A stretch of 64,000 bases of DNA. Source: Cytophagaceae bacterium. GTDB taxonomy: Bacteria; Bacteroidota; Bacteroidia; Cytophagales; Flexibacteraceae. Positions within the stretch are counted from its first letter, which is position 1; each line of letters begins with the position of its first letter. The notes under the pieces were generated by a model, which was not told the DNA's origin, searched no databases, and was given only the letters and a program-made list of their open reading frames with translations. The stretch is from positions 248,001 through 312,000 of the forward strand of contig JAIXYP010000069.1 in the NCBI GenBank assembly GCA_027490155.1. The letters run 5' to 3'. The position numbers were made by a program, and so were the translations under genes. Below, in pieces: positions 1 to 64,000 of the stretch.

Positions 1-835
1 TAACACCACCCGCAATGCCCGATACATGGGAACCGTGGTTGTTGTTATTGCCCATCACCATTGGGTTATTGTCTGGGACGATGTTCGCAAAGGCGGCCCC
101 TCCAAAATCCCATCCACGGTAATCATCGATGAACCCGTTATTGTCATTATCCACGCCGTCTATAGGATCGGCATAGTTGATTTTGATATTGGCAGCCATG
201 TCTGGGTGGTCCCAATCGACACCGCTATCGACAATGCCGATAACGACACTGGTATCACCTTGGGTGATATCCCAGGCAGCATTGGCCCGGATGCGGTTGA
301 TGTGGTATTGCTGAGCGATGCTAGGGTCATTGGCTGTGAAGACGGGCGCATAGATGTACCATGGCTCGGCATACTGGACAGCCCCACTGAGTAACATTTG
401 GTTACAGGCATCTGCCACTGGGGTTTTGGTGCTGTACCGGAATTCATAAACCAACGATAGGTCGATCAGAGCCTCACCACGTTCGTTCTGGAACTTGGTT
501 GGAGCCTTGTGGTGCGGGAACATTTTGGTAACCGATCCGCCACCTAGGTCAGTGATGATTTTCTGGATGCTGCCGACAAGGACCGAATTGTTACTGCATT
601 GCTCGCGGTAAGCTGGCAGCACTTTGAAGATGATAACCTGCTCGCGGTAGTGCGAGGCGGGGTGGATCTTGACGCTGCCTGGTGTGCCAGGCTGCTGGCT
701 ATTGCGGTTGAGCCCAGCCTGCTGTTTGCCACGAGGGCCGTCAGAGGCATGGACGATGGTGGCGCTGAGGCCTAAGCTAACTAGCGAGCAGGCTACTAGA
801 AGCCGTTTGGCTAGACTTGCGATGTGACTATACAT
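1..835 (-). CDS. Secreted subtilisin-like serine protease (S8), N-terminal part
   Basis: Extracellular subtilase, open at the left edge; 278 residues are visible. The ATG at 835 is followed by a signal peptide (about residues 1-30, ending in VHA) and a propeptide-like stretch. The catalytic Asp is D203 in the motif IVDSGVDWDHPD, and the catalytic His is H267 in HGSHVSGIAGG. The Ser motif would lie beyond the edge. An Asp/Asn-rich insertion (about 229-237) between the Asp and His motifs looks like a calcium-binding loop. The family hydrolyses peptide bonds outside the cell. In Bacteroidota such proteins often carry a C-terminal T9SS sorting domain, which cannot be checked here. The 270 nt between this gene and the divergent dehydratase gene hold no other gene. 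Confidence 0.93.
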   Translation of the reverse strand, partial: MYSHIASLAKRLLVACSLVSLGLSATIVHASDGPRGKQQAGLNRNSQQPGTPGSVKIHPASHYREQVIIFKVLPAYREQCSNNSVLVGSIQKIITDLGGGSVTKMFPHHKAPTKFQNERGEALIDLSLVYEFRYSTKTPVADACNQMLLSGAVQYAEPWYIYAPVFTANDPSIAQQYHINRIRANAAWDITQGDTSVVIGIVDSGVDWDHPDMAANIKINYADPIDGVDNDNNGFIDDYRGWDFGGAAFANIVPDNNPMVMGNNNNHGSHVSGIAGGV

Positions 836-1105
836 TGGTGTAGTAATAGCTGGACGTGATGGGAAACTATATAACTAGGTTCTAGGATAAATATGTAAGG
901 ATTGAGCGACCTTGCAAAAGACTTGTTAGCTCTACCTTCCTAAAAACAAATATAGCAGGTTTGTCCATACCATAGTATCAATGGGCTATGTGGGGCACGG
1001 GTTTTGATCCGGATCGCCGAATGGCTTATCACACCCAGATCCTGTTTTAAATTTTGGCAATCGCCAAATGCTGGTCCGTCTAGCCTCCATTAAATCACTT
1101 CTCTC

Positions 1106-1450
1106 ATGTCAACGCACCTAGACGATCACCTTTCGTCGCACCTTAGCAGCTCAGCAGCCGTCATAAAAACCGAAAGTCATGACCTAACCCTCAATCCGCC
1201 TGCTGGCTGGGAGTTCCATTCGGTAGGTAAAAAGTCGGAGCTGCGGAGGCACTTTGCCTTCAAGGACTTTAGCGAGGCTTTTGGTGTGATCGCGCGGATT
1301 GCTCTATTGGCCGAGGCTGCACAACATCACCCATTCTGGACCAATGTCTATAATCAGTTAGATATCAGCCTTAGCACCCATGACGAAGGTGACATTGTAA
1401 CCGTCAAGGATATCGAATTGGCAGAGGCGATTAATGGGGTGGTGGGGTAG
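1106..1450 (+). CDS. phhB: 4a-hydroxytetrahydrobiopterin dehydratase (pterin-4a-carbinolamine dehydratase)
   Basis: Cytoplasmic enzyme of 114 residues. It dehydrates 4a-hydroxytetrahydropterin and so recycles the pterin cofactor of aromatic amino acid hydroxylases. The family signature is clear: HHPFWTNVY (about residues 74-82) carries the catalytic histidine pair, and THDEG (91-95) and KDIELA (101-106) follow with the usual spacing. The length is normal for the family, with about 20 extra residues at the N terminus. The gene stands alone, divergent from the subtilase and convergent with the GH42 operon, with which it shares a hairpin terminator. No phenylalanine hydroxylase is visible in this window, so the physiological partner is unknown. 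Confidence 0.93.
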   Translation: MSTHLDDHLSSHLSSSAAVIKTESHDLTLNPPAGWEFHSVGKKSELRRHFAFKDFSEAFGVIARIALLAEAAQHHPFWTNVYNQLDISLSTHDEGDIVTVKDIELAEAINGVVG

Positions 1451-1465
1451 GCCCAAAAAACCAAA

Positions 1466-1493
1466 CAACCCCTATCCATAAGAACAGGGGTTG
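1466..1493. terminator. Hairpin between convergent genes
   Basis: Perfect 8-bp inverted repeat (CAACCCCT / AGGGGTTG) with a 12-nt loop. It lies 15 nt after the dehydratase stop and 26 nt before the GH42 stop on the other strand. The placement suits a shared bidirectional terminator, although the following T-tract is weak on both strands. Confidence 0.6.
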
Positions 1494-1519
1494 ATAAGTA
1501 CGATTTATATAAGATTAGA

Positions 1520-3814
1520 CTATTCAGTCCAGACGGCTACTTGCCCCGGCGCTACGGTGCGGCTGCCAAAATGGAACTTGGCATTGGGACCTGGGTTGGC
1601 ATCTTGGTCTTCGCTGGTGTAGTTGACGGCGACCCAGAAACCATCACGCCACTCTTTAAAGAAGTAGGGCTTGAGGTTTTCGGCTTTGATGTTGCGCTCG
1701 GCATAGACTTTTTGCAGCACTGCTAGCTCAAGCTCGCCATCGTCAGAGTCGGTACCGTTGTAGGTAACACTGCCCTTGCCCACTTTGCGATGGATGACCC
1801 CAGCTTTGCCAGCATAGAATTGGCTGGTATGCTGCCCCCAAACTTGCGCAGGGCTGCCATAGGTCGGTTTGGTATGTGGACTCAAGATCTCGCCCCAATT
1901 GTTCCAGTTGAAGTCCTTGCCAGCGAATGCAAGAGTACTTGTGGCATTGTTAGGCAATTGATCATAATAGTCAAGGTTGGCACCGATAAGGTTGCGCAGC
2001 GGGTCGATGTAGGGGCCTTCCCAAAGCTGACCACTGCGGTCTTTCTGGCCAGAGCGGCAACTCAGGATCAGGTGGCCACCTTGCTCCACATAAGTACGCC
2101 AGCGGGCTACGAGTTTAGCATCGACCAACTGATAAGCAGGGGCGATTGCGGTAGGGTACTTGGTTGGGTCGAGCACGATGTCTTCAGACACAAAGTCGAT
2201 AGGGGCACCACTGCGTTTGGCTGCCGAGAAATACCGATAGACATGTTCCCAAGTATCCCATTGGTTGGTGTGTGGATAGTTCTGGAGGTCCCAAAGATTG
2301 TCTTGGTTCCAGAGGATGGCGACTTTGCGGGCTGCGACATCGGCTGGGAGGTTAGCCTTTGGGTTGAATAGTTTTTTGAGCGAGGCGATCTCCTTACCAG
2401 CTTGGATGTATTCTTTGCCACCAAGGCTAGGGGTCACACCATCAGGGTCCATGATGCCGTAGTGATAGAGCTCGCCGCCATAAGTTGGGCGATCGAACCG
2501 ATAGGTGCAGGCGAACTTGCTGCCGAGCCCAAAGTGATGCCAAACCCACATCCGTACCGCGCCGGGCAGTGGTTGCGGATTGAAGGCTCCCCAGTTGATC
2601 TGGCCGGGTTGCAGCTCCATGATGCCCGTGTAGCCATGGGTGGCACGGGCGAAGTCGCTGGCAAAGGCGGTACCTAGGCCACTACCAAGACGATAGCCGA
2701 GTTTGCCGGGGGCATTGTCGAGATAGGTGCTTAACCAATAGAAGGTGAAGGCACTGAAGTCTAGGTGGTCTTTGTTATCATAGAGGTTAACCTCTGGCAA
2801 AAACTTGTAGAAGGCGAAGTTGGAGGTCACCCATTGTTTGGGGTTGATGAGCTTGCGTAGGACCATGGTTTGGTCACGCATATAGTTGCCCATCTCTTGG
2901 CTCTGGAACCGTTGGAAGTCCAGCACTTGGTGTGGGTTGGTGCCAGCTGTTGATTCCTTGTCGTTCGGGATTCGGATCTGATCAAAGCTAGTATAGGTGT
3001 TAGACCAAAAGGCCGCTCCCCAATGTTTGTTGAGGCTATCGATGACGCCATATTTTTGTTTGACCCAAGCCCTAAAAGCCGTTTGGGCAGCTGGGGCATA
3101 GTCATAATGGGCACCGCCATGGCTAGGTTCGTTATCTAGCTGCCATCCGATGACGTTGGGGTTGTTGCCATACCGTTTGCCAAGCTCAGTGACGATTTTT
3201 TTGACATACTCACGGTAGATTGGGCTAGACCAGCTGCCTTGCAAACGACCACCATGGCGCATGGTGCGGCCATCGGCATTCATGATCTGGATCTCGGGGT
3301 GTTTGGCCGAAAGCCAAGCTGGTGGGCAAGGCGATGGGGTACACATAATGACTTTGACCCCGTACTTGGCACATAGGGCCACAGTGGTGTCCAGCCAACC
3401 AAAGCGGTAGTTGCCTTCCGTCGGCTCCATGGCTGCCCAAGCGAACTCGCCAAGGTGGGTGAAGGTAAAACCCAGTTCTGCCATGCGTTTGATGTCCCGC
3501 TCCCAACGTCTTGCAGGCCATGCCTCAGGGTAATAGTAGGCCCCGATCGGCATCAGCTCCTTGCGGTCGAAGAACTTGTCTCCACCATTAGGATTGATGA
3601 CCGTTGTAGCTGGTTTGACCTCGTTGATGCCAAGTTTGGGCGTAGATTGAGCTAGGCCATCATTGGGTGATGTGAGGACCAAGCCTGCCATGAGGCTTAG
3701 GAAAGTGCCGCAAGATTGGAGGTGGCGAAGGATAGGGGGGCTAATGAATGCCATCGGGAATAGGGGTGTTCGGGATATTGAGATGTTTGGGATGCTTTCG
3801 CTCCTGGCTGACAA
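1520..3814 (-). CDS. GH42 family beta-galactosidase, secreted (copy A)
   Basis: Glycoside hydrolase of 764 residues that should release terminal beta-galactose from oligosaccharides. The TIM barrel opens with YYYPEAWP (about 93-100). WQLDNEPS places the acid/base at E229, and MELQPGQINW places the nucleophile at E400; both contexts are typical of GH42. The C-terminal half contains the expected trimerisation-like Rossmann domain and a final beta domain. A hydrophobic N-terminal segment suggests export. The methionine at residue 21 (position 3754) is an alternative start that would give a cleaner signal peptide. It lies 14 nt downstream of a paralogue with the same architecture, last in a four-gene operon with two T9SS proteins. 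The exact substrate (lactose, galactan or arabinogalactan side chains) cannot be read from sequence. Confidence 0.92.
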   Translation of the reverse strand: MSARSESIPNISISRTPLFPMAFISPPILRHLQSCGTFLSLMAGLVLTSPNDGLAQSTPKLGINEVKPATTVINPNGGDKFFDRKELMPIGAYYYPEAWPARRWERDIKRMAELGFTFTHLGEFAWAAMEPTEGNYRFGWLDTTVALCAKYGVKVIMCTPSPCPPAWLSAKHPEIQIMNADGRTMRHGGRLQGSWSSPIYREYVKKIVTELGKRYGNNPNVIGWQLDNEPSHGGAHYDYAPAAQTAFRAWVKQKYGVIDSLNKHWGAAFWSNTYTSFDQIRIPNDKESTAGTNPHQVLDFQRFQSQEMGNYMRDQTMVLRKLINPKQWVTSNFAFYKFLPEVNLYDNKDHLDFSAFTFYWLSTYLDNAPGKLGYRLGSGLGTAFASDFARATHGYTGIMELQPGQINWGAFNPQPLPGAVRMWVWHHFGLGSKFACTYRFDRPTYGGELYHYGIMDPDGVTPSLGGKEYIQAGKEIASLKKLFNPKANLPADVAARKVAILWNQDNLWDLQNYPHTNQWDTWEHVYRYFSAAKRSGAPIDFVSEDIVLDPTKYPTAIAPAYQLVDAKLVARWRTYVEQGGHLILSCRSGQKDRSGQLWEGPYIDPLRNLIGANLDYYDQLPNNATSTLAFAGKDFNWNNWGEILSPHTKPTYGSPAQVWGQHTSQFYAGKAGVIHRKVGKGSVTYNGTDSDDGELELAVLQKVYAERNIKAENLKPYFFKEWRDGFWVAVNYTSEDQDANPGPNAKFHFGSRTVAPGQVAVWTE

Positions 3815-3828
3815 ACGGTGATTGTCAA

Positions 3829-6030
3829 TTACTGCCAGACAGCTACTTCGGTAGGTTTAAGTGTACGCTGGCCAATTAGGAACTTGGTACTGGTCGGGAC
3901 TGGGAGCTGGACTGAGCGCGTGCCATAGTTGCATGCAACCCAGTGCCCATCCCGCCAGTCTATTCGGAGCTCGTTGGGGACTTGCTGAACCTCAACTTTG
4001 CAGAGTTGATAAACCTTCTGGAGAATTGCAGCCTCAAAGTCTTTTGTTTTGGAGTGGACACCGATGTAGGTTATGCCACCCTTGCCGACTTTGTGGTGGG
4101 TGACGGCAGGACGACCAGCATAGAACTGGTCTTGGTATGTGGCCCAAACTTCGGTCTCCGGTTTAGGGTCAATGATGTCGCCCCAAGTGGACCATTGATA
4201 GGTTTTAGAATCGTCTTTCACTTTGAGCGATCCTGCTTGTATGGCTTCGGCAGGGAGGTGATCAAAGAAAGGGATGGCCTTGGCACCGATCAGGTCCAGG
4301 ATAGGTTGTGCCCAAGGGCCTTCCCAGAGGTGGCCACGGTTGTCCATCTGGGCGGTGCGGGCGCTGATCACGACTTGGCCACCATTTTCGGCGTATGCCT
4401 TGAGCTTTGCAGCCGTCTGATGGCTCATGAGCTGGAAAGAAGGCACAATCAGGAAGGGACAGGCAGACCAGTCTCGCAGGGTGTCCGTGTAATCCACAGG
4501 GGCCGTAAAGCTCTTCAAGATGTTGTAATAGCGGAACTGGTGGGCAAAATTGCCTGGCCATTGTTTGGTGCCACCTTGGCATTCTTGTATCCAGTGGTTG
4601 TCTGGCGACCAGAGAATGGCAGCTTTGCGTGCGGTGTAGGCAGCTGGTGGGGCGGCTTTAAGGTTAGGTTGTTGCCTGAGTTGTTTGATCTCACGCATAA
4701 ACTGGCTGAACTCAAGCCCACCCGGCAATGGGGTGACGCCATCTGGACCGACCATGCCATTGTGATAAAGCTCGTTGCCGAACCTAGGCTGGCGATAGCG
4801 ATAGCTGCAAATGAGCTTGAGGCCACCGCTGTAAGCATTCCACAACCACATACGGACGGCACCGGGCATCGGTTGGGGGTTGTATTTGCCCCAATTCACT
4901 TGCCCAGGTTGTAGCTCCATCACCCCAGTGAGGCCATTGATGCTGCGGTAATAGTCATTGGCCCAAGAGATGTTACCGATGCTTCCGAGCCGAAATGAAT
5001 GGCTATTGACCGAGTCGGCATCTCCGCCCCAAACGGGATACATGGTGTAGGTGACGGCATCCAGATCTTGATTGCGCCATGGGTCCACAGGGGAGTGCCA
5101 GTGCATAAAATTGGTGGTCACGAACTGGCGTGGGCTGATGTACTGACGCAAGGTCTGCTGTTGCATCCGCAAGAAATCGGCACAGGCATTTGCTGAGAAG
5201 CGTCGATAATCTAGGACTTGATGGGGGTTGGCGGCTGTATTCTCTTCACCATTGGGGCAGGGTATCTGGTCGAAATTATTGTAGGTATTGGACCAAAAAC
5301 TGGCACCCCAAGCCTCATTAAGTTTTGCAATAGTACCATACTTTGCTCGGAGCCATTGGCGGAAATGTTGTTGGGCATTGGGGCTGTAGTCGGACCGGCT
5401 ATAGTGGCTAGGTTCGTTATCCAGCTGCCAACCCCAAACAGCAGGATGTTTGCCAAATCGTTCGCCCAGTTTGGTGGTAATGGTCCGGACGTATTGTTCA
5501 AACCGTTTGCTGGACCAGCTGCCATGAGTGCGCCCCTGATGGTTGATCGTTTGGCCTGCCCCATTGACCATTAAGATGTCTGGATAATTGCGTGAGAGCC
5601 ATACTGGCGGGGTTGGTGTTGGGGTGCAGAGGATGACCTTGAGCTTGTTTTGGGCAGCAATGTTGAGGACGGTATCGATCCAGCCGAGGCGGTAGGTGCC
5701 CTCAGTAGGCTCCATGGTTGACCAAGCAAATTCGCTTATATGTATGTATTCAAATCCGAGCTTGGCGATGTTCTGGATATCTCGGCTCCACTGGTTTTTG
5801 GGCCAAGCCTCCGGGTAGTAATAGACCCCTGTTTCGACCAGTTTGGATGGGTCAAACCAGGTGTTGGCCATCGGGTTGTTGCTGCCTGATGGCCCTGGCT
5901 GTGCCTGTGTTTGTCCGTACCCTTGTATGCTAATCATCAATGTTAGCAACAAGACTAACATCTGTTGAGGCCTTAAGATGTTTAGCCAGCTTTGTGGCAG
6001 CCTTATGGCAAAAGATTTCGGTAGTTGCAT
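3829..6030 (-). CDS. GH42 family beta-galactosidase, secreted (copy B)
   Basis: Paralogue of the adjacent copy A, 733 residues. It has the same order of motifs: YYYPEAWP (about 70-77), acid/base E206 in WQLDNEPS, and nucleophile E372 in MELQPGQVNW. The N terminus has a hydrophobic stretch (about 23-37) ending in a plausible signal cleavage site before QTQAQ. The two proteins are clearly related along their full length but differ at many positions, so the duplication is not recent. Having both in one operon suggests different linkage or chain-length preferences rather than simple dosage. The stop lies 14 nt before copy A and the start 62 nt after the upstream T9SS gene, so co-transcription is likely. 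Confidence 0.92.
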   Translation of the reverse strand: MQLPKSFAIRLPQSWLNILRPQQMLVLLLTLMISIQGYGQTQAQPGPSGSNNPMANTWFDPSKLVETGVYYYPEAWPKNQWSRDIQNIAKLGFEYIHISEFAWSTMEPTEGTYRLGWIDTVLNIAAQNKLKVILCTPTPTPPVWLSRNYPDILMVNGAGQTINHQGRTHGSWSSKRFEQYVRTITTKLGERFGKHPAVWGWQLDNEPSHYSRSDYSPNAQQHFRQWLRAKYGTIAKLNEAWGASFWSNTYNNFDQIPCPNGEENTAANPHQVLDYRRFSANACADFLRMQQQTLRQYISPRQFVTTNFMHWHSPVDPWRNQDLDAVTYTMYPVWGGDADSVNSHSFRLGSIGNISWANDYYRSINGLTGVMELQPGQVNWGKYNPQPMPGAVRMWLWNAYSGGLKLICSYRYRQPRFGNELYHNGMVGPDGVTPLPGGLEFSQFMREIKQLRQQPNLKAAPPAAYTARKAAILWSPDNHWIQECQGGTKQWPGNFAHQFRYYNILKSFTAPVDYTDTLRDWSACPFLIVPSFQLMSHQTAAKLKAYAENGGQVVISARTAQMDNRGHLWEGPWAQPILDLIGAKAIPFFDHLPAEAIQAGSLKVKDDSKTYQWSTWGDIIDPKPETEVWATYQDQFYAGRPAVTHHKVGKGGITYIGVHSKTKDFEAAILQKVYQLCKVEVQQVPNELRIDWRDGHWVACNYGTRSVQLPVPTSTKFLIGQRTLKPTEVAVWQ

Positions 6031-6092
6031 GGGGTACTGGCAGGTGCAATATCAAAAAGGGTATAGAAAGCAACTTGAGGGGGAGTAGCTGG

Positions 6093-7742
6093 TTATTGCC
6101 AGACAACTTGGCTTGTATAGGTGCCCTTGTTGGTTTTGATCAGGAGGCGATACTGACCAGTTGGAATTAATGACTTGCCTGACTTGCGGCTGAGTTGGAG
6201 TTGACCTTGGTCATCCAGTTCGGTCGTTTGAGTTGCAATGGTCTGGCCTAGGCTATTGATCCAGCTGATTGTTGCCGCACTGTGGCTATTGTGCGGAAGT
6301 TGTATTTTGACGAACTGACTAGCAGGATTTGGCCATGCCTTGGCACCGAGTGCGTTGAGGTTATTATGAATGCCTACCTCATGGTCTATATAGATGCTTC
6401 CATTGATGTAAATGGAGTCGGTTTTCCAGAATAAACTGTTGCTATAAGGTGTCAAATCTGGCACGTCTAGGCTATCAAACCGGCCAATGATGTTAGGAGA
6501 TTGTATTATACGGATGCTTTGGCGGGCGTTCGCCCAAGGATCGTAGCCAGACGGGAATGTGACGACAAGGCGCCCAGCACAAGCCACGGTATCCGCTGAG
6601 ATGGTGTCGGTGATTTGGAGTTGGTAGCTGGCGTTGGGGCTGATGAGTTTGACAGATTTAGCTACCACTTTCGGGGTAGATTGCTGGACCATACCAACAC
6701 TATCAATGGTTAGGTGCAGGTTGTTGCCAACGTCAGGCAGGGCGGTTGAGTTGTTGTAGAAACTGATAAGCCCGGGATTGACCGTTGGGGATGCAAAGAC
6801 GATTGTGCCTTGTTTGACCCAGACTTGGCTGCTATCAGTATAGCCTTGGTCGCCACTCAGGATGAGCTTGGCTGGTCCGCGTTTGATCAGTATGGCGTTG
6901 CGTTTCTGGAACCAGGTCCCACCCCAGTTGGTATAGTCAGTCCAGACGGAACGGACACCGGAAAGAGTGAGGTCAGTTTGGGTATTGAGGGTCATGTAGG
7001 CCGACTGAACCCAGAGACCGCCGACATATTCTTGCGGATAGGTTTGTGTTTCCCAGACCGAGCCTGGGCGGTCATCAAAAACCAAGTGGGCATTGATTAG
7101 GGCTGGGCCACCTCCATTGCCGGGGCGATATCCCTTAGGTAGGCTTTTGGTGCTGTGGGTAAGGAGGTTACACTTGCTAAGCCTGATCGACCCAAGTCCG
7201 TTAGCCACTGTGCCGAGATTGGTGCGGTCGGCCACGAAGGCTGAGTCAAATTCGATGGTGCCTGTGCCGTCCGAATAGCACCAGAACTGGCGTGTGAAGT
7301 AGCTACCGGCGAGTACTAGATTGATACGGGCCTGCCCACCGATTAGGACCCTGCCATAATTGATGGGGGCAATGGAAGCAAAGGTGCGTCCGCCAGCGGC
7401 TTCCATTGCACCGTTATAGGCCAAGACCGTACCTAGGCCATGTGCACCAAGTATGGGGCTGCCGTTAAGATTGGTGATATCGATGGGGTTATCAACATTG
7501 GTGAAGGCCCTGTTATGTAGCTGGATGCCGAACCGTGTAACGGCGGGAGTGTAACGTGGCTGGGTGTTGCTGAAGGTGATCCGGCCTTGTTGTGTCCATG
7601 GGCCAGTGACATAAAGTGAGTCAGTCAGCGCATTGAGTGTGATTTGGGCCTCGGTTAAAGAGGGCCAGATGGCTATCAGTCCGCAGAGGCTGGCCAACTT
7701 GAGGCACCGAAGTGCCACCCCAGATGTAGAGAATGAGTTCAT
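6093..7742 (-). CDS. Secreted T9SS cargo protein with beta-helix/PATR-like region
   Basis: Protein of 549 residues and unknown function. It has a signal peptide (about 1-32), a long beta-rich body, and a C-terminal T9SS type A sorting domain (from about residue 460, beginning AWPNPAS and ending TSQVVWQ). Near residues 280-315 the stretch RGPAKLILSGDQGYTDSS, followed by VKQGTIVF, resembles the passenger-associated (PATR) repeat of autotransporter beta-helices. This points to an elongated surface adhesin or polysaccharide-binding protein. No catalytic motif is recognised. It lies in an operon with another T9SS protein upstream and two GH42 enzymes downstream, so a role in binding or processing galactoside-containing glycans is a reasonable inference only. 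Confidence 0.72.
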   Translation of the reverse strand: MNSFSTSGVALRCLKLASLCGLIAIWPSLTEAQITLNALTDSLYVTGPWTQQGRITFSNTQPRYTPAVTRFGIQLHNRAFTNVDNPIDITNLNGSPILGAHGLGTVLAYNGAMEAAGGRTFASIAPINYGRVLIGGQARINLVLAGSYFTRQFWCYSDGTGTIEFDSAFVADRTNLGTVANGLGSIRLSKCNLLTHSTKSLPKGYRPGNGGGPALINAHLVFDDRPGSVWETQTYPQEYVGGLWVQSAYMTLNTQTDLTLSGVRSVWTDYTNWGGTWFQKRNAILIKRGPAKLILSGDQGYTDSSQVWVKQGTIVFASPTVNPGLISFYNNSTALPDVGNNLHLTIDSVGMVQQSTPKVVAKSVKLISPNASYQLQITDTISADTVACAGRLVVTFPSGYDPWANARQSIRIIQSPNIIGRFDSLDVPDLTPYSNSLFWKTDSIYINGSIYIDHEVGIHNNLNALGAKAWPNPASQFVKIQLPHNSHSAATISWINSLGQTIATQTTELDDQGQLQLSRKSGKSLIPTGQYRLLIKTNKGTYTSQVVWQ

Positions 7743-7813
7743 GATCGATACGCTGGTTTTGGTTCATTTGGTGTTGGACATACCTTTGAAGTAGGCCACA
7801 AATGGTCAGTTGC

Positions 7814-9157
7814 TCAGCGTTGGATGCTGATGCGTTGGCTGAGTTGCTGTCCATTATCGCCTAAACAACGGATGGTATAGACACCAACAGCAAGCCTGTT
7901 GGTTGGGATGGTGATATCCCCACGCGTGGGGCTGGTGGCCGAATAGACCTTGCGTCCCATGGCATCTGTTAGGCTTACTTGGGTCGGTGACATGCCTTTT
8001 GCGCTGACCATGATATGGTCTGCCATTGCAGAGGCAGGGTTAGGCCAAACCTTTATGGATGGCTTTTCTGTATCAATTAGGCCTTTGGCCGAGACAGGGG
8101 TGCCGCTATAAGTCACCTTGATGTTTGATACGTAAGCTCGCTCGCCCGAGTTCATAAAGACACGTAAGCCAGTGATGATATCCCAATACTGGTATAGGGG
8201 CGGCATCTTGGTGATGGAGGTGCCGTAGTAGGTATTGAGTTTCTGTATAGTGACTAAGGTGTCGGTATCTATTTTGGGGATGTACATGTTGTTGACAACC
8301 TCTGCTGGTCCGCCATTAGGTGGTTGGTAGGTGACTGTGCAAAACTCAGGGCTCAAGACCATTTTGTAGCGTGTCCAGCGGTTAGCGTTGGCAATGGTGT
8401 AAGGGCCCCAAGAGTTGCCTGGGCCAGCAGGGTAGAGCGGACGAAAGCCAGGTGTCAGCCCAGTTGGCATGCTGATAAAGCCAGGGAGCCACCAACTGCC
8501 GATAGTTGGGTTGCTGAATTTTTCGACTTCACCTTCTCGGTTTTTACCACCACCATAGAAGAGGTGGGCATATTGGTTCTGGCCCAGTGGCAATCGGTTG
8601 GTAACACGCCAATTGTAGGCTGGGCGGCCAAAAGGAGCTGGCTGATTAACACTATCGACCAAACCGAAAGGGATGTTAGCAAAGTCTGGGTTCTGGTGCA
8701 TGAGGGCCACGACGACACGGCCTTTTTCACCACCAGAGCTCAGGACTGGCCATAGTAGGTCTAGCTCTACGATGATGCTATCGCCACGGCTGCGGTCAAG
8801 GGTGCCTAGGTCAAAGTCGAGGACTTGGCTAGTTCGGAGGCCATTGGGAAGTTGGTAGTTTGAGTACTTGATTGCAGAGTCGGTGCAGGTGATTCCGTTA
8901 TAGGTAGTCCCGCGGGTATCAGTAATGGGTGCAATACTGAAGGCAGTAGTAGGTGTTGTGTAGGTACCCCACAATACTTTGGTGGTGTAATCATGCCAGT
9001 TGACAGGTGTGCCGGGCGCAAAGTCCTGCTCCACGACTACTGTTGGCGTTTGGGCCTGGGCTAACTGGGTGAGGCAACTGAGGCCAAAAGTCAGCAGCAA
9101 GCTGATCATGGTCAGCCAACTTGCGTGCAAGCTGCCAAGCAGGGTGTTCGTTATCAT
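7814..9157 (-). CDS. Secreted T9SS cargo protein, possible glycan-active domain
   Basis: First gene of the four-gene operon, 447 residues. It has a signal peptide (about 1-36, ending AQAQ) and a beta-sandwich-like body of about 310 residues rich in W, Y and G. The C-terminal T9SS type A domain starts near VWPNPAS (about 368) and ends QRISIQR. The body has the look of a concanavalin-like or polysaccharide lyase/hydrolase fold: alternating beta strands and a WDIITGLRVFM stretch before the last strands. I do not recognise a catalytic signature. Context with two beta-galactosidases supports a part in extracellular glycan handling. Function unassigned. Confidence 0.7.
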   Translation of the reverse strand: MITNTLLGSLHASWLTMISLLLTFGLSCLTQLAQAQTPTVVVEQDFAPGTPVNWHDYTTKVLWGTYTTPTTAFSIAPITDTRGTTYNGITCTDSAIKYSNYQLPNGLRTSQVLDFDLGTLDRSRGDSIIVELDLLWPVLSSGGEKGRVVVALMHQNPDFANIPFGLVDSVNQPAPFGRPAYNWRVTNRLPLGQNQYAHLFYGGGKNREGEVEKFSNPTIGSWWLPGFISMPTGLTPGFRPLYPAGPGNSWGPYTIANANRWTRYKMVLSPEFCTVTYQPPNGGPAEVVNNMYIPKIDTDTLVTIQKLNTYYGTSITKMPPLYQYWDIITGLRVFMNSGERAYVSNIKVTYSGTPVSAKGLIDTEKPSIKVWPNPASAMADHIMVSAKGMSPTQVSLTDAMGRKVYSATSPTRGDITIPTNRLAVGVYTIRCLGDNGQQLSQRISIQR

Positions 9158-9311
9158 TCTAAATTTGGTTGCGTTCAGCGGGTAAAATAATCTGCCGATA
9201 AATGTATGGTTTTTTTCGGATTTGCCTACCTGGTCTCAAACCGGATGTGCTTGGTTGTGTTAGGGTTGACCACACTTCTGGGCATAGGTTTGGGTATTAG
9301 TTGGGGAGTTG

Positions 9312-10433
9312 TTAGGTAGCAAGTTCGGGCTGGGCGAGTGGGAGCACCAAAAAGTTTTGTTCAGCACTGAGGCCAGCGGCCCACTGGCGGCACCGATCGG
9401 GCTGAGCATCAGTGATGAAGATCTGCCCAAATGTGTTTTCTGATACTAGCTGGAGCAGGGCAGTGATCCTGGCCTGGTCCAGTTTGTCGAAGATGTCGTC
9501 CAGCAACAACAGTGGTTTGAGGCCTTTGGCTTGCTCTAGAACTTGGTACTGTGCGAGCTTGAGGGCTACTAGGAAGGACTTTTGTTGGCCTTGCGAGCCA
9601 AAATTTTTGAGTGGTTGGTCGTTAAGCAAAAACTCATAGTCGTCCTTATGTGGACCAACTGTGGTACGGCCGATGCTTAAGTCAGTTTGCAGGGTGGTGG
9701 CTAGTTGCTCAGCTAAAGGTTGATGATCGTCTTGTTGGGTTTTATAGGTAATGCAAGGTGTTTCGGTCTCCTGACTTAGGTATTGGTAGTAGGCCACAAA
9801 GTGAGGCATAAAGTCCTGGACAAAGGCCTTGCGGAACTGATAAAGCACCTCGCCAAGTGCAGCCAATGGGGGGGTATAGGTCGACAACAGGTCTAGGTCT
9901 TGGTATTGCCGATCCAGAAACTGCTTAAGTAGTGCGTTGCGTTGGGCCAAATATTGGTTGTACTGGACCAAGGTCTGTAGGTAGGGCTGGCTGAGCTGGC
10001 AGAGGAGTGTGTCAAAAAAACGCCTTCGTTCTTCGGCCCCATCGCGGATGAGATAGACGTCGTCTGGTATGATATAGACAACGGGATAGTTACCGACGTG
10101 TTCGGACATCTTGGCGTATGGCACGTCGTTGCGTTTGATCTGTTTGCGGGTGCCAGCCTGCTGGCTAACCTGGACTTTGTCAGTCGAGTCATTGCCACTG
10201 TCAAACCAACCGAGGGTGCTGAAAAACGCTGCCCCCGATTGACCCTGGTTAGGCGTAAAGCGGTCATGGGGCTGGAAAGCGCTTTTGCCTAGACACAAAT
10301 AGCTGATGGCCTCCAGAATATTGGTTTTGCCGCTGCCGTTGGGCCCCACAATGAAGTTAAGCTCAGGGCCGAAATGGGCCTCCAGACTTTGGTGGCTCTT
10401 GAACTCGGCAAGGATGAGACGTTGGAGGTGCAA
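9312..10433 (-). CDS. recF: DNA replication and repair protein RecF
   Basis: SMC-like ABC ATPase, 373 residues, close to the usual RecF length. It binds gapped DNA and, with RecO and RecR, loads RecA at single-strand gaps. Visible motifs are Walker A GPNGSGKT (residues 30-37), the ABC signature region GSQGQQKS (about 277-284), and Walker B PLLLLDDIFDKLD (about 304-316). There is no long coiled coil, which separates it from SMC and RecN. It is a single gene with its own promoter (10524-10555) and is not beside dnaA/dnaN as in many other phyla. Confidence 0.96.
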   Translation of the reverse strand: MHLQRLILAEFKSHQSLEAHFGPELNFIVGPNGSGKTNILEAISYLCLGKSAFQPHDRFTPNQGQSGAAFFSTLGWFDSGNDSTDKVQVSQQAGTRKQIKRNDVPYAKMSEHVGNYPVVYIIPDDVYLIRDGAEERRRFFDTLLCQLSQPYLQTLVQYNQYLAQRNALLKQFLDRQYQDLDLLSTYTPPLAALGEVLYQFRKAFVQDFMPHFVAYYQYLSQETETPCITYKTQQDDHQPLAEQLATTLQTDLSIGRTTVGPHKDDYEFLLNDQPLKNFGSQGQQKSFLVALKLAQYQVLEQAKGLKPLLLLDDIFDKLDQARITALLQLVSENTFGQIFITDAQPDRCRQWAAGLSAEQNFLVLPLAQPELAT

Positions 10434-10523
10434 AGGAATGGCTCAGGCTACTGGCTGTATGTGGAGCGTCAAGGCTTGATAATTTGTAATATGGCTAATT
10501 GCCCTAGCAGGTCCTGATCTCCA

Positions 10524-10555
10524 CAAAGGTACATCAGCCAAGGGGGCGAAGGCAA
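10524..10555 (-). promoter_or_regulatory. Bacteroidota-type promoter of recF
   Basis: Read on the minus strand: TTG (10555-10553), 21 nt, then TACCTTTG (10531-10524), a full match to the TAnnTTTG -7 element with normal spacing. It would start transcription near 10517, about 80 nt before the recF ATG. Confidence 0.6.
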
Positions 10556-10604
10556 GGCGACCTTTCAGATTGGGCCCAGATCGTGAGCTATGCAGGCATA
10601 AAAA

Positions 10605-10630
10605 AGCAGACTTTGTTGCCAAAATCTGCT
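10605..10630 (-). terminator. Rho-independent terminator
   Basis: On the minus strand, AGCAGATTTTG pairs with CAAAGTCTGCT (11 bp with one G-U pair) around a 4-nt loop and is followed by six T. It lies about 40 nt after the stop of the 483-residue gene and should end its transcript. Confidence 0.82.
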
Positions 10631-10671
10631 GTAGTGATCGTTGTTGGATGTTGATTTGACCTAACTGGCAC

Positions 10672-12123
10672 CTAGTAGCTGATTACCAGATCATGTGTGA
10701 GGCGATGGATCAGCTCGTCATCAAGCCGTATATGCATGATAGGCGAGAACCTATTAACCTTGATGTTGCGCAGCTTGTCGGTGATGGCTCTGAGTTTTTG
10801 TTCTTTGCCGACTTTGCCTTCACTAAGGGTCGTTTTCATCAGCTTGACCAGCAGGGTGACGTGCTCGCTTTTGTCGTCTAACATCCGGACGGTGCGCTGA
10901 ATGCTATTGATGCTTTGGTTGAACAGGTCAAGATCGCCCTTCATACAATACTGCAAAGAGAGCAGCAGCTTGGCCTCGATCATGGCCTGAGGGAATTTTT
11001 TGAGGTTAACATCGTTCAGGAGGTTGAAAAGGGTCTTTTCGGCCTCATGGTAATGTTTACTATAGAAACAACAAAGTGCACGGTAGCACATATAGGTCAT
11101 GTACTTGGGTACGTCGTTGTTGTCAGCCTCGTAGTCGTCAAAGAGGAGTTTGTTTTCTTCGTAGAGCGTGTCTTCGCTCTGGAGCCGAAGGTGCCTGTCC
11201 AGCTTCATGGTCAGGAACAAGGCAGGGTAGGTGTAAAGGCTGTAGTTGGTCAGCAGCATTGGGGAGTCTTCGTTGACGTCCTCATAATACTTCTCGGCCT
11301 TCTTATAAACTTTGTACTGGTTGTAATAGACCAGCTTCAGGAAGTCAAAAACGGTGCGGAGGTTAAAGTAGATGGCATCGAGGTTATAGGTCTCGAATAT
11401 CTTTTCGATAGCGGTTAAGATGTCCTCAATCGGTTCGTCCTCGGGCTTTTCTGTGGTTTCGACAAAGAAACGGTGGAAGATAGCCATGCACTGCATATAA
11501 ACATAGAGGCGGTGGCTCTGGTACAAACGGGCCACATTGACCATCTCGTTGTACATGAGGGTGAGCTCGAGTTTCTCTATCTCGGACCCTGTAAGGGTGA
11601 ATGATCCGTACTTCTTGAAATATTCAGCCAATAGGTCCTCGGCCTTGTCGAGGGCCAGCATGTAGGCGATGTGCCGGTTATAGAGCTGGCTGTACTGGAA
11701 ACTCTCGGGCGTGTTGATATGCAGCTTCTTGAGGTTCTTGTACACAACAGTCAGTTCGTTGGCCAAGTCATAGTCCAGTAGTTCTTTCTCGAGCTTCTTG
11801 AGGGTAGCCACAGAGATCGCCCGCTTTTTGGTAAAGACGACTTCGGACACGTTTGCTACTTTTTTGAGGAGGTCGGTCCGAGGGTTCTCAATCTGCTGGA
11901 GCAGATACTCTTCTATCTTTTGGTTGAGTCGAGATCGGAGGGTGTAGTATGCATTGGTGTTAACGTCCAACTCCTCCATGATTTTGCCGTCGCTCATGGC
12001 CTTCTCGCGAATGAACTTAAGCAGCGTGGCCGACTTTTCGGCATTGCTGACCATCAGGTTGTCATACAGTGTCTGATAGTCGTCAGCACTGAGTTGTTTG
12101 ATGATGTTCTTGAGTTTGGCCAT
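10672..12123 (-). CDS. Conserved all-helical protein of unknown function
   Basis: Protein of 483 residues with no signal peptide or membrane segment; cytoplasmic. It is almost entirely alpha-helical and rich in K, E, L and Y. The region from about residue 130 to 430 has pairs of helices with small/large residue spacing (for example KAEDLLAEYFKKYG and EAEKTLFNLLNDVN) that look like degenerate TPR repeats. The N-terminal 90 residues (DGKIMEELDVNTNAYYTLRSRL) could form a helix-turn-helix-like unit. I know of no assigned function. The gene is monocistronic, with its own terminator. Its clean coding pattern argues for a real, probably well-expressed, lineage-conserved gene. A protein-interaction scaffold is the most I would infer. 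Confidence 0.7.
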   Translation of the reverse strand: MAKLKNIIKQLSADDYQTLYDNLMVSNAEKSATLLKFIREKAMSDGKIMEELDVNTNAYYTLRSRLNQKIEEYLLQQIENPRTDLLKKVANVSEVVFTKKRAISVATLKKLEKELLDYDLANELTVVYKNLKKLHINTPESFQYSQLYNRHIAYMLALDKAEDLLAEYFKKYGSFTLTGSEIEKLELTLMYNEMVNVARLYQSHRLYVYMQCMAIFHRFFVETTEKPEDEPIEDILTAIEKIFETYNLDAIYFNLRTVFDFLKLVYYNQYKVYKKAEKYYEDVNEDSPMLLTNYSLYTYPALFLTMKLDRHLRLQSEDTLYEENKLLFDDYEADNNDVPKYMTYMCYRALCCFYSKHYHEAEKTLFNLLNDVNLKKFPQAMIEAKLLLSLQYCMKGDLDLFNQSINSIQRTVRMLDDKSEHVTLLVKLMKTTLSEGKVGKEQKLRAITDKLRNIKVNRFSPIMHIRLDDELIHRLTHDLVISY

Positions 12124-12442
12124 GGTGATGATCGTAGATACGGACTGAAATAAGTAGGATGATAAGCCCTGCGAAAATTAGCGTAGCACATCCACTCAGA
12201 TGGGGTACTGAAAGTTGCTGCCATAGCATGCACCTCAATGAAGGCCACCCGAGGCTATGAAAGCTCGTAAAACTAGTAAAATATTACATCAATGGTACTT
12301 CGGTGCTTCGTTTTTAGTCTAAATCCTACAAATGATTTTGAGATTTAGAGTAATCTTGAAAAAGAATAAAAATAAAGAAAAGGTTAGCGATCGTGCATAA
12401 ATACACGTTCGTCTATGTTTTTGATAGTTTGGTCTTTGCTAG
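12124..12442. other. AT-rich intergenic region
   Basis: No gene is supported in these 319 nt between the GH31 stop and the start of the helical-protein gene, both on the minus strand. The part nearest 12290-12400 is clearly AT-rich (runs such as AAAAAGAATAAAAATAAAG). No perfect TAnnTTTG box or strong hairpin was found. Confidence 0.5.
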
Positions 12443-14863
12443 CTACTGGACTGTCACCTGCTTAAAGGATTTGAAAACGACAAACTCTAACTGATTGAGA
12501 TCGTCATCCCAAGTAAATTCAGATACTTTTTTGCCGTCCACAACGATGTCTGACATCTGGCGTGGCAAACCGATGATGCGCAAACGATAGTATTCGTACC
12601 GTGGGGTGTATAGTCCGATGTCTGATTGGCGCAGGGTAAAACCGTCTGGATGGCCTTCCATCACAAATTTCTTCTCGGTATAGATGTCCTGCTGATATGC
12701 CAAGGTGTCGCCGTGGTCCTCGTACATAAACGAATTGACGGTGTAGTTGGCATGATAAACATTGAGGATCATCTCCTCGATCGGGAACTCGTTAACGTAT
12801 TGCCAGACGGGATATTCGGGGATTACGGCGCCAGCCCGGACAAAAATCGGCATGACATCTATAGGTGCCGGGACCTGATTTTCGCGCGGGCCTTCGTAGC
12901 GTTCGCGTGTCCAGTAGTGATACCACTCACCTTTTGGCAAATATACTACACGGCTTTGGACGCCAGGGTCGAGCACGGGACAGACTAAAATCTTGTCCCC
13001 TAGGGTGAACTCGTCTTGACGCCAAGCGTTGTTAGCCTCTTGCTGCTCTGCCATTACAACAGGGCGCAAGATCGGGAAGCCGTACTTGTGGTTCTCCCAA
13101 AAGGCAGAATACAGGTAGGGTAGAAGTTTGTAACGGAGCTCAATGTACTGTTTGATGATGGCCTCCGCAGCTGGACCATAGCTCCAGGGCTCACGTTCGA
13201 TGGTGTCGCCACTGCTGTGGGCACGCATAAAGGGACTGAAAGCTCCTAATTGTATCCAGCGGATGAAGAGCTCGGCGTTGGCATTGCCAGTGAAGCCGCC
13301 GATGTCCGAGCCGACGAAGCTGTAGCCACTCATGCTCATGCGCTGGGTTTGCACACAAGCCAACCGTAGGTGATCCCAGCTGCCGATGTTGTCACCAGTC
13401 CAGGCTGCGGCATAGCGTTGGCCACCGCTGTATGTGCTACGGGTGATGACGAATGGCCGTTTGTTTTTGGTGATTTTGCCGATTCCCTCAAACGTAGCAC
13501 GTGCCATCTGCATCCCATAGACGTTATGGGCTTTTCGGTGGCTACCTCTAAGGCCTTCGTAATAGTGACGCACATCGTTCGGGAAGGTGCCCATGCCGAA
13601 CACAGAAGGTTCGTTCATGTCGGTCCAGATGCCAGCCACGCCTTCGTCCATCAAGGACTGGAATTTGCTGCCCCACCATTCGCGAACCTCGGGGTTGGTG
13701 AAGTCGGGGAATTGGCAACGGCCTGGCCATACTGGGCCTTCCATAAAGTAATCGTCCCCCCTGCGGCAGAAATAGCCTTTGGCGTGGCCTTCGGCATAGA
13801 TTGGGTACTCGGGGTCGATCTTGATACCCGGGTCCACAATTACGACTGTATGGAAGCCATCCTCTTTAAGGGTGTCAGTTAGCTTTTTGGGATCCGGGAA
13901 GTAGTCCTTGTTCCATGTGAAGCAACGGTACCCATCCATGTAGTCGATGTCGAGGTAGAGGGCGTCGCACGGGATTTTGCGGGTGCGGAACTCCTTGGCT
14001 AGGTCATGGAGTTTGGACTCGGGATAGTAGCTCCAGCGGCATTGGTGGAAACCTAAGGCCCAAAGAGGTGGCATGGGGGCGGTGCCTGTTAGGTTGCTAT
14101 ATCGTTTGACGACATCCATCATGTGGGGGCCAGCAATGAAATAGTACTGCAGCTCGCCACCTTCAGCCACAAAGTTGACTTGGTCTGCTTGGTGGACACC
14201 AAAGTCAAAATAGCTTTTGTAGGTATTGTCGTACCAAATGCCATGACAAACACTATTGTCCAGGGCGATGTAGAATGGGATGTTGCGGTAGAGTGGGTCC
14301 GTGCCGCGCTCGAAGGCATAGGCATCGGTACTCCAGAGCGTGAACTGTTTGCGGTTGAGGCTCAGGTCGCAGGCTTTGTCCCCTAGGCCATAAAAATACT
14401 CATTAGGGCGGTAGGCCTTGCTACTGAAGACGGTATAGCCACCGTATGCAATATTTTCTTCCCAGCTGAAGCCTTCCTTGTCCTCGCACAAGATGTTACC
14501 GTCTAGGTCCTTGAAGCGGATACGGAAGTTGGACTTCTGAAGCTCAAGCTGGATTGCGGCTGTTTTCCAGATGATTACATCGTCCTTTTCGGTTACGGAT
14601 GGGCGTTGGGTTAGTTCGTGGTCATAGTGCTGAAGGCCGTACGAAAAGTCTTCTAGGAAGGTGCCATTGGGTGCCATCCGTACCCTGATGATGTAATCAC
14701 TCAGGATGGTGATTGACAGGCAGCAATTGAGATCACGCACTAGCCAGCAATTTGGGCGGCGGTGATGTGCTTGCCAACTATGCACTTTTGCAGGGAACTG
14801 ACGGGTCACGCCGCCTTTATGTTGGTCCCAGAACGACTCTATCATGGGGGCTAAGTTGGGCAT
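12443..14863 (-). CDS. GH31 family alpha-glucosidase
   Basis: Retaining alpha-glucosidase or related alpha-glycosidase of 806 residues. The order is an N-terminal beta-sandwich (about 40-250), a TIM barrel (from about 262, PMPPLWALGFHQCRW), and C-terminal beta domains. The nucleophile is D415 in GIWTDMNEPS and the acid/base is D491 in WTGDNIGSWDHL, both classic GH31 sites. The open frame continues upstream to 15163, but that part overlaps the divergent gene at 14927 and has no family similarity, so the ATG at 14863 is chosen. No signal peptide is seen, so the enzyme is probably intracellular, acting on imported maltodextrin or isomalto-oligosaccharide. It stands alone, 64 nt from the divergent gene. 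Confidence 0.93.
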   Translation of the reverse strand: MPNLAPMIESFWDQHKGGVTRQFPAKVHSWQAHHRRPNCWLVRDLNCCLSITILSDYIIRVRMAPNGTFLEDFSYGLQHYDHELTQRPSVTEKDDVIIWKTAAIQLELQKSNFRIRFKDLDGNILCEDKEGFSWEENIAYGGYTVFSSKAYRPNEYFYGLGDKACDLSLNRKQFTLWSTDAYAFERGTDPLYRNIPFYIALDNSVCHGIWYDNTYKSYFDFGVHQADQVNFVAEGGELQYYFIAGPHMMDVVKRYSNLTGTAPMPPLWALGFHQCRWSYYPESKLHDLAKEFRTRKIPCDALYLDIDYMDGYRCFTWNKDYFPDPKKLTDTLKEDGFHTVVIVDPGIKIDPEYPIYAEGHAKGYFCRRGDDYFMEGPVWPGRCQFPDFTNPEVREWWGSKFQSLMDEGVAGIWTDMNEPSVFGMGTFPNDVRHYYEGLRGSHRKAHNVYGMQMARATFEGIGKITKNKRPFVITRSTYSGGQRYAAAWTGDNIGSWDHLRLACVQTQRMSMSGYSFVGSDIGGFTGNANAELFIRWIQLGAFSPFMRAHSSGDTIEREPWSYGPAAEAIIKQYIELRYKLLPYLYSAFWENHKYGFPILRPVVMAEQQEANNAWRQDEFTLGDKILVCPVLDPGVQSRVVYLPKGEWYHYWTRERYEGPRENQVPAPIDVMPIFVRAGAVIPEYPVWQYVNEFPIEEMILNVYHANYTVNSFMYEDHGDTLAYQQDIYTEKKFVMEGHPDGFTLRQSDIGLYTPRYEYYRLRIIGLPRQMSDIVVDGKKVSEFTWDDDLNQLEFVVFKSFKQVTVQ

Positions 14864-14926
14864 TTTTGTTAAAACATACTGCCTAGGGTATGCTGATTTT
14901 GGATTTTGGCGTACTTTGAGGGTATT

Positions 14927-15655
14927 ATGAAGGGTATCATCCGCCGATTCATGAAGCCAGGACCTACGTGGCAGTTCCGGATCGCAACATTTTTTGGGGA
15001 GATCATCACGATTGTGGTGGGTATCGTCTTGGGCCTTGCTGTCGAGAATTACAAGGAGGACCTTGATCGTAAGGATAGAGCTATCGAGCTTTTGGTTGGC
15101 CTGCACAAGGATTTGCTCCGTGATCTGGATGAGCTCAAAACAGACTCTGTATCCTTGCACCAAAAGGCCGAGGCGTACCGTAATTTTTATCTGATGGGTA
15201 GTGGCAAACTCAATGACCCAACCTTTTTGGCATCTAATAGCTGGACCCTATATAGCACAACTGTTCTGATCCCGAACACTGCCTGCTATGAGGTCCTGAA
15301 GGCACATGGCGAGCTCGATATCTGGAAAAACAACGAGTTACTAACCGATATTTTTACGCTCTATCAGGAGGATGTACCTAATTTATTGATGGCGGCCAAC
15401 TCCTGCAATGAGCTAGTCACGCAAGAGCTATCACCATACTTGCGCAAACGAATGGTAGTTGATACCAGTGGCGGGATCACGAACCTGAACAAATGTATCA
15501 GTACTGACTATTGTAGGTTGTTGATGATGAACTTGGCCGACTGTACTGATCTAGCTGAAGCGCGTTATGGCATAACGATTAAGTCCTATCAGGCCCTGAT
15601 CAAAGGCATAGAACAAGAAGTCGGCAAGAAGGAACTGGAGCGGTTAAATCGGTAA
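14927..15655 (+). CDS. Small membrane-anchored protein (DUF6090-like)
   Basis: Protein of 242 residues. One membrane segment lies near the N terminus (about 18-40, FFGEIITIVVGIVLGLAVE), followed by a soluble helical domain. The layout of a basic N terminus, GEIITIVVGIVLGL, then an acidic coiled stretch (YKEDLDRKDRAIELL) matches a family common in Bacteroidota and usually annotated as DUF6090. That assignment is from memory of the pattern. An in-frame TTG at 14906 is possible, but the ATG at 14927 puts basic residues directly before the membrane segment. Function is unknown. It is divergent from GH31 and convergent with the acyltransferase pair. Confidence 0.7.
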   Translation: MKGIIRRFMKPGPTWQFRIATFFGEIITIVVGIVLGLAVENYKEDLDRKDRAIELLVGLHKDLLRDLDELKTDSVSLHQKAEAYRNFYLMGSGKLNDPTFLASNSWTLYSTTVLIPNTACYEVLKAHGELDIWKNNELLTDIFTLYQEDVPNLLMAANSCNELVTQELSPYLRKRMVVDTSGGITNLNKCISTDYCRLLMMNLADCTDLAEARYGITIKSYQALIKGIEQEVGKKELERLNR

Positions 15656-15682
15656 TATATATTGCTCGGTTTTGGGCTGTTA

Positions 15683-16918
15683 CTATGCCAAACCCCAATA
15701 GCTGAACCGTTTGTCGATGCGGCTTAAAATAGATGCTACGGCCAAGGGGACCCCAACACCAGCAAGGACTATTACCGTAAACTGGAGCCATGGCCAAGGG
15801 GCTATGGAGTTACTAAGCTGTTTCACTGTAGCCATTAGTGGTAGGTGGAGCGCAAAAATGGGCATGGTCCGTTGGCCGATATACGATAGCCAAGTAGGCC
15901 GGCGGTATGATATTAAGGCAGTCCAATAGTAATAGCTCAGACCAAAGACGAGGGGTAGCCATAGCCAAGGCAGATTAAGCTGTGACACATCCACTTTATG
16001 GCTATAGCCTTGCACTGTGCTTATTGGGATCTGCCGATATGCAAAGCCTAATAAGATTGCAAAAATCATCCATGAATGCCATCTGCTGTAGTCAGGGTCA
16101 CCCAAATCATGAACTTGTTTCAGCCAACGAGCAGCCATGGCCAAGGGTAGCAACACGATCGCCACATCGAGACCCCAAGGAATATTGGGATGGAATTCTA
16201 TCAGCTGGGGGAGAAGGGCCCAAGTCCCAAGCCCAATCACTATTAGAGCCCACCAACGGTATTTGGCTGGCAGGCGCAACAAGCCAGCCCCTAGTATTGT
16301 GAGGGTGAATAAGGCTGGCAAAAACCAGAATACAGACCTAACATGGTTCCAATTGCCCCACAAAATCTGTTTCAATAGGGTAGGGCCATAGGCTGGCTCT
16401 TGCCAAAGGTTGTAACCAAAGCTGAGGATACCGACCAAAAGCCAGCAATAAAAGACACCTAGCTTCAGCTGATTGAACCATGGACTTTGTTTGATTTTGC
16501 TAAAGGAGAATGCCCAAACCGCAAGGGTGATTAGCCAACAACATAGCCAAATCAGGGGACCGGTATCTGGGATTTGCCCTCTCAGGAATTTCGGGAAGGT
16601 GAAGAAAAGCATGTATCCTACTGCTGGCCCAACACTTATCATCACCACGAATGGGATCAGCAATCGTTTGGCTCTATCTAGTAGGTAAGGCAGGGTCAGT
16701 GGCTTGACGAAGAGTAACCCCAATGCCAAAAATGCTGGCATGTGGAGTAGGTAGATCAGCTCGACTAGGGCAGAAGCTTCACGGATAAAATAGACATGGC
16801 CAGCCACCACCATAATGATCAGCAGGCCTTTGGCATTGTCCGCCGCAGCATTGCGGCCTTCAAAAGGCGGCTTAGGCTTAGGTAGGTCAAGGACCATTTC
16901 CTGTCCGACAATATTCAT
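15683..16918 (-). CDS. Acyltransferase-3 family membrane protein (first of pair)
   Basis: Integral membrane protein of 411 residues with about ten hydrophobic helices. The N-terminal region DNAKGLLIIMVVAGHVYF (about 28-45) contains the conserved His of acyltransferase-3 proteins, in the first membrane helix. Members O-acetylate surface sugars, such as capsule, exopolysaccharide or peptidoglycan, using cytoplasmic acyl-CoA. The start codon overlaps the stop of the upstream acyltransferase gene by 4 nt (ATGA), which implies translational coupling. Its relation to its partner is only at family level, so they probably modify the same polymer at different positions. No glycosyltransferase cluster is visible nearby. 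Confidence 0.85.
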   Translation of the reverse strand: MNIVGQEMVLDLPKPKPPFEGRNAAADNAKGLLIIMVVAGHVYFIREASALVELIYLLHMPAFLALGLLFVKPLTLPYLLDRAKRLLIPFVVMISVGPAVGYMLFFTFPKFLRGQIPDTGPLIWLCCWLITLAVWAFSFSKIKQSPWFNQLKLGVFYCWLLVGILSFGYNLWQEPAYGPTLLKQILWGNWNHVRSVFWFLPALFTLTILGAGLLRLPAKYRWWALIVIGLGTWALLPQLIEFHPNIPWGLDVAIVLLPLAMAARWLKQVHDLGDPDYSRWHSWMIFAILLGFAYRQIPISTVQGYSHKVDVSQLNLPWLWLPLVFGLSYYYWTALISYRRPTWLSYIGQRTMPIFALHLPLMATVKQLSNSIAPWPWLQFTVIVLAGVGVPLAVASILSRIDKRFSYWGLA

Positions 16919-18081
16919 CGCCGATGGTTGGCCAGAAAGGGTTTTTCACCTACAAGGTAGATCAGGTAACCTGCCAACATACTAATCAGAACACCGGGCA
17001 ATATCCAGCCGAAATGAGGTGGCATTTGTTTGTCCTGATGGGCATATTTGACCACAGCCCCTGCCAAAAAGACCAGCACAGGCATGTGGATGATATAAAG
17101 ACTGTAAGACGTCTTGCCTAGCCAGTTTAGCCATCCCGGTAGCGGAATGCGTCCGCCACGTTGTTGCCAATAGAGGCCAGCGCCCAGTAGGCCTGCGTAT
17201 GCCACCCCGATAAATGGGAGGCCTACGACAAGGTTTTGGGTAATGAAATTGTCATCGATCGCGATAGGCAACAAGATGGCCCCAGATGCCCAAGCCCAAT
17301 AGGGTATATTGAGTCGTCCTGTGTAGGTGTCTGCCAATAGGGCTCCCATCCACCAAACCAATAGGTATTTGCCTACAGCAAACAAGAAGAAGGTGCTGTC
17401 CTGCTGCAGGGCATATTGCGAAACGGCAAAGGCTGAAACCACGACCAGGCAGCTTAGCCAGATGCCACGCCGGGTACAATAGAATAAGATGGGGTACATC
17501 ATGTAGAACCACCACTCAAGTGCCAAGGACCAAAGGGGGCCATTGTTGCCCCAAACATCCCAGTAAGGGTTTAGTTTTTCGAGAAACAATAGGTTCCGGA
17601 CCAAGGTCAGCCAGTCGTATCGGCCATAAAGGTGCAGCTGGACTACCTTATCAGGGAAGTTGTTGGTATAGGTCGTGAGCAGGAGCTGGGTGCCAACCAA
17701 GTAGAGGATGTAGGCAACCCCAATACTAATCAGCATGGCTGGATAGATCCGTTTGAGCCTTCGACCAAAAAATGCCCAAAAGTCAAACTGGGCGCCCATG
17801 CCCTCTTGTTTGATGAGTTTGGAATAGCGCAGATGGATCACGAAGCCAGACAGGACAAAAAAGACCATCACAGCCTGATGCCCGTACTTGAACAGGGTCA
17901 GGAAGTACATCAGGCCTTTTTCAAACGCTGAGTAGGCCTCGGGGTGTGTTAGGTATCCTGCCTGATAACCTTCCCACAACAGCCAGCGGCAGTGGCCGAC
18001 CATGACGTAAAACGCTGCCAGACCACGTAAGCCATCCAGAAAATGTAATGACAGCTTCGGAGGATTTGATTCGGTTGTCAA
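16915..18081 (-). CDS. Acyltransferase-3 family membrane protein (OafA-like, second of pair)
   Basis: Membrane protein of 388 residues with about ten helices. The N terminus LHFLDGLRGLAAFYVMVGHC (about 12-31) is a textbook acyltransferase-3 start: DGLRGLAA, then the catalytic His in VGH. RLKRIYPAM (about 129-137) matches the conserved R/K-R-x-x-P region of OafA/NodX-type enzymes. It should transfer acetyl or similar acyl groups to an extracytoplasmic polysaccharide. It is the promoter-proximal gene of a two-gene operon; the second acyltransferase starts within its stop codon. Confidence 0.9.
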   Translation of the reverse strand: MTTESNPPKLSLHFLDGLRGLAAFYVMVGHCRWLLWEGYQAGYLTHPEAYSAFEKGLMYFLTLFKYGHQAVMVFFVLSGFVIHLRYSKLIKQEGMGAQFDFWAFFGRRLKRIYPAMLISIGVAYILYLVGTQLLLTTYTNNFPDKVVQLHLYGRYDWLTLVRNLLFLEKLNPYWDVWGNNGPLWSLALEWWFYMMYPILFYCTRRGIWLSCLVVVSAFAVSQYALQQDSTFFLFAVGKYLLVWWMGALLADTYTGRLNIPYWAWASGAILLPIAIDDNFITQNLVVGLPFIGVAYAGLLGAGLYWQQRGGRIPLPGWLNWLGKTSYSLYIIHMPVLVFLAGAVVKYAHQDKQMPPHFGWILPGVLISMLAGYLIYLVGEKPFLANHRR

Positions 18082-18140
18082 GGACTTGAGGGCTTATGAC
18101 CTAGGATACAGACTGGGTGTGTTGGTGCAGGAGACTGTCG

Positions 18141-18148
18141 CAAATATA
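18141..18148 (-). promoter_or_regulatory. Possible -7 promoter element for the acyltransferase pair
   Basis: On the minus strand TATATTTG fits TAnnTTTG, 60 nt before the first acyltransferase ATG. No TTG was found at 17-23 nt spacing, so this is a half-supported promoter. Confidence 0.35.
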
Positions 18149-18345
18149 TAGCTACCAAGGCTGATAACATCCATTTGCTGATTGGCAAGCCATGGCAACG
18201 CCTAGTTTTTTGACTCCTGTTGGGTATCCGGGTCTCTCGATCTGTTTCCCCTGCTTAACTTGCCGTCCCACTTCGGCCGTAGACTAGCTCATAAACTAGG
18301 ATTCGCACCAAGACATAAATCAAGACTTAGACCAAGACAAACGCC

Positions 18346-18981
18346 ATGGACAACTACGGTTCAGTACCGGAGGGGCTTAGGCCAGCTGCCACCAATGCCA
18401 ATTTGGTGCGAGGGCCTCTTGTCTCGGCTAGGCCCTTGGGCTTTAAGTTGCCAAAAGCTTACAGGCTTAGTAGTCAGTCTGCGATTGGCTTAGTCTTTGC
18501 CGAGGGGCACAGTCTTTTTGTCCACCCCTACCGCATCAAGTTTAGGTTAGCGCCTACCACACCCGATAATCCTGTTTCTGACCGGCTACTGGTGTCGGTG
18601 CCGAAACGGATGTTTAAGCGAGCAGTGGTGCGGCACCAGATTAGGCGCCGCATTAAGGAGGCTTGGCGGCTAAATCATCATGATCTCAGGCTAGCCGTGC
18701 AACAGGTGATCTTGAGCCAGCAACAAACCAGCCGAGCATCAAGCCCGGAGGCCGTTGGTCAAAAATATTTGTTAGATGTATCGGTTTTGTATGTCGGCAA
18801 CGAAGTTTTGGCCTTCGATTATCTGGAAAAACGTTTATCTTTATTGCTAAGGAAGTTGCAAGAAGCCTTGCAGGAGCCCTCGGTTTTTGGGCCAGCGCCT
18901 AAGGCTGATACCAGCAATGGACGTCATCCTGCCAACAGAGGTAAGGCCAAGGCTCCAGTCTCCAAATCAGGACTACAATAA
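18346..18981 (+). CDS. rnpA: Ribonuclease P protein component
   Basis: Protein subunit of RNase P, which binds the catalytic RNA and helps cleave 5' leaders from pre-tRNAs. The core is clear: a beta-strand region (about 45-85) and the basic RNR-type helix VSVPKRMFKRAVVRHQIRRR (about 83-102) followed by IKEAW. At 211 residues it is much longer than the usual 115-135. About 30 extra residues precede the core, and a low-complexity tail rich in P, K, A and S follows it (from about 175). A shorter product from a later start cannot be excluded. rpmH, the common upstream neighbour, is absent. The S41 protease gene lies 146 nt downstream. Confidence 0.9.
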   Translation: MDNYGSVPEGLRPAATNANLVRGPLVSARPLGFKLPKAYRLSSQSAIGLVFAEGHSLFVHPYRIKFRLAPTTPDNPVSDRLLVSVPKRMFKRAVVRHQIRRRIKEAWRLNHHDLRLAVQQVILSQQQTSRASSPEAVGQKYLLDVSVLYVGNEVLAFDYLEKRLSLLLRKLQEALQEPSVFGPAPKADTSNGRHPANRGKAKAPVSKSGLQ

Positions 18982-19127
18982 GTTCAGGTCTGGCTACGTA
19001 TTGACAGTGTACCTTCCCATCCACAGTATTAACAGTCCAGCGGCTGAGCCATTTGTTGGCCCAGCTTTGACTTTATCTTAGCCACCACAGCAGGCCTACC
19101 ATTGGCCTTTGTTGCCAACCATACCCA

Positions 19128-20804
19128 ATGTTGCCCATGCGCTTTTTCACTGCCTTTACACGCAAAGTTACCCTAGGTCTCTGCCTCTTGGGTGGTACCG
19201 CTTTTTTCGCCTTTAATAGCCCGAGCGAGCGCTACTTTGACATTGCGAAGAACCTAGACATCTTCGCCACCCTGTACAAGGAGCTCAATACCTATTATGT
19301 GGACGAGGTCAACCCTAACAAGGCGATCAAGACGGGGATAGATGCGATGCTGGGCTCGCTGGATCCGTACACCAATTACATCCCTGAGGACGAAATCGAA
19401 GACTACCGGTTCATGACCACGGGGCAATACGGTGGCATTGGGGCGGTGATTGCTAAACGCAAGGACCATACACTTGTCATCATGCCGAACCAAGGTTTCC
19501 CAGCTGATAAAGCGGGCCTCAAGATTGGGGACGAGATCCTAGAAATTGATGGTATTGATCTGGTCAAGAAAAACAATGGCGATGTCAGCAAATTGCTGAA
19601 GGGACAGGCTGGTACGGTCGTGAAGCTCAAGATCAAACGCTTTGGCAAGCCGGATCCGATTATGCTGGAGATCACCCGGGCTCGCATCAAGGTGGATAAT
19701 GTGCCGACTTATGCCTTAGTCACCCCTGAGATTGGCTATGTCAAACTATCGGACTTCATGAGCGAGGCTGGTAAAGATGTGCGCAAGGCAGTCGTTGAAC
19801 TTAAGGAGAAAGGAGCCAAGAAGATCATCCTCGACCTACGGGATAACCCAGGTGGTCTGCTGAATGAGGCCGTTAATGTCTGCAACCTATTTGTACCGAA
19901 GGACAAAGAGGTGGTCACGACCAAAGGCAAAGTGGCTGAGTGGAATAAAACCTACCGTGCCCTCAACCCGCCGCTTGATACTGAAATTCCGATTGTAGTC
20001 CTGACCAATAGCCGTTCTGCATCTGCTTCGGAGATCGTGAGTGGGACGCTGCAAGACTACGATCGTGGCGTCTTGATTGGCCAGCGCACATTTGGCAAGG
20101 GACTGGTGCAGGCCACTCGTCCACTGACCTATAACTCGCAGCTCAAGATCACGACGGCGAAGTATTATATCCCGTCTGGCCGTTGTATCCAAGCCATTGA
20201 CTACAGCCACCGCAATGAGGACGGCAGTGTGGGTAAGATTGCAGATTCCCTTAAGCAAACTTTCAAGACTGTGTCGGGGCGTTTGGTGTATGATGGTGGT
20301 GGCGTTGCCCCAGACATCGTGACCGAAAAGCAGACTGTTGCCCCAATCACCCTTGGCATCGAGTCCAAAGGTTTGTTCTTTGACTACGCCACGGAATACT
20401 ATTGGTCGCACCCTACTATTGCAGGTCCGCAAGCTTTCCAGCTGACGAATGCTGAGATGGATGCCTTCTACAAGTGGCTAGCCGACAAGGACTATGACTA
20501 CACCACCAAGGTCGAGGCCTCGATTAAGGACCTAGAAAGCCATGCCAAAAAGGAGCAGTCTTATGACGCCATTAAAGACCAACTGGAGACGCTGCGCAAA
20601 AAACTGTCGCACAGCAAGGAGCAAGACCTCGTGAAGTTCCGCGAGGAGGTGAAAGAGGTGCTGGAGGCTAACATTGTTTCGCGCTACTACTTCGAGCGGG
20701 GTGCCCTAGAGGCCGGCTTTGATAATGATACCGACATCCAGGCTGCTGTTAAGTTGCTCAATAACCCTGCTGAGTATGGGGCTATTTTGAGGGGGAGGAA
20801 GTAG
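19128..20804 (+). CDS. C-terminal processing protease, S41 family (CtpA-like)
   Basis: Periplasmic serine protease of 558 residues. The order is a signal/anchor segment (about 13-30), a short helical region, a PDZ domain (about 98-172), and the S41 catalytic domain. The SASASE motif (about 297-302) contains the nucleophile, and FGKG (about 322-325) contains the general-base lysine K324. DLRDNPGGLL (about 236-245) is also family-typical. Such proteases trim or degrade exported proteins from the C terminus. A long helical tail (from about 440) follows the catalytic domain. The ATG at 19137 is an alternative start three codons in. Its neighbour is rnpA on the same strand. Confidence 0.95.
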   Translation: MLPMRFFTAFTRKVTLGLCLLGGTAFFAFNSPSERYFDIAKNLDIFATLYKELNTYYVDEVNPNKAIKTGIDAMLGSLDPYTNYIPEDEIEDYRFMTTGQYGGIGAVIAKRKDHTLVIMPNQGFPADKAGLKIGDEILEIDGIDLVKKNNGDVSKLLKGQAGTVVKLKIKRFGKPDPIMLEITRARIKVDNVPTYALVTPEIGYVKLSDFMSEAGKDVRKAVVELKEKGAKKIILDLRDNPGGLLNEAVNVCNLFVPKDKEVVTTKGKVAEWNKTYRALNPPLDTEIPIVVLTNSRSASASEIVSGTLQDYDRGVLIGQRTFGKGLVQATRPLTYNSQLKITTAKYYIPSGRCIQAIDYSHRNEDGSVGKIADSLKQTFKTVSGRLVYDGGGVAPDIVTEKQTVAPITLGIESKGLFFDYATEYYWSHPTIAGPQAFQLTNAEMDAFYKWLADKDYDYTTKVEASIKDLESHAKKEQSYDAIKDQLETLRKKLSHSKEQDLVKFREEVKEVLEANIVSRYYFERGALEAGFDNDTDIQAAVKLLNNPAEYGAILRGRK

Positions 20805-20928
20805 GGAGATTGCCAGTAATATGACGGCTAACTTATTCAACCGAAGCATCTAGACCTTGCTAGCTACCTTTCGGTTGGTAGGGTGGCTAGATTATTGCAT
20901 CTTGGTATTTTGTTCCGATATTAGGGGC

Positions 20929-21996
20929 ATGAAGCTGAGACGGTTATCATACCAGAGTACGACACTAGCAGTCAAAGAGCTGCTGTTGGACGATTGCAAC
21001 TTCGTTGTAGGGCGGAATGGTTCGGGTAAGTCACGGTTGCTGACCCTGCTTGACAACCTGGTAGGCCTCTTGAACAATACCCTTCGGATACATCATGTCG
21101 GGAGGTGGGAGCTAGAGTTTGTGACCAATGATGATCAACCCTTTGTTTACACTTTTGCAATCAAGGGGGGAGATGTTGCCATATCTGCTGAAAAGATCAT
21201 GTATGAAGGCAGACAGGTCTTGTTCAGGCACAAGGATAGCAATGTGTCTATCTTAAACAACCTAACTGGGAAACAAGAGATATTTCAAGTGCCATTGGAT
21301 AAATTGACTATCCTGGCTGTTCGCGATGTGAAGAAGTTTCCTGCACTTGAGCTGCTAGCAGATTGTGCAAACCATTCCTTTGGTTTTCGATTTGCAAATA
21401 TTAGTCCATACGGCAATTTTGCTGATTCAGAATACGAACTATTGACTCGCCTGCCAGCTATTCCGACGCTTTTTAAGCAATTATCCGAAGATAGTAAGCA
21501 GGGGATTGTGCATCAATTACAAAGCCTTGACTATCCGATTATTGATATTGGATATCAAAAGAGCCTTGGTCGTGATGTAATCAGGTTTAAGCTAAAGGAC
21601 CAAGTTTATCTGCAACTACCAGATAAGATGTCCCAAGGTGCGGTTCGTGCAACAGCCCTCTTGATTTTTTTGGAATACTTAACGACTGTCAAGAAGGGAC
21701 ATTTGGTTGTGATTGATGACCTATGCGAAGGGCTGGATTATGAACGTGCCAAACTATTTGGCAAGATGATATTTGACTTGGCAAAAAGGACTGGTATTCA
21801 ACTCCTGGCCACAACAAATGACCGCAATTTAATCAATGTTGTTGACCTCGATAACATTATTGTTGTTGAGTCGATCGGTGAACAAATCGTAACCTATTCG
21901 CGGGCTCAAAACCCGGAGGCATACGAGCACTTTGTCTATACAGGTCTGTCTAACTTTGATTTCTTTACGACGGGCTATTTCAAAGAGATGGTGTAA
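20929..21996 (+). CDS. ABC-type ATPase of a two-gene TOPRIM system
   Basis: Cytoplasmic P-loop ATPase of 355 residues, AAA_15/AAA_21 type, related to OLD, RloA and AriA-like ATPases. Walker A is GRNGSGKS (residues 28-35), the signature-like region is DKMSQGAVR (232-240), and Walker B/D-loop is HLVVIDDLCEGLD (258-270). The residue after the Walker B aspartate is D264 where Glu is usual. No coiled-coil insertion is present. The ATG at 20929 is chosen because the family beta strand starts there; the frame is open to a TTG at 20857. The stop overlaps the start of the next gene by one base (TAATG), so the two are translationally coupled. Base composition is visibly more AT-rich than the flanking ctpA, suggesting acquisition. 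A defence role is inferred. Confidence 0.82.
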   Translation: MKLRRLSYQSTTLAVKELLLDDCNFVVGRNGSGKSRLLTLLDNLVGLLNNTLRIHHVGRWELEFVTNDDQPFVYTFAIKGGDVAISAEKIMYEGRQVLFRHKDSNVSILNNLTGKQEIFQVPLDKLTILAVRDVKKFPALELLADCANHSFGFRFANISPYGNFADSEYELLTRLPAIPTLFKQLSEDSKQGIVHQLQSLDYPIIDIGYQKSLGRDVIRFKLKDQVYLQLPDKMSQGAVRATALLIFLEYLTTVKKGHLVVIDDLCEGLDYERAKLFGKMIFDLAKRTGIQLLATTNDRNLINVVDLDNIIVVESIGEQIVTYSRAQNPEAYEHFVYTGLSNFDFFTTGYFKEMV

Positions 21997-22769
21997 TGGC
22001 GCACAAGGCATTGTTCGTGGAAGGTCAGACTGAGCGGATTTTTGTGGAGGACCTTATCTTGAAAACGCATCAATATACCAATCTCACCTTGGAGGGGTTA
22101 CGTTTGGTTGGCAATACGTACAACAATGAAAGGACGTCATATCCAGACGATTACCCAACTTGTGGTAAGGCAGCCTCTCACTACCTGGTTGTAGATGTTG
22201 GGAATGATGAACGGGTTAAATCAGTAATTTTGGCAAGGCAAGAAGGTATTTGGGATGAGGGTTACCAACAGATTATTGGCCTACGTGATATGTATTCAGA
22301 GGCTTACGAAAAAGCCTTTGATCAAAGTAACTTAGGAAAGAAGCTCTCTAAGAGAACTGTTGACTTGGGGGTAGTATCAAAGTTTCTGAAAGAGGGCAAT
22401 AGCTTTACCCCTGCGGATCATCCGTCAGCAGGAACTTGTCATTTGAGTTTTGCCATCATGGAGCTTGAAACGTGGTTCTTGGCAATGCCAGACGTGCTTA
22501 GTAAGGCATTGGGATTAGATGTGAATGAGGTCAATGATATTATTCAATCAAATACCGACCAGACATTCGATGAGTTTGATTACCAATTTGTCCATCCAGC
22601 TGATATCCTAGATAAAATTTATGGTAAGGCTGGGAAAAGTTATGGCAAAAAGGAAAGCCAAGTTAAATCTATTGTAAGTCACATTCGGCAAGAGGACTAT
22701 GAAAATCTATACTTGACCGGAGTATCGGCCTCATTTTGTGCGTTTTATGAGCTTTTATTTGACCTATGA
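21996..22769 (+). CDS. TOPRIM-like DUF4276-type protein paired with ATPase
   Basis: Protein of 257 residues with no signal or membrane segment. It begins KALFVEGQTERIFVEDLI, the Glu-containing first strand of a TOPRIM-like fold (E9 and E13). LVVDVGNDE follows (D67, D71), and then AIMELETWFLAMPDVLSKAL (about 153-172), which closely resembles the E-x-E-x-W-x-L-A motif of DUF4276 proteins. TOPRIM domains of this class act as metal-dependent nucleases or nicking enzymes in OLD/Gabija/PARIS-type anti-phage systems, where an ABC ATPase controls them. Fixed coupling to the upstream ATPase supports one functional complex. Catalytic activity is inferred: the acidic residues are present, but their geometry cannot be checked from sequence alone. 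Confidence 0.78.
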   Translation: MAHKALFVEGQTERIFVEDLILKTHQYTNLTLEGLRLVGNTYNNERTSYPDDYPTCGKAASHYLVVDVGNDERVKSVILARQEGIWDEGYQQIIGLRDMYSEAYEKAFDQSNLGKKLSKRTVDLGVVSKFLKEGNSFTPADHPSAGTCHLSFAIMELETWFLAMPDVLSKALGLDVNEVNDIIQSNTDQTFDEFDYQFVHPADILDKIYGKAGKSYGKKESQVKSIVSHIRQEDYENLYLTGVSASFCAFYELLFDL

Positions 22770-22801
22770 TAAACATGAAACATTTTGACTAGTTTTGGTG
22801 T

Positions 22802-23623
22802 TTAACTTGTTTCTTTTGGTCTATCCGTACCATCCATCCAATCAATGTACCTAGCCATAAACCGATGATACAAAGGGTCCCAACCTTTGAGGTAGGTGTA
22901 AAACGTCGTGATCCGGGCCTGATGATCCTTATAGATTAGTACAGGAGTTATCGCTTGGTTAAAGACTGCATTAGAAACATGGAGAACCCGATAAGGCTCT
23001 CCATGTGTGATTTTGGCTATTTGCTGAGGGCTAGAACCTTGCTGCACTAACATAATCCCGACCATTGGTTTGGCCGTAGTCGGGTTCGCTTCGGCATAAT
23101 CAAGATAGTGGTTGATTGCAACTATACAATTTCCGCAACTAGGAGTGGAAATCAGATAGACACTATCAGTCGAGATGTTCGCTTTGAGTTGTTGGGCTAG
23201 GTTTTGGTCATGTTCGCTGTTGACCAATGCGTTATACAATATTGCAAACCGGCAGATGAACAGCAATGCAAATACCCCAATAACGATTCGTGGATTATCA
23301 ATTAGCAATAAGCAAGTTGCCAACATTGCCCCAAAGAAAAGATAATAGTAGTCCATTACACGCCAAGGCTCGTCTGAATCTAGGTTGAGCGTAACACATA
23401 GGAGACTAAATGCAAAGAGCATTGTAGGTATCTGCCTAAGTATGTGAACCATTCCTAATCTATACCTCAGCAAATACACAAGTCCGAAAGTAGTTAAGAC
23501 TAGTTCTGTCCCAAGATCAAACCCTGCGACAAGAAGACCGTTGGTCAAAATAACCACTCCAAGAAGACCAGTAACAATAGCTACTGTCTTATACCATTTT
23601 GTTTTTTCAGATTTGGTTGGCAT
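22802..23623 (-). CDS. Membrane protein with C-terminal CxxC thioredoxin-like domain
   Basis: Protein of 273 residues using the ATG at 23623; an ATG ten codons earlier (23653) is also possible. It has about four or five membrane helices (roughly residues 15-130), then a soluble domain with STPSCGNC (C163, C166) after a hydrophobic beta strand (DSVYLI). This is the arrangement of a thioredoxin-fold active site facing the periplasm. The rest of the domain (TPVLIYKD) is also consistent with that fold. Full family membership is not recognised. It may be a thiol-disulfide or peptide-processing membrane protein. Like the two preceding genes it is AT-rich and probably part of the same variable island, but it is convergent with them. 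Confidence 0.6.
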   Translation of the reverse strand: MPTKSEKTKWYKTVAIVTGLLGVVILTNGLLVAGFDLGTELVLTTFGLVYLLRYRLGMVHILRQIPTMLFAFSLLCVTLNLDSDEPWRVMDYYYLFFGAMLATCLLLIDNPRIVIGVFALLFICRFAILYNALVNSEHDQNLAQQLKANISTDSVYLISTPSCGNCIVAINHYLDYAEANPTTAKPMVGIMLVQQGSSPQQIAKITHGEPYRVLHVSNAVFNQAITPVLIYKDHQARITTFYTYLKGWDPLYHRFMARYIDWMDGTDRPKETS

Positions 23624-23838
23624 TGTGCAACTAGGTCTTAGAGGTGGGCGCATTTGTTAGGTATAGACAAGGCCGCCTTTGTCTGGGAAACTTTTGTCAG
23701 TAACCCTAGCGCAATAACGCTACTGCTAGTCAGTAAATTTCCTGTAGGTAGAACAAAAATGTGATTAAAAATATTTGAGTAGTTTTAATCTTATTGCTCA
23801 GCATCTTTTGGCCTGAATAGCAACTGGTACATATTCCC

Positions 23839-24402
23839 TTGCCATTGTTTAAGGTCAGACATGCTCCCGATTCAAGCCCACCCACACCACAACCCCACAA
23901 ACCTGCTAAATTTGCGGCTGGCAGGTACCGTCTTGCCACCACCACTATGGGCTATGTGCCTCTCGTTATCTGGTTTGTTTGTGTTACGACCATCTTGTTG
24001 CTGCTGACCCATAGCACCTTAGCGCGTACTTATAAAGCAGTTGTTACAAAAAAGTTAGCCTATCAGGAGCTTTCGGCTGCTTTGCTTTCGGCCCTGGTGT
24101 TGCTGGATCAGGATTCGTTATCAGCCCCTTTACGCAAGTTGGTTGGGCAGCTGCCGAAAGTGGCCACCAATCCGGAGGCAATTAGCAAAATGACTTGGCT
24201 AGAGGCAGACAAAGCAATGTTTACCCTTTTGGCGCAAGCCCCAGCAACTTCTCCCTTGCATGATGTGCGCCCCAAGTTGGTAGCAGCTGCCCAGATGTTG
24301 CATCATTACCAAACAGCACTACAGTCCTACAATGAATTCGTGAGTACGCTGCCGACTAGTTATGGTGCCTTCTTGTTTGGCTATAAGCGGATGGTAGCTT
24401 AG
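23839..24402 (+). CDS. LemA-like membrane-anchored protein
   Basis: Protein of 187 residues. One membrane segment (about 38-57, GYVPLVIWFVCVTTILLLL) is followed by a helical domain. The C-terminal HHYQTALQSYNEFVSTLPTS, then FLFGYKRM, matches the end of LemA family proteins, where YN..V..YN..i..FP..  and a final gf/yk stretch are conserved. The first LemA helices are less typical, so this is a divergent member. An internal ATG (23947) sits directly before the membrane segment and could be the true start. LemA function is not established. It is convergent with the alkyltransferase-like gene, with only two bases between their stops. Confidence 0.6.
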   Translation: MPLFKVRHAPDSSPPTPQPHKPAKFAAGRYRLATTTMGYVPLVIWFVCVTTILLLLTHSTLARTYKAVVTKKLAYQELSAALLSALVLLDQDSLSAPLRKLVGQLPKVATNPEAISKMTWLEADKAMFTLLAQAPATSPLHDVRPKLVAAAQMLHHYQTALQSYNEFVSTLPTSYGAFLFGYKRMVA

Positions 24403-24404
24403 GG

Positions 24405-24782
24405 TTACAATAATTCTAGATTCGGATCCCAGAAGATATCGGCTAGGTTTTGTACTTGGTTTTCTACCACCATGATGCCTTCGGCCATCAGCAGGTCAGC
24501 CATCAGGTTAGGCTCGCCAAAATGATGTTTGCCTGTCAGTAGGCCATTGCGGTTCAGCACCCGATGGGCTGGTATATCTGATTGGGTATGGCTGGCATTC
24601 ATCGCCCAGCCTACCATGCGTGCACTGCCTTTGCTACCTAGGTAGGTGGCGATGGCTCCATAGCTGGTCACTCGCCCTGGCGGAATCAATCGCACGACTT
24701 CATATACCGAAGCAAAAAAGTTGGGGTCCTTGGCACTTGAGCCAGTTGCTGCGGTAGGTTCAGATCCGGATTTTGTTGCCAT
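24405..24782 (-). CDS. Alkyltransferase-like protein (ATL, MGMT DNA-binding fold)
   Basis: Protein of 125 residues with the DNA-binding domain of O6-methylguanine-DNA methyltransferases. It has RLIPPGRVTSYGAIA (about 31-45), the Arg finger in SARMVGWAM, and then IPAHRVLNRNG. The usual reactive Cys of the PCHRV motif is Ala (A72), the mark of ATL proteins. These bind O6-alkylguanine, do not repair it themselves, and hand it to nucleotide excision repair. It follows smc on the same strand by about 44 nt. A GTG at 24800 is an alternative start; the ATG at 24782 is used here. About 20 low-complexity residues precede the domain. Confidence 0.9.
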   Translation of the reverse strand: MATKSGSEPTAATGSSAKDPNFFASVYEVVRLIPPGRVTSYGAIATYLGSKGSARMVGWAMNASHTQSDIPAHRVLNRNGLLTGKHHFGEPNLMADLLMAEGIMVVENQVQNLADIFWDPNLELL

Positions 24783-24826
24783 GGATGCGGTTGTTAACAC
24801 TGTTATATTAGGTAGGCAAAGCTGGT

Positions 24827-27800
24827 CTATACCCCTTCTTCTTGCAAAGCACGTAGGTCAACAGGGATGACACGGCTGATGCCTTGCTCAATCATCGTGA
24901 CGCCGTACATGACGTCGGTGCTGGCCATGGTGCGTTTGTTATGGGTGACGATGATGAACTGCGAGTCGCCAGAAAACTTGCGGATGATGTTGTTAAACTT
25001 GTCGATGTTGGCGTCGTCTAGCGGGGCGTCCACCTCGTCAAAGATGCAGAAAGGCGCCGGTTTTATCAGGTAGATGCTGAACAAGAGGGAAATGGCAGTC
25101 AAGGTCTTCTCACCACTGCTCAGCTGGCTAATGCTTTGTGGGCGTTTGCCTTTGGGGCGAGCGATGATGTCGATGGCAGAGTCCAGTGGTTTGGTTGGGT
25201 CCTCCAAGATCAGGTCGCAGGTATCCTCGTTGGTGAACAGGCTCTGGAACACGTTCTTGAAGTGCTCCCTAACCTGGGTAAAGGTCTCCATGAAACTCTG
25301 GGTGGCGACGGTCTCGATCTCGTCAATCGTGGACATGAGCGACTCTTTGGCCTGTGCCAGGTCTGCCTTCTGGGTCGTGATAAAGTCATGGCGCTCCTTG
25401 ATCTCCTTATAGGCCTCCATGGCCATTGGGTTGATGGGGCCAAGGCGATCAAGGCGGTTTTTGGTCTGCCCAACTTTTTGTCGAAGAGCGTCTTCGCTGA
25501 TGCCTTCGATCGGGACATAGTCTGCTAATGAGGCTTGGTCAAGCGATACTTCAAACTCAATAGCGGTACGCTCCAAGACCGAGTTGAGAGCCATTTGGCT
25601 ATCGGTGAGCTGTTGCCGTAAGCTGTTTAGCAGTTGGTCAGCAAGGTCCCGTTGGTTGAGTAGTTGGCGGGCCTCTTTTTCTAGCTGATCGATATTACCA
25701 CGGACGGCATAGTAGGCTTTTTCGGCTTCCACTACACCTGCCTCGATGCCATCACGCTCGGTATAAAGGGCACTTAGCTCTTCGTCATTGATAACGGCTT
25801 TGTTTGTCAGGCCACTAATCTCTTGGGCTAGTTTCGTGATCTCTTCGTCGTTTTTACTAATGCGGCGTTCAAGGCCTGCCAGCTCATCACGGCGGTATTT
25901 GAGCTCCTGTTCGCGGCCTTGTAGAGTGGTAGTGCGTTGGGTATATAGCACCTGTTGCTTGGTGACCAAGGTTTGGGCCTCGTTCAGTGCATGGCTTTCG
26001 GTCTCGACCAGGGCAGCAAGGTAGGTCAGGTGTTTTTCGGCTGTGGCTAGTTCTGTTTCCTCAGCTGATAGTGCGGGCTCGGTATTGGCGACATCTTGCT
26101 GAAGGGCCACAATACGCTCGCTGATTTGGTGCCTACGGTTGCTGGACGAGGTAATCAGTAAGCTGATTTGCTCATGCCGGGTCCGAAGGGCGACTTGTTC
26201 TTGCTGCAACCGATTGAGGTCACGTTTGGCCGTTTCGATGTCCGCCTTTTTGCTTTGCTGGCGCAGGCTGATGACCTCTTGCTGTTTGTTGCCGATTTGC
26301 TGGCGCAAGGCAGCGACCTTGTCAGCTTGTTTGCCAATGTCTGCCTGGAGTTTGTCTAGGTTCTTGGCCCGACCGATCCGTTTGCCCTCGAAGATCCCGA
26401 TTGACCCACCACTATATATATATTGTTTACGGGTGATGGAGCCAGACTGGGTCAGCAAGATGATGTCCTGGTTGTCTGGCAGGGTTTCGGTCTGTGCTAG
26501 GTAGGTATTGTCTAGCAGCCACTCGACCAGTTTTTGGTAGCGCAGGTCACACTCGACGATGTCAAGAGCATGGATGGTGTTGGGGACCAGCTGGGTAGGT
26601 GTGGCACGGAAGGCGTCAAACTTTTCGAGCACGAAGAAGTTGGCCCGTCCCTTAGCCGAGCGGCTCAGAAGCGAGATGGCTTGCAAGGCTTGGTTTTCGG
26701 TCTCGACGACATAATAGTTCATGTAGCCCTCCAGATAATTCTCGATTGCAACCCGGTAGGTTTCGGGGCAGGTCAGGACATCCGATAGGAGGGTAGCTTG
26801 TGCGTTCCAGTCCGTATTTTTCTTCAAGAACTTGATCGCCTCAGGGTATCCTTCTAGGCCATCAACCAAGGATTTCGTGAGGTTGTATTCGTTCTGTTTG
26901 GCGTCCAGCTCACGGTTGAGTTTGGTGGCTTGGTCCTTGAGTTTTTCGGTCTCGAGGAGGTTGTCCTCTAGGCGTTTGGCTAGCGCAACCTCGTCGGCTT
27001 CAAGCTTGTCAACAGAATGGATACGAGCCTCAATGTCGGCATTGAGGGCCTCCAGCTTGGCCCTAAAGTCACCAAGGCTTTCGGTTTGGGCATTGGCCTC
27101 GTCATCGCTTTTGGCTAGCTCCTGATTGAGGGTCTGAAGCTGAATCTGGGCGATCTCGAGCGTTTTACGAAGTTTATAAACTGCCTCTTGCCGCTGTTTG
27201 AGCTGGGCTTGGTGCTCGACAAGGTCCTTTTGTGCGGTGGCGTGGCGTTGTTGCTTGTTGCTGAGTAGGGTGGTGGCTTGCTCAAATGCCTCCTTGGCTT
27301 GTGCTGTTTCGGTGATCAAGGACTGGGTCTCGACTTCCAGTTGTGCCAAAACCTCAGTTACTTGGCTGATGCCAGTATTGTCCTGCTGCTGCTGTTGTTT
27401 GAGCTGTTTTTGCCGCTCGGTGAGGTAGTTGAGGCGTTCGTTCTTGAGTTTCTTTTCGCTCTCATTGGTCCTGATACCATCGACGTGCTCATTGAGGGCT
27501 TTTTGACGGCTGGCCAGTAGTTTTTCTTGGTCGATGAGGCCTGCCTTGGTTTTCTCGGCACTAGCTTGGGCTGTGGCAAGGGAGGCGGTGAGATTCGATC
27601 GTTCAGTTTCGGCCTTCGAGACCTGCTCTTGCAGTCGCTGTTGGGCTCCCATTTGGTTGAAGAGCAAGAAGCGGGCAAGCTCGACACTTGCTAATTTGTA
27701 GTCGTTCTTGATGTCGAAATACTGCTCGGCTTGCTTGGCTTGTTTTTCGAGCTGTTTGAGGTTCTTGACAATCTCAAACAAGAGATCTTCTACGCGCTCA

Positions 27801-28363
27801 AGGTCCTTGTCGGTATCCTCTAGGCGTTTGAGGGTTTCTTTTTTGCGAGCCTTGAACTTGGAAATACCAGCAGCCTCTTCGAACAGGGTGCGGCGGCTAT
27901 TGTCTTTATCACTCAGCAGGTCCTCCACCATCTTAAGCTCGATGATGGCATAACTATCGGGACCAATACCTGTGTCCATAAACAGGTTGGTGATGTCCTT
28001 GAGGCGGCAAGTGATGCCGTTCAGGAGGTACTCGCTATCGCCACTGCGGTAGTACCGACGGGTGATACTGACCTGGCTGAACTCCGTAGGAAGAATATTT
28101 TTGGTATTGGTGAAGGTGAGGGTAACCTCGGCCATCTGGCCTTGTTTGCGGTTTTTGGTGCCGTTAAAGATTACACCCTCCATCTTTTCGGACCTTAGGC
28201 TTTTGGTACGCTGCTCTCCCAGAACCCACCGGATGGCATCCACGACGTTGGACTTGCCACAACCATTGGGCCCAACGATGCCGGTGATGCCCGCATCAAA
28301 GTGGATGGTAATCTTATCTCCAAAACTTTTGAAGCCTTTTATCTCTAGCCTATTTAGCTGCAT
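24827..28363 (-). CDS. smc: Chromosome segregation protein SMC
   Basis: Condensin ATPase of 1178 residues, the full family length. Walker A is GPNGCGKS (31-38). The N-terminal head is followed by a long coiled coil rich in Q, K, E and A (about 170-500), a hinge (about 505-680, including LEGYPEAIKFL), a second coiled coil, and the C-terminal head. The head carries the signature LSSGEKTLTAISLL and Walker B PFCIFDEVDAPLDD. SMC organises the chromosome with ScpA and ScpB, neither of which is in this window. The ATG at 28363 opens directly onto MQLNRLEIKGFKSF, the conserved beginning. The ATL gene follows in the same orientation. Confidence 0.97.
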   Translation of the reverse strand: MQLNRLEIKGFKSFGDKITIHFDAGITGIVGPNGCGKSNVVDAIRWVLGEQRTKSLRSEKMEGVIFNGTKNRKQGQMAEVTLTFTNTKNILPTEFSQVSITRRYYRSGDSEYLLNGITCRLKDITNLFMDTGIGPDSYAIIELKMVEDLLSDKDNSRRTLFEEAAGISKFKARKKETLKRLEDTDKDLERVEDLLFEIVKNLKQLEKQAKQAEQYFDIKNDYKLASVELARFLLFNQMGAQQRLQEQVSKAETERSNLTASLATAQASAEKTKAGLIDQEKLLASRQKALNEHVDGIRTNESEKKLKNERLNYLTERQKQLKQQQQQDNTGISQVTEVLAQLEVETQSLITETAQAKEAFEQATTLLSNKQQRHATAQKDLVEHQAQLKQRQEAVYKLRKTLEIAQIQLQTLNQELAKSDDEANAQTESLGDFRAKLEALNADIEARIHSVDKLEADEVALAKRLEDNLLETEKLKDQATKLNRELDAKQNEYNLTKSLVDGLEGYPEAIKFLKKNTDWNAQATLLSDVLTCPETYRVAIENYLEGYMNYYVVETENQALQAISLLSRSAKGRANFFVLEKFDAFRATPTQLVPNTIHALDIVECDLRYQKLVEWLLDNTYLAQTETLPDNQDIILLTQSGSITRKQYIYSGGSIGIFEGKRIGRAKNLDKLQADIGKQADKVAALRQQIGNKQQEVISLRQQSKKADIETAKRDLNRLQQEQVALRTRHEQISLLITSSSNRRHQISERIVALQQDVANTEPALSAEETELATAEKHLTYLAALVETESHALNEAQTLVTKQQVLYTQRTTTLQGREQELKYRRDELAGLERRISKNDEEITKLAQEISGLTNKAVINDEELSALYTERDGIEAGVVEAEKAYYAVRGNIDQLEKEARQLLNQRDLADQLLNSLRQQLTDSQMALNSVLERTAIEFEVSLDQASLADYVPIEGISEDALRQKVGQTKNRLDRLGPINPMAMEAYKEIKERHDFITTQKADLAQAKESLMSTIDEIETVATQSFMETFTQVREHFKNVFQSLFTNEDTCDLILEDPTKPLDSAIDIIARPKGKRPQSISQLSSGEKTLTAISLLFSIYLIKPAPFCIFDEVDAPLDDANIDKFNNIIRKFSGDSQFIIVTHNKRTMASTDVMYGVTMIEQGISRVIPVDLRALQEEGV

Positions 28364-29009
28364 ATCCTTAGACGATGTAAAGGGGCATTACCTACTGGGG
28401 CACTTCTGGCTTAACCATCAACAAGGGTTGACAGTGGCTATTTGCCAGTACAGGACGCAGAAGCCCATCGGGCAAGCAAACCTGCCGCCCAAAGGCCCAT
28501 GACCAAGAAACCAAGCCAATAGGTCTTGTGTTTTCTGATCGTTAATGGGCAAGTTGGCAAAAATAGGGGTTCCGAACCGCTCTTAAAAGTCTTTAGGGGT
28601 CTCAATCTCGATCGAAGCCATGTACCAAAAATCTTTTTTCGGATAAGAATTGGCACCAGATACCATAACCGCGATTACTAAAATGTGCTAACTGTGATCG
28701 TTATAGTGACCTTATGCAAACCAAGGTAAGTAAAGCGTAAGGAAAAAAATGGGTGTAAAAAGCCATTTTAAGATCAGTAAAAGGTATTTATTGATCTTAT
28801 TTTGAAAAATTTAGCCAAAAGCAAGTCCATGTGGGTAGCAGGAGGCAAAAAGTAACCAGATTGGGTCATTAGTGTATTTGGAAGCAGGAAATAGGTGCGA
28901 TAACCAGCATTTTTTACTATTTTTACTGTTTAGGCAACATATTTTGCGAAATAGCCTCAAATAATTTTTACATTTGGCTGCCTAAGCGCAATAAACGGGA
29001 TCGAATATA
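28364..29009. other. Intergenic region between divergent genes, partly AT-rich
   Basis: These 646 nt separate smc (minus) from the gene at 29010 (plus). The left half has ordinary composition and holds no convincing gene; the right half (about 28700-28990) is AT-rich. A minus-strand TATTTTTG box (28565-28558) could serve smc but lacks a -33 TTG. A good plus-strand promoter lies at 28944-28976. No RNA gene was recognised. Confidence 0.5.
28944..28976 (+). promoter_or_regulatory. Bacteroidota-type promoter of the 466-residue gene
   Basis: TTG (28944-28946), 22-nt spacer, then TACATTTG (28969-28976), a full TAnnTTTG match. The start of transcription would be near 28983, leaving a leader of about 27 nt before the ATG at 29010. 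Confidence 0.65.
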
Positions 29010-30410
29010 ATGGCTATACCTAAGGCCTTCAATACACCTTATCTGGAGCAGTACGGCAACGCTGTGGCCAAGAAGTTATGCGACCTATTCTTTAAGAAGA
29101 AGGAGGTCATAACCGGTGCTGAGATATTGAAACTAGCACCCGTCAGCCAAGTCAACATGTTTGTTGTCAAGGCTTTGCTGTTGCAGTGGCAGGTAGAAGC
29201 CAGTCGTTTGCGCAGCCCCTATTTTGACTTTGAACACACGCAAGTAAAGGAAGCCATGACAATGTTCATGGAGCGACTTAGCCATCATATAGCAATTCGG
29301 CGGGGGCATTTTGAGCCCTTGTTATCCAAGGCCGTGCGTGAGACAACCATGTTGGTTTATGGTCCGACCCAATACTTCGACTATGAGGTCCATCAATTGG
29401 CAGACCGTATGGTTTCGGTTGCTAGGCTAAGAGATACAGCTAAGTTCTATGTAGTCAACCGTGCGATCCTGGATGAAGCCCTAAAGGAGCTATCTCTGCT
29501 TAGGGTTGAGGAGCTTTTCGCCGGGGAGCTTAAAGTCCTTTTTTACCAAATCATCAAGGATAAAGCCTCTTTGGTTACCAAGCCTGACGAAATCCTGAGT
29601 CAACTTAATCAGTTATTGCCGATTGACAAGGAGATGATCTTGGTTGATGAACAACGTGGGCCTAGTGAGTTAGCAAAAACCACCAAAACACCAACTGGTA
29701 GCTATTTTCAGCAAGTGGCCAACGCAGTTGAAGAGAAACAGCAGTCTGCCCCAGTTGATCTCAAGGTCTCACAGCCTGCCGCACCTGTAGAGCCTATCCT
29801 GCCAGAGCCAATCACGATTGCAGCCAATGCGGTCCCAGATCTGACCAACAAGGTTCCAAGCCGCCCTGCGGAGCCAACTAAGGTAGTCAAGGAGCCACAT
29901 TTTGAACTCTATGGCCCACCGATTGACAAGTCGCATGAGGAAGGTAAAAGTCAAGAAGACAAAAGCCAACAGGCTTTGGTGGCTGAGTCTCTGGTAGATG
30001 TACCACCGAGGACGAACGGCACCGTAGGCCAAAAGGAAAAAGATGAGTCCAGCAGGCGCACCCTGATCTTGAACGAGGCTTTTGAGACACACCGCAACTC
30101 ACTCAATACGACAATAGGCCAGGCCGAACAAGCTTTGACCATCAAAGACCGCATCCGTGAAACCCGCATTGCTAGTATCGCTACTGCGGTGCAGGTGGGT
30201 GAGCGTTTTCAGTACATTCGTGAGCTGTTTGGTGGTGACGAGGTGGCCTTTTTAGCAGCAGTCCAGGAGCTTGACCAGGTCACGTCCAAACAAGACGCTT
30301 TAGATCTGATGCTGAATCAGTATGGATTGAACTACAGCTGGGATTTTTCGACCAGTAAAGCCGCTAACAATTTCCTTAAGTTGGTAGAGCGCCGTTTCCT
30401 GCCTGCCTAG
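29010..30410 (+). CDS. Conserved protein of unknown function with linker-separated domains
   Basis: Protein of 466 residues with three parts. There is a helical N-terminal domain (about 1-215). A low-complexity linker rich in P, A, E, K and S follows (about 215-340). A compact C-terminal helical domain (about 365-466) contains VGERFQYIRELFGGDEVAFLAAV and ends KLVERRFLPA. I recall that the C-terminal domain resembles a segment seen in many uncharacterised Bacteroidota proteins (pattern F-I-x-x-L-F-x-G, later Y-x-W, and a final R-R-F). No function is known to me. It has no signal peptide or membrane span. It has its own promoter and no same-strand neighbour nearby. An adaptor-like role is a guess from the architecture. 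Confidence 0.7.
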   Translation: MAIPKAFNTPYLEQYGNAVAKKLCDLFFKKKEVITGAEILKLAPVSQVNMFVVKALLLQWQVEASRLRSPYFDFEHTQVKEAMTMFMERLSHHIAIRRGHFEPLLSKAVRETTMLVYGPTQYFDYEVHQLADRMVSVARLRDTAKFYVVNRAILDEALKELSLLRVEELFAGELKVLFYQIIKDKASLVTKPDEILSQLNQLLPIDKEMILVDEQRGPSELAKTTKTPTGSYFQQVANAVEEKQQSAPVDLKVSQPAAPVEPILPEPITIAANAVPDLTNKVPSRPAEPTKVVKEPHFELYGPPIDKSHEEGKSQEDKSQQALVAESLVDVPPRTNGTVGQKEKDESSRRTLILNEAFETHRNSLNTTIGQAEQALTIKDRIRETRIASIATAVQVGERFQYIRELFGGDEVAFLAAVQELDQVTSKQDALDLMLNQYGLNYSWDFSTSKAANNFLKLVERRFLPA

Positions 30411-30984
30411 GGGCTACCTATACAAGTGCGACAATTATGGCTTGTGCCAACTTTGCTTCTTATCAATGATCCAGAAGGGGATGCAACCACAACGGTAGTG
30501 TCCTTTTTTTTGTGGCTTAGCTTGTATACGGCTACGTCTGGACCTATTACAACATGCCTGCTGGTTTAATCAAACTATAGATCGAGCAAGTGTTCATGCT
30601 TCCTAACCTATGACCAACAAAACTGGCCTATCCAAATATAGTCGCATCGGTAAAACGGGATAACGCCAACCAATTCTAGTCTTTAGGTGCCTTACAGGGT
30701 AAGGCAACTAGGAGGCTCTTAAGTGCCAAACCAATCAAATTCATTCAGTCGATATATCTTATTTCCGTCTTTCATAACCGTTTAATCGGTGTAAGAAACA
30801 GATATAGAGTGCTTTGGCTTATAGACGGATGTCCATAGAGTTGTATAGGTGTAATCCATACAATTTGAGGGTACTCGTCGGCTAAATTGGTTATTTAGTT
30901 GGCGATTTTTATGCTTTGATCGACTTACAAAACTATATCCACTCAGGACTACAATATAGTTCGGCAATTAAAATAAATTTGAAA

Positions 30985-31009
30985 GGGGGTAAGGCATGGC
31001 CTTTCCCCC
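30985..31009 (-). terminator. Hairpin, possible terminator for argC transcript
   Basis: GGGGG-t-AAGGC-atg-GCCTT-t-CCCCC forms a 10-bp stem with one internal T-T mismatch. On the minus strand it is followed by a T-rich run (TTTCAAATTTATTTT), so it could end leftward transcription from argC. Its role is inferred. Confidence 0.5.
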
Positions 31010-31030
31010 ATCCATAGCTGGTTGAATATT

Positions 31031-31061
31031 CTTGGGGCTACGACTTTGTTGTAGCCCCAAG
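31031..31061 (+). terminator. Strong rho-independent terminator
   Basis: Perfect 11-bp stem (CTTGGGGCTAC / GTAGCCCCAAG) with a 9-nt loop, followed by TTGTTTTT. It is a rightward terminator, but it lies about 620 nt after the nearest plus-strand stop codon, so it may end a separate non-coding transcript. Confidence 0.8.
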
Positions 31062-31070
31062 TTGTTTTTA

Positions 31071-31122
31071 TGACCTTGGTGGTCGCCCTGACCGTCGTTC
31101 AGTCCGGTGGGCGCCAAGGTCA
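31071..31122. other. Long bulged hairpin of unknown role
   Basis: TGACCTTGG (31071-31079) pairs with CCAAGGTCA (31114-31122), CGCCC (31084-31088) with GGGCG (31109-31113), and ACCG with CGGT. This gives 18 bp with a 4-nt and a 2-nt bulge on one side and a 10-nt loop. No T-tract follows on either strand, so it is not a simple terminator. Confidence 0.6.
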
Positions 31123-31238
31123 CACCATGAAGACAGGGCTTGTGGAATAAAGGTTGCCTAGGGGTAGAAAAAAATCAAACATTTTTCGGGGTACCCTGCT
31201 CAGTGCCCATACGCAGGTTGCTAGGCATCTATTTTGGC

Positions 31239-32366
31239 CTAAAATGCGCCTGCTTTGAGCCTTAGCCCAGTTGTCTGCGGCAAGTCAAAAAGTAGATTCA
31301 TGTTCTCCACGGCTTGGCCACTGGCGCCCTTTAGGAGGTTGTCAATCATACTGATGACTAGTATGGTGTTGCCGTGCTGCTCTAGGTAAACCAAACACTT
31401 GTTGGTGTTGACAACTTGCTTGAGGTTAGGATTGGTGTCCACCACAGTCACAAATGGGCTATCCGCATAATAAGATTTGTAGATCGTGCGCCACTCGCCA
31501 AGGTTCGAGTCGGTCTCAAAATACAGCGTGGCAAAAATGCCTCTGGCAAACGCTCCTCTGCTTGGCAAGAACATCAGCCGTGTGGTGCTTGCCTGAGGTG
31601 TTTGCAAGGTTAGATCAATATGAGATTGGGATAAGGCAGCAGTTTTGGCTTGGTAGCAATATGACAGTTGGGCTAGGGTCTGAAGCACTTCTGCTTCGTG
31701 CTGGTGGCTAAAAGGTTTATAAACCGAGTGGTTGGCACTGCGCCAGCTGAAGTGGGAGGTTTCGGCCAAGGATTGGCCAGCACCAGTGCTGCCTGTTACG
31801 GCATTGATATGGACTGTTTGGCCATCAAGGGCCGACAAGGTAGCTGCGGGTGCCAAGCCTAGCTGAATGGCTGTGGCAAAGCATCCTGGGTTGGCCACGA
31901 ACTGAGCCTTTCTAATCTGGGTCTGGGCCACATCTGTGAGGCCGTAGACAAAGGGGTGTTTTTGGCCCTTGCCGTCAATAAATGGCGTATCGCTTAGCCT
32001 GAAATCTTGGCTTAGGTCGATGATCTTGGCCTTTAGTAAATCTGGATGAGCCAGGAGATAGGCACGAGCGGCACCATGACCTAGGCACAAAAACACCACA
32101 TCGGCCTCTTGCCCTGGTTTATCCGTAAAAGTTAGCTCGGTCTCACCCACCAAGTCTTGATGTATAGAATGAACTGGCAGCCCTGCCTGACTGTTACTAT
32201 GTAGCCACAGGATCTGGACGTAGGGGTGATGGATCAGTAGGCGGATCAGCTCGCCACCTGTATAGCCTGCCGCACCAGCAATGCCAACCGAGATAGTTGG
32301 GTAGTGCCTAGTGTTGGTGGTTTCGTCACTGGGTGAGCTGAAATGCTGATGTTGGGCTTCGTCCAT
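31239..32366 (-). CDS. argC: N-acetyl-gamma-glutamyl-phosphate reductase
   Basis: Arginine biosynthesis enzyme of 375 residues. It reduces N-acetyl-glutamyl phosphate to the semialdehyde with NADPH, in the cytoplasm. The NADP-binding motif is GAAGYTGGEL (31-40) and the catalytic Cys is C162 in VANPGCFATA; SQDFRL (119-124) is also conserved. About 25 residues precede the usual start of the Rossmann fold. The ATG at 32366 is kept because no later Met lies before the fold. A GNAT acetyltransferase gene lies 287 nt upstream on the same strand and may catalyse the first step of the pathway; argG, argB and argD are not in the window. Confidence 0.95.
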   Translation of the reverse strand: MDEAQHQHFSSPSDETTNTRHYPTISVGIAGAAGYTGGELIRLLIHHPYVQILWLHSNSQAGLPVHSIHQDLVGETELTFTDKPGQEADVVFLCLGHGAARAYLLAHPDLLKAKIIDLSQDFRLSDTPFIDGKGQKHPFVYGLTDVAQTQIRKAQFVANPGCFATAIQLGLAPAATLSALDGQTVHINAVTGSTGAGQSLAETSHFSWRSANHSVYKPFSHQHEAEVLQTLAQLSYCYQAKTAALSQSHIDLTLQTPQASTTRLMFLPSRGAFARGIFATLYFETDSNLGEWRTIYKSYYADSPFVTVVDTNPNLKQVVNTNKCLVYLEQHGNTILVISMIDNLLKGASGQAVENMNLLFDLPQTTGLRLKAGAF

Positions 32367-32439
32367 GTGGTAATGAAAGTTGTATAGGAGGCGCTTTGTG
32401 TGTTGTTAGGTTCGTCTGCGCTATCTTCAACGTCAGGGA

Positions 32440-32447
32440 CAAAACTA
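32440..32447 (-). promoter_or_regulatory. Possible -7 promoter element of argC
   Basis: On the minus strand TAGTTTTG matches TAnnTTTG, about 74 nt before the argC start. The nearest TTG (32463-32461) gives a spacer of only 13 nt, so the promoter is uncertain. Confidence 0.4.
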
Positions 32448-32653
32448 GTCGTTACTTAGGCAAGATTCTATTTGTGGGGAAGGGGGGGCTAAGGTCGTAT
32501 GTCATTACCTGGCATAGGTGCATGCCTTAACATGTTACTCTATTTACCGGTCGATGCAACGGCGTATAGGGCCAAGGTCTAGACCCTGAAGGGTGGACGC
32601 TTTGACGTAAGGAGTGGGTTGCGGTAAAGGATACAGGTCTGGAAGCGGAGGTC

Positions 32654-33268
32654 TTATCGTACCCAAACGGGTTCAGCCTCGCGCAACAAAGAGCCGTGTT
32701 GGCTGGCATTTGCAGGGTCATAGATCATGCCAGTGCATAGGCAACTTTTGCGATTTGCCCGAACGAGCACGTCGTAGTAGGGACACTTAGCGCAACCGGC
32801 CCAATACTTTTCGTCCTGAGGTAGTTCGCTATAAGGAGCAGCGACGTAGCCTAGAGAATTGTTGAGGTGGATTACGGCAGGGGTTGTGGTAATGCCGAAT
32901 ATTTTGGCCTCGGGGAATAGGTTGCGTGCTAGCTCAAAGGCCTTGACTTTGATTTCCCGACCGAGGGATTGCCCTCTGAATGCTGGTGCGACGATAAAGC
33001 CAGCATTGGCTACATAGCGTCCACCTTCCCAAATATCAAGGAAGGAAAAACCTGCAAGTTGACCCGTGGGACTAAACGCGATGATAGCATGGCCATCGGT
33101 CATTTTTTGTACAAGATAGGCGGCGGGACGACCTCCACGGCCTATACCTCGGGATTTGGCACCTTCGGCAATTAATTCGCTGATTTGACTAGCATACCCA
33201 CCATGGGCTTCGGTTGCTGTCAGGATGATGAAGTCTGTCTGAAAGGACAGATCAGCTGATATTTCCAC
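32654..33268 (-). CDS. GNAT acetyltransferase with Cys cluster, candidate N-acetylglutamate synthase
   Basis: Acetyltransferase of 204 residues. The GNAT core spans about residues 12-150: beta strand NAGFIVAPAFRG, then the acetyl-CoA loop RGQSLGREI (98-106) and the helix with NNSLGYV. A C-terminal extension carries four cysteines (C159, C162, C176, C178) in GCAKCPYYDVL and KSCLCTG, which look like a metal site. My recollection is that Bacteroidota arginine clusters often start with such a GNAT gene in place of classical argA. With argC next in line on the same strand, the likely reaction is glutamate plus acetyl-CoA to N-acetylglutamate. Substrate is inferred from context only. Confidence 0.7.
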   Translation of the reverse strand: MEISADLSFQTDFIILTATEAHGGYASQISELIAEGAKSRGIGRGGRPAAYLVQKMTDGHAIIAFSPTGQLAGFSFLDIWEGGRYVANAGFIVAPAFRGQSLGREIKVKAFELARNLFPEAKIFGITTTPAVIHLNNSLGYVAAPYSELPQDEKYWAGCAKCPYYDVLVRANRKSCLCTGMIYDPANASQHGSLLREAEPVWVR

Positions 33269-34059
33269 GTGTTTGGTTTGTTTCCTTAGAGTGCTGGGGG
33301 GAGTAGTTACTTGATCGGGCGGTAGGCACCAGAAATGTTAAGGTTGCGTACCGGGAGGTAGGATGCGATTTGCGGTCGTCGGGAGGCTAGCATAACTACA
33401 AGTTGTGTGGAAAGGTAGGTGAACAATATATCTTGGTACTTTCGGTGAGTTTTGGCTTCGGATGCCAGCTTAAGATGCAGGGCCAAAAGTGCCACGGTTT
33501 TCAAAAAACAGAGAACAAAGTTAGGACTTTAGTAAGTATGGCACAATAATGTTGGTTAATTTTTAATTCTGTAGTCATATTATTGCCTAGTTGTCAAGTC
33601 TGACTTGCCTAGGGATAGTTGCCTAGGGCGCCAATATGGCCACCTTAAGCTAACCAAAATCAGCCCCTTTTTGATAGGTATTAGGTTAGCGTATTATCTT
33701 GTAAGCGGACCTCCCGAAATCAAGGCTGTCTTTTGATTGATTTTAGCAGCTATTTAGCCCAATTTCGTTCGTCTTATTGCCATTTGATGGACTTGGGTCT
33801 ATGCGATAACTGGACAGGATCAGTTAGGTGCTGACGAAAATATTCTGGCCTGATCGTTAGGATTTATGCGCTCAGCCACTAATTTTAGGTTAGAAAATAG
33901 GCCAAGGACGAAGCGCCAATGACAAGGGCATTGCGGTATCGACAGCGTCAGAGGCATATTGCATTGGATTGGTTTTTGCGGCGTCTTTGATCGTGATGAT
34001 CGGGAAGTATGCCAAACCAAGGCCAATCATAATAGTCTCGACTTTGATGAAGTATTGAT
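33269..34059. other. Intergenic region between divergent genes with long leader
   Basis: About 790 nt between the GNAT gene (minus) and the hydrolase gene (plus). The promoter at 33516-33546 would give the GNAT transcript a leader of about 240 nt, long enough for a regulatory RNA, though no known riboswitch or strong hairpin was recognised. The remaining part up to 34059 has two overlapping short minus-strand frames that I do not accept as genes. Confidence 0.5.
33516..33546 (-). promoter_or_regulatory. Bacteroidota-type promoter upstream of the GNAT gene
   Basis: On the minus strand: TTG (33546-33544), 20 nt, then TAACTTTG (33523-33516), a full consensus match. Transcription would start near 33509, about 240 nt before the GNAT start codon. 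Confidence 0.6.
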
Positions 34060-34974
34060 ATGGACGCAAGCAATCCCGCCTCACAAGAGCCAGGACCTAG
34101 TCAGAGCCCAGAAGGCGATTTAGGTAAAGGGCAACAACAATCGGCCAAGATGGGCAATTCGCCAGCAGGTTATCTACAGCACCAGTCTGGGCAGCTTGCG
34201 TACCATGTTTGTGGGTCAGGCCCACAGTATATGGTACTGTTCCATGGCTATGCGCAGGATGCCACAAGTTGGCTTCCATTGGTATCGAGCTTCACAGATG
34301 CCTATACGTTTGTTTTGGTAGATCTCTATTTCCATGGTCAGAGCAGTTGGGCAGACAAACAGCGGGTGTTGTCGGTGTCCGACTGGCGCCATGTGATGAC
34401 CCAACTGCTGGATCAGCTTGCGGTGCAGCAGGTAACGGTAGGAGGCTTTTCAATCGGTTGCAAGTTTGCATTAGCCACCATTGCCTCGATCCCACATCGG
34501 GTCAAAGATCTGATCTTGGTCGCACCAGATGGGCTGGTAAACCGGTTTTGGTACCAGGTTGCGACTAGCACAAGTGTAGGGCGAGCATGGTTCAAACAAC
34601 TGATAACGAAGCCAGGGGTGTTTTTTCGGCTGGCGAATATGCTGCATAGTATCGGCTTGCTGGACCGCAACATCCTGACCTTTGTTGGCAACCAAATGAA
34701 CACACGCCAAAAACGGCTGAAGGTCTATTGTACCTGGACCGTTTTCCGCGGGCTCAAGTTTGCCCCACGCCAGATCGCCGATACGCTAAACCAGTACCAG
34801 ATCCCGCTGACGGTGTTTTTGGGCAAATGGGATGGGGTCATCAGCCGACGCCATGTCGCCCCATTACTGGGTTTGGTCAAGAACAGCAAGGTGCAAGTTT
34901 TGGAGGCTAGCCACCATAACCTTGTCCAGAAAGTGGCTCAGCATTACCAGCAGACCTTATTGGCAGTCGCCTAA
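34060..34974 (+). CDS. Alpha/beta hydrolase
   Basis: Protein of 304 residues with the alpha/beta hydrolase fold. The oxyanion-hole region is LFHGYAQDATSW (about 60-71), the nucleophile is S131 in GGFSIG, the acid is probably the Asp in GKWDGVIS, and the base His is in EASHHNLV near the C terminus. The motif order is that of esterases and C-C bond hydrolases of the MhpC/BioH kind. The first 35 residues are low complexity (P, Q, S, G), so translation may start later, at M31. There is no signal peptide, so it is cytoplasmic. Substrate is unknown. It is followed in the same direction by the oxoamine synthase gene, 148 nt away. Confidence 0.87.
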   Translation: MDASNPASQEPGPSQSPEGDLGKGQQQSAKMGNSPAGYLQHQSGQLAYHVCGSGPQYMVLFHGYAQDATSWLPLVSSFTDAYTFVLVDLYFHGQSSWADKQRVLSVSDWRHVMTQLLDQLAVQQVTVGGFSIGCKFALATIASIPHRVKDLILVAPDGLVNRFWYQVATSTSVGRAWFKQLITKPGVFFRLANMLHSIGLLDRNILTFVGNQMNTRQKRLKVYCTWTVFRGLKFAPRQIADTLNQYQIPLTVFLGKWDGVISRRHVAPLLGLVKNSKVQVLEASHHNLVQKVAQHYQQTLLAVA

Positions 34975-35122
34975 TGTTATCATGCATTTGGGCAACAGAA
35001 CGCCAAAGATTTTGGCAGTTTAGGTGGTTTGGCATGTTATGGTAGTTTTAAGTATGGGTTTTTGGGCCTATTTTTGCAAATTATATACTGTTTAGGTACT
35101 CAAACACCCGCTGCGTTAGAGA

Positions 35123-36379
35123 GTGGATTTATTCGATAAACTAAAAGCCGACCGTGGCCCTCTAGGTAAATATCAAGAACTAGCCGATGGCTATTTCGCC
35201 TTTCCTCAACTGGAGGGCGATATAGGTCCTCGGATGAGATTTAGGGGGAAGGAAGTCCTTAACTGGAGCCTTAACAACTACTTAGGCCTTGCCAATCATC
35301 CGGAAGTGCGTCATGCAGACACCGAGGCCACCCGTGCCTTTGGGATGGCTAGCCCTATGGGGGCACGCATGATGAGCGGCGATACCGTTCAGCACCAACA
35401 GCTAGAGCAATCTTTAGGTCGATTTATTGACAAGCCTGCCGTCATGTTGCTTAACTATGGCTATCAGGGCATTATGTCCGTCATTGATGCCCTCTTGGGT
35501 CGTCATGACGTCGTTGTCTATGATGCTGAGTCGCATGCCTGTATCATGGATGGCCTTAGGATGCACATTGGTCGTCGGTTGGTTTACAAACACAACGACA
35601 TCGAGAGCCTAGAGAAGAACCTAATTAGGGCTGTCAAGCTTACAGAAGAAACTGGAGGGTGTATTTTGGTGATCACCGAAGGTGTCTTCGGCATGAATGG
35701 TAACCAAGGCAAACTCAAGGAAATCGTCGATCTGAAGCAGATCTATCCTTTCCGCCTCTTGGTAGATGATGCTCACGGTTTTGGTACAATGGGTCCTAAT
35801 GGTCAGGGCACTGGTGTACATCAACACTGCCAAGACGGTATTGACCTCTACTTCAGCACCTTCGCTAAGAGTATGGCCAGTATCGGAGCCTTTATCGCTA
35901 GCGAACCTCAGGTGATTGACTTCCTGCGCTACAATACCCGCTCTCAGATATTTGCCAAGTCACTTCCGCTCCCAATCGTTGTCGGGGCTCAAAAGCGCCT
36001 TGAGCTCATCGAGGAGCACCCTGAGTTCCACCACAATCTCTGGACGATCACGAATGCCTTGCAGCAGGGACTGAAAGCCAAAGGATTCAACATCGGGACC
36101 ACCAACAGCCCGGTGACCCCTGTAATCCTGACTGGGGACGATACCCAAGCTGCCGCCATGGTCTATGACCTGCGCGAGAACTTCGGCATCTTCTGCTCGA
36201 TCGTGATTTACCCTGTCATCCCGAAAGGTTTGATTGTCTTGCGGATTACCCCGACAGCCGTGCATACCTTAGATGATGTGGAGCAGACGATTACCGCATT
36301 CGAAGCTGTGGCTGATAGGCTGCGTACCAATTACTATGCTGGTCTAGGATCTGCACACTTAGAGCCTGTAAACGCCTAG
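35123..36379 (+). CDS. Alpha-oxoamine synthase (serine palmitoyltransferase / KBL type)
   Basis: PLP enzyme of 418 residues that condenses an amino acid with an acyl-CoA and releases CO2. The family includes serine palmitoyltransferase, glycine C-acetyltransferase and 8-amino-7-oxononanoate synthase. NNYLGLANHP (51-60), VDDAHGFG (214-221) and the PLP lysine K249 in STFAKSMAS are diagnostic; RSQIFAKSLP follows at the usual place. Bacteroidota make sphingolipids, so an SPT role is attractive, but KBL cannot be excluded. The start is GTG at 35123, because an in-frame TAG lies at 35117-35119 and no ATG intervenes. Codon use is strongly biased (frequent CTT, CCT, GGT, GCT), suggesting high expression. 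The histone-like gene follows 133 nt downstream. Confidence 0.88.
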   Translation: MDLFDKLKADRGPLGKYQELADGYFAFPQLEGDIGPRMRFRGKEVLNWSLNNYLGLANHPEVRHADTEATRAFGMASPMGARMMSGDTVQHQQLEQSLGRFIDKPAVMLLNYGYQGIMSVIDALLGRHDVVVYDAESHACIMDGLRMHIGRRLVYKHNDIESLEKNLIRAVKLTEETGGCILVITEGVFGMNGNQGKLKEIVDLKQIYPFRLLVDDAHGFGTMGPNGQGTGVHQHCQDGIDLYFSTFAKSMASIGAFIASEPQVIDFLRYNTRSQIFAKSLPLPIVVGAQKRLELIEEHPEFHHNLWTITNALQQGLKAKGFNIGTTNSPVTPVILTGDDTQAAAMVYDLRENFGIFCSIVIYPVIPKGLIVLRITPTAVHTLDDVEQTITAFEAVADRLRTNYYAGLGSAHLEPVNA

Positions 36380-36512
36380 TTTTGTCTTTTAGTGTCTTTT
36401 TTTTAGTGTTTTTAGTTTTTTTTTGCAGTTTTAAGCCAATTGTTTTGGCAAGTAAGATTTTGTTTTGCTACTATTGGTATCTGATTACAAAACTTCAACT
36501 CAACACCCCAAG

Positions 36513-36692
36513 ATGAACCGTTACGCTGAATTAAAAAAGATCGTTGACGACCTAGGTCCTGACTTCGAAAAATTTTACGACAAGGGCAACAATGCCGCAG
36601 GAACCCGCATCCGCAAGAGTTTGCAAGACCTGAAAGTACTGGCTCAAGAGATCCGCTTGGCCGTTCAGGACTCTAAAAATTCTAAGGAGTAG
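36513..36692 (+). CDS. Histone H1-like DNA-binding protein (Hc1 type)
   Basis: Basic small protein of 59 residues beginning MNRYAELKKIVDDLGPDFEKF, with KGNNAAGTRIRKSLQDLK in the middle. This is the Hc1-like pattern found in most Bacteroidota. It probably coats or bends DNA in the nucleoid; the role is inferred from composition and family. The ATG at 36513 matches the known family start, whereas the open frame extends 16 codons further upstream. A strong terminator follows 50 nt after the stop. The T-rich stretch upstream (36380-36430) may separate its transcription from the preceding synthase gene. Confidence 0.88.
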   Translation: MNRYAELKKIVDDLGPDFEKFYDKGNNAAGTRIRKSLQDLKVLAQEIRLAVQDSKNSKE

Positions 36693-36741
36693 TTACCCCT
36701 AATTGGGGCACGATCAAGAAGATCGTCAACCTCTTTGCCAC

Positions 36742-36778
36742 AAATGCTCAGAACCTATCGATAGGGTTTTGAGCATTT
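36742..36778 (+). terminator. Rho-independent terminator of the histone-like gene
   Basis: AAATGCTCA pairs with TGAGCATTT, with an inner palindrome CCTATCGATAGG, followed by five more T. It lies 50 nt after the stop codon. The 298 nt from here to 37076 show no gene or other signal. Confidence 0.85.
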
Positions 36779-37076
36779 TTTTTGCATCAAGGCCAAGTTT
36801 CTCACCCTTCAAGTTTGCTAAATGTTCATTGCCTAGTCGTCCACACCAAATGAGGAAACCCTACTTGGTTTGTTGTGGCAAGGGACATGCTGTCAGAAAA
36901 CGTTTCAACCTGCGACCTCTGTTTGGCGAGCGCCTACCTTAGCAAAGCAATAGTTGCCTAAACCTCGGCAATAGCGAAGGCTACAAGTTTCTGTTTTTAG
37001 ATGGTTGTTTACGGGCCCTCAACTACAGTGTTACTTGCAGTTCAGGGGTGACCACCGTTCCTAGCAATCAAGGGTG

Positions 37077-38360
37077 TTATGGCTCGACAAACCGTGCGTG
37101 GATTGCAACCTCTAGTGCCTCGCGGTGCTGCGGATGCGCAATGGCTGCGAGGGCATGGGCACGCTGCCGTAATGTTTTGCCATAGAGGTACGCGACGCCA
37201 AACTCGGTAACCACATAGTGGGCATGTGCCCTAGTGGTAACAACCCCTGCCCCTTCCTTTATGTAGGGTACGATGCGGCTTTCGCCTTTACTTGTTGTGC
37301 TCGGCAGTGCGATGATCGGTTTGCCTCCTTCTGATAGGGCGGCACCCCGCAAGAAGTCCAATTGGCCACCTACACCGCTGTAGATGCGTGTACCGATGGA
37401 GTCACTTACGATTTGGCCCGTTAAATCAACCTCGATGCAGCTATTAATGGCCGTGACTTTAGGGTTCTGGCGGATGATGGAGGTGTCATTAACGTAGGCG
37501 ATGTCCCGCATCCGGACCATTGGGTTTCGGTTAACGAAGTTATAGGTTAGGTCGGTGCCCATGATGAAGCCTGCCACGATTTTGCCTCGGTCAATGCGTT
37601 TAAGGCTATTGTCTATGGCGCCAGTGGCATAAAGGTTCACGACACCATCGCTAAACATTTCGGTATGGATGCCAAGGTGTCGATGGTGCGTGAGCTGGGT
37701 CAGGACGGCGTCAGGGATGCTACCGATCCCCATCTGGAGGGTGGCACCATCCTCAACTAAATTGGCAATAAAGCGCCCAATCGTGACCTCAGTCGGGGTT
37801 GGGGGCTGGACTTGCATTTGGTAAAGCGGAGTTTCATGCCAGACCAAGGCATCTATCTTGCTGATATGCAGGTAGCCATCGCCCCTAGTCTGGGGCATAT
37901 TAGGATTGACCTGTGCAATGATGAGTTTAGTGCTTTCGGCAGCGGCCAATGAAGCATCGACACTGGTGCCGAGGCTGCAATACCCGTGTTCGTCAGGTGG
38001 ACTGACCATTAGCATCGCCACATCTAGCGGCAGGATACCACCTCGGAAGAGGTTCGGCACCTCAGATAGGAAGATGGGCAGGTAGTCGGCCATGCCAGTG
38101 GCATGGGCGGCCCGCATATTGGCCCCAGTGAACAAGGCAGTTGTATGGAAAATACCTCGGTATTTGGGGTCGGTATAGGGGGTAGGCCCTTCAGTGTGCA
38201 GATGGATAAGCTCTACACCACTAAGCTCTTGGCTGCGGGCAACCATTGCCTCGATCAGGATGACAGGGGCTGCTGCCACACTGTGGATAAAGACACGGTC
38301 ACGGCTTTTGATCAGCAGGACAGCTTCGTCGGCGGTGATGTATTGTGGTTCGGTTGGCAT
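37077..38360 (-). CDS. Acetyl-CoA hydrolase/CoA-transferase family protein
   Basis: Cytoplasmic CoA transferase of 427 residues, similar to 4-hydroxybutyrate and acetate/butyrate CoA-transferases. Motifs seen are the GIGSIPDAV oxyanion-type loop (211-219), the catalytic Glu E234 in IHTEMFSDG, and GVGGQLDF near 345. PDEHGYCSLG (122-131) is also typical. The enzyme moves CoA between short-chain carboxylates and acetate through a glutamyl-CoA intermediate. Length is normal for the family. It stands alone, so the acid substrate cannot be told. The ATG at 38360 gives the usual N terminus with a first helix ADEAVLLIKSRDRVFIHS. Confidence 0.9.
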   Translation of the reverse strand: MPTEPQYITADEAVLLIKSRDRVFIHSVAAAPVILIEAMVARSQELSGVELIHLHTEGPTPYTDPKYRGIFHTTALFTGANMRAAHATGMADYLPIFLSEVPNLFRGGILPLDVAMLMVSPPDEHGYCSLGTSVDASLAAAESTKLIIAQVNPNMPQTRGDGYLHISKIDALVWHETPLYQMQVQPPTPTEVTIGRFIANLVEDGATLQMGIGSIPDAVLTQLTHHRHLGIHTEMFSDGVVNLYATGAIDNSLKRIDRGKIVAGFIMGTDLTYNFVNRNPMVRMRDIAYVNDTSIIRQNPKVTAINSCIEVDLTGQIVSDSIGTRIYSGVGGQLDFLRGAALSEGGKPIIALPSTTSKGESRIVPYIKEGAGVVTTRAHAHYVVTEFGVAYLYGKTLRQRAHALAAIAHPQHREALEVAIHARFVEP

Positions 38361-38499
38361 GGTTGAGGTGGGATAAAGGGCCTAGCTAGGATTGTAATTT
38401 GCTAGGCTTCTTTTGGTTTTGTCTGCTTGGCCGCAAGTACGGTTTGCAGATCACACCAGACCATGATATTTGTTAGGTATTGGGCCTCTTGGTTCAAAA

Positions 38500-40659
38500 T
38501 CAATCAGATTCTGAGGCAGATGGGCGTATGAGTTTGTAACGGAAACCTACATAAAACACCCTTCCCGTAACTGGTCCCCAGACCATGCTAGCGTCGAAGT
38601 TGGGACCGAAAGGTCTATCAGGCGCGATTAAAAGTTGCTGCTGGCGGAAGTCAGCCAGGTTTTCAGCTCCAATATAGAGGTCAAGCCCACCTGCAAAGGT
38701 TTTGGTAATCTGGGCATTGCCTGTCAGGAATGCTGGGCTATGGCTCGGCAATTGGTCTTGGGGCAAGTTGGCTGTGGTTGATGGCAATCGCTTCTGGCCA
38801 GTGAAGGTGGCTGTTAGGTCAAAGGCCCACTTGTTGCGGGTGGTATAGGCTATGTTGACAAAAGCACGGTGGGTAGCGATCAGCGGACGGCTCAAGAGTT
38901 GGTTCTGGAGGCCTGTTTGGTAGCTAGTCTGGACATCAAGCCATCGGTAGGCCAGGCGAACATCCCAACGGCGGTTGGGGCGATAGTTGGCCTCGGCCTG
39001 TAGGCTGTTGCTAAAGCTTTGGCCCTGAAGGTTATAGAGCTGGACCAGGCGAGGATTTTCCAGATCGACCACTACTTGGTTAACAAAATCGGTACGGTAA
39101 GCATCTAGAACCAAGGTGCCATTGCCATCCAGCAGCTCGAAGTCATGGCTGAGGCTGAGGCCATAGTTATAGGCCACCTCTGGGCGCAGGTTATAGCCAT
39201 TGACGCGCGTTTGCCCATGGCTCATCAGGATCCGGTTGCTGCCGAGTGCTGCGCCATTGTCAGTCATGGGGTTGGCGGTACGCTGCCCACGCCCTGCGCT
39301 GAACCGTAGTGTATTCTTTTCATTGATAGCATACCTGCCATGTAGCCTTGGCGTCAGGAAGGCACCAAAAAGGTTATTGTAGTCCGCCCTTAAGCCACCG
39401 ATTAGGGTTAGGGAAGGGTTGGGCGACCAAGTATGTTCGTAGAAGGCTCCCGGGACGATCTCCGTCCTCTGGAAGTTGATGGTATCAGGGCTAAGGCCTG
39501 TTTGCCACTCACGCATATCATCCGTCTGGATGCTTAGGCCTGTGCGGTACTTATGATCTGTGGTGCCGATGATATCCTGATAGATGAAGTTGGCATAGGC
39601 GGACCGTTGGAAGGCACTAAAACTCCGCATCCCGAAGAGTCCGTCTTGGTTATGGCCCGTTACCTGGGCGATGAGGCCGAGACTGCGGTAGGGTGTACCA
39701 TGGAAAACCTTTGCGACCTTAGCAAAGGCGTTCCAGTGGGTGGTGTTTTGGTTGGTTTCGTATGTGAGGGCTGTGTTGCCATGGTGTGGAACCCCAGTTT
39801 CGTCCGCATGGAGTTGGCCACCGTTGCGGGTTTCGACTAGGTATTGGGCGCCAAACTGTGCCTTCCAGGCATCACCATCATATTTCCAGCGGTTCATGAA
39901 GCTATTACCACGGCTCATGGGCATATCCATAAAGCCGTCGTTGTTCATATCAAATTTGTTGGCCCATTGGTCGGTATGCAGATAAATCGCAGTGCTGAGG
40001 TTAGGTGTCAACCGGGCGGTGCCGACGGCATTGGCCTCAAACCGACCGAGGTGGTTGGCATAGGCATTGAGATAGACCAGCTCCTCGCCTTCGGGCTTTT
40101 TGTTCTCGATGTTGATCAGGCCAGATATACTTTCGTACCCGTTGACGACACTGCCAGTCCCTTTGGTGACCTGGATGGACTCGACCCAAGTGCCAGGCGT
40201 GTAGCTAAGGCCATAATTGGCAAACAGGCCACGGGCATCAGGCCTATTTTCGGTCATCAGCTGGGCATAGAGGCCAGACAGACCTAGCAACTGAATCTGC
40301 CGTGCGCCAGTCAGTGCATCGGTATAATTGACGTCGATACTGGGGTTGGTCTCAAAACTTTCGCTCAGGTTACAGCAGGCGGCTTTGAAGAGCTCGCCCT
40401 CCTTCATGACATTGGTGTTGAGCGCGTCACGCCCTTGCACCGTGGTGAGTCCTTTGGTCTCGACAAGCGTCTCTTCCTTGGTGACTTGGCGTGTGGTGCT
40501 GTCAGGTTTTTGTGGTGGCGTTACTTGTGCCAATAGCGGACCCAAAGGCAGGATGAGGCTAAGGCATAAACCCCATACAAACGCAACGAACCTCAGCCAG
40601 GCTAATTGTCGGATATTAGCTGGTCGGTTAATATTATGTTGCTTGGTCAGGGAGAACAT
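38500..40659 (-). CDS. TonB-dependent outer membrane receptor, metal-linked
   Basis: Outer-membrane receptor of 719 residues. It has a signal peptide (about 20-45, ending LLAQ), a plug domain (about 75-175 with GTGSVVNGYESISGLINIE), then a beta-barrel of about 540 residues ending VGFRYKLI. There is no N-terminal carboxypeptidase-like domain, so it is not a SusC protein. A Cys pair before the plug (KAACCNLSESFETNPS) recurs, as I recall, in Bacteroidota receptors that sit beside HMA proteins. The upstream HMA gene is 39 nt away and shares a promoter. Energy-dependent uptake of a metal, most likely copper or a chelate, is the working inference. Confidence 0.87.
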   Translation of the reverse strand: MFSLTKQHNINRPANIRQLAWLRFVAFVWGLCLSLILPLGPLLAQVTPPQKPDSTTRQVTKEETLVETKGLTTVQGRDALNTNVMKEGELFKAACCNLSESFETNPSIDVNYTDALTGARQIQLLGLSGLYAQLMTENRPDARGLFANYGLSYTPGTWVESIQVTKGTGSVVNGYESISGLINIENKKPEGEELVYLNAYANHLGRFEANAVGTARLTPNLSTAIYLHTDQWANKFDMNNDGFMDMPMSRGNSFMNRWKYDGDAWKAQFGAQYLVETRNGGQLHADETGVPHHGNTALTYETNQNTTHWNAFAKVAKVFHGTPYRSLGLIAQVTGHNQDGLFGMRSFSAFQRSAYANFIYQDIIGTTDHKYRTGLSIQTDDMREWQTGLSPDTINFQRTEIVPGAFYEHTWSPNPSLTLIGGLRADYNNLFGAFLTPRLHGRYAINEKNTLRFSAGRGQRTANPMTDNGAALGSNRILMSHGQTRVNGYNLRPEVAYNYGLSLSHDFELLDGNGTLVLDAYRTDFVNQVVVDLENPRLVQLYNLQGQSFSNSLQAEANYRPNRRWDVRLAYRWLDVQTSYQTGLQNQLLSRPLIATHRAFVNIAYTTRNKWAFDLTATFTGQKRLPSTTANLPQDQLPSHSPAFLTGNAQITKTFAGGLDLYIGAENLADFRQQQLLIAPDRPFGPNFDASMVWGPVTGRVFYVGFRYKLIRPSASESD

Positions 40660-40698
40660 TCTACGTGGTGTTGTAAGGCTAAGAGCTTTAATTTAGCC

Positions 40699-41064
40699 CT
40701 ATTTGATCTCTTTCCCTTTGTGATCAGGATCACGGGTATAACGACAGCATTTAGGCAGTTTGTTATATGTCTGCTGGCTAGCTCTGAATTCCTTGGTGTC
40801 ATGGCCTGTTTTTGCCACTAGGCTCGAGAGGGTCAGCAGGTTAACTTTTGTGCTATCTGCAGTGATAGTAGCGATGCCTGTTTTGTTGTTCCACCGGACT
40901 TGTTTGACACCTGGCTGGTCAAGGGCTGTTTCGATGCGGTCTTGGCAATGTTCGCAATTGCCTGCGACTGCGAGCTCGTAAGTCTTTTTGGTGGATTGCG
41001 CCTCTGCCATTAAGGCTAGTACCGAAAGGAGTGCACCAAGGCAAAGTTTGAAATGTGGGAACAT
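40699..41064 (-). CDS. Secreted heavy-metal-associated (HMA) domain protein
   Basis: Protein of 121 residues. A signal peptide (about 1-22, ending AEAQ) is followed by one HMA domain with the metal-binding motif NCEHC (C37, C40). The fold continues with GVKQVRWNNKTGIATITAD, the typical second and third strands. A second Cys pair (C106, C107 in LPKCCRY) lies in the C-terminal tail together with His, perhaps a further ligand set. Such domains bind Cu(I) or Zn(II). It should act in the periplasm, giving or taking metal beside the TonB receptor encoded 39 nt downstream. It is first in the operon, behind a good promoter. Confidence 0.88.
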   Translation of the reverse strand: MFPHFKLCLGALLSVLALMAEAQSTKKTYELAVAGNCEHCQDRIETALDQPGVKQVRWNNKTGIATITADSTKVNLLTLSSLVAKTGHDTKEFRASQQTYNKLPKCCRYTRDPDHKGKEIK

Positions 41065-41105
41065 GAGGTGCTGGTTGGTGTATCTGGGTTACAATAAACC
41101 CACTA

Positions 41106-41133
41106 CAAAGATACTGGATACCAAGGAACTCAA
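41106..41133 (-). promoter_or_regulatory. Bacteroidota-type promoter of the HMA-TonB operon
   Basis: On the minus strand: TTG (41133-41131), 17 nt, then TATCTTTG (41113-41106), a full TAnnTTTG match. Transcription would start near 41099, about 35 nt before the HMA start codon. Confidence 0.65.
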
Positions 41134-41301
41134 GTTGCACTAAGTAAGAGCAACCTTGTAATATTGGGCTAATAATTGCCTCAATGCCAGTGTCTTTCAA
41201 TTTGGTCTAAGGTTGGATTATGTGGTGAGGTATTGCGTATATATTGGCAAAATTTCGGCTCGAGTTGGTGCTGTTTTGCCAATGTCCGCTAACTTGAGGG
41301 C

Positions 41302-43764
41302 ATGAAATTGATCACCCAAAAGAGGATAGAAATGCGGTTGAGTTGTGGCTGGCTGTGTTTTGCCATGACCTTGCTGGTGGCTTTCGCTGGCACTGCTATG
41401 GGTCAAGACAAGGGCTGGCAACACCAAACCGAATCCTTTGATTGGCAGTTCCCACTTACCAGACCACATACAGGCGTTCCGATTGCGAACGGTCGGCAAG
41501 GTTTATTGGTCTGGGGCCAAGACAATGTGCTGCATATTACGATTGCGCAGCAAGGATTTTGGGATCATAGGGGTGGGCACCCCGCAGGTGGAGGCGGAAC
41601 CTATACGCAACTTAGGCCCCTTTTGGCCAATCAAGACGAGTCTGGCATCCGTGCCATGTTTGGTGCCGGTGCGGTACAGGATGGCAATACGCCCAAAAGT
41701 TTCCAGCAGTTGGGTGGAGGACGTTTGGATATCACGATGCCTACCGGCTGGAGCCTCCAATCTGCAAAGCTGAGCCTTGGCACTGGTTTGGTGACTGTAA
41801 TGGCCAAGTCGCCAAGTGGGGTGGCGCAGCAAATCGAAATCCGGCAGGCTGTGGGGCAAGATATTGCCTTGGTCAAGTTGCCACCAACCCTTAGCAATAG
41901 GGCAGTCTTCAGGCTGATACCAGCGTTTTACCTCTGCCATGGGGCTATGGAGGCAAGAGGTATTTCTGCGCCTGATACTTTTAAGCAAGAAGGCAAGGCG
42001 AATCAGGCAGGTAGCATTCGAGGTTTTATCCAGCGATTACCAGCTGATTCACCTTTGGTAATTCTGTATAAGAAGAAGGGTAACATGGTCTGGATCAGCT
42101 CGCGCGTGGACGAAATTGACCAGACTGCGAGCGCCAAACTGCTCAAAGAGGCCAAAGAAAAACCTTTAATTGATAGCCTCAAAAAATGGTGGAGCACCTA
42201 TTGGGCTAGTGTCCCCGTTGTCAGATTGCCAGACCCATTGTTACAAGAAATGGTGGACTATGGCCTCTACATGCAGGCGATAATCACCCCGCCTCATGGA
42301 CTGGCGGCTGGTTTACAAGGCCCTCTGATGGAGGACTATCAGCTACCGCCTTGGTCCAACGACTATCACTGGAACATCAATGTCCAGATGATGTATTGGC
42401 CTGCCCTAGCGACAGGGCGCTACGAACATCAGAAGCCTCTTTGGGCAATGCTCAAGAAACAGCTGCCAATGATGCAGCAGAATGCCAAACAGTTTTATGG
42501 CGTAGATGATGCCTTGATGCTCCCCCATGCCACTGACGATCGAGGACAAGTGAGTGGGACGTTCTGGGCTGGGCAGATCGATGCGGGTTGTCTGGCCTGG
42601 ATGGCCCAGATGGCTTGGCAATACTACCAATACAGTGGTGACACAGCTATGTTACGTGAGGTGGCCTATCCCTTACTATCAGGCGCTTTCAATGGTTATC
42701 GGGTAATGATGCAGGATACCACAATCGATGGTAAACGACAAATGAGACTGCCCATTTCCGTGAGCCCAGAGTGGCGCGGTAGCCAACTGCGGGCTGTGGG
42801 AGCTAATGCTAGTTTTCAGCTTGCGGCGGTCCATAGCATCAGCAGGATATTACCAGAGGCGGCGGCTGTTTTGGGGCTGACCATTGACCAGCGGTGGTCT
42901 GAGGTTGACCAACTCTTGCCAAACTATGCCGTTGTCAATTCGGTCAAGATGCAAGAGTATGATCAATATCGCCATAACCGCATTGGGTTGTTCGAAGGTC
43001 AGGACTTGATCGAATCGCACAGACACCACTCGCATTTGGCAGGTATCTATCCCTTCTTGACGGTGGACCCAAAGGATACGGTTGGCAAGAATGATGAGAT
43101 TGTCCGCAATTCGATCCATAACTGGCAGCTAAAGGGTGCAGGAGCCTGGACGGGTTGGTGCGTCACTTGGGCAAGTATGCTCTATGCCCACCTCGGGATG
43201 AGTGATGCGGCGGTTAGCTGGCTGCATTATTGGCACCTCAACTTCGTCAACGAAGGACGTGGTACCCTGCATGACCCCAATTGGGCCGGTATTTCTACCC
43301 GCTATCGAGATGATCCTGCGCGGCAAGTGGCAGCTGGCAAACCAAATAAAGAAATCATGCAGTTGGATGCAAGGTTAGGTGGACTCAACGCTGTCCTAGA
43401 GCTCTTGGTGCAGCAGAAACCCACGGTCTTGACTTTGGTGCCATCTATCCCTCGTGGTTGGGATCATTTCAGTTTCCGCAACGTGATGGTGGCGGGTGGC
43501 TTCCGTGTCAGTGGCTTGGTTGACAAAGGCCGCCTGTCCGAAGTAGTGATTGAAGCAACTAGGGCTAGCACCATCACGCTTGAGAACAACATCGGTAGTA
43601 CGTTATTCTATAACGATAGCCTCCGCACCAATCAGCCATCAACCATAACGTTCAAGGCCGCCTTGGCAGGGGATATGTGGTATTTGAGGCATAAGGATCA
43701 GCCAAGGCACTACAAACTCATAGACTGGCATCCACGACGTCCTAAGCGGATCGTATATCCGTAA
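41302..43764 (+). CDS. GH95-type glycoside hydrolase, secreted
   Basis: Secreted hydrolase of 820 residues related to GH95 (1,2-alpha-L-fucosidases and alpha-galactosidases). After a signal peptide it has PIANGRQGLLVWG (about 60-72), an N-terminal beta-sandwich, and an (alpha/alpha)6 barrel. The barrel contains WSNDYHWNINVQMMYWPAL (about 352-370), the expected S/N-D-x-H-x-N-x-N-x-Q motif, and ESHRHHSHLAGIYPF (about 572-586). The catalytic acids are therefore probably in place, but their identity was not verified. M11 (position 41332) is an alternative start that leaves a more compact signal peptide. A GH78 gene follows 82 nt downstream, so the pair likely forms an operon for fucose/galactose- and rhamnose-bearing glycans. 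Confidence 0.85.
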   Translation: MKLITQKRIEMRLSCGWLCFAMTLLVAFAGTAMGQDKGWQHQTESFDWQFPLTRPHTGVPIANGRQGLLVWGQDNVLHITIAQQGFWDHRGGHPAGGGGTYTQLRPLLANQDESGIRAMFGAGAVQDGNTPKSFQQLGGGRLDITMPTGWSLQSAKLSLGTGLVTVMAKSPSGVAQQIEIRQAVGQDIALVKLPPTLSNRAVFRLIPAFYLCHGAMEARGISAPDTFKQEGKANQAGSIRGFIQRLPADSPLVILYKKKGNMVWISSRVDEIDQTASAKLLKEAKEKPLIDSLKKWWSTYWASVPVVRLPDPLLQEMVDYGLYMQAIITPPHGLAAGLQGPLMEDYQLPPWSNDYHWNINVQMMYWPALATGRYEHQKPLWAMLKKQLPMMQQNAKQFYGVDDALMLPHATDDRGQVSGTFWAGQIDAGCLAWMAQMAWQYYQYSGDTAMLREVAYPLLSGAFNGYRVMMQDTTIDGKRQMRLPISVSPEWRGSQLRAVGANASFQLAAVHSISRILPEAAAVLGLTIDQRWSEVDQLLPNYAVVNSVKMQEYDQYRHNRIGLFEGQDLIESHRHHSHLAGIYPFLTVDPKDTVGKNDEIVRNSIHNWQLKGAGAWTGWCVTWASMLYAHLGMSDAAVSWLHYWHLNFVNEGRGTLHDPNWAGISTRYRDDPARQVAAGKPNKEIMQLDARLGGLNAVLELLVQQKPTVLTLVPSIPRGWDHFSFRNVMVAGGFRVSGLVDKGRLSEVVIEATRASTITLENNIGSTLFYNDSLRTNQPSTITFKAALAGDMWYLRHKDQPRHYKLIDWHPRRPKRIVYP

Positions 43765-43846
43765 CTGGCCTCTAACCTGTACATAAGGCATCAATGGGCT
43801 AACATCCATAGATGCACTTCCCGATACGCTTTAGCACACCCGAATC

Positions 43847-46570
43847 ATGAGACCAAAAACCATTTTCCAGCTTCGATTTGCCCTTTATTTTGCCAAGCAA
43901 GGTCTCTGTTTAACGATTGGTTTAGGGGGCCTACTGGCGTTTTGGCTACTGTCATCCTACAAGTTGACAGCCCAGCAAACAGGCCAAAAGTTAGAAGAGT
44001 GGCCCGCTAAGTGGATCTCGACCGCACGACATCAAGAGGTGTTGAGGCAAGGAGTGGTCCATTTTGCCCTTCCGTTTGAGTTAGGCACCAAACCAACAGG
44101 AGCAGTCGAAGTAGATGTTGCAGCTGACCAAGGATACCAACTCTATGTTAATGGCAAACTGGTCCGGCGGGCCCACAACAATGGAGATCTGGAGCATTAT
44201 CGGTACCAGACGGTCAATATTGGGCCCTATCTTCTGGCAGGGTCTAATGTGGTATCTGCCTTGGTCTGGAACCAAGCCTTTTTGGCACAAGACCCGTTAA
44301 TATCACATCAGTTGGCCTTTATCCTCAAGGCCCATACCCCAGCATTTGCCTTCTTGAACACAGACCGTAACTGGTTTGCGATTGATGAGGCTGCTGACAG
44401 ATTTCGTCCCGCCAAATTGGTTTATGGCTACTATCATGCCGGCCCAACCGAGGTCGTTGGTTTAAGCCAAGAGGGTTTTGTGGACCATAGCCAGAACCCA
44501 CAGGCCGTAATACGTCAAATCGGAACCAAGGCCGCCACAAGGTTCTGGAAAGGTAGCCCTGCTGGCTATACTTGGACTGGCTTCTGGAAATTGGTGCCAG
44601 ATCAGTTGCCACCTATGCTGGACCAGAAGTTGGGTAGCCCAGATGCCAAACAATCAATAAGTCCGGTGATGATGCCTCAGCCGATTGTCAGGACAGACTA
44701 TGATGCGGTTGGGGCAAAGGTGTTGCCAACAATGCCAAGCAAATTGGCCCCGCAATCCAAAGTCAAGGTGCTGGTCGATATGCAAAAGCTGGTCACGGCT
44801 TACCCAGAGTTAACGATCGATGGGGGTGCTGGGGGCATCGTTGTCTTGCGTTATGATGAGGCACTATTTGACCCAGCCGACCCTAAACATCAAACCAAGG
44901 GTAACCGCAATGTGGTGAAGGGCAAGGTTATGCAAGGCTATGAAGATACCATCTATCTACATAAAGGTTCGAACCATTTTCGACCTATTTGGTGGCGGAC
45001 CTATCGGTACCTCGAGCTCACGATCCAGACCAAGGATAGCCCCGTCGAGCGCATAGGGCTAGATCATTGGCTGACTTACTATCCGTTTAATGCCACAAAT
45101 ACCCTGACCTTGGTAGGCGATCAAGACACAAGCCTGACCCACAAGGCTAAGCAAATGATGGACATCGGCCAACGGACCTTACAGCTCTGCGCGCACGAAA
45201 CCTTTATGGACTGCCCCTATTACGAACAAAGCCAATATGTGGGTGATACCCGCATTGAAGGCCTGGTCTCCTACCTCAACTTTGGGGACCCGACCCTTTG
45301 GAGGCAGGCGATCAAACACTTTGAGGAAAGCCGTGGGACAGAGGGCCTAACCAAATCTCGCTGGCCCAGCCGCCTCTCGCAACGGATCCCAGGCTTTTCG
45401 CTCTGGTGGGTAGGGATGGTATATGACTATGCCCTCTGGACTGGGGACAGTAGTTTGGTGGCGGATGTCTGGCCAGGTGTTGAGTCCGTCATGACCTATT
45501 TTGCCAAACTGCAGCGGCCTGATGGCACTTTAGCTGACCCCGGACACTGGGACTTTGTGGACTGGTCCTGGACCAAAACTCGGGGCAAACCGAGCCTAGA
45601 TTCTGGCGGTAGGTCAGCCGTTCTGGATTTTCATTATCAGCTGGCTAGGAAATATGCGCAAAGTCTAGCCCATCGGTTTCATCAGTCCACTAGCTGGGAG
45701 CACTATGGCAAGGCTGGGTCAACCTCAGGCGTGGGCAGCCTAGCGGCTCAGTATTTTGATGGTAACCGTGGTTACTATCAGGATAATACCACTGGCAATG
45801 AGGCTAGCCAACATGTCAATATTTTGGCATTGCTTTCTGGGGCAGAGCAAGCAAGACGGAACTACCTGACCAAACCCGATGTGCGTGTGCGGCCAATAAA
45901 CAGTTCTTTCTTGATGGATACGGCCCTAATGCAGACCACCATCTACTATAGTTTTTATCGAGCAGAGGCAATGCGTGCCCTTGGCCAGCCAGCCAATGAT
46001 TACGTCAAACACCTAGGCATTTGGGATGATCAGCTCAAACTTAATCTCAGCACCTGGGCCGAGGAGCCTGAGCCATCACGCAGTGATTGTCATGCTTGGG
46101 GCAGTAGCCCAAACTACCACTTTTATACCATGGTCCTCGGCATCACCCATGACGTGGTGCTTCCGATATTGGACACCGAAACTGCCGAAAAGTGCAGATA
46201 CAAAAACCTAAGTTGGGGGCCGGAGCATGTCTATTTGCAGCCCCACCTAGGCCACCTGCGCCAAGCCAAAGGCAGTTTGTCTTTAGAACAACGGACGGGA
46301 GTATCGGTGGACTATATGCACCACGAGCGCACTCCAAAATTAGACAAGGCCGCACGGACCATCAATGGGAAGGGCCAAGTCAAATCAGGATGGTTGGTGA
46401 CGGTCAAACTTCAAAGACCAGACCAAAAGGCTACCATTGTTTGGGATCAGGATCATGTTGTGGGCGAGGTGCAAGGCAACGCAACCTCCACCTTCTGGAT
46501 TGCGGATGACTGGCAGGCGGGTTCAAACCCTGTTGTAAAGCCACTAGTCGAGTATGTGATGGGGCGATAG
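43847..46570 (+). CDS. GH78-type alpha-L-rhamnosidase, secreted
   Basis: Large secreted hydrolase of 907 residues. An N-terminal signal/anchor (about 18-42) is followed by beta-sandwich domains (about 50-420, with YQLYVNGKLVRRA as a carbohydrate-binding-like strand) and an (alpha/alpha)6 barrel from about 440. The barrel has HETFMDCPYYEQSQYVGDTR, the GH78 motif with the general acid, and later WAEEPEPSRSDCHAWGSSP, also typical. A final beta domain closes the protein. It should cleave terminal alpha-L-rhamnose from plant or algal polysaccharide or glycoside. It lies 82 nt after the GH95 gene and is convergent with nuoJ, with 25 nt between stops. Confidence 0.88.
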   Translation: MRPKTIFQLRFALYFAKQGLCLTIGLGGLLAFWLLSSYKLTAQQTGQKLEEWPAKWISTARHQEVLRQGVVHFALPFELGTKPTGAVEVDVAADQGYQLYVNGKLVRRAHNNGDLEHYRYQTVNIGPYLLAGSNVVSALVWNQAFLAQDPLISHQLAFILKAHTPAFAFLNTDRNWFAIDEAADRFRPAKLVYGYYHAGPTEVVGLSQEGFVDHSQNPQAVIRQIGTKAATRFWKGSPAGYTWTGFWKLVPDQLPPMLDQKLGSPDAKQSISPVMMPQPIVRTDYDAVGAKVLPTMPSKLAPQSKVKVLVDMQKLVTAYPELTIDGGAGGIVVLRYDEALFDPADPKHQTKGNRNVVKGKVMQGYEDTIYLHKGSNHFRPIWWRTYRYLELTIQTKDSPVERIGLDHWLTYYPFNATNTLTLVGDQDTSLTHKAKQMMDIGQRTLQLCAHETFMDCPYYEQSQYVGDTRIEGLVSYLNFGDPTLWRQAIKHFEESRGTEGLTKSRWPSRLSQRIPGFSLWWVGMVYDYALWTGDSSLVADVWPGVESVMTYFAKLQRPDGTLADPGHWDFVDWSWTKTRGKPSLDSGGRSAVLDFHYQLARKYAQSLAHRFHQSTSWEHYGKAGSTSGVGSLAAQYFDGNRGYYQDNTTGNEASQHVNILALLSGAEQARRNYLTKPDVRVRPINSSFLMDTALMQTTIYYSFYRAEAMRALGQPANDYVKHLGIWDDQLKLNLSTWAEEPEPSRSDCHAWGSSPNYHFYTMVLGITHDVVLPILDTETAEKCRYKNLSWGPEHVYLQPHLGHLRQAKGSLSLEQRTGVSVDYMHHERTPKLDKAARTINGKGQVKSGWLVTVKLQRPDQKATIVWDQDHVVGEVQGNATSTFWIADDWQAGSNPVVKPLVEYVMGR

Positions 46571-46595
46571 GATTATTGTACGTCCTGGCTTCTCC

Positions 46596-47108
46596 CTATT
46601 CGGAGGCGATGTTTTTGCCAGCAATTACAAGAGCACCGACCAAGGCCACTAGTAGCAAAATGCCGACCAACTCTAGGGGAAGCAAGTGGGTGGTCATGAG
46701 GCTAATGCCCAGATGTTGGACCTGTTGTTGTGATGCCTCAATTAGCGGGCTAGGCAGTTTGGTGCTAGTCATAAACCGGTTTACGACCATGACCAAAAGT
46801 GCACCTAGGCCAAGGCAGAGCATGAGGTTGTATATTCTCCCACTTGAGGTGTTGATCGGTTCGTTGTGTTCATCACGGTCCGAAAGCATCAGGCCGAAAG
46901 CCATCAAGACCAGGATACCCCCGATATAGACCATGATCTGGGCCGCTGCCAGAAACTCGGCCCCTGCCAAAAAGTAGAGCCCAGCCACGCCCAGCAATAC
47001 GATTAGCAGACCTAGAAAGGCACGCACCAATTTGCTTGACCACAAAATAATGGCTAGACCCGCGACCATGATGGCCAGCATCAAATACCAAATGAGGATG
47101 GCTGTCAT
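46596..47108 (-). CDS. nuoJ: NADH-quinone oxidoreductase subunit J
   Basis: Membrane subunit of respiratory complex I, 170 residues with five hydrophobic helices. The conserved helix 3 stretch FLAAAQIMVYIGGILVLMAFG (about 51-71) is characteristic of NuoJ/ND6, including the pi-bulge-forming glycines. It takes part in coupling quinone reduction to proton pumping. Its start codon overlaps the nuoI stop by 4 nt (ATGA). In most bacteria nuoK, L, M and N follow, but here the next gene is a convergent GH78 hydrolase. The other membrane subunits must therefore be encoded elsewhere, unless a rearrangement has split the operon. Confidence 0.93.
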   Translation of the reverse strand: MTAILIWYLMLAIMVAGLAIILWSSKLVRAFLGLLIVLLGVAGLYFLAGAEFLAAAQIMVYIGGILVLMAFGLMLSDRDEHNEPINTSSGRIYNLMLCLGLGALLVMVVNRFMTSTKLPSPLIEASQQQVQHLGISLMTTHLLPLELVGILLLVALVGALVIAGKNIASE

Positions 47109-48349
47109 GGTTTGTCGCCTCCTTCTGTGTTTTCACCACTGTTTGTAGCCGGGTTTTCGGGCTGGACTTTAGCCTTTAGCCAAGGTTTGGCCACAGCAGC
47201 TTTAGGTTTAGGTGCCTCGGCAGGTGGAGTTGGGTCAGATGATGTTGCAGTCTCCGTTGGTGGAGGTGGAGGTGTGGCAGTGCTGGATTTTAGCCACGGT
47301 TTTGCCACTCCTGCCTTAGATTTGGGGGCCTCTGTAGGTGGAGTGGGTTCAGCTGGTGTTGCAGTCTCCGTTGGTGGAGGCGGGGTAGTTGCAGTGCTAG
47401 GCTTTAGCCACGGTTTGGCGACTGCAGCTTTAGGTTTAGGTGCCTCGGCAGGTGGAGTTGGGTCAGATGATGTTCCTGCCTCTATTGGTGGAGGTGGAAG
47501 TGTGGCAGTGCTGGATTTTAGCCACGGTTTCGCCACTGCTGCCTTAGGTTTGGGGGCCTCTGTAGGTGGAGTTGGCTCAGATGGTGTTGCAGTCTCCGTT
47601 GGTGGAGGCGGGGTAGTTGCAGTGCTAGGCTTTAGCCACGGTTTGGCTGGAGCCTTACTAATCACTGGTTCGGCTGGCATGACTGATAAATCTGTAGGAA
47701 GGATTGGTTCTGCCTTTGGTACAGGGCGTTTGGCAGCCTCCTTCTCTTCCAAATAGGTATCATAGAGGGCTTTTTTAGCAATTGCCTCATCAGGACTTAG
47801 GTTGCCAAATGCCTTGGTGAGATCGGCCATTACGGGTGTCACGACATCAATCTCGTTGCCCATCGTAAGGCAGTCCGTTGGGCAGACATTCGTGCAGAGA
47901 CCGCAAAAGCAACACTTGGCCATGTCGATGTCAAACCGCTCGGCATATAGCCTTTTGGCTGTGCCATCGCTGGTATAACCTGTTACCTCTGGGGACTTGA
48001 TGACCTCGATTTCGATGCAGTCAACAGGGCAAATCTTGGCGCATTTATCGCAGACAATGCAGTCCTCAATCTCATTATGAAGTTGGTACCGGCCAACCTC
48101 GGGTACAGCAATGCCTTCGAAAGGGTAATCTAGGGTGAAGATACCGTCTGGCTCCTCAAAGTACTTAGGGTCAGCAATGCCAATTGGGGCACGGTGGTTG
48201 CGGGCGGCCCATAAGTGGTCCCATGTTAGGCCTAGGCCTGTAAGGCTGGTGTTAACTCCTTGTTTGATGACCTGAAACCAGTTGGGTGCGTCTGCCCCTA
48301 TTTCCGGGCTGTTGACTGGTTTAGATATGTCATCTGTGGGGCTGGACAT
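47105..48349 (-). CDS. nuoI: NADH-quinone oxidoreductase subunit I with repeat-rich C-terminal tail
   Basis: Peripheral-arm subunit of complex I carrying two [4Fe-4S] clusters (N6a and N6b). The two motifs are CIVCDKCAKICP (about 97-108) and CCFCGLCTNVCP (about 146-157). The normal domain ends near residue 205. About 200 further residues follow, dominated by four 38-residue Pro/Thr/Ala-rich repeats (each starting KPWLK) and a polar end. The total is 414 residues, against about 150-220 usually. The ATG at 48349 is chosen because the longer frame, to 48508, runs through the tRNA-Leu gene and its terminator. It is coupled to nuoJ by a 4-nt overlap. The tail is predicted to be disordered; its role is unknown. 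Confidence 0.92.
   Translation of the reverse strand: MSSPTDDISKPVNSPEIGADAPNWFQVIKQGVNTSLTGLGLTWDHLWAARNHRAPIGIADPKYFEEPDGIFTLDYPFEGIAVPEVGRYQLHNEIEDCIVCDKCAKICPVDCIEIEVIKSPEVTGYTSDGTAKRLYAERFDIDMAKCCFCGLCTNVCPTDCLTMGNEIDVVTPVMADLTKAFGNLSPDEAIAKKALYDTYLEEKEAAKRPVPKAEPILPTDLSVMPAEPVISKAPAKPWLKPSTATTPPPPTETATPSEPTPPTEAPKPKAAVAKPWLKSSTATLPPPPIEAGTSSDPTPPAEAPKPKAAVAKPWLKPSTATTPPPPTETATPAEPTPPTEAPKSKAGVAKPWLKSSTATPPPPPTETATSSDPTPPAEAPKPKAAVAKPWLKAKVQPENPATNSGENTEGGDKP
47189..47644. repeat. Four 114-bp tandem repeats inside nuoI
   Basis: Four in-frame units of 114 bp (38 residues) plus a partial fifth (to about 47174). Units 1 and 3 share KPSTATTPPPPTETATP, whereas units 2 and 4 share KSSTAT with SSDPTPPAEAPKPKAAVA, so the array looks like a duplicated 228-bp dimer. 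Frame and stop-free reading are kept. Confidence 0.88.
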
Positions 48350-48426
48350 GATGGCAAATGTACGGCATCTGTCCTTACTGTTATCAATCTGGATGGTCTG
48401 GCCCAGCTGATCAATCCCTAAAAAGC

Positions 48427-48459
48427 AAAAAGACTCTGGCATCGCTACCAAAGTCTTTT
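48427..48459 (-). terminator. Terminator of tRNA-Leu
   Basis: On the minus strand AAAAGACTTTGG pairs with CCAGAGTCTTTT around an 8-nt loop, followed by TTGCTTTTT. It lies 6 nt after the tRNA 3' end and before the nuoI start. Confidence 0.82.
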
Positions 48460-48465
48460 GCGCTG

Positions 48466-48551
48466 TACCAGGAGCGGGCTTCGAACCCGCACGACCTGTA
48501 AGGGTCACAGGATTTTAAGTCCTGCGTGTCTACCTATTCCACCATCCCGGC
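48466..48551 (-). tRNA. tRNA-Leu (anticodon TAA)
   Basis: Cloverleaf of 86 nt on the minus strand. The acceptor stem GCCGGGA pairs with TCCTGGT (including G-U pairs), with discriminator A at 48466. The anticodon stem CAGGA/TCCTG has loop CTTAAAA, giving anticodon TAA at 48517-48515. There is a long variable arm, as in class II tRNAs, and a T-loop GGTTCGAAGC. The CCA end is not encoded. It reads UUA and, by wobble, UUG codons. Confidence 0.96.
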
Positions 48552-48599
48552 CCTTGATGCTTAGCTAGGCCATTTGGCTAGGTGCTGCATCGGGGATTG

Positions 48600-48607
48600 C
48601 AAAAGTA
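48600..48607 (-). promoter_or_regulatory. Possible -7 promoter element of tRNA-Leu
   Basis: On the minus strand TACTTTTG fits TAnnTTTG, about 49 nt before the tRNA 5' end. No TTG was found at the normal -33 spacing. Confidence 0.38.
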
Positions 48608-48681
48608 GGGTCTGGAGACTAATAAATCGCCATGTCGCCCAAATTTCGTCTTGAGGGCGATTTTATTGAATGATTGGGGGC

Positions 48682-51183
48682 TTAGACCGTTGTTTCTAGG
48701 GCTTTGTTTTTGCCAATGCCACGGTAGGCAGTGAAGCCAGCCGCTACTAAACCCAACATTACCAACAGGCTGCTGGCCATGCTTATGTTGTTGCCGAGGT
48801 AATAGGTCTGCGGTTTGAACTCCATCACGATGGTATGGCTACCAGCCGGGATTTCGAGCCCACGCAAGACGTAGTTAACCCGGATAAGATCAGCTGGTTT
48901 GCCATCGATGGTGGCCTCCCAGCCCGCTGCATAATAGATCTCGCTAAAGACGGCTAGGCCTTTGGCGGTGTTGTTGGACTTGTACTCTAGGCGATTGGCA
49001 CGATAGGCTGTTTGGGCGATGTTGCCGGCAGTACTGTCAAAGCTGGTTTGAGAGACTTTGAACTTTTGATCATCAATAACAGCCTCTGTACGCGGACTGA
49101 TGGTGCGTAGGGCCTCAAGCTCTGCATCTGGTGAGCTGACAGTCCGGACCTTATTCACGAACCAAGCGTTGCCTAGGGCGGCAGGGTTCGGGATAACGGC
49201 ATTGGCTTCCGCACCGTACTTGATGTACTTGGTGTTAAGCATATTCAGAACTGTGAACCGCCCGAACTGGTCAGGCGAAAATCCTGGTTGGCGCAGGGCA
49301 CCAATCAGACTATCAATCTCAGCCGTGAGGTCGTTCTCGATCAGGTCTTGATACCGGCGTAGCTTGACGGGGCTATATCCACCAATTGACTTGTGGAAGT
49401 AGCTGGTCCTTGTTTCGTTGAACGGATTCTGGAGGTTTAGCACACGGTAGTCAGACTTGTCGGCTAAGATGGCGAGGTCACTTGCCTCTTGCTCTAGGGT
49501 GTTACCATAGAACGTTTTGGCAAAGCTGTCCTTGTTGATATAGCGTTTGTCAACACCCCAAAGGTCAACCAGGACCAAAATAGCAATGGCTAGGCCAGCA
49601 ATCTGGAGGTTGATGATCTTGCGGAGAGCGACTATCAAGATACCAGCAGCAAACAAGATAAAGGCTAAGGAGCGAAGGGCGTCTGCCCTGACCATACTTT
49701 CACGATCGTCAATGATGGCACTTAGGATACGTTGGAAAACAGCAGGATCGTTGCCGAATGACTGCTGAAGCTGAGCATCGTTAGTTGAAGTAAAATCCCC
49801 GGCAATGCCCGGGATTAACCAGAAGAGGAGACAGATGCCAGCTGTAATTCCGCCTGCAATCCGGAGTTTTTTCTCCGCTGCTTTTGCGTCAGGCATGGTC
49901 AGTAGTTTCTGGATGGCCAGCACACCCATGATAGGGAATACGAGCTGGGCAATGAAGATGGACATGGTTACGGTCCGGAACTTGTTATAGCTCGGGAAGT
50001 AGTCGTACATCAGGTAGTTGAAGGCGGGGAAATGTTTGCCAGTAGCTAGGGCAATGCTGAGCAATGCCGCAGCCAAAAGCCACCATTTGTATCGACCATC
50101 CAGAACAAATAAGCCGAGGATAAACAGGAACATCACGATGGCGCCAGCATAGACTGGGCCGGATGTAAACGGCTGATCGCCCCAATAATAGGGCAGTTGT
50201 GGGATGGAACTTGGGTCTGCCCCTAGGTCGCTGAGGGCCTTAGCGGCGTTACTTTTTTTAGCAACCAACTCGCTAGAGCTACCACCATACAAGCCTGGGA
50301 TCAGGAGGGTGAAGTTTTCCATCGCTCCGTTTGACCAGCTGAACACATAGTCACGGTCTAGACCACCATCTTTCGGTTTGTTGACATCCTTTGGTTTGAG
50401 CTCGGGTTTGCCACGCATGCTATAGCTGGTGTACTCTTGCAGGACCATTAGGCGGGCTGCACTGGTGCCAACACCTATGCCACCTGCCATGGCTAAGATG
50501 AGGGAGGCGATCAGGAAGTGCTTCATCTTGCTTTCCTTAATGGCCCAATAGAGCTCATTGATCACCAAAATGCCGACCACAAAAACGATGTAGTAACTGA
50601 TCTGGAAGTGGCCAGACCGAAGTTGTAACCCTGTGCCGAGTGCTGCAAGACTTGCGCCCCAAAGCAGTCGCCCACGATAGGCCCAAACGATGCCCGCTAT
50701 CAGCATGGGGGCAAAAGTCATCGCCCGCACCTTGGAGTTGTGCCCAGCCTCGATGCTTACGAAGTTGTAGCTGAAGAACGTAAAGGCAATCGACCCAATA
50801 ATGGCCAACCACGGGCTGACCCCGTATGCCAGCAATAGTAAATAATAACAAACCAAGCCAACAAAGAAGACAGCAATCGGGTGGGGGAAACCTGCTGACA
50901 TAGCCTTATCGATCGACTCAAGCCACTCGCCAGGGTAGATGACCGAAATGACATAAGCCGGCATACCACCAAACTGGCTATTGGTCCAGAGGGGCTCTTC
51001 GTGATAGGTGTCACGGTGTTTACTAATCTCGCTAGAGGCCCCAGCCCACTGGACGGTATCGCTTTGTTTGAGCTGCTTGCCCTCGAAGATGACAGGCGAA
51101 AAATAGACAGCTACCAAGGCCACGAATAGTAGAATGGCTACTAGGTGGGGTAAGATGTCTTGCTTGAAGTTGAGCGTTTTCAT
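48682..51183 (-). CDS. YfhO family multi-pass membrane protein
   Basis: Membrane protein of 833 residues. About 12-14 hydrophobic helices span residues 10-560, followed by a large extracytoplasmic domain (about 570-800) and a last helix near the C terminus (about 803-822). The start of the mature part (SDTVQWAGASSEISKHR) and the late segment AGWEATIDGKPADLIRVNYV and FKPQTYYLG are typical of YfhO proteins. These are related to GT-C glycosyltransferases and in Gram-positives decorate lipoteichoic acid. In Bacteroidota the acceptor is unknown. It starts 66 nt after the gldB stop and may be co-transcribed with it. Confidence 0.87.
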   Translation of the reverse strand: MKTLNFKQDILPHLVAILLFVALVAVYFSPVIFEGKQLKQSDTVQWAGASSEISKHRDTYHEEPLWTNSQFGGMPAYVISVIYPGEWLESIDKAMSAGFPHPIAVFFVGLVCYYLLLLAYGVSPWLAIIGSIAFTFFSYNFVSIEAGHNSKVRAMTFAPMLIAGIVWAYRGRLLWGASLAALGTGLQLRSGHFQISYYIVFVVGILVINELYWAIKESKMKHFLIASLILAMAGGIGVGTSAARLMVLQEYTSYSMRGKPELKPKDVNKPKDGGLDRDYVFSWSNGAMENFTLLIPGLYGGSSSELVAKKSNAAKALSDLGADPSSIPQLPYYWGDQPFTSGPVYAGAIVMFLFILGLFVLDGRYKWWLLAAALLSIALATGKHFPAFNYLMYDYFPSYNKFRTVTMSIFIAQLVFPIMGVLAIQKLLTMPDAKAAEKKLRIAGGITAGICLLFWLIPGIAGDFTSTNDAQLQQSFGNDPAVFQRILSAIIDDRESMVRADALRSLAFILFAAGILIVALRKIINLQIAGLAIAILVLVDLWGVDKRYINKDSFAKTFYGNTLEQEASDLAILADKSDYRVLNLQNPFNETRTSYFHKSIGGYSPVKLRRYQDLIENDLTAEIDSLIGALRQPGFSPDQFGRFTVLNMLNTKYIKYGAEANAVIPNPAALGNAWFVNKVRTVSSPDAELEALRTISPRTEAVIDDQKFKVSQTSFDSTAGNIAQTAYRANRLEYKSNNTAKGLAVFSEIYYAAGWEATIDGKPADLIRVNYVLRGLEIPAGSHTIVMEFKPQTYYLGNNISMASSLLVMLGLVAAGFTAYRGIGKNKALETTV

Positions 51184-51249
51184 GCGCAGGTAGGTATGGT
51201 TCGTGTTTGTAGGGGCTTGTCTGAAGATCAGGAACTGGTGCAGGTGGTC

Positions 51250-52275
51250 CTAGGCGGGTTTATATTGAGCCTTGTTGAAGATTGTCTGGGCATTGGTCTC
51301 GGCCATGATTTCTTGCAAGGACTTGCCACTAGCCTTAGCGTATGCTCGGACGATCTGCCAGCCTAAGTAGCGGGCGACACGTCCGGGGCATTTTTCGCTA
51401 ATCTCGGGGATTAGGGGACGCTCGTCTACATATCGCCGTTTGTCCAGATGGTTGGTGATGAAGAACAACTTTTGCTGGATAAAGTGCCCATAGATCTGCT
51501 TTTCGTTAGCGGTCACGAAGTCCATCTGGTCGGGTGTGAAACCGATGATGGCACTATCGGGTGTGCAGGGCATGGTCTTCTCGATGAAGTAGTAGGTTTT
51601 ACCCCAAGTGATCATGTCAGCTGTAAGGGTGGCGTCCAGGATGTCACGTTTGTTGTAACGATTACTGACGGCCATCATTGTGAGTGGCACAATGGCAGTT
51701 CGCTTTAGCCGGCGCATCATATACATGGGCATCATCGGTGGGGTATAGTGCCCTTTGCCAGCCAAGAAACTCTCGAGCCCGATCATGACCAAGGTGCTGT
51801 CAGCCATCGAGACATCAAAACTAAACCCAGTTACAAATGCCTTAATAGCAGGGATGGGGGCCGTAGGATAGTAGTGTTTGACATAGGCAAAGGCATCACT
51901 ATAAGCAGCCTCTACATCCTTGAGCTCGCCGAGCATTTGGGCGGTTTCGCGCCGCATGGTGTCGAGGTACTTGTCCTTACGCATTCCTGCGATATAAGCC
52001 AGAAAGGTGCTATCATCTTGGCCTGGGAAACTCTTGCGGTACTTATCTACAAAGTCATTGTGCTGGCCAAGCCAAATTGAGGTAGCTGCCAGGGTGGTGT
52101 CTTGTTGCCAGAAACTTTGGTCTAGCCGCTCGATCTTGATGGGTTTGGTCAGGGGCTGGACCTCGGGTGCCTCTTTGCAGCCTTTGGGAGTGCTGGTGCA
52201 GCTTATGAGCAGCGTGCCAACTAAGGCCAAAAACAAGAAGTAGGTCAGGAGGGCAACTTGCCGCTTGGGGTACAT
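51250..52275 (-). CDS. gldB: Gliding motility lipoprotein GldB
   Basis: Lipoprotein of 341 residues. The signal segment ends in the lipobox LLISC, with lipidation at C26. The body contains IERLDQSFWQQD (about 48-59), then LESFLAGKGHYTPPMMPMYM (about 167-186), DMITWGKTYYFIEK and a final KCPGRVARYLGWQIVRAY. This order is that of GldB, needed for gliding and linked to the type IX secretion machinery in Flavobacterium. No other gld genes are nearby, which is common because they are scattered. It should sit in the cell envelope. The yfhO-type gene follows in the same direction. Confidence 0.88.
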   Translation of the reverse strand: MYPKRQVALLTYFLFLALVGTLLISCTSTPKGCKEAPEVQPLTKPIKIERLDQSFWQQDTTLAATSIWLGQHNDFVDKYRKSFPGQDDSTFLAYIAGMRKDKYLDTMRRETAQMLGELKDVEAAYSDAFAYVKHYYPTAPIPAIKAFVTGFSFDVSMADSTLVMIGLESFLAGKGHYTPPMMPMYMMRRLKRTAIVPLTMMAVSNRYNKRDILDATLTADMITWGKTYYFIEKTMPCTPDSAIIGFTPDQMDFVTANEKQIYGHFIQQKLFFITNHLDKRRYVDERPLIPEISEKCPGRVARYLGWQIVRAYAKASGKSLQEIMAETNAQTIFNKAQYKPA

Positions 52276-52369
52276 AGGGTCTGGTTTATGGATAACCTTT
52301 ACAATCTGAACGACCTCAGATCAGACTTATGGTAGGTCCGAAGGCGTAATTGATCACGTAATGATACGA

Positions 52370-52405
52370 CAAAAGCCCTTCCGCCGCAAAGCAGAAGGGC
52401 TTTTG
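52370..52405 (-). terminator. Rho-independent terminator of the LamG protein gene
   Basis: CAAAAGCCCTTC pairs perfectly with GAAGGGCTTTTG (12 bp, 12-nt loop). On the minus strand the 3' arm ends in TTTTG. It lies 48 nt after the stop of the 1558-residue gene and before gldB. Confidence 0.8.
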
Positions 52406-52452
52406 ATAGGGTGTTAACAAATCCTAAACGTCTGATGGTCAGACGGTAGGCT

Positions 52453-55400
52453 TTATTTCTGGATCACGATGCGGTGCAAAAGCGATTGCCCAGCAGCGGA
52501 GATCTTGACATAGTAAACGCCATTGCTGAGGGTTTCGGCCTCGATGGTTTCGGTGCCAGTACCGTTGCTGATGAACATCTGGCGCTCTAGGACAGTGCGG
52601 CCTAAAGCGTCGGTAATCTGCATGGTGGCTTGGTCTGTCGTGAGGTCTGCAGCAGTGACCTTGAACTGACCAGCGTTCGGATTAGGATAGACCGAGATGG
52701 TGCCGCCAGAAATATAGCTAGCCATCGAAGTCACCAAGAAAGGAGCAGTTGTGTCGGCTGGGCAACCACGTAGGGTCATCAGGACACGATAAGCACCTGG
52801 AGCTGGGTTGCTGACGCTGTTGGTGGTCTGGCCTGTGAGGACAGTACCATTGAAGTACCAGACAAAGGTAGCACCTGTCACAGCAGGTACCTGGACACGT
52901 GGTGTAGCTCCGTTGACGACAGAGATCACTGGTGTGGCAGGTTTGGCCGTGGCAGTGATGGCCACACCAGCACTGGTGGATGATGCACAAAGGTTGCCAT
53001 TGAGCGCAACTGCTGTATAGGTGCCGCTTGTTTTTACCCAAAGTGTACCTGCATTGGTGCTGACAATGGTGGTGCCATTGCGCCAAACATACCGTGGGGC
53101 TGTACCCCGAGCTGTAAGCAAGGTGCTATCACCGAGGCAGAAACCAGCAGCAGCAGCTGTGACGGTCGGTGCAGCTGAGCCATTGGCAAAGGCACGAGCC
53201 CTGATCATCATCCTTGGACCTTCGCATCCTCCTGCACCAACACGGCTGACGTATCGGATAACAGAGTCAACGGCGACACCTGTACCTAAGGTAATGGTGA
53301 CAGATAGGGTAGGTGTATTAGCAATCGAAAGGCCAGCATTTGGTGCTGTGTACCAGCGGAAATTGCCTGTGGTGGCTCCTTTCGCACGCATAAGGGCAGC
53401 ACCAGATCCACAACGAACTGTGTCATTGACGATAGGCTCGGTTGGGATTGGGTTGATGGTGACGCTGACAGTTGAGTCCAGTGTGACGGCACAGTTGGTC
53501 AGCGGATTGGTAGCTGAAATCTGGAAGGCGGTGCTAGCAAGTAGGGTAGCGGTGTTAAAGATAACACTATCACCCACTGCAGTGGCTGGGCTTCCAACTG
53601 GGGTGCCTGCCTGCAACAGCTGATAGTTGATGTTCGGCTGGGCATTGTTGATCCTGATTTTGGTGCTGCCAGTGCCGCAGAAGCTGGTGCCAGAGGTGCT
53701 GACAGTCAATAATGGGTCTTGGTTGAGGGCCAAGACTTCGGACTCGGTTAGGGCTTTGCGGTAGATCCGGACATTGTCCAAGAAACCTTTGTAGGCGTCG
53801 GTGGTAGGGCGATTCAGGACATTATTAAGCCCATTATAGCCCATAACCCATTGACGAGAGTTGTTTTGCGAGGTTGTGCCTGTAGGGTCTGTGCCAACCA
53901 AAGCTCCGTCAACATAAAGGCGGATTCCTGTTGCAGAGGCTGTGGCGACAACATGGTGCCACTTGTCATCATTGAGGGCTTTGGCCGAGCGAACGTAGCT
54001 ATTTGCGGGGTTCGCGCCATTGCCATTACGGTGGAAAAATGACAAGCGGTTGCTATTATCAAGATAAACAACACGCTCTTGTACGGTGCCTGGAGGCGGG
54101 GTGGTGCTATGACCAATGATGTGGCCACCAGTGGTAGTGTTGGTCCGCATCCAGAAAGCAATACTGTAGGCAGGCCTTAGTTGGCCAACATAGTTGCTTG
54201 GGTTGATGATATAGTCCCCCGGATTGCCACCAAAGTACTTGGCTGACTGTGATGTGCCATTGACGTTGGTTGTATCTAGGACGTTTCCAGTCGCAGTACC
54301 GTTGTTAGTACCTGCTTGGTCATTAAGGCTTCCGTTGCTGAAATCCCAACGGTGCATCAGGCCATTGCGCAATGAATTGGCGACGTTAATCGGCAAGGCA
54401 AAGGTGTTGGCAATAACCTTAACACGGTCTGACTCGCAACCAGCGGCATTGACTGTGGCGACATAATAGATAGCGCTATCACCAGCTGCGATGACGGGTG
54501 TCGTCAGGAGGCTATCCGTGCTTAGTGGGTTGCCACCGATGGCCGTCGTAAACCAGCGGAAATTGCCACGGGTGGCTCCGGTTGCTGAAAGGGTTAGGTT
54601 ACCTGTGCCGCAGTTGCTTTGGTTCAGCGTAAGCGGAGCAGCAGGTTTAGCACCTCCGAAGAAGGTAAGGGTACTGTCTAGCAAGGCGTTGCAGCCTGTT
54701 GTAGGATTCAGGGCAAGTACACGATAGCTAGTTGTGCTGTCAATAACGTTGGTTGATAGAATCACACTATCGCCTGTTGCAAGAATTGCCGATCCGACTA
54801 GGGTGTTGCTTGGCACGATCTGGAGTTGGTAGCTAAGGCCCGCTGTGACACCACGCAAAGTGACGCTACCTGCCGTTGGGGCACCGCATGTCTGATTGTT
54901 GGCTTGGGTTAAGGCTGTGCCCTTTTGCGACTTAAGCTGTAGTACCTCGGTTGCTGTAAGCGTGCGTGTGTAGATCCGTGGTTCGTCAAGGGTGCCATTG
55001 AAGTATGTAACCCCAGTGCCACCAGGCCAACCTGTTGTTGAGCCGCCACCGACAAGCCACCAGCCGTTCATGCTTTGTCCGGCAGTAGCTGAAGGAAGTG
55101 AAGCGACTAAGCTACCATCAACATAGAGTGATAAGCCTGTGATAGTATTGATTGTACCTACTGCATGGTGCCACTGTCCGTCGTTGTATGAGCGGGTGCT
55201 ATTGGTGGCCCGAACGTTGCCTTGAAAAACACCAAAGTTGATCTGTCCGTTGCTGGCCATATAGATCTGACGATCATAAGACCCGCCATTGCCGTCTTGA
55301 TTAGACTGGAAGCCGATCATTTTGGCACCACTTGTTGAGGTTGTCCGGAACCAGATGGCCACGGTCAAATCACCAGCAGGAGCTGCGCTGTTATTGCCAA

Positions 55401-57129
55401 TACTAATCACGGCATTGGTGCCATTAAAGCTGATGGCACGGCTCGGTTGATTGTATTGGTCCGCTACGTAGCTTAGGCCACCTGCATTGCGGATGGCAGT
55501 TGGGCGAGCATTGCCGCTTGCATCAGCAACATTGCCTGTGAAGGGTAGATAAGCCCACAATCCATTGTTCGAGACAAGGCCACTACCTGTGGCAGTGAGG
55601 ATTGTTTGGTTAGCGATGGCCTTGACTTTGACACGAGGGCTGAAACAACCTTGTGGTGTGATTTGGTCGATATAATATACAGCACTATCCCCTTGGGTAA
55701 GGGTGACGTTTAGGCTAGAGTCTGAAAAGGTCGATATGCCGCCGACAGCTGTGCGGTACCAACGGTAAAGCCCTTGGGTTCCACCACGGACGGTGAGGTC
55801 AAACGTTGCTCCACCACAACTTTGTTGATAGGCCTGTACGGCAACCGGAGTCAATGGATTCGGGTTGACGGTAATGCGTAGAGTTGTATCTAATACTGTA
55901 GTACAACCTGTAACAGTATCAACTGAGCTGATTTTATAATTGCCGCTAGCGATAAATGTAGCAGGGATCGTGATTGAGTCAGTGCGACCTACAATTGGGC
56001 CTGCAATGACGGCATTGTTAGCCATGTCGATCAGCGTGTATTTGACGGTGGTCTGGCCATTGATAACCCTGATGATTGGGGTAACCTGATTACAAGCAAC
56101 AGTATTGACAAAACGAACCCTGAGGGCTGGGCTCTGATAGACCGCATTGAGCTCAGACACGGATAAGGCCCGATTGAGGATGCGCATTTCGTCAAGGTTA
56201 CAACCAAGTCGATTACTGAGGGGGTTGCCTGGGGCACCTGCAAGATTGTCCCAAACCAAACGGAGATAGCCTTTGAAGTCATTGCCAACCTTCATGCTAT
56301 CGGTGGCACGGATTTGACCGTCAATGTAAAGGTTGACAAGGCCATCAGCAGTGCGGCTAACAGCTACAAAGTGCCAACGGTTGTCATTGAGGCCAGAGCC
56401 TGCTGCCAAGGAGTCGGCCCCGAAACGGAAACGCAAGGTGCCGTCAGCTGTGAGATATAGCTGACGATCAACTTTAGTGCTGAGCACACCGCGGTTTGAC
56501 TGGTTGCCGAGGCCAACAATGAGACCACCGCCTGCGTCATTGGTCTGGATCCAGGTCAGGTAGGTAAATGCTGGAGTTGTGGCCGAGTCAAACGAAGAAA
56601 CGGTTACAGAGGCGGCTCCTGTCGTTGCGCTAAAACCAGCAGCTCCGCCCACACCGAATCGTGTATTGGAATTGCCTTGCCCAGTGGTACCGAGGTTGTT
56701 GCCGTTACCGCTAAAGTCTGCGGTTCCGTTATTAAAGCTATAGTAGGCGTATGCGTTAGTCGGGGTGAAGCTGTAGATGTTCTTTGGGGCCTCTTTGACC
56801 ACTACCTGCACGGGGCTACGGTTGCCAACAACGCCCGCATTGGACAACGCAACATAGAGCGTAGTCGAGAATCTTGGCTGGAACGTGTAGGCTGGACCTG
56901 TTTGGCCTAGGATAGGATCGTTGCTACTGGCAGAAAGATACCAGCGGTAGTTGGTGTCTGGCGTCAGAACGGAGCCGGCGGCACGAAGGGTGGCTGATGA
57001 CCCTATACAGATCGTATCGTTGGTTGTGGTAGGCGTTTGGGCATTGGCGTGCTGCCAACTGATCGCGGTCAATAGTCCTAAAGCGATAGCCCAAAATCTG
57101 CCCTTGCTGAAGAGGTTCTTCATGGTCAA
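52453..57129 (-). CDS. Large secreted T9SS protein with three LamG-type domains
   Basis: Surface or secreted protein of 1558 residues. A signal peptide (1-30, ending ANA) is followed by an Ig-like domain and then three LamG/concanavalin-like domains. These lie near 125-335 (AYYSFNNGTADFSGNGNN), 525-740 (WAYLPFTGNVADASGNAR) and 930-1140 (LMHRWDFSNGSLNDQAG). Each has the D.KWHHVV/HFVAV strand and a RIYxRAL-type end. Between them are repeated Ig-like segments with F/YRWY/F. The C-terminal T9SS type A domain starts VYPNPNAGQF and ends LLHRIVIQK. The domains suggest binding of glycans or other surfaces, such as adhesion. No enzyme motif is visible. It is monocistronic, with its own terminator. Confidence 0.87.
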   Translation of the reverse strand: MTMKNLFSKGRFWAIALGLLTAISWQHANAQTPTTTNDTICIGSSATLRAAGSVLTPDTNYRWYLSASSNDPILGQTGPAYTFQPRFSTTLYVALSNAGVVGNRSPVQVVVKEAPKNIYSFTPTNAYAYYSFNNGTADFSGNGNNLGTTGQGNSNTRFGVGGAAGFSATTGAASVTVSSFDSATTPAFTYLTWIQTNDAGGGLIVGLGNQSNRGVLSTKVDRQLYLTADGTLRFRFGADSLAAGSGLNDNRWHFVAVSRTADGLVNLYIDGQIRATDSMKVGNDFKGYLRLVWDNLAGAPGNPLSNRLGCNLDEMRILNRALSVSELNAVYQSPALRVRFVNTVACNQVTPIIRVINGQTTVKYTLIDMANNAVIAGPIVGRTDSITIPATFIASGNYKISSVDTVTGCTTVLDTTLRITVNPNPLTPVAVQAYQQSCGGATFDLTVRGGTQGLYRWYRTAVGGISTFSDSSLNVTLTQGDSAVYYIDQITPQGCFSPRVKVKAIANQTILTATGSGLVSNNGLWAYLPFTGNVADASGNARPTAIRNAGGLSYVADQYNQPSRAISFNGTNAVISIGNNSAAPAGDLTVAIWFRTTSTSGAKMIGFQSNQDGNGGSYDRQIYMASNGQINFGVFQGNVRATNSTRSYNDGQWHHAVGTINTITGLSLYVDGSLVASLPSATAGQSMNGWWLVGGGSTTGWPGGTGVTYFNGTLDEPRIYTRTLTATEVLQLKSQKGTALTQANNQTCGAPTAGSVTLRGVTAGLSYQLQIVPSNTLVGSAILATGDSVILSTNVIDSTTSYRVLALNPTTGCNALLDSTLTFFGGAKPAAPLTLNQSNCGTGNLTLSATGATRGNFRWFTTAIGGNPLSTDSLLTTPVIAAGDSAIYYVATVNAAGCESDRVKVIANTFALPINVANSLRNGLMHRWDFSNGSLNDQAGTNNGTATGNVLDTTNVNGTSQSAKYFGGNPGDYIINPSNYVGQLRPAYSIAFWMRTNTTTGGHIIGHSTTPPPGTVQERVVYLDNSNRLSFFHRNGNGANPANSYVRSAKALNDDKWHHVVATASATGIRLYVDGALVGTDPTGTTSQNNSRQWVMGYNGLNNVLNRPTTDAYKGFLDNVRIYRKALTESEVLALNQDPLLTVSTSGTSFCGTGSTKIRINNAQPNINYQLLQAGTPVGSPATAVGDSVIFNTATLLASTAFQISATNPLTNCAVTLDSTVSVTINPIPTEPIVNDTVRCGSGAALMRAKGATTGNFRWYTAPNAGLSIANTPTLSVTITLGTGVAVDSVIRYVSRVGAGGCEGPRMMIRARAFANGSAAPTVTAAAAGFCLGDSTLLTARGTAPRYVWRNGTTIVSTNAGTLWVKTSGTYTAVALNGNLCASSTSAGVAITATAKPATPVISVVNGATPRVQVPAVTGATFVWYFNGTVLTGQTTNSVSNPAPGAYRVLMTLRGCPADTTAPFLVTSMASYISGGTISVYPNPNAGQFKVTAADLTTDQATMQITDALGRTVLERQMFISNGTGTETIEAETLSNGVYYVKISAAGQSLLHRIVIQK

Positions 57130-57301
57130 TGGGTGTGTTTGGTAAATTGGTTATCTAGCACTGACCCCTAGCCTGAACGCAGGTATCGACGCTATACAAG
57201 ATGCAATATAATGGAAGTGGAGGGGCAAAAATCGAGTTAAGGGGATTTTAATGTGGGGGTGTAGGTGGTTAGACCCTGATGGGTTTTGTTACTTTTCGTA
57301 A

Positions 57302-58399
57302 ACAGATGCCACCGTCTGGTATCAGACCAAAGGAATCTCTACCTTAGCGGATGACAACTACGTCAGCAAGGTAAACTTTGTGGGTGGGGATATGGATAGA
57401 TCGGTAGGGTATGCAGGGCTTGGGCGGGCGACACTGCTTGAAAACAGCTTTAAGAAGCACCATATCGGGGCTTTGCTCTATGGACCTGACCAAGTGGTGA
57501 GGGCCAATAAGTTCAACACGAACCTAACGGGGGTGTATCTGGGCACGCCGGCCGGCAACTTTGTGGCTTTGCAGGGTACGCGCTGGAGCACTGACCCGCA
57601 GGACTACCCCGTGACCTCTACCTTAACGCTGAGCTGTAACGAATTTGACCAACCAGGGAACAACCCAGAGGACAATGCCGTAGGTGTCCTGATTTCGGAT
57701 GGTGTTAAATTGCCGAATATTGGGGGTAATAGAAGTCCCGATTTTGGCGGTGACCCAGCTGGCAATGTTTGGCCGAAAACAGGGTTTACACCTGGTACCT
57801 TACCTAGTAATTGTCTGTCAGGGTTGTGTGATGACATTAATGAATCGCCTTCGATTGATGTGCCGAATTTTAGTGTGCCGGTCAAAACAAGTGCAGCATT
57901 ACAGACAATCTATTATTACTACTCAAATGAGTATGTTTACCCTTCAGGCACGACCACAACTGGTAATATGATCTTCAGGAACTCAAGAGGGATCACCTTG
58001 ACTGGTGATAACTATGGCGAATCTACCTGTCCGGCCAATTGCCCTTGGGATATTATCTTTGATCAGCATTTTAAGGTAGATAACTGCTCAGAAATCGGCC
58101 AGGAAAATTGGCCTTTAAAAAGTCGGGGTGTTACAGGATTGGATGATACGAAAGTCCTTCATGGTATTTCTATCTACCCTAACCCTGCAATGGGTAGCCT
58201 GACTTTCAGGAACCAAACGGAGGAGCGGTATGATTGGTTGTTGATCACTGATGTGCTGGGCAAAACAAGGCGTTTTGCTTTGCAGGAGCAGGAAAGTCAA
58301 ACTTTATCGCTTGCGGAGTTATCGGCAGGTTGTTATTCGGTTGCTGTTATGAGTCCAACTAATCGTGAGATCTTAGGCAATCTAATTATCACCAAGTAA
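57302..58399 (+). pseudogene. 5'-truncated remnant of a T9SS cargo gene
   Basis: The frame from 57302 to the stop at 58399 reads like the middle and end of a secreted protein. It opens directly into folded-looking sequence (TDATVWYQTKGIST), contains a Cys-rich segment, and ends in a T9SS type A domain (about ISIYPNPAMGSL to LGNLIITK). Just upstream is an in-frame TAA at 57299-57301. No signal peptide or ATG precedes it; the only start in the early part is a GTG at 57380. The body resembles beta-helix proteins with bounded Asn/Gly turns. I read it as a gene whose 5' end was lost. The stop overlaps the next ATG by one base, so the remnant may once have been co-translated with it. Confidence 0.6.
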
Positions 58400-59820
58400 T
58401 GAAAGGGATTGGGCTAATCATGCTGTTGTTGTTAACCCTTGCCAGTACTGTGGCAAGGGGACAACAAATCCTGCAAGAAAAGATATATGAAATTCGTAAT
58501 GCTTCACCACGTGCATTTGGCAAATTGCCGTTCGGATATGGTTACTCCCTGAGATTGCCGAATATCAACGGCACTGGCGAAAGGGCAGCAGTTTTGTTTT
58601 TGAATGACAATCTGGATACGCTTTCCTTTTATTACCAAAATCGCGGTTCTGATATATCATTTCCTCCCTTGGCCATCGATAGTTTTTCTGCGATGGTCGT
58701 AACTGACGAAAGCAATTTCAGCGCAATAGGCACCATGTTCACCCAGGTGCACAAGTTTGGTTTTGTGATGGGCAATGTGCTCCAGTTAGGGTCCCAGACG
58801 ACTTTTTTGATCACTTGTGGGATCAAACGGCCGGATAAAGGATTTCTTGTTTGTGGCGCCAAAACAATTGGCCTTAATCCGACACGGGTTGCCAACTTTC
58901 GTATTTGGACTGATTCATTAGGTGTACAAGAACGCCAGGACTCAGTGCAGGATTTCGGTGGCCGTGCACGCGCAGATCGTATATATCATAGACCGGGCGG
59001 AGGCTATTATTTAATTGGCACGAAAAATACCTTTGGCTGGGTCAAGGAGTTAGATGCAACGGGGAGGACGCTTGACAGTACAGTACTATACCGAAAAGTA
59101 AACCCACCTAGAGATATTACTGCCAATTTTTTTGCTGAGCCAGCCCCAGGGGGCGGTTTCTTGTATTCGGTTACCTACCAGTCGGGTTCCAATTATAGGT
59201 TTGAGTACGGCTTTACCAAAAATGGCAGCAAAATCTGGTCTGATAGTGGGGATTTTATCATCATGCCACCACGCATTAGTACGGATACAACGGCTATTAT
59301 CTATCATACCGATGGTCAAAATAGCACACCTCAATATGGCCCTGTGATGAAGCGCATCCATGTGCCTACGGGCCGAGTTATTTGGCAACAACTCTTTCAG
59401 GGGGGGCAATGGCCAGGTATCCGTAAAGCTATAAGTCAATATGATTATGATGGTCAAGGTAATTTCGTAATGGCAGGATCGATGTTGTCACCTATAACAG
59501 GTGTATATGCCTTATACCTTGCTCGGGTGGGTAATGTTGGTTTCCCATTCAACCCTGCCACCAACTTGCCTCCGCATGATAAACGGGAGGTGATTCGGCT
59601 CTCGGCCTACCCCAATCCTTTTAGCAATGGTAACCTTACCCTAGACTATGAAGGCCAAGGGGATGTCAAGGTATTTTCATCTGCTGGGCAATTGGTGCAT
59701 ACTGCCCTTTCCCATCAGGGGGGTACGGTTTTGTCCTTGCCACCACTGCCCGCTGGTGTCTATAGTGTGATGGTACGGGTAGGTGGTTCGGTGCGCTGGG
59801 TACGTGTTGTGAGGGGGTAA
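58399..59820 (+). CDS. Secreted T9SS protein, tandem paralogue 1
   Basis: Protein of 473 residues with a signal peptide (about 1-22, ending ARGQQ), a beta-rich body of about 370 residues and a C-terminal T9SS type A domain (from SAYPNPFSNGNL). The body has repeated short strands with G-x-F/Y-L-V/I and W turns (HRPGGGYYLIG, EPAPGGGFLYSV, DYDGQGNFVMAG), the spacing expected of a beta-propeller-like fold. No catalytic residues are recognised. The next gene is a clear paralogue with the same layout. The start (TAATG) overlaps the stop of the upstream remnant by one base. Confidence 0.8.
   Translation: MKGIGLIMLLLLTLASTVARGQQILQEKIYEIRNASPRAFGKLPFGYGYSLRLPNINGTGERAAVLFLNDNLDTLSFYYQNRGSDISFPPLAIDSFSAMVVTDESNFSAIGTMFTQVHKFGFVMGNVLQLGSQTTFLITCGIKRPDKGFLVCGAKTIGLNPTRVANFRIWTDSLGVQERQDSVQDFGGRARADRIYHRPGGGYYLIGTKNTFGWVKELDATGRTLDSTVLYRKVNPPRDITANFFAEPAPGGGFLYSVTYQSGSNYRFEYGFTKNGSKIWSDSGDFIIMPPRISTDTTAIIYHTDGQNSTPQYGPVMKRIHVPTGRVIWQQLFQGGQWPGIRKAISQYDYDGQGNFVMAGSMLSPITGVYALYLARVGNVGFPFNPATNLPPHDKREVIRLSAYPNPFSNGNLTLDYEGQGDVKVFSSAGQLVHTALSHQGGTVLSLPPLPAGVYSVMVRVGGSVRWVRVVRG
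59569..59820 (+). repeat. Near-identical T9SS domain segment (copy 1 of 2)
   Basis: This 252-nt segment at the 3' end of paralogue 1 matches 61007-61258 with about 13 differences by eye and no gaps. The upstream parts of the two genes are clearly less similar. Confidence 0.8.
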
Positions 59821-59833
59821 AAATTACTAAATT

Positions 59834-61258
59834 ATGAAAAGCCTAGGGCTAATGATGCTGTTGTTGTTCACCCTTGCCAGTAATTTGGCAAGGGGACAGC
59901 AAATATTGCAAGAGAGGCTATATGAGGTCAGGTTTGGTTCACTTCGTGCGTTTGGAAAGTTGCCATTTGGTTATGGTTTTGCATTCAAATTGCCAGCTGC
60001 TGGCGGTACTTTGGGCTCAAGAGCGGCAGTATTGTTCTTGAATGATAACCTTGATACGCTCAATCTGTATTATCAAAACAGAAATGCAGAGATATCATTT
60101 CCTCCCTTGGCGATTGATAGTTTTTCGTCCATGGTGGTGACAGCAGAAAGCAATTTCACAGTACCAGGCACGATGTTCACTCAGGTACACAAGTTTGGTT
60201 ATATGATGGGTAACGTTCTACAACCAGGGTCCCAGACCAACTATTTAGTCACTTGTGGGATCAAACGACCTGATAAAGGATTTCTGGTTTGTGGGGCCAA
60301 AACGACAGGTCTAAATCCAACAAGGGTTGCAGGTTTCAGAATCTGGACCGATTCACTCGGCGTGCAGGAGCGTCAGGATACGGTTCTTGATTTTGGAGGC
60401 ATTACACGTGTCGACCGTATTTTTCATCGTCCTGGCGGAGGATACTATTTAATCGGTACATGGAGCAATACTGGCTGGATGAAGGAAATCGATGCAGTTG
60501 GTCGGACAATAGACAGTGCAGTTCTGTACCGAAAATTAAACCCAGCTAGGGATATTACTGCCAAGTTTTTTGCTGAGCCAGCCCCTGGGGGCGGTTTCTT
60601 GTATTCCGTGAGCTACCAGTCAGGTAACGACTCACGTTTTGAGTATGGCTTCACCAAAAATGGCAGTAAAATTTGGTCCGACAGTGGGGATTTGGGTATA
60701 ACTCCTCCCAGAATTAGTTTAGACACCACAGCCATTATCTATCATACTACAGGGCAAAATGGTACTACTCCTTATAGCCCTGTGATGAAGCGCATCCATG
60801 TGTCTACTGGCCGGATCATCTGGCAACAATTGTTCCAAGGTGGGCAATGGCCAGGCATCCGGAAAGCCGTAGGTTACTATGATTATGATGGGCAGGGTAA
60901 TTTTGTGATGGCTGGTGGTATGGTTTCGCCGTTCACAGGGTTTATGGCAATTTATCTAGTTAAGGTGGGAAATGTCGGTTTCCCTTTCAACCCGGCTACC
61001 AACTTACCTCCGCATGATAAACGGGAGGTGATTCGGCTATCGGCTTTCCCCAATCCTTTTAGCAATGGTAACCTTACCCTAGACTATGAAGGCCAAGGGG
61101 ATGTCAAGGTATTTTCATCTGCTGGGCAATTGGTGCATACTGCCCTTTCCCATCAGGGGGGGACGGTTTTGTCCTTGCCACCATTACCCGCTGGTGTCTA
61201 TAGTGTGATGGTACGGGTGGGTTCGTTGGTGCGCTGGGTGCGTGTTGTGAGGAGGTAA
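59834..61258 (+). CDS. Secreted T9SS protein, tandem paralogue 2
   Basis: Protein of 474 residues that aligns end to end with the preceding gene: signal peptide (ends ARGQQ), beta-propeller-like body (HRPGGGYYLIG, EPAPGGGFLYSV, DYDGQGNFVMAG again) and T9SS C-terminal domain. The bodies have diverged at many positions, whereas the last 252 nt are about 95% identical by my count. It starts 13 nt after the stop of paralogue 1, so both are in one transcript. Role unknown; surface display or release through the type IX system is expected from the sorting domain. Confidence 0.8.
   Translation: MKSLGLMMLLLFTLASNLARGQQILQERLYEVRFGSLRAFGKLPFGYGFAFKLPAAGGTLGSRAAVLFLNDNLDTLNLYYQNRNAEISFPPLAIDSFSSMVVTAESNFTVPGTMFTQVHKFGYMMGNVLQPGSQTNYLVTCGIKRPDKGFLVCGAKTTGLNPTRVAGFRIWTDSLGVQERQDTVLDFGGITRVDRIFHRPGGGYYLIGTWSNTGWMKEIDAVGRTIDSAVLYRKLNPARDITAKFFAEPAPGGGFLYSVSYQSGNDSRFEYGFTKNGSKIWSDSGDLGITPPRISLDTTAIIYHTTGQNGTTPYSPVMKRIHVSTGRIIWQQLFQGGQWPGIRKAVGYYDYDGQGNFVMAGGMVSPFTGFMAIYLVKVGNVGFPFNPATNLPPHDKREVIRLSAFPNPFSNGNLTLDYEGQGDVKVFSSAGQLVHTALSHQGGTVLSLPPLPAGVYSVMVRVGSLVRWVRVVRR
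61007..61258 (+). repeat. Near-identical T9SS domain segment (copy 2 of 2)
   Basis: Partner of the segment at 59569-59820, covering the last 84 codons of paralogue 2, including the whole sorting domain and the stop. Confidence 0.8.
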
Positions 61259-61365
61259 CCAGATTGCTTACGTCGATTGTGACCAGATCTCAGACAGCGT
61301 CAAATTGACGAAAATCCCAGGGGCACAATGTAACGATTGCGTATAAGTTATCCCTCCTTGTAGCC

Positions 61366-62820
61366 CTAAAGTGGGAACTCCGTCTGCTTCAACAAAAGGC
61401 TATTTGCACCCACGGTATAGGCATAACAAGCAGCAGGGATAAAGTGCAGAGTAGCGTTGCCTACGACGCAATCCATCGTTACTGTGCGGGAGGTTACGAC
61501 GGCGTTAGGTAGGTTGTGGTTATCTAGAAAGGTACTGAGGCTTTTTAACTCATTAAGATTGTTGGCATACCTGTCAGACCATTTACACTCTACAGCTGCA
61601 CCAGGTTTTAGAAACTGGTTCATGAGGACGATGTCAACTTCCCCGTCTTGGCCTATGGCTTTTTCTTTTTGCCAACGGGCATAGTACACCGCCGCATTCC
61701 GGTGCATCCATTGGGCCATGATGGCAGTTTCAACCAAGTCCCCAATGGCTTGGTCTTCTGGACCGACTGGCGAAAACAAGGCCCTTCTTAAGGATGGGTT
61801 GGTAAGATAAATCTTGAAAAAATTGGCTCGTTTGAATGCCTTACCTGCCATGTCAATCCGGTGCACTCGTTTGATTAGGAACGCTGCTTCTAGATACTCT
61901 AAGTATTTGGAGATGGTCGGCTTCTGGACGTGTGAGCTTTTGCTTAGCGTATCAAGGGAGAATTCGTGTGCTGTGTTATAGGCAACGGTATTGAACAAAC
62001 TGTTTAGCTCCTGGATGTCTATGATGCCATATAGACTTGGTAGGTCACGCAATAACACCTTGTCCACGATGTCGTTCTTGATAAACCTACCAGGGTCTTG
62101 GTCCACCATCGGATTGAAAATGGCCTCTGGATAGCCCCCCATATTGACATAGGCTAGGAACAAATCATTTAAAGTTTGGATGTCATCGGTCCCATAGACC
62201 TGAATCTCGGACGCTCCCCATTGCATCGATTGTGGACGCATTATTCCACTCCGATCCTGCAAATGCAAGAATTCTTGGAATGTAAGAGGAGGTAATATGA
62301 AGTCTGTGAAGCGCCCTGCACCTGACTCATTGCTTTTGAGCTTTAGTGCTGCTGCCGCTGATCCAGAAACAACAAACTTGGTAGACCTGTATGTATCAAC
62401 TAGTGATTTGAGGTGTATTTCCCAATCCTTTAGGTACTGGATCTCATCAAAGATCACGTAACAACCCTCTGTATCAGCAGTGCCAGCTCCTTCCATCGCA
62501 AGGGCAAACAGACGGGCTAGTGGCACCCGATTGTAGATTGGCGCATCAATAGACAGAAACATGATTTTTGCTGGCGGGATACCATCCATTATCAGCTGCT
62601 GGATAACATGGTTCAGCAAGACTGTTTTGCCAACTCGGCGCGGGCCCATAAGGACCACTGCCCTTTTGTTCTCGATCGGTTTGGTGAGGCTATAAAGCAG
62701 GTCGAAGTAGAGCCGCCGTTTCATGCGGCCATAATCCTGTGGGATTTGACCGGTTGACCACCAAGGGTTATCGTCCTTGATCCGCTTGATAATCTCGATA
62801 TCGCTGATTTCACTTAGCAT
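61366..62820 (-). CDS. AAA_14 / DUF4143 family ATPase
   Basis: Cytoplasmic ATPase of 484 residues. Walker A is GPRRVGKT (59-66), Walker B is YVIFDEIQYL (121-130), and sensor-1-like SGSAAAAL follows. A winged-helix region lies in the middle (SKSSHVQKPTISKYLEYLE). The C-terminal DUF4143 domain shows a PD-(D/E)xK-like pattern, GEVDIV about 20 residues before AAVECKWSD, as in a restriction-endonuclease fold. Proteins of this family are common and variable, and their role is poorly known; links to mobile elements or defence have been proposed. The ATG at 62820 lies almost at the predicted start of transcription, so the mRNA may be leaderless. A palindrome overlapping its promoter suggests control by a DNA-binding dimer. 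Confidence 0.87.
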   Translation of the reverse strand: MLSEISDIEIIKRIKDDNPWWSTGQIPQDYGRMKRRLYFDLLYSLTKPIENKRAVVLMGPRRVGKTVLLNHVIQQLIMDGIPPAKIMFLSIDAPIYNRVPLARLFALAMEGAGTADTEGCYVIFDEIQYLKDWEIHLKSLVDTYRSTKFVVSGSAAAALKLKSNESGAGRFTDFILPPLTFQEFLHLQDRSGIMRPQSMQWGASEIQVYGTDDIQTLNDLFLAYVNMGGYPEAIFNPMVDQDPGRFIKNDIVDKVLLRDLPSLYGIIDIQELNSLFNTVAYNTAHEFSLDTLSKSSHVQKPTISKYLEYLEAAFLIKRVHRIDMAGKAFKRANFFKIYLTNPSLRRALFSPVGPEDQAIGDLVETAIMAQWMHRNAAVYYARWQKEKAIGQDGEVDIVLMNQFLKPGAAVECKWSDRYANNLNELKSLSTFLDNHNLPNAVVTSRTVTMDCVVGNATLHFIPAACYAYTVGANSLLLKQTEFPL

Positions 62821-62826
62821 AGTTCA

Positions 62827-62857
62827 AACATAAGTATCCCCTGTCAAATAAGCAAAC
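62827..62857 (-). promoter_or_regulatory. Promoter of the AAA_14 ATPase, overlapped by a palindrome
   Basis: On the minus strand: TTG (62857-62855), 20 nt, then TATGTTTG (62834-62827), a full consensus match. The TTG begins one arm of the palindrome at 62848-62875. Transcription would start close to 62820, the first base of the start codon. Confidence 0.65.
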
Positions 62858-62877
62858 TCGATATTGCTTATTTTTAC
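62845..62877. repeat. 33-bp palindromic repeat, copy 1 (probable operator)
   Basis: Contains AAATAAGCAA (62848-62857), spacer ACTCGATA, and TTGCTTATTT (62866-62875): a perfect 10-bp inverted repeat. The same 33 bp recurs unchanged at 63087-63119. This copy overlaps the -33 element of the ATPase promoter. Confidence 0.85.
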
Positions 62878-63086
62878 GATGGGATATAAGTGTCTGATAT
62901 GCAGTTTTATATACAGGGTTCTGTTCTGACACCTAGAGCCGATATGGTCGCTTTGATGTCCATCCGGATAGACCTTATCCAAGATAAGGCCATTTGTAAG
63001 GCCATGCTATAGCCTATAGCAAACATGAGGGCCTTGAGTGGTCTTGGCGGCAGCTTTTACATCACTAATCTCACACCAATAAACTA

Positions 63087-63119
63087 GTCAAATAAGCAAA
63101 CTCGATATTGCTTATTTTT
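63087..63119. repeat. 33-bp palindromic repeat, copy 2
   Basis: Exact copy of 62845-62877, arms at 63090-63099 and 63108-63117, 242 bp away. It lies 32 nt after the Omp85 stop and has no promoter box beside it, so here it may act as a terminator-like hairpin or second operator. The 209 bp between the copies hold no gene. Confidence 0.85.
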
Positions 63120-63150
63120 TGTACCCACTGTAATCTACTAATAGTCAGAA

Positions 63151-64000
63151 TTATATATCGTACGACATCCCGACAAAAAAGCCAGGTTTGTCGCCCAGTT
63201 GGTTCCAAGAATACTCCATTTTGAAGATCAGGTCATAGAACGTGGCGATATCAAGTCCAAAACCGCCCCCCATCAAGAAGCGGTTGCTGAGCCTTCCATT
63301 CGTTGGGGTGGCAAAGGGTGCATTCACAAATCCGCAGTCGGCATAAGTTTTGGCATAGATTTCGATCGGCACTTTGTTGAACTGTTTCCAGCCAAAGAAG
63401 CTGTCTAGATTAAAGACCTTAGTTAGCAGTTTGCGCCGCAACGAATTGCGGTTGATGAAGAGCTGCGGGCCTTCCACTAGGTATAGCTCGTAGCCACGTA
63501 TGCCATAGCGGCCATAGCGCATCCCCTGCGAGGTGAGGTAACTTTGTTGGTTGGGTGAGCTCAGGATAACCTCTAGGCGGTGTGCTGAGTACCACTTGTC
63601 GCCAAGGTCAAAAAACTTGCTGAACGCCACATCAAGGTTCAGCATGCGGTTGTTGTCCCCAGGTAGGACACCTAGCACATCGAGTGCAGAAACTAAATAC
63701 CAACCCTTAGTAGGGTAGTAGCGGATATTACGGTAGTCATAGACGAACAAGTAGCTCAGCGTCAGATATTGCTGGTAGGTGCGCCCATCTAGGAAATAGT
63801 CTGGGTTTTTGGCCGCGAAGTCTTCTGGGATGGTGTTCTGGTCATAATTGACGGTCAGCACGTGGGTCTGGAAAAATCCCACCCGCCGACTCACCGAGGT
63901 CGAGGCATTGAACCTGGTACGGCCTAGAGGACCTGATGCGGTGTCAAACTTTTGTTTGTTATTGACGGTCTCGAGGGCGATGTATTTGTTGGTGGTGTAC
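63151..64000 (-). CDS. Omp85/BamA-type outer membrane protein, C-terminal part
   Basis: The visible 282 residues end the gene, and the frame stays open to the right edge, so this is only the C-terminal barrel portion. Alternating strands with aromatic ends (YLFVYDYRNIRYYPTKGWYL, MLNLDVAFSKFF) lead to GGGFGLDIATFYDLIFKMEYS and a final VGMSYDI. This is the end of a beta-barrel of the surface antigen D15/BamA/TamA group. YPTKGW is the conserved R/Y-P-x-x-G strand. Its location is the outer membrane; the role is membrane protein insertion or export. The missing N-terminal part (POTRA domains) would decide between BamA, TamA and other relatives. Confidence 0.82.
   Translation of the reverse strand, partial: YTTNKYIALETVNNKQKFDTASGPLGRTRFNASTSVSRRVGFFQTHVLTVNYDQNTIPEDFAAKNPDYFLDGRTYQQYLTLSYLFVYDYRNIRYYPTKGWYLVSALDVLGVLPGDNNRMLNLDVAFSKFFDLGDKWYSAHRLEVILSSPNQQSYLTSQGMRYGRYGIRGYELYLVEGPQLFINRNSLRRKLLTKVFNLDSFFGWKQFNKVPIEIYAKTYADCGFVNAPFATPTNGRLSNRFLMGGGFGLDIATFYDLIFKMEYSWNQLGDKPGFFVGMSYDI

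Follow-up and report, generated by a model that had tools for sequence, protein, structure and literature searches.

A discrete family of ABC ATPase and predicted TOPRIM nuclease gene pairs with altered Walker B and H-loop residues, a candidate phage defence module

In the PARIS system, the TOPRIM tRNase AriB is kept in check by the ABC ATPase AriA and is set free in response to a phage protein (PMC12409363), and an ATPase hexamer holds three nucleases. OLD proteins of Class 1 and Class 2, which include GajA of Gabija, carry the ABC ATPase and the TOPRIM domain in one polypeptide, wherein E400/E404, D455/D457, T506/E508, and K562 serve the metal site (PMC7049728). AbiL consists of an AAA_21 ATPase (AbiLi) and a small partner (AbiLii), and the PADLOC collection lists a candidate system, HEC-01, comprising the HEC-01A ATPase and the DUF4276-like HEC-01B. 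A literature search returned no paper naming DUF4276, and the text matches to HEC-01 were unrelated.

The window analyzed here, a 64,000-nucleotide stretch of a contig from a Cytophagaceae bacterium, carries two adjacent genes that a sequence-only reading had interpreted as a split ABC ATPase and TOPRIM pair. This interpretation is upheld by the predicted folds and by the active-site residues, and neither finding that this reading had named as counting against it, homologues that mostly occur apart or a second protein with no predicted TOPRIM fold, was obtained. The relevant features are as follows.

20929 to 21996, forward strand: gene A, a 355-residue ABC ATPase of the SMC/Rad50/PtuA type (AAA_21)
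21994 to 21998, forward strand: TAATG stop/start overlap, with the TAA of A at 21994 to 21996 and the ATG of B at 21996 to 21998 (1 nt in common)
21996 to 22769, forward strand: gene B, a 257-residue predicted two-metal TOPRIM nuclease, DUF4276-like
Putative catalytic residues of the gene B product: E9, E13, D98, E156, E158, and K218
20807 to 23832: low-GC segment of ~3.0 kb (GC 42.1%) that holds A, B, and orf283
22802 to 23653, reverse strand: orf283, convergent to A and B, with a hydrophobic N-terminal half and membrane segments by eye

Setting of the pair in the window

The ATG at position 20929 serves as the start of gene A, and the resulting N-terminus agrees with those of homologues, in which M1 is at least 90% conserved. 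The 1-nt overlap reported by the sequence-only reading is present, as are all of the motifs that it listed for the two proteins, and A and B are likely to be translationally coupled. Among relatives the extent of the overlap varies, with 4 nt being the most common. Also as proposed, both genes are richer in AT than ctpA (43.1% GC for A and 41.7% for B versus 51.5% for ctpA and 52.2% for SMC), and the low-GC block extends to orf283 (42.5%).

By sequence reading, ctpA is located upstream of A, and the genes downstream of B are orf283 on the reverse strand, orf187, a methylated-DNA methyltransferase-like gene, and smc. In a congeneric genome, G395, four of these genes have the same order and are highly conserved at the amino acid level (98% for both ctpA and smc, 94% for the methyltransferase-like gene, and 89% for orf187), but only ~53 bp separate ctpA from orf187 versus 3.0 kb in the window. 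This empty site suggests that A and B were gained, or were lost in relatives, within the low-GC segment that also holds orf283. A search of 10 relatives with the B profile gave no match, and within the window's own family the pair is missing from every sampled genome except that of the window.

A mobile element with ends around the pair was considered and rejected, as no terminal repeats were found at the segment, no tRNA is nearby, and no integrase-like gene was seen within. We likewise examined orf283 as a third component. Homologues of this gene were sought in the remaining 340 genomes of the order and next to other pairs, and none was found, which speaks against this role; orf283 is probably a passenger. 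Its C-terminal half is possibly thioredoxin-like (SCGNC). Elsewhere in the window, positions 1520 to 6030 of the reverse strand carry two tandem paralogous genes that resemble glycoside hydrolases (beta-galactosidase type by eye).

Conserved residues and predicted folds of the two proteins

The gene A product carries a Walker A motif (GRNGSGKS, residues 28 to 35), a signature-like sequence (DKMSQGAVR) with S235-x-G237, and the sequence IDDLCEGLD (residues 262 to 270), which includes Walker B (D263-D264) and the D-loop (EGLD, residues 267 to 270). A further motif, TGLSNFDFF, is located toward the C-terminus. These ABC motifs (Walker A, signature, Walker B, and D-loop) are invariant or nearly so across 83 A sequences, and R273 is conserved along with Walker A, S-x-G of the signature, D263, and the D-loop. 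The AlphaFold model (pLDDT 93.8) adopts a fold of the SMC/Rad50/PtuA type, with Z scores of ~17 to 18.6 against solved structures (PtuA 18.6, SMC head 18.0, and Rad50 head ~18).

Two positions depart from the usual ABC catalytic center. Residue 264 is Asp where the catalytic Glu that follows the Walker B Asp is usual, and the H-loop residue 297 is Asn where His is usual; the register of both is backed by alignment with Rad50. The Walker B D-D and the H-loop Asn are present in 83 of 83 A sequences, a figure that for D-D is partly the product of ascertainment, since the search used two motifs and one of them was DD[LI][CG]EGLD. The survey was therefore redone with an HMM on 341 genomes of the window's order, which removed this bias. 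At the threshold of this search 14 genomes matched, and 11 of these hold members of the discrete family. All 12 places that score at least 345 bits encode D-D and have B directly downstream, whereas the next five places score between 92 and 104 bits, are followed by TOPRIM-like partners, and retain the canonical D-E and His. The gap in scores, together with the D-E and His of the next five, indicates that the A-B family is a discrete clade within a wider set of ATPase-TOPRIM pairs. As judged from the alignments, the Walker B Asp and the H-loop change from His to Asn are hallmarks of this clade; neighboring ATPase-TOPRIM families keep Glu and His, consistent with the earlier proposal that the Asp sets the pair apart. 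An Asn in the H-loop has precedent in Class 1 OLD proteins (PMC7049728).

A second, separate ATPase-TOPRIM family was also observed in the order (L155, L156, L157, L159, and L160), wherein Walker B reads DEFEN[SG]LG, the H-loop reads SHHP, and the partner carries a C-x-ETWFL motif.

The gene B product contains the motifs VEGQTER (residues 8 to 14), LVVDVGND, and MELETWFLA. It had been described as DUF4276-like, a description that suits the family, in which 69 of 77 B relatives match DUF4276 at E ≤ 0.001, better than the window protein, whose Pfam matches to DUF4276 (E = 0.0021) and OLD-like_TOPRIM (E = 0.0025) both fall below the cut-off. Searches of solved-structure sequences with B or its profile gave no match. 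The AlphaFold model of B (pLDDT 90.6, pTM 0.90) aligned best by VIA-align with PH0156 (2p62, Z 10.5), followed by the C-terminal region of BpOLD (6nk8, Z 9.3), Xcc OLD (6njw, 8.8), and Ts OLD (6p74, 8.3). AriB (8v46_D) aligned at Z 9.3 over 181 residues with an rmsd of 4.3, and the next unrelated structure scored Z 5.9. Foldseek by itself returned no significant match for this model, and thus the TOPRIM assignment is based on the VIA-align results in combination with conserved residues. The structure prediction therefore gives B an OLD- and AriB-like fold. The solved protein 2p62 is from Pyrococcus horikoshii and may be an archaeal relative of the B nuclease group.

All 77 B sequences examined share E9, E13, D98, E156, E158, and K218, and these residues correspond to the OLD ligands in order, in spacing, and in placement after strands 1, 3, and 4. 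One ligand differs. Where OLD has the first Asp of its D-x-D motif, window B has L96 and all 77 sequences have Leu, Ile, or Val, whereas D98 is kept, so that the metal A site of B is not identical to that of OLD. The fold and the invariant metal-site residues together suggest that B is a nuclease of the two-metal type whose metal A site is slightly altered.

Proposed function, linkage, and genomic neighborhoods

We consider it probable that A and B constitute an ATP-gated nuclease pair that is triggered by phage and blocks phage growth. The A protein would dimerize or oligomerize around ATP, bind B, and keep it inactive until a trigger derived from the phage alters the state of A, whereupon B would be freed or activated. 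The B protein could then cut nucleic acid with two Mg2+ ions, where E9 and D98 would hold metal A, E13, E156, and E158 would hold metal B, and K218 would stabilize the transition state. Phage growth would be blocked by B, probably through damage to host RNA such as tRNA (as for AriB) or to DNA (as for OLD). The least certain step is that A may act as an ATP-bound latch rather than as a cycling motor. Slow ATP hydrolysis would be expected from the family-wide replacement of the catalytic Glu by Asp and of the H-loop His by Asn. We advance only tentatively the fuller proposal that this is a widespread two-gene immune clade in which an ATP-locked, essentially noncycling A latch releases a TOPRIM nuclease on infection.

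Relatives were gathered by using an alignment of five ATPase members. At least 246 A relatives are present in genome contigs from ~13 phyla (as judged from record titles), mostly Bacteroidota, and A was found on 11 IMG/VR contigs. Single-sequence scans with B of the genome and viral contigs returned nothing. The sequence-only reading had called for a survey of co-occurrence, and homologues of the two genes do occur together. The gene immediately downstream of A is B in 89 of 99 loci, and in 12 of 12 family members in the HMM survey, which is free of the motif bias. Of the 10 remaining loci, two end at a contig edge (L051 and L080), four are distant outgroup loci (L101-L103 and L107), and four carry A without B (L025, L053, L055, and L089). 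In one of the latter, a viral contig (L089, 1715-2941), the next ORF is FGE-sulfatase-like (formylglycine-generating enzyme) and precedes genes that resemble phage tail genes by eye. No A-B fusion was seen, and the window and every paired locus examined carry two ORFs. Across 73 pairs, the pairwise distances of A correlate with those of B at r = 0.86, against at most 0.07 in permutations, a value to which shared genome history contributes and which supports, without proving, a physical partnership. A and B are an obligate pair and probably work together as a single unit of the ABC-ATPase/TOPRIM class.

This constant adjacency, a single copy per genome in 36 of 38 cases, and the AAA_21 family naming would also suit a toxin-antitoxin-like or selfish module, in which B is a nuclease toxin restrained by A in an ATP-dependent manner, the pair is retained chiefly because its loss harms the cell, and phage defense is secondary or absent. 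The distribution of the pair, which is patchy and mobile-like and counts in favor of phage defense, also fits such a module. We regard it as unlikely, given that the size of A and its conserved ABC motifs exceed what a simple antitoxin needs, that the related PARIS and OLD are defense systems (PMC12409363, PMC10568477), and that the pair is rare on plasmids, where only two records matched; annotated phages gave no match.

The neighborhoods of the pair vary. Many loci adjoin genes for polysaccharide biosynthesis or housekeeping (gyrB, SMC, and ctpA) rather than defense genes, and the copies that reside in capsule or nucleotide-sugar loci include one on a plasmid and several on chromosomes. Neighbors of the latter kind were identified at L002, L010, L016, L017, L022, L025, L055, and L068, and Bacteroidales clusters of this type hold L002 (5926-7717), L025 (6001-7068, A without B), and L055 (5941-7005, A without B). 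A group of Bacteroidales loci adjoins gyrB. A type I R-M operon initially considered around L039, L044, L050, L064, L075, and L085 was rejected, as the large downstream neighbor is gyrB. At L020 (1626-4526), a gyrB-like gene of 966 codons has an apparent intein (TPDHPVMLRDG block).

A recognizable defense neighborhood is present at a minority of loci. By sequence reading, the pair in Fibrobacter intestinalis (L049, 2752-12140) appears between the mod and res genes of a type III R-M system, and an AAA+HNH (Septu-like) pair is adjacent at L018 and L055. PADLOC families matched numbered 135 and 150 among two sets of 125 neighbor proteins versus 39 among 122 controls from some of the same genomes, and because these counts are nonindependent and include housekeeping homologues, the association with defense genes is suggestive only.

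A chromosomal role, whether in repair, in segregation of the chromosome, or in the control of surface polysaccharides, would account for the pairs that are located inside capsule or O-antigen loci. ABC ATPase and TOPRIM proteins also act in genome maintenance, A has an SMC/Rad50-like fold, and an archaeal OLD ATPase is described as acting in the cell cycle (PMC12796447). We nevertheless find this role quite unlikely, as the pair is absent from most genomes, the congeneric site is empty, and the polysaccharide neighbors differ from locus to locus, with three such loci being related. The phage-defense reading retains our preference, and the points that count against it are the polysaccharide and housekeeping neighbors, the lack of matches in annotated phages and the scarcity on plasmids, the altered metal A site, and the drift of A in the window.

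This drift is substantial. Window A is off consensus at nine of 40 near-invariant positions (W13L, L25F, W146C, E222L, M238A, F300N, M302I, R315S, and F332Y), the most among the 83 members (median 1, next highest 4), and forms the longest branch of the tree (1.5 versus a median of 0.36), which suggests that the window copy may be decaying or specialized. Window B has one departure, at a noncatalytic position. That the pair is a remnant with a drifted A, an intact B, and no current function in the window genome is in keeping with these values and with its absence from all sampled relatives, but is improbable because both frames are open and every ATP-site and metal-site invariant is kept, which decay would not be expected to spare. 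Function can be argued more confidently for the family than for the window copy.

The family is defined by sequence and structure within a loosely catalogued set of ABC-ATPase/TOPRIM candidates, and its DUF4276-type partners gain a nuclease mechanism that can be tested at specific residues. It also offers a natural case of a two-position change in the catalytic center of an ABC ATPase that is kept across ~13 phyla, and makes it possible to test whether gating of a nuclease depends on ATP hydrolysis or on ATP binding alone.

Comparison with known systems

The sequence-only reading described a split into two genes and took the DUF4276-type partner as a distinguishing feature. Neither by itself sets the pair apart, since HEC-01 is already catalogued and both PARIS and AbiL likewise consist of separate genes. 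Indeed, HEC-01 has the same gene order and protein types as the window pair, and by name and model it is the closest entry, with scores that are weak for the window itself. Window A matches HEC-01A at 2.9e-11 and window B reaches a best E of only 0.0017; one HEC-01B model is matched by 60 of 77 B relatives at E ≤ 0.001 (down to 1.4e-10). The HEC-01-like loci L101-L103 are canonical at both positions (D-E in Walker B and His in the H-loop); the window clade instead has D-D, Asn, and the C-terminal GLSNFDFF.

PARIS resembles the pair in that its genes are separate and the AriB fold aligns with B. However, AriB models match neither window B nor any of its 76 relatives, and the match of window A to the AriA model (1.2e-18) has the appearance of a generic AAA_21 match. 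The window proteins were modeled as monomers. OLD proteins, including GajA, share with the pair the combination of ABC ATPase and TOPRIM, the order and spacing of the metal site, and a helical C-terminal portion that supplies a catalytic Lys (K562 in BpOLD), but they are single polypeptides with a complete D-x-D, the first Asp of which is replaced in the B family. For AbiL, window A matches the AbiLi model at 6.3e-21, whereas AbiLii is matched by one of 77 B relatives (2e-5) and not by window B. The heads of Septu PtuA, Rad50, and SMC are the closest solved folds for A, which differs in that it has no long coiled coil, a TOPRIM rather than an HNH partner, and a different Walker B and H-loop.

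Membership in PARIS, OLD, or AbiL therefore fails in each case on at least one defining test. Both features of the broader class, namely ABC motifs with the corresponding fold and a TOPRIM partner with an acidic metal site, are found, and within this known ABC-ATPase/TOPRIM class the window family constitutes a discrete clade.
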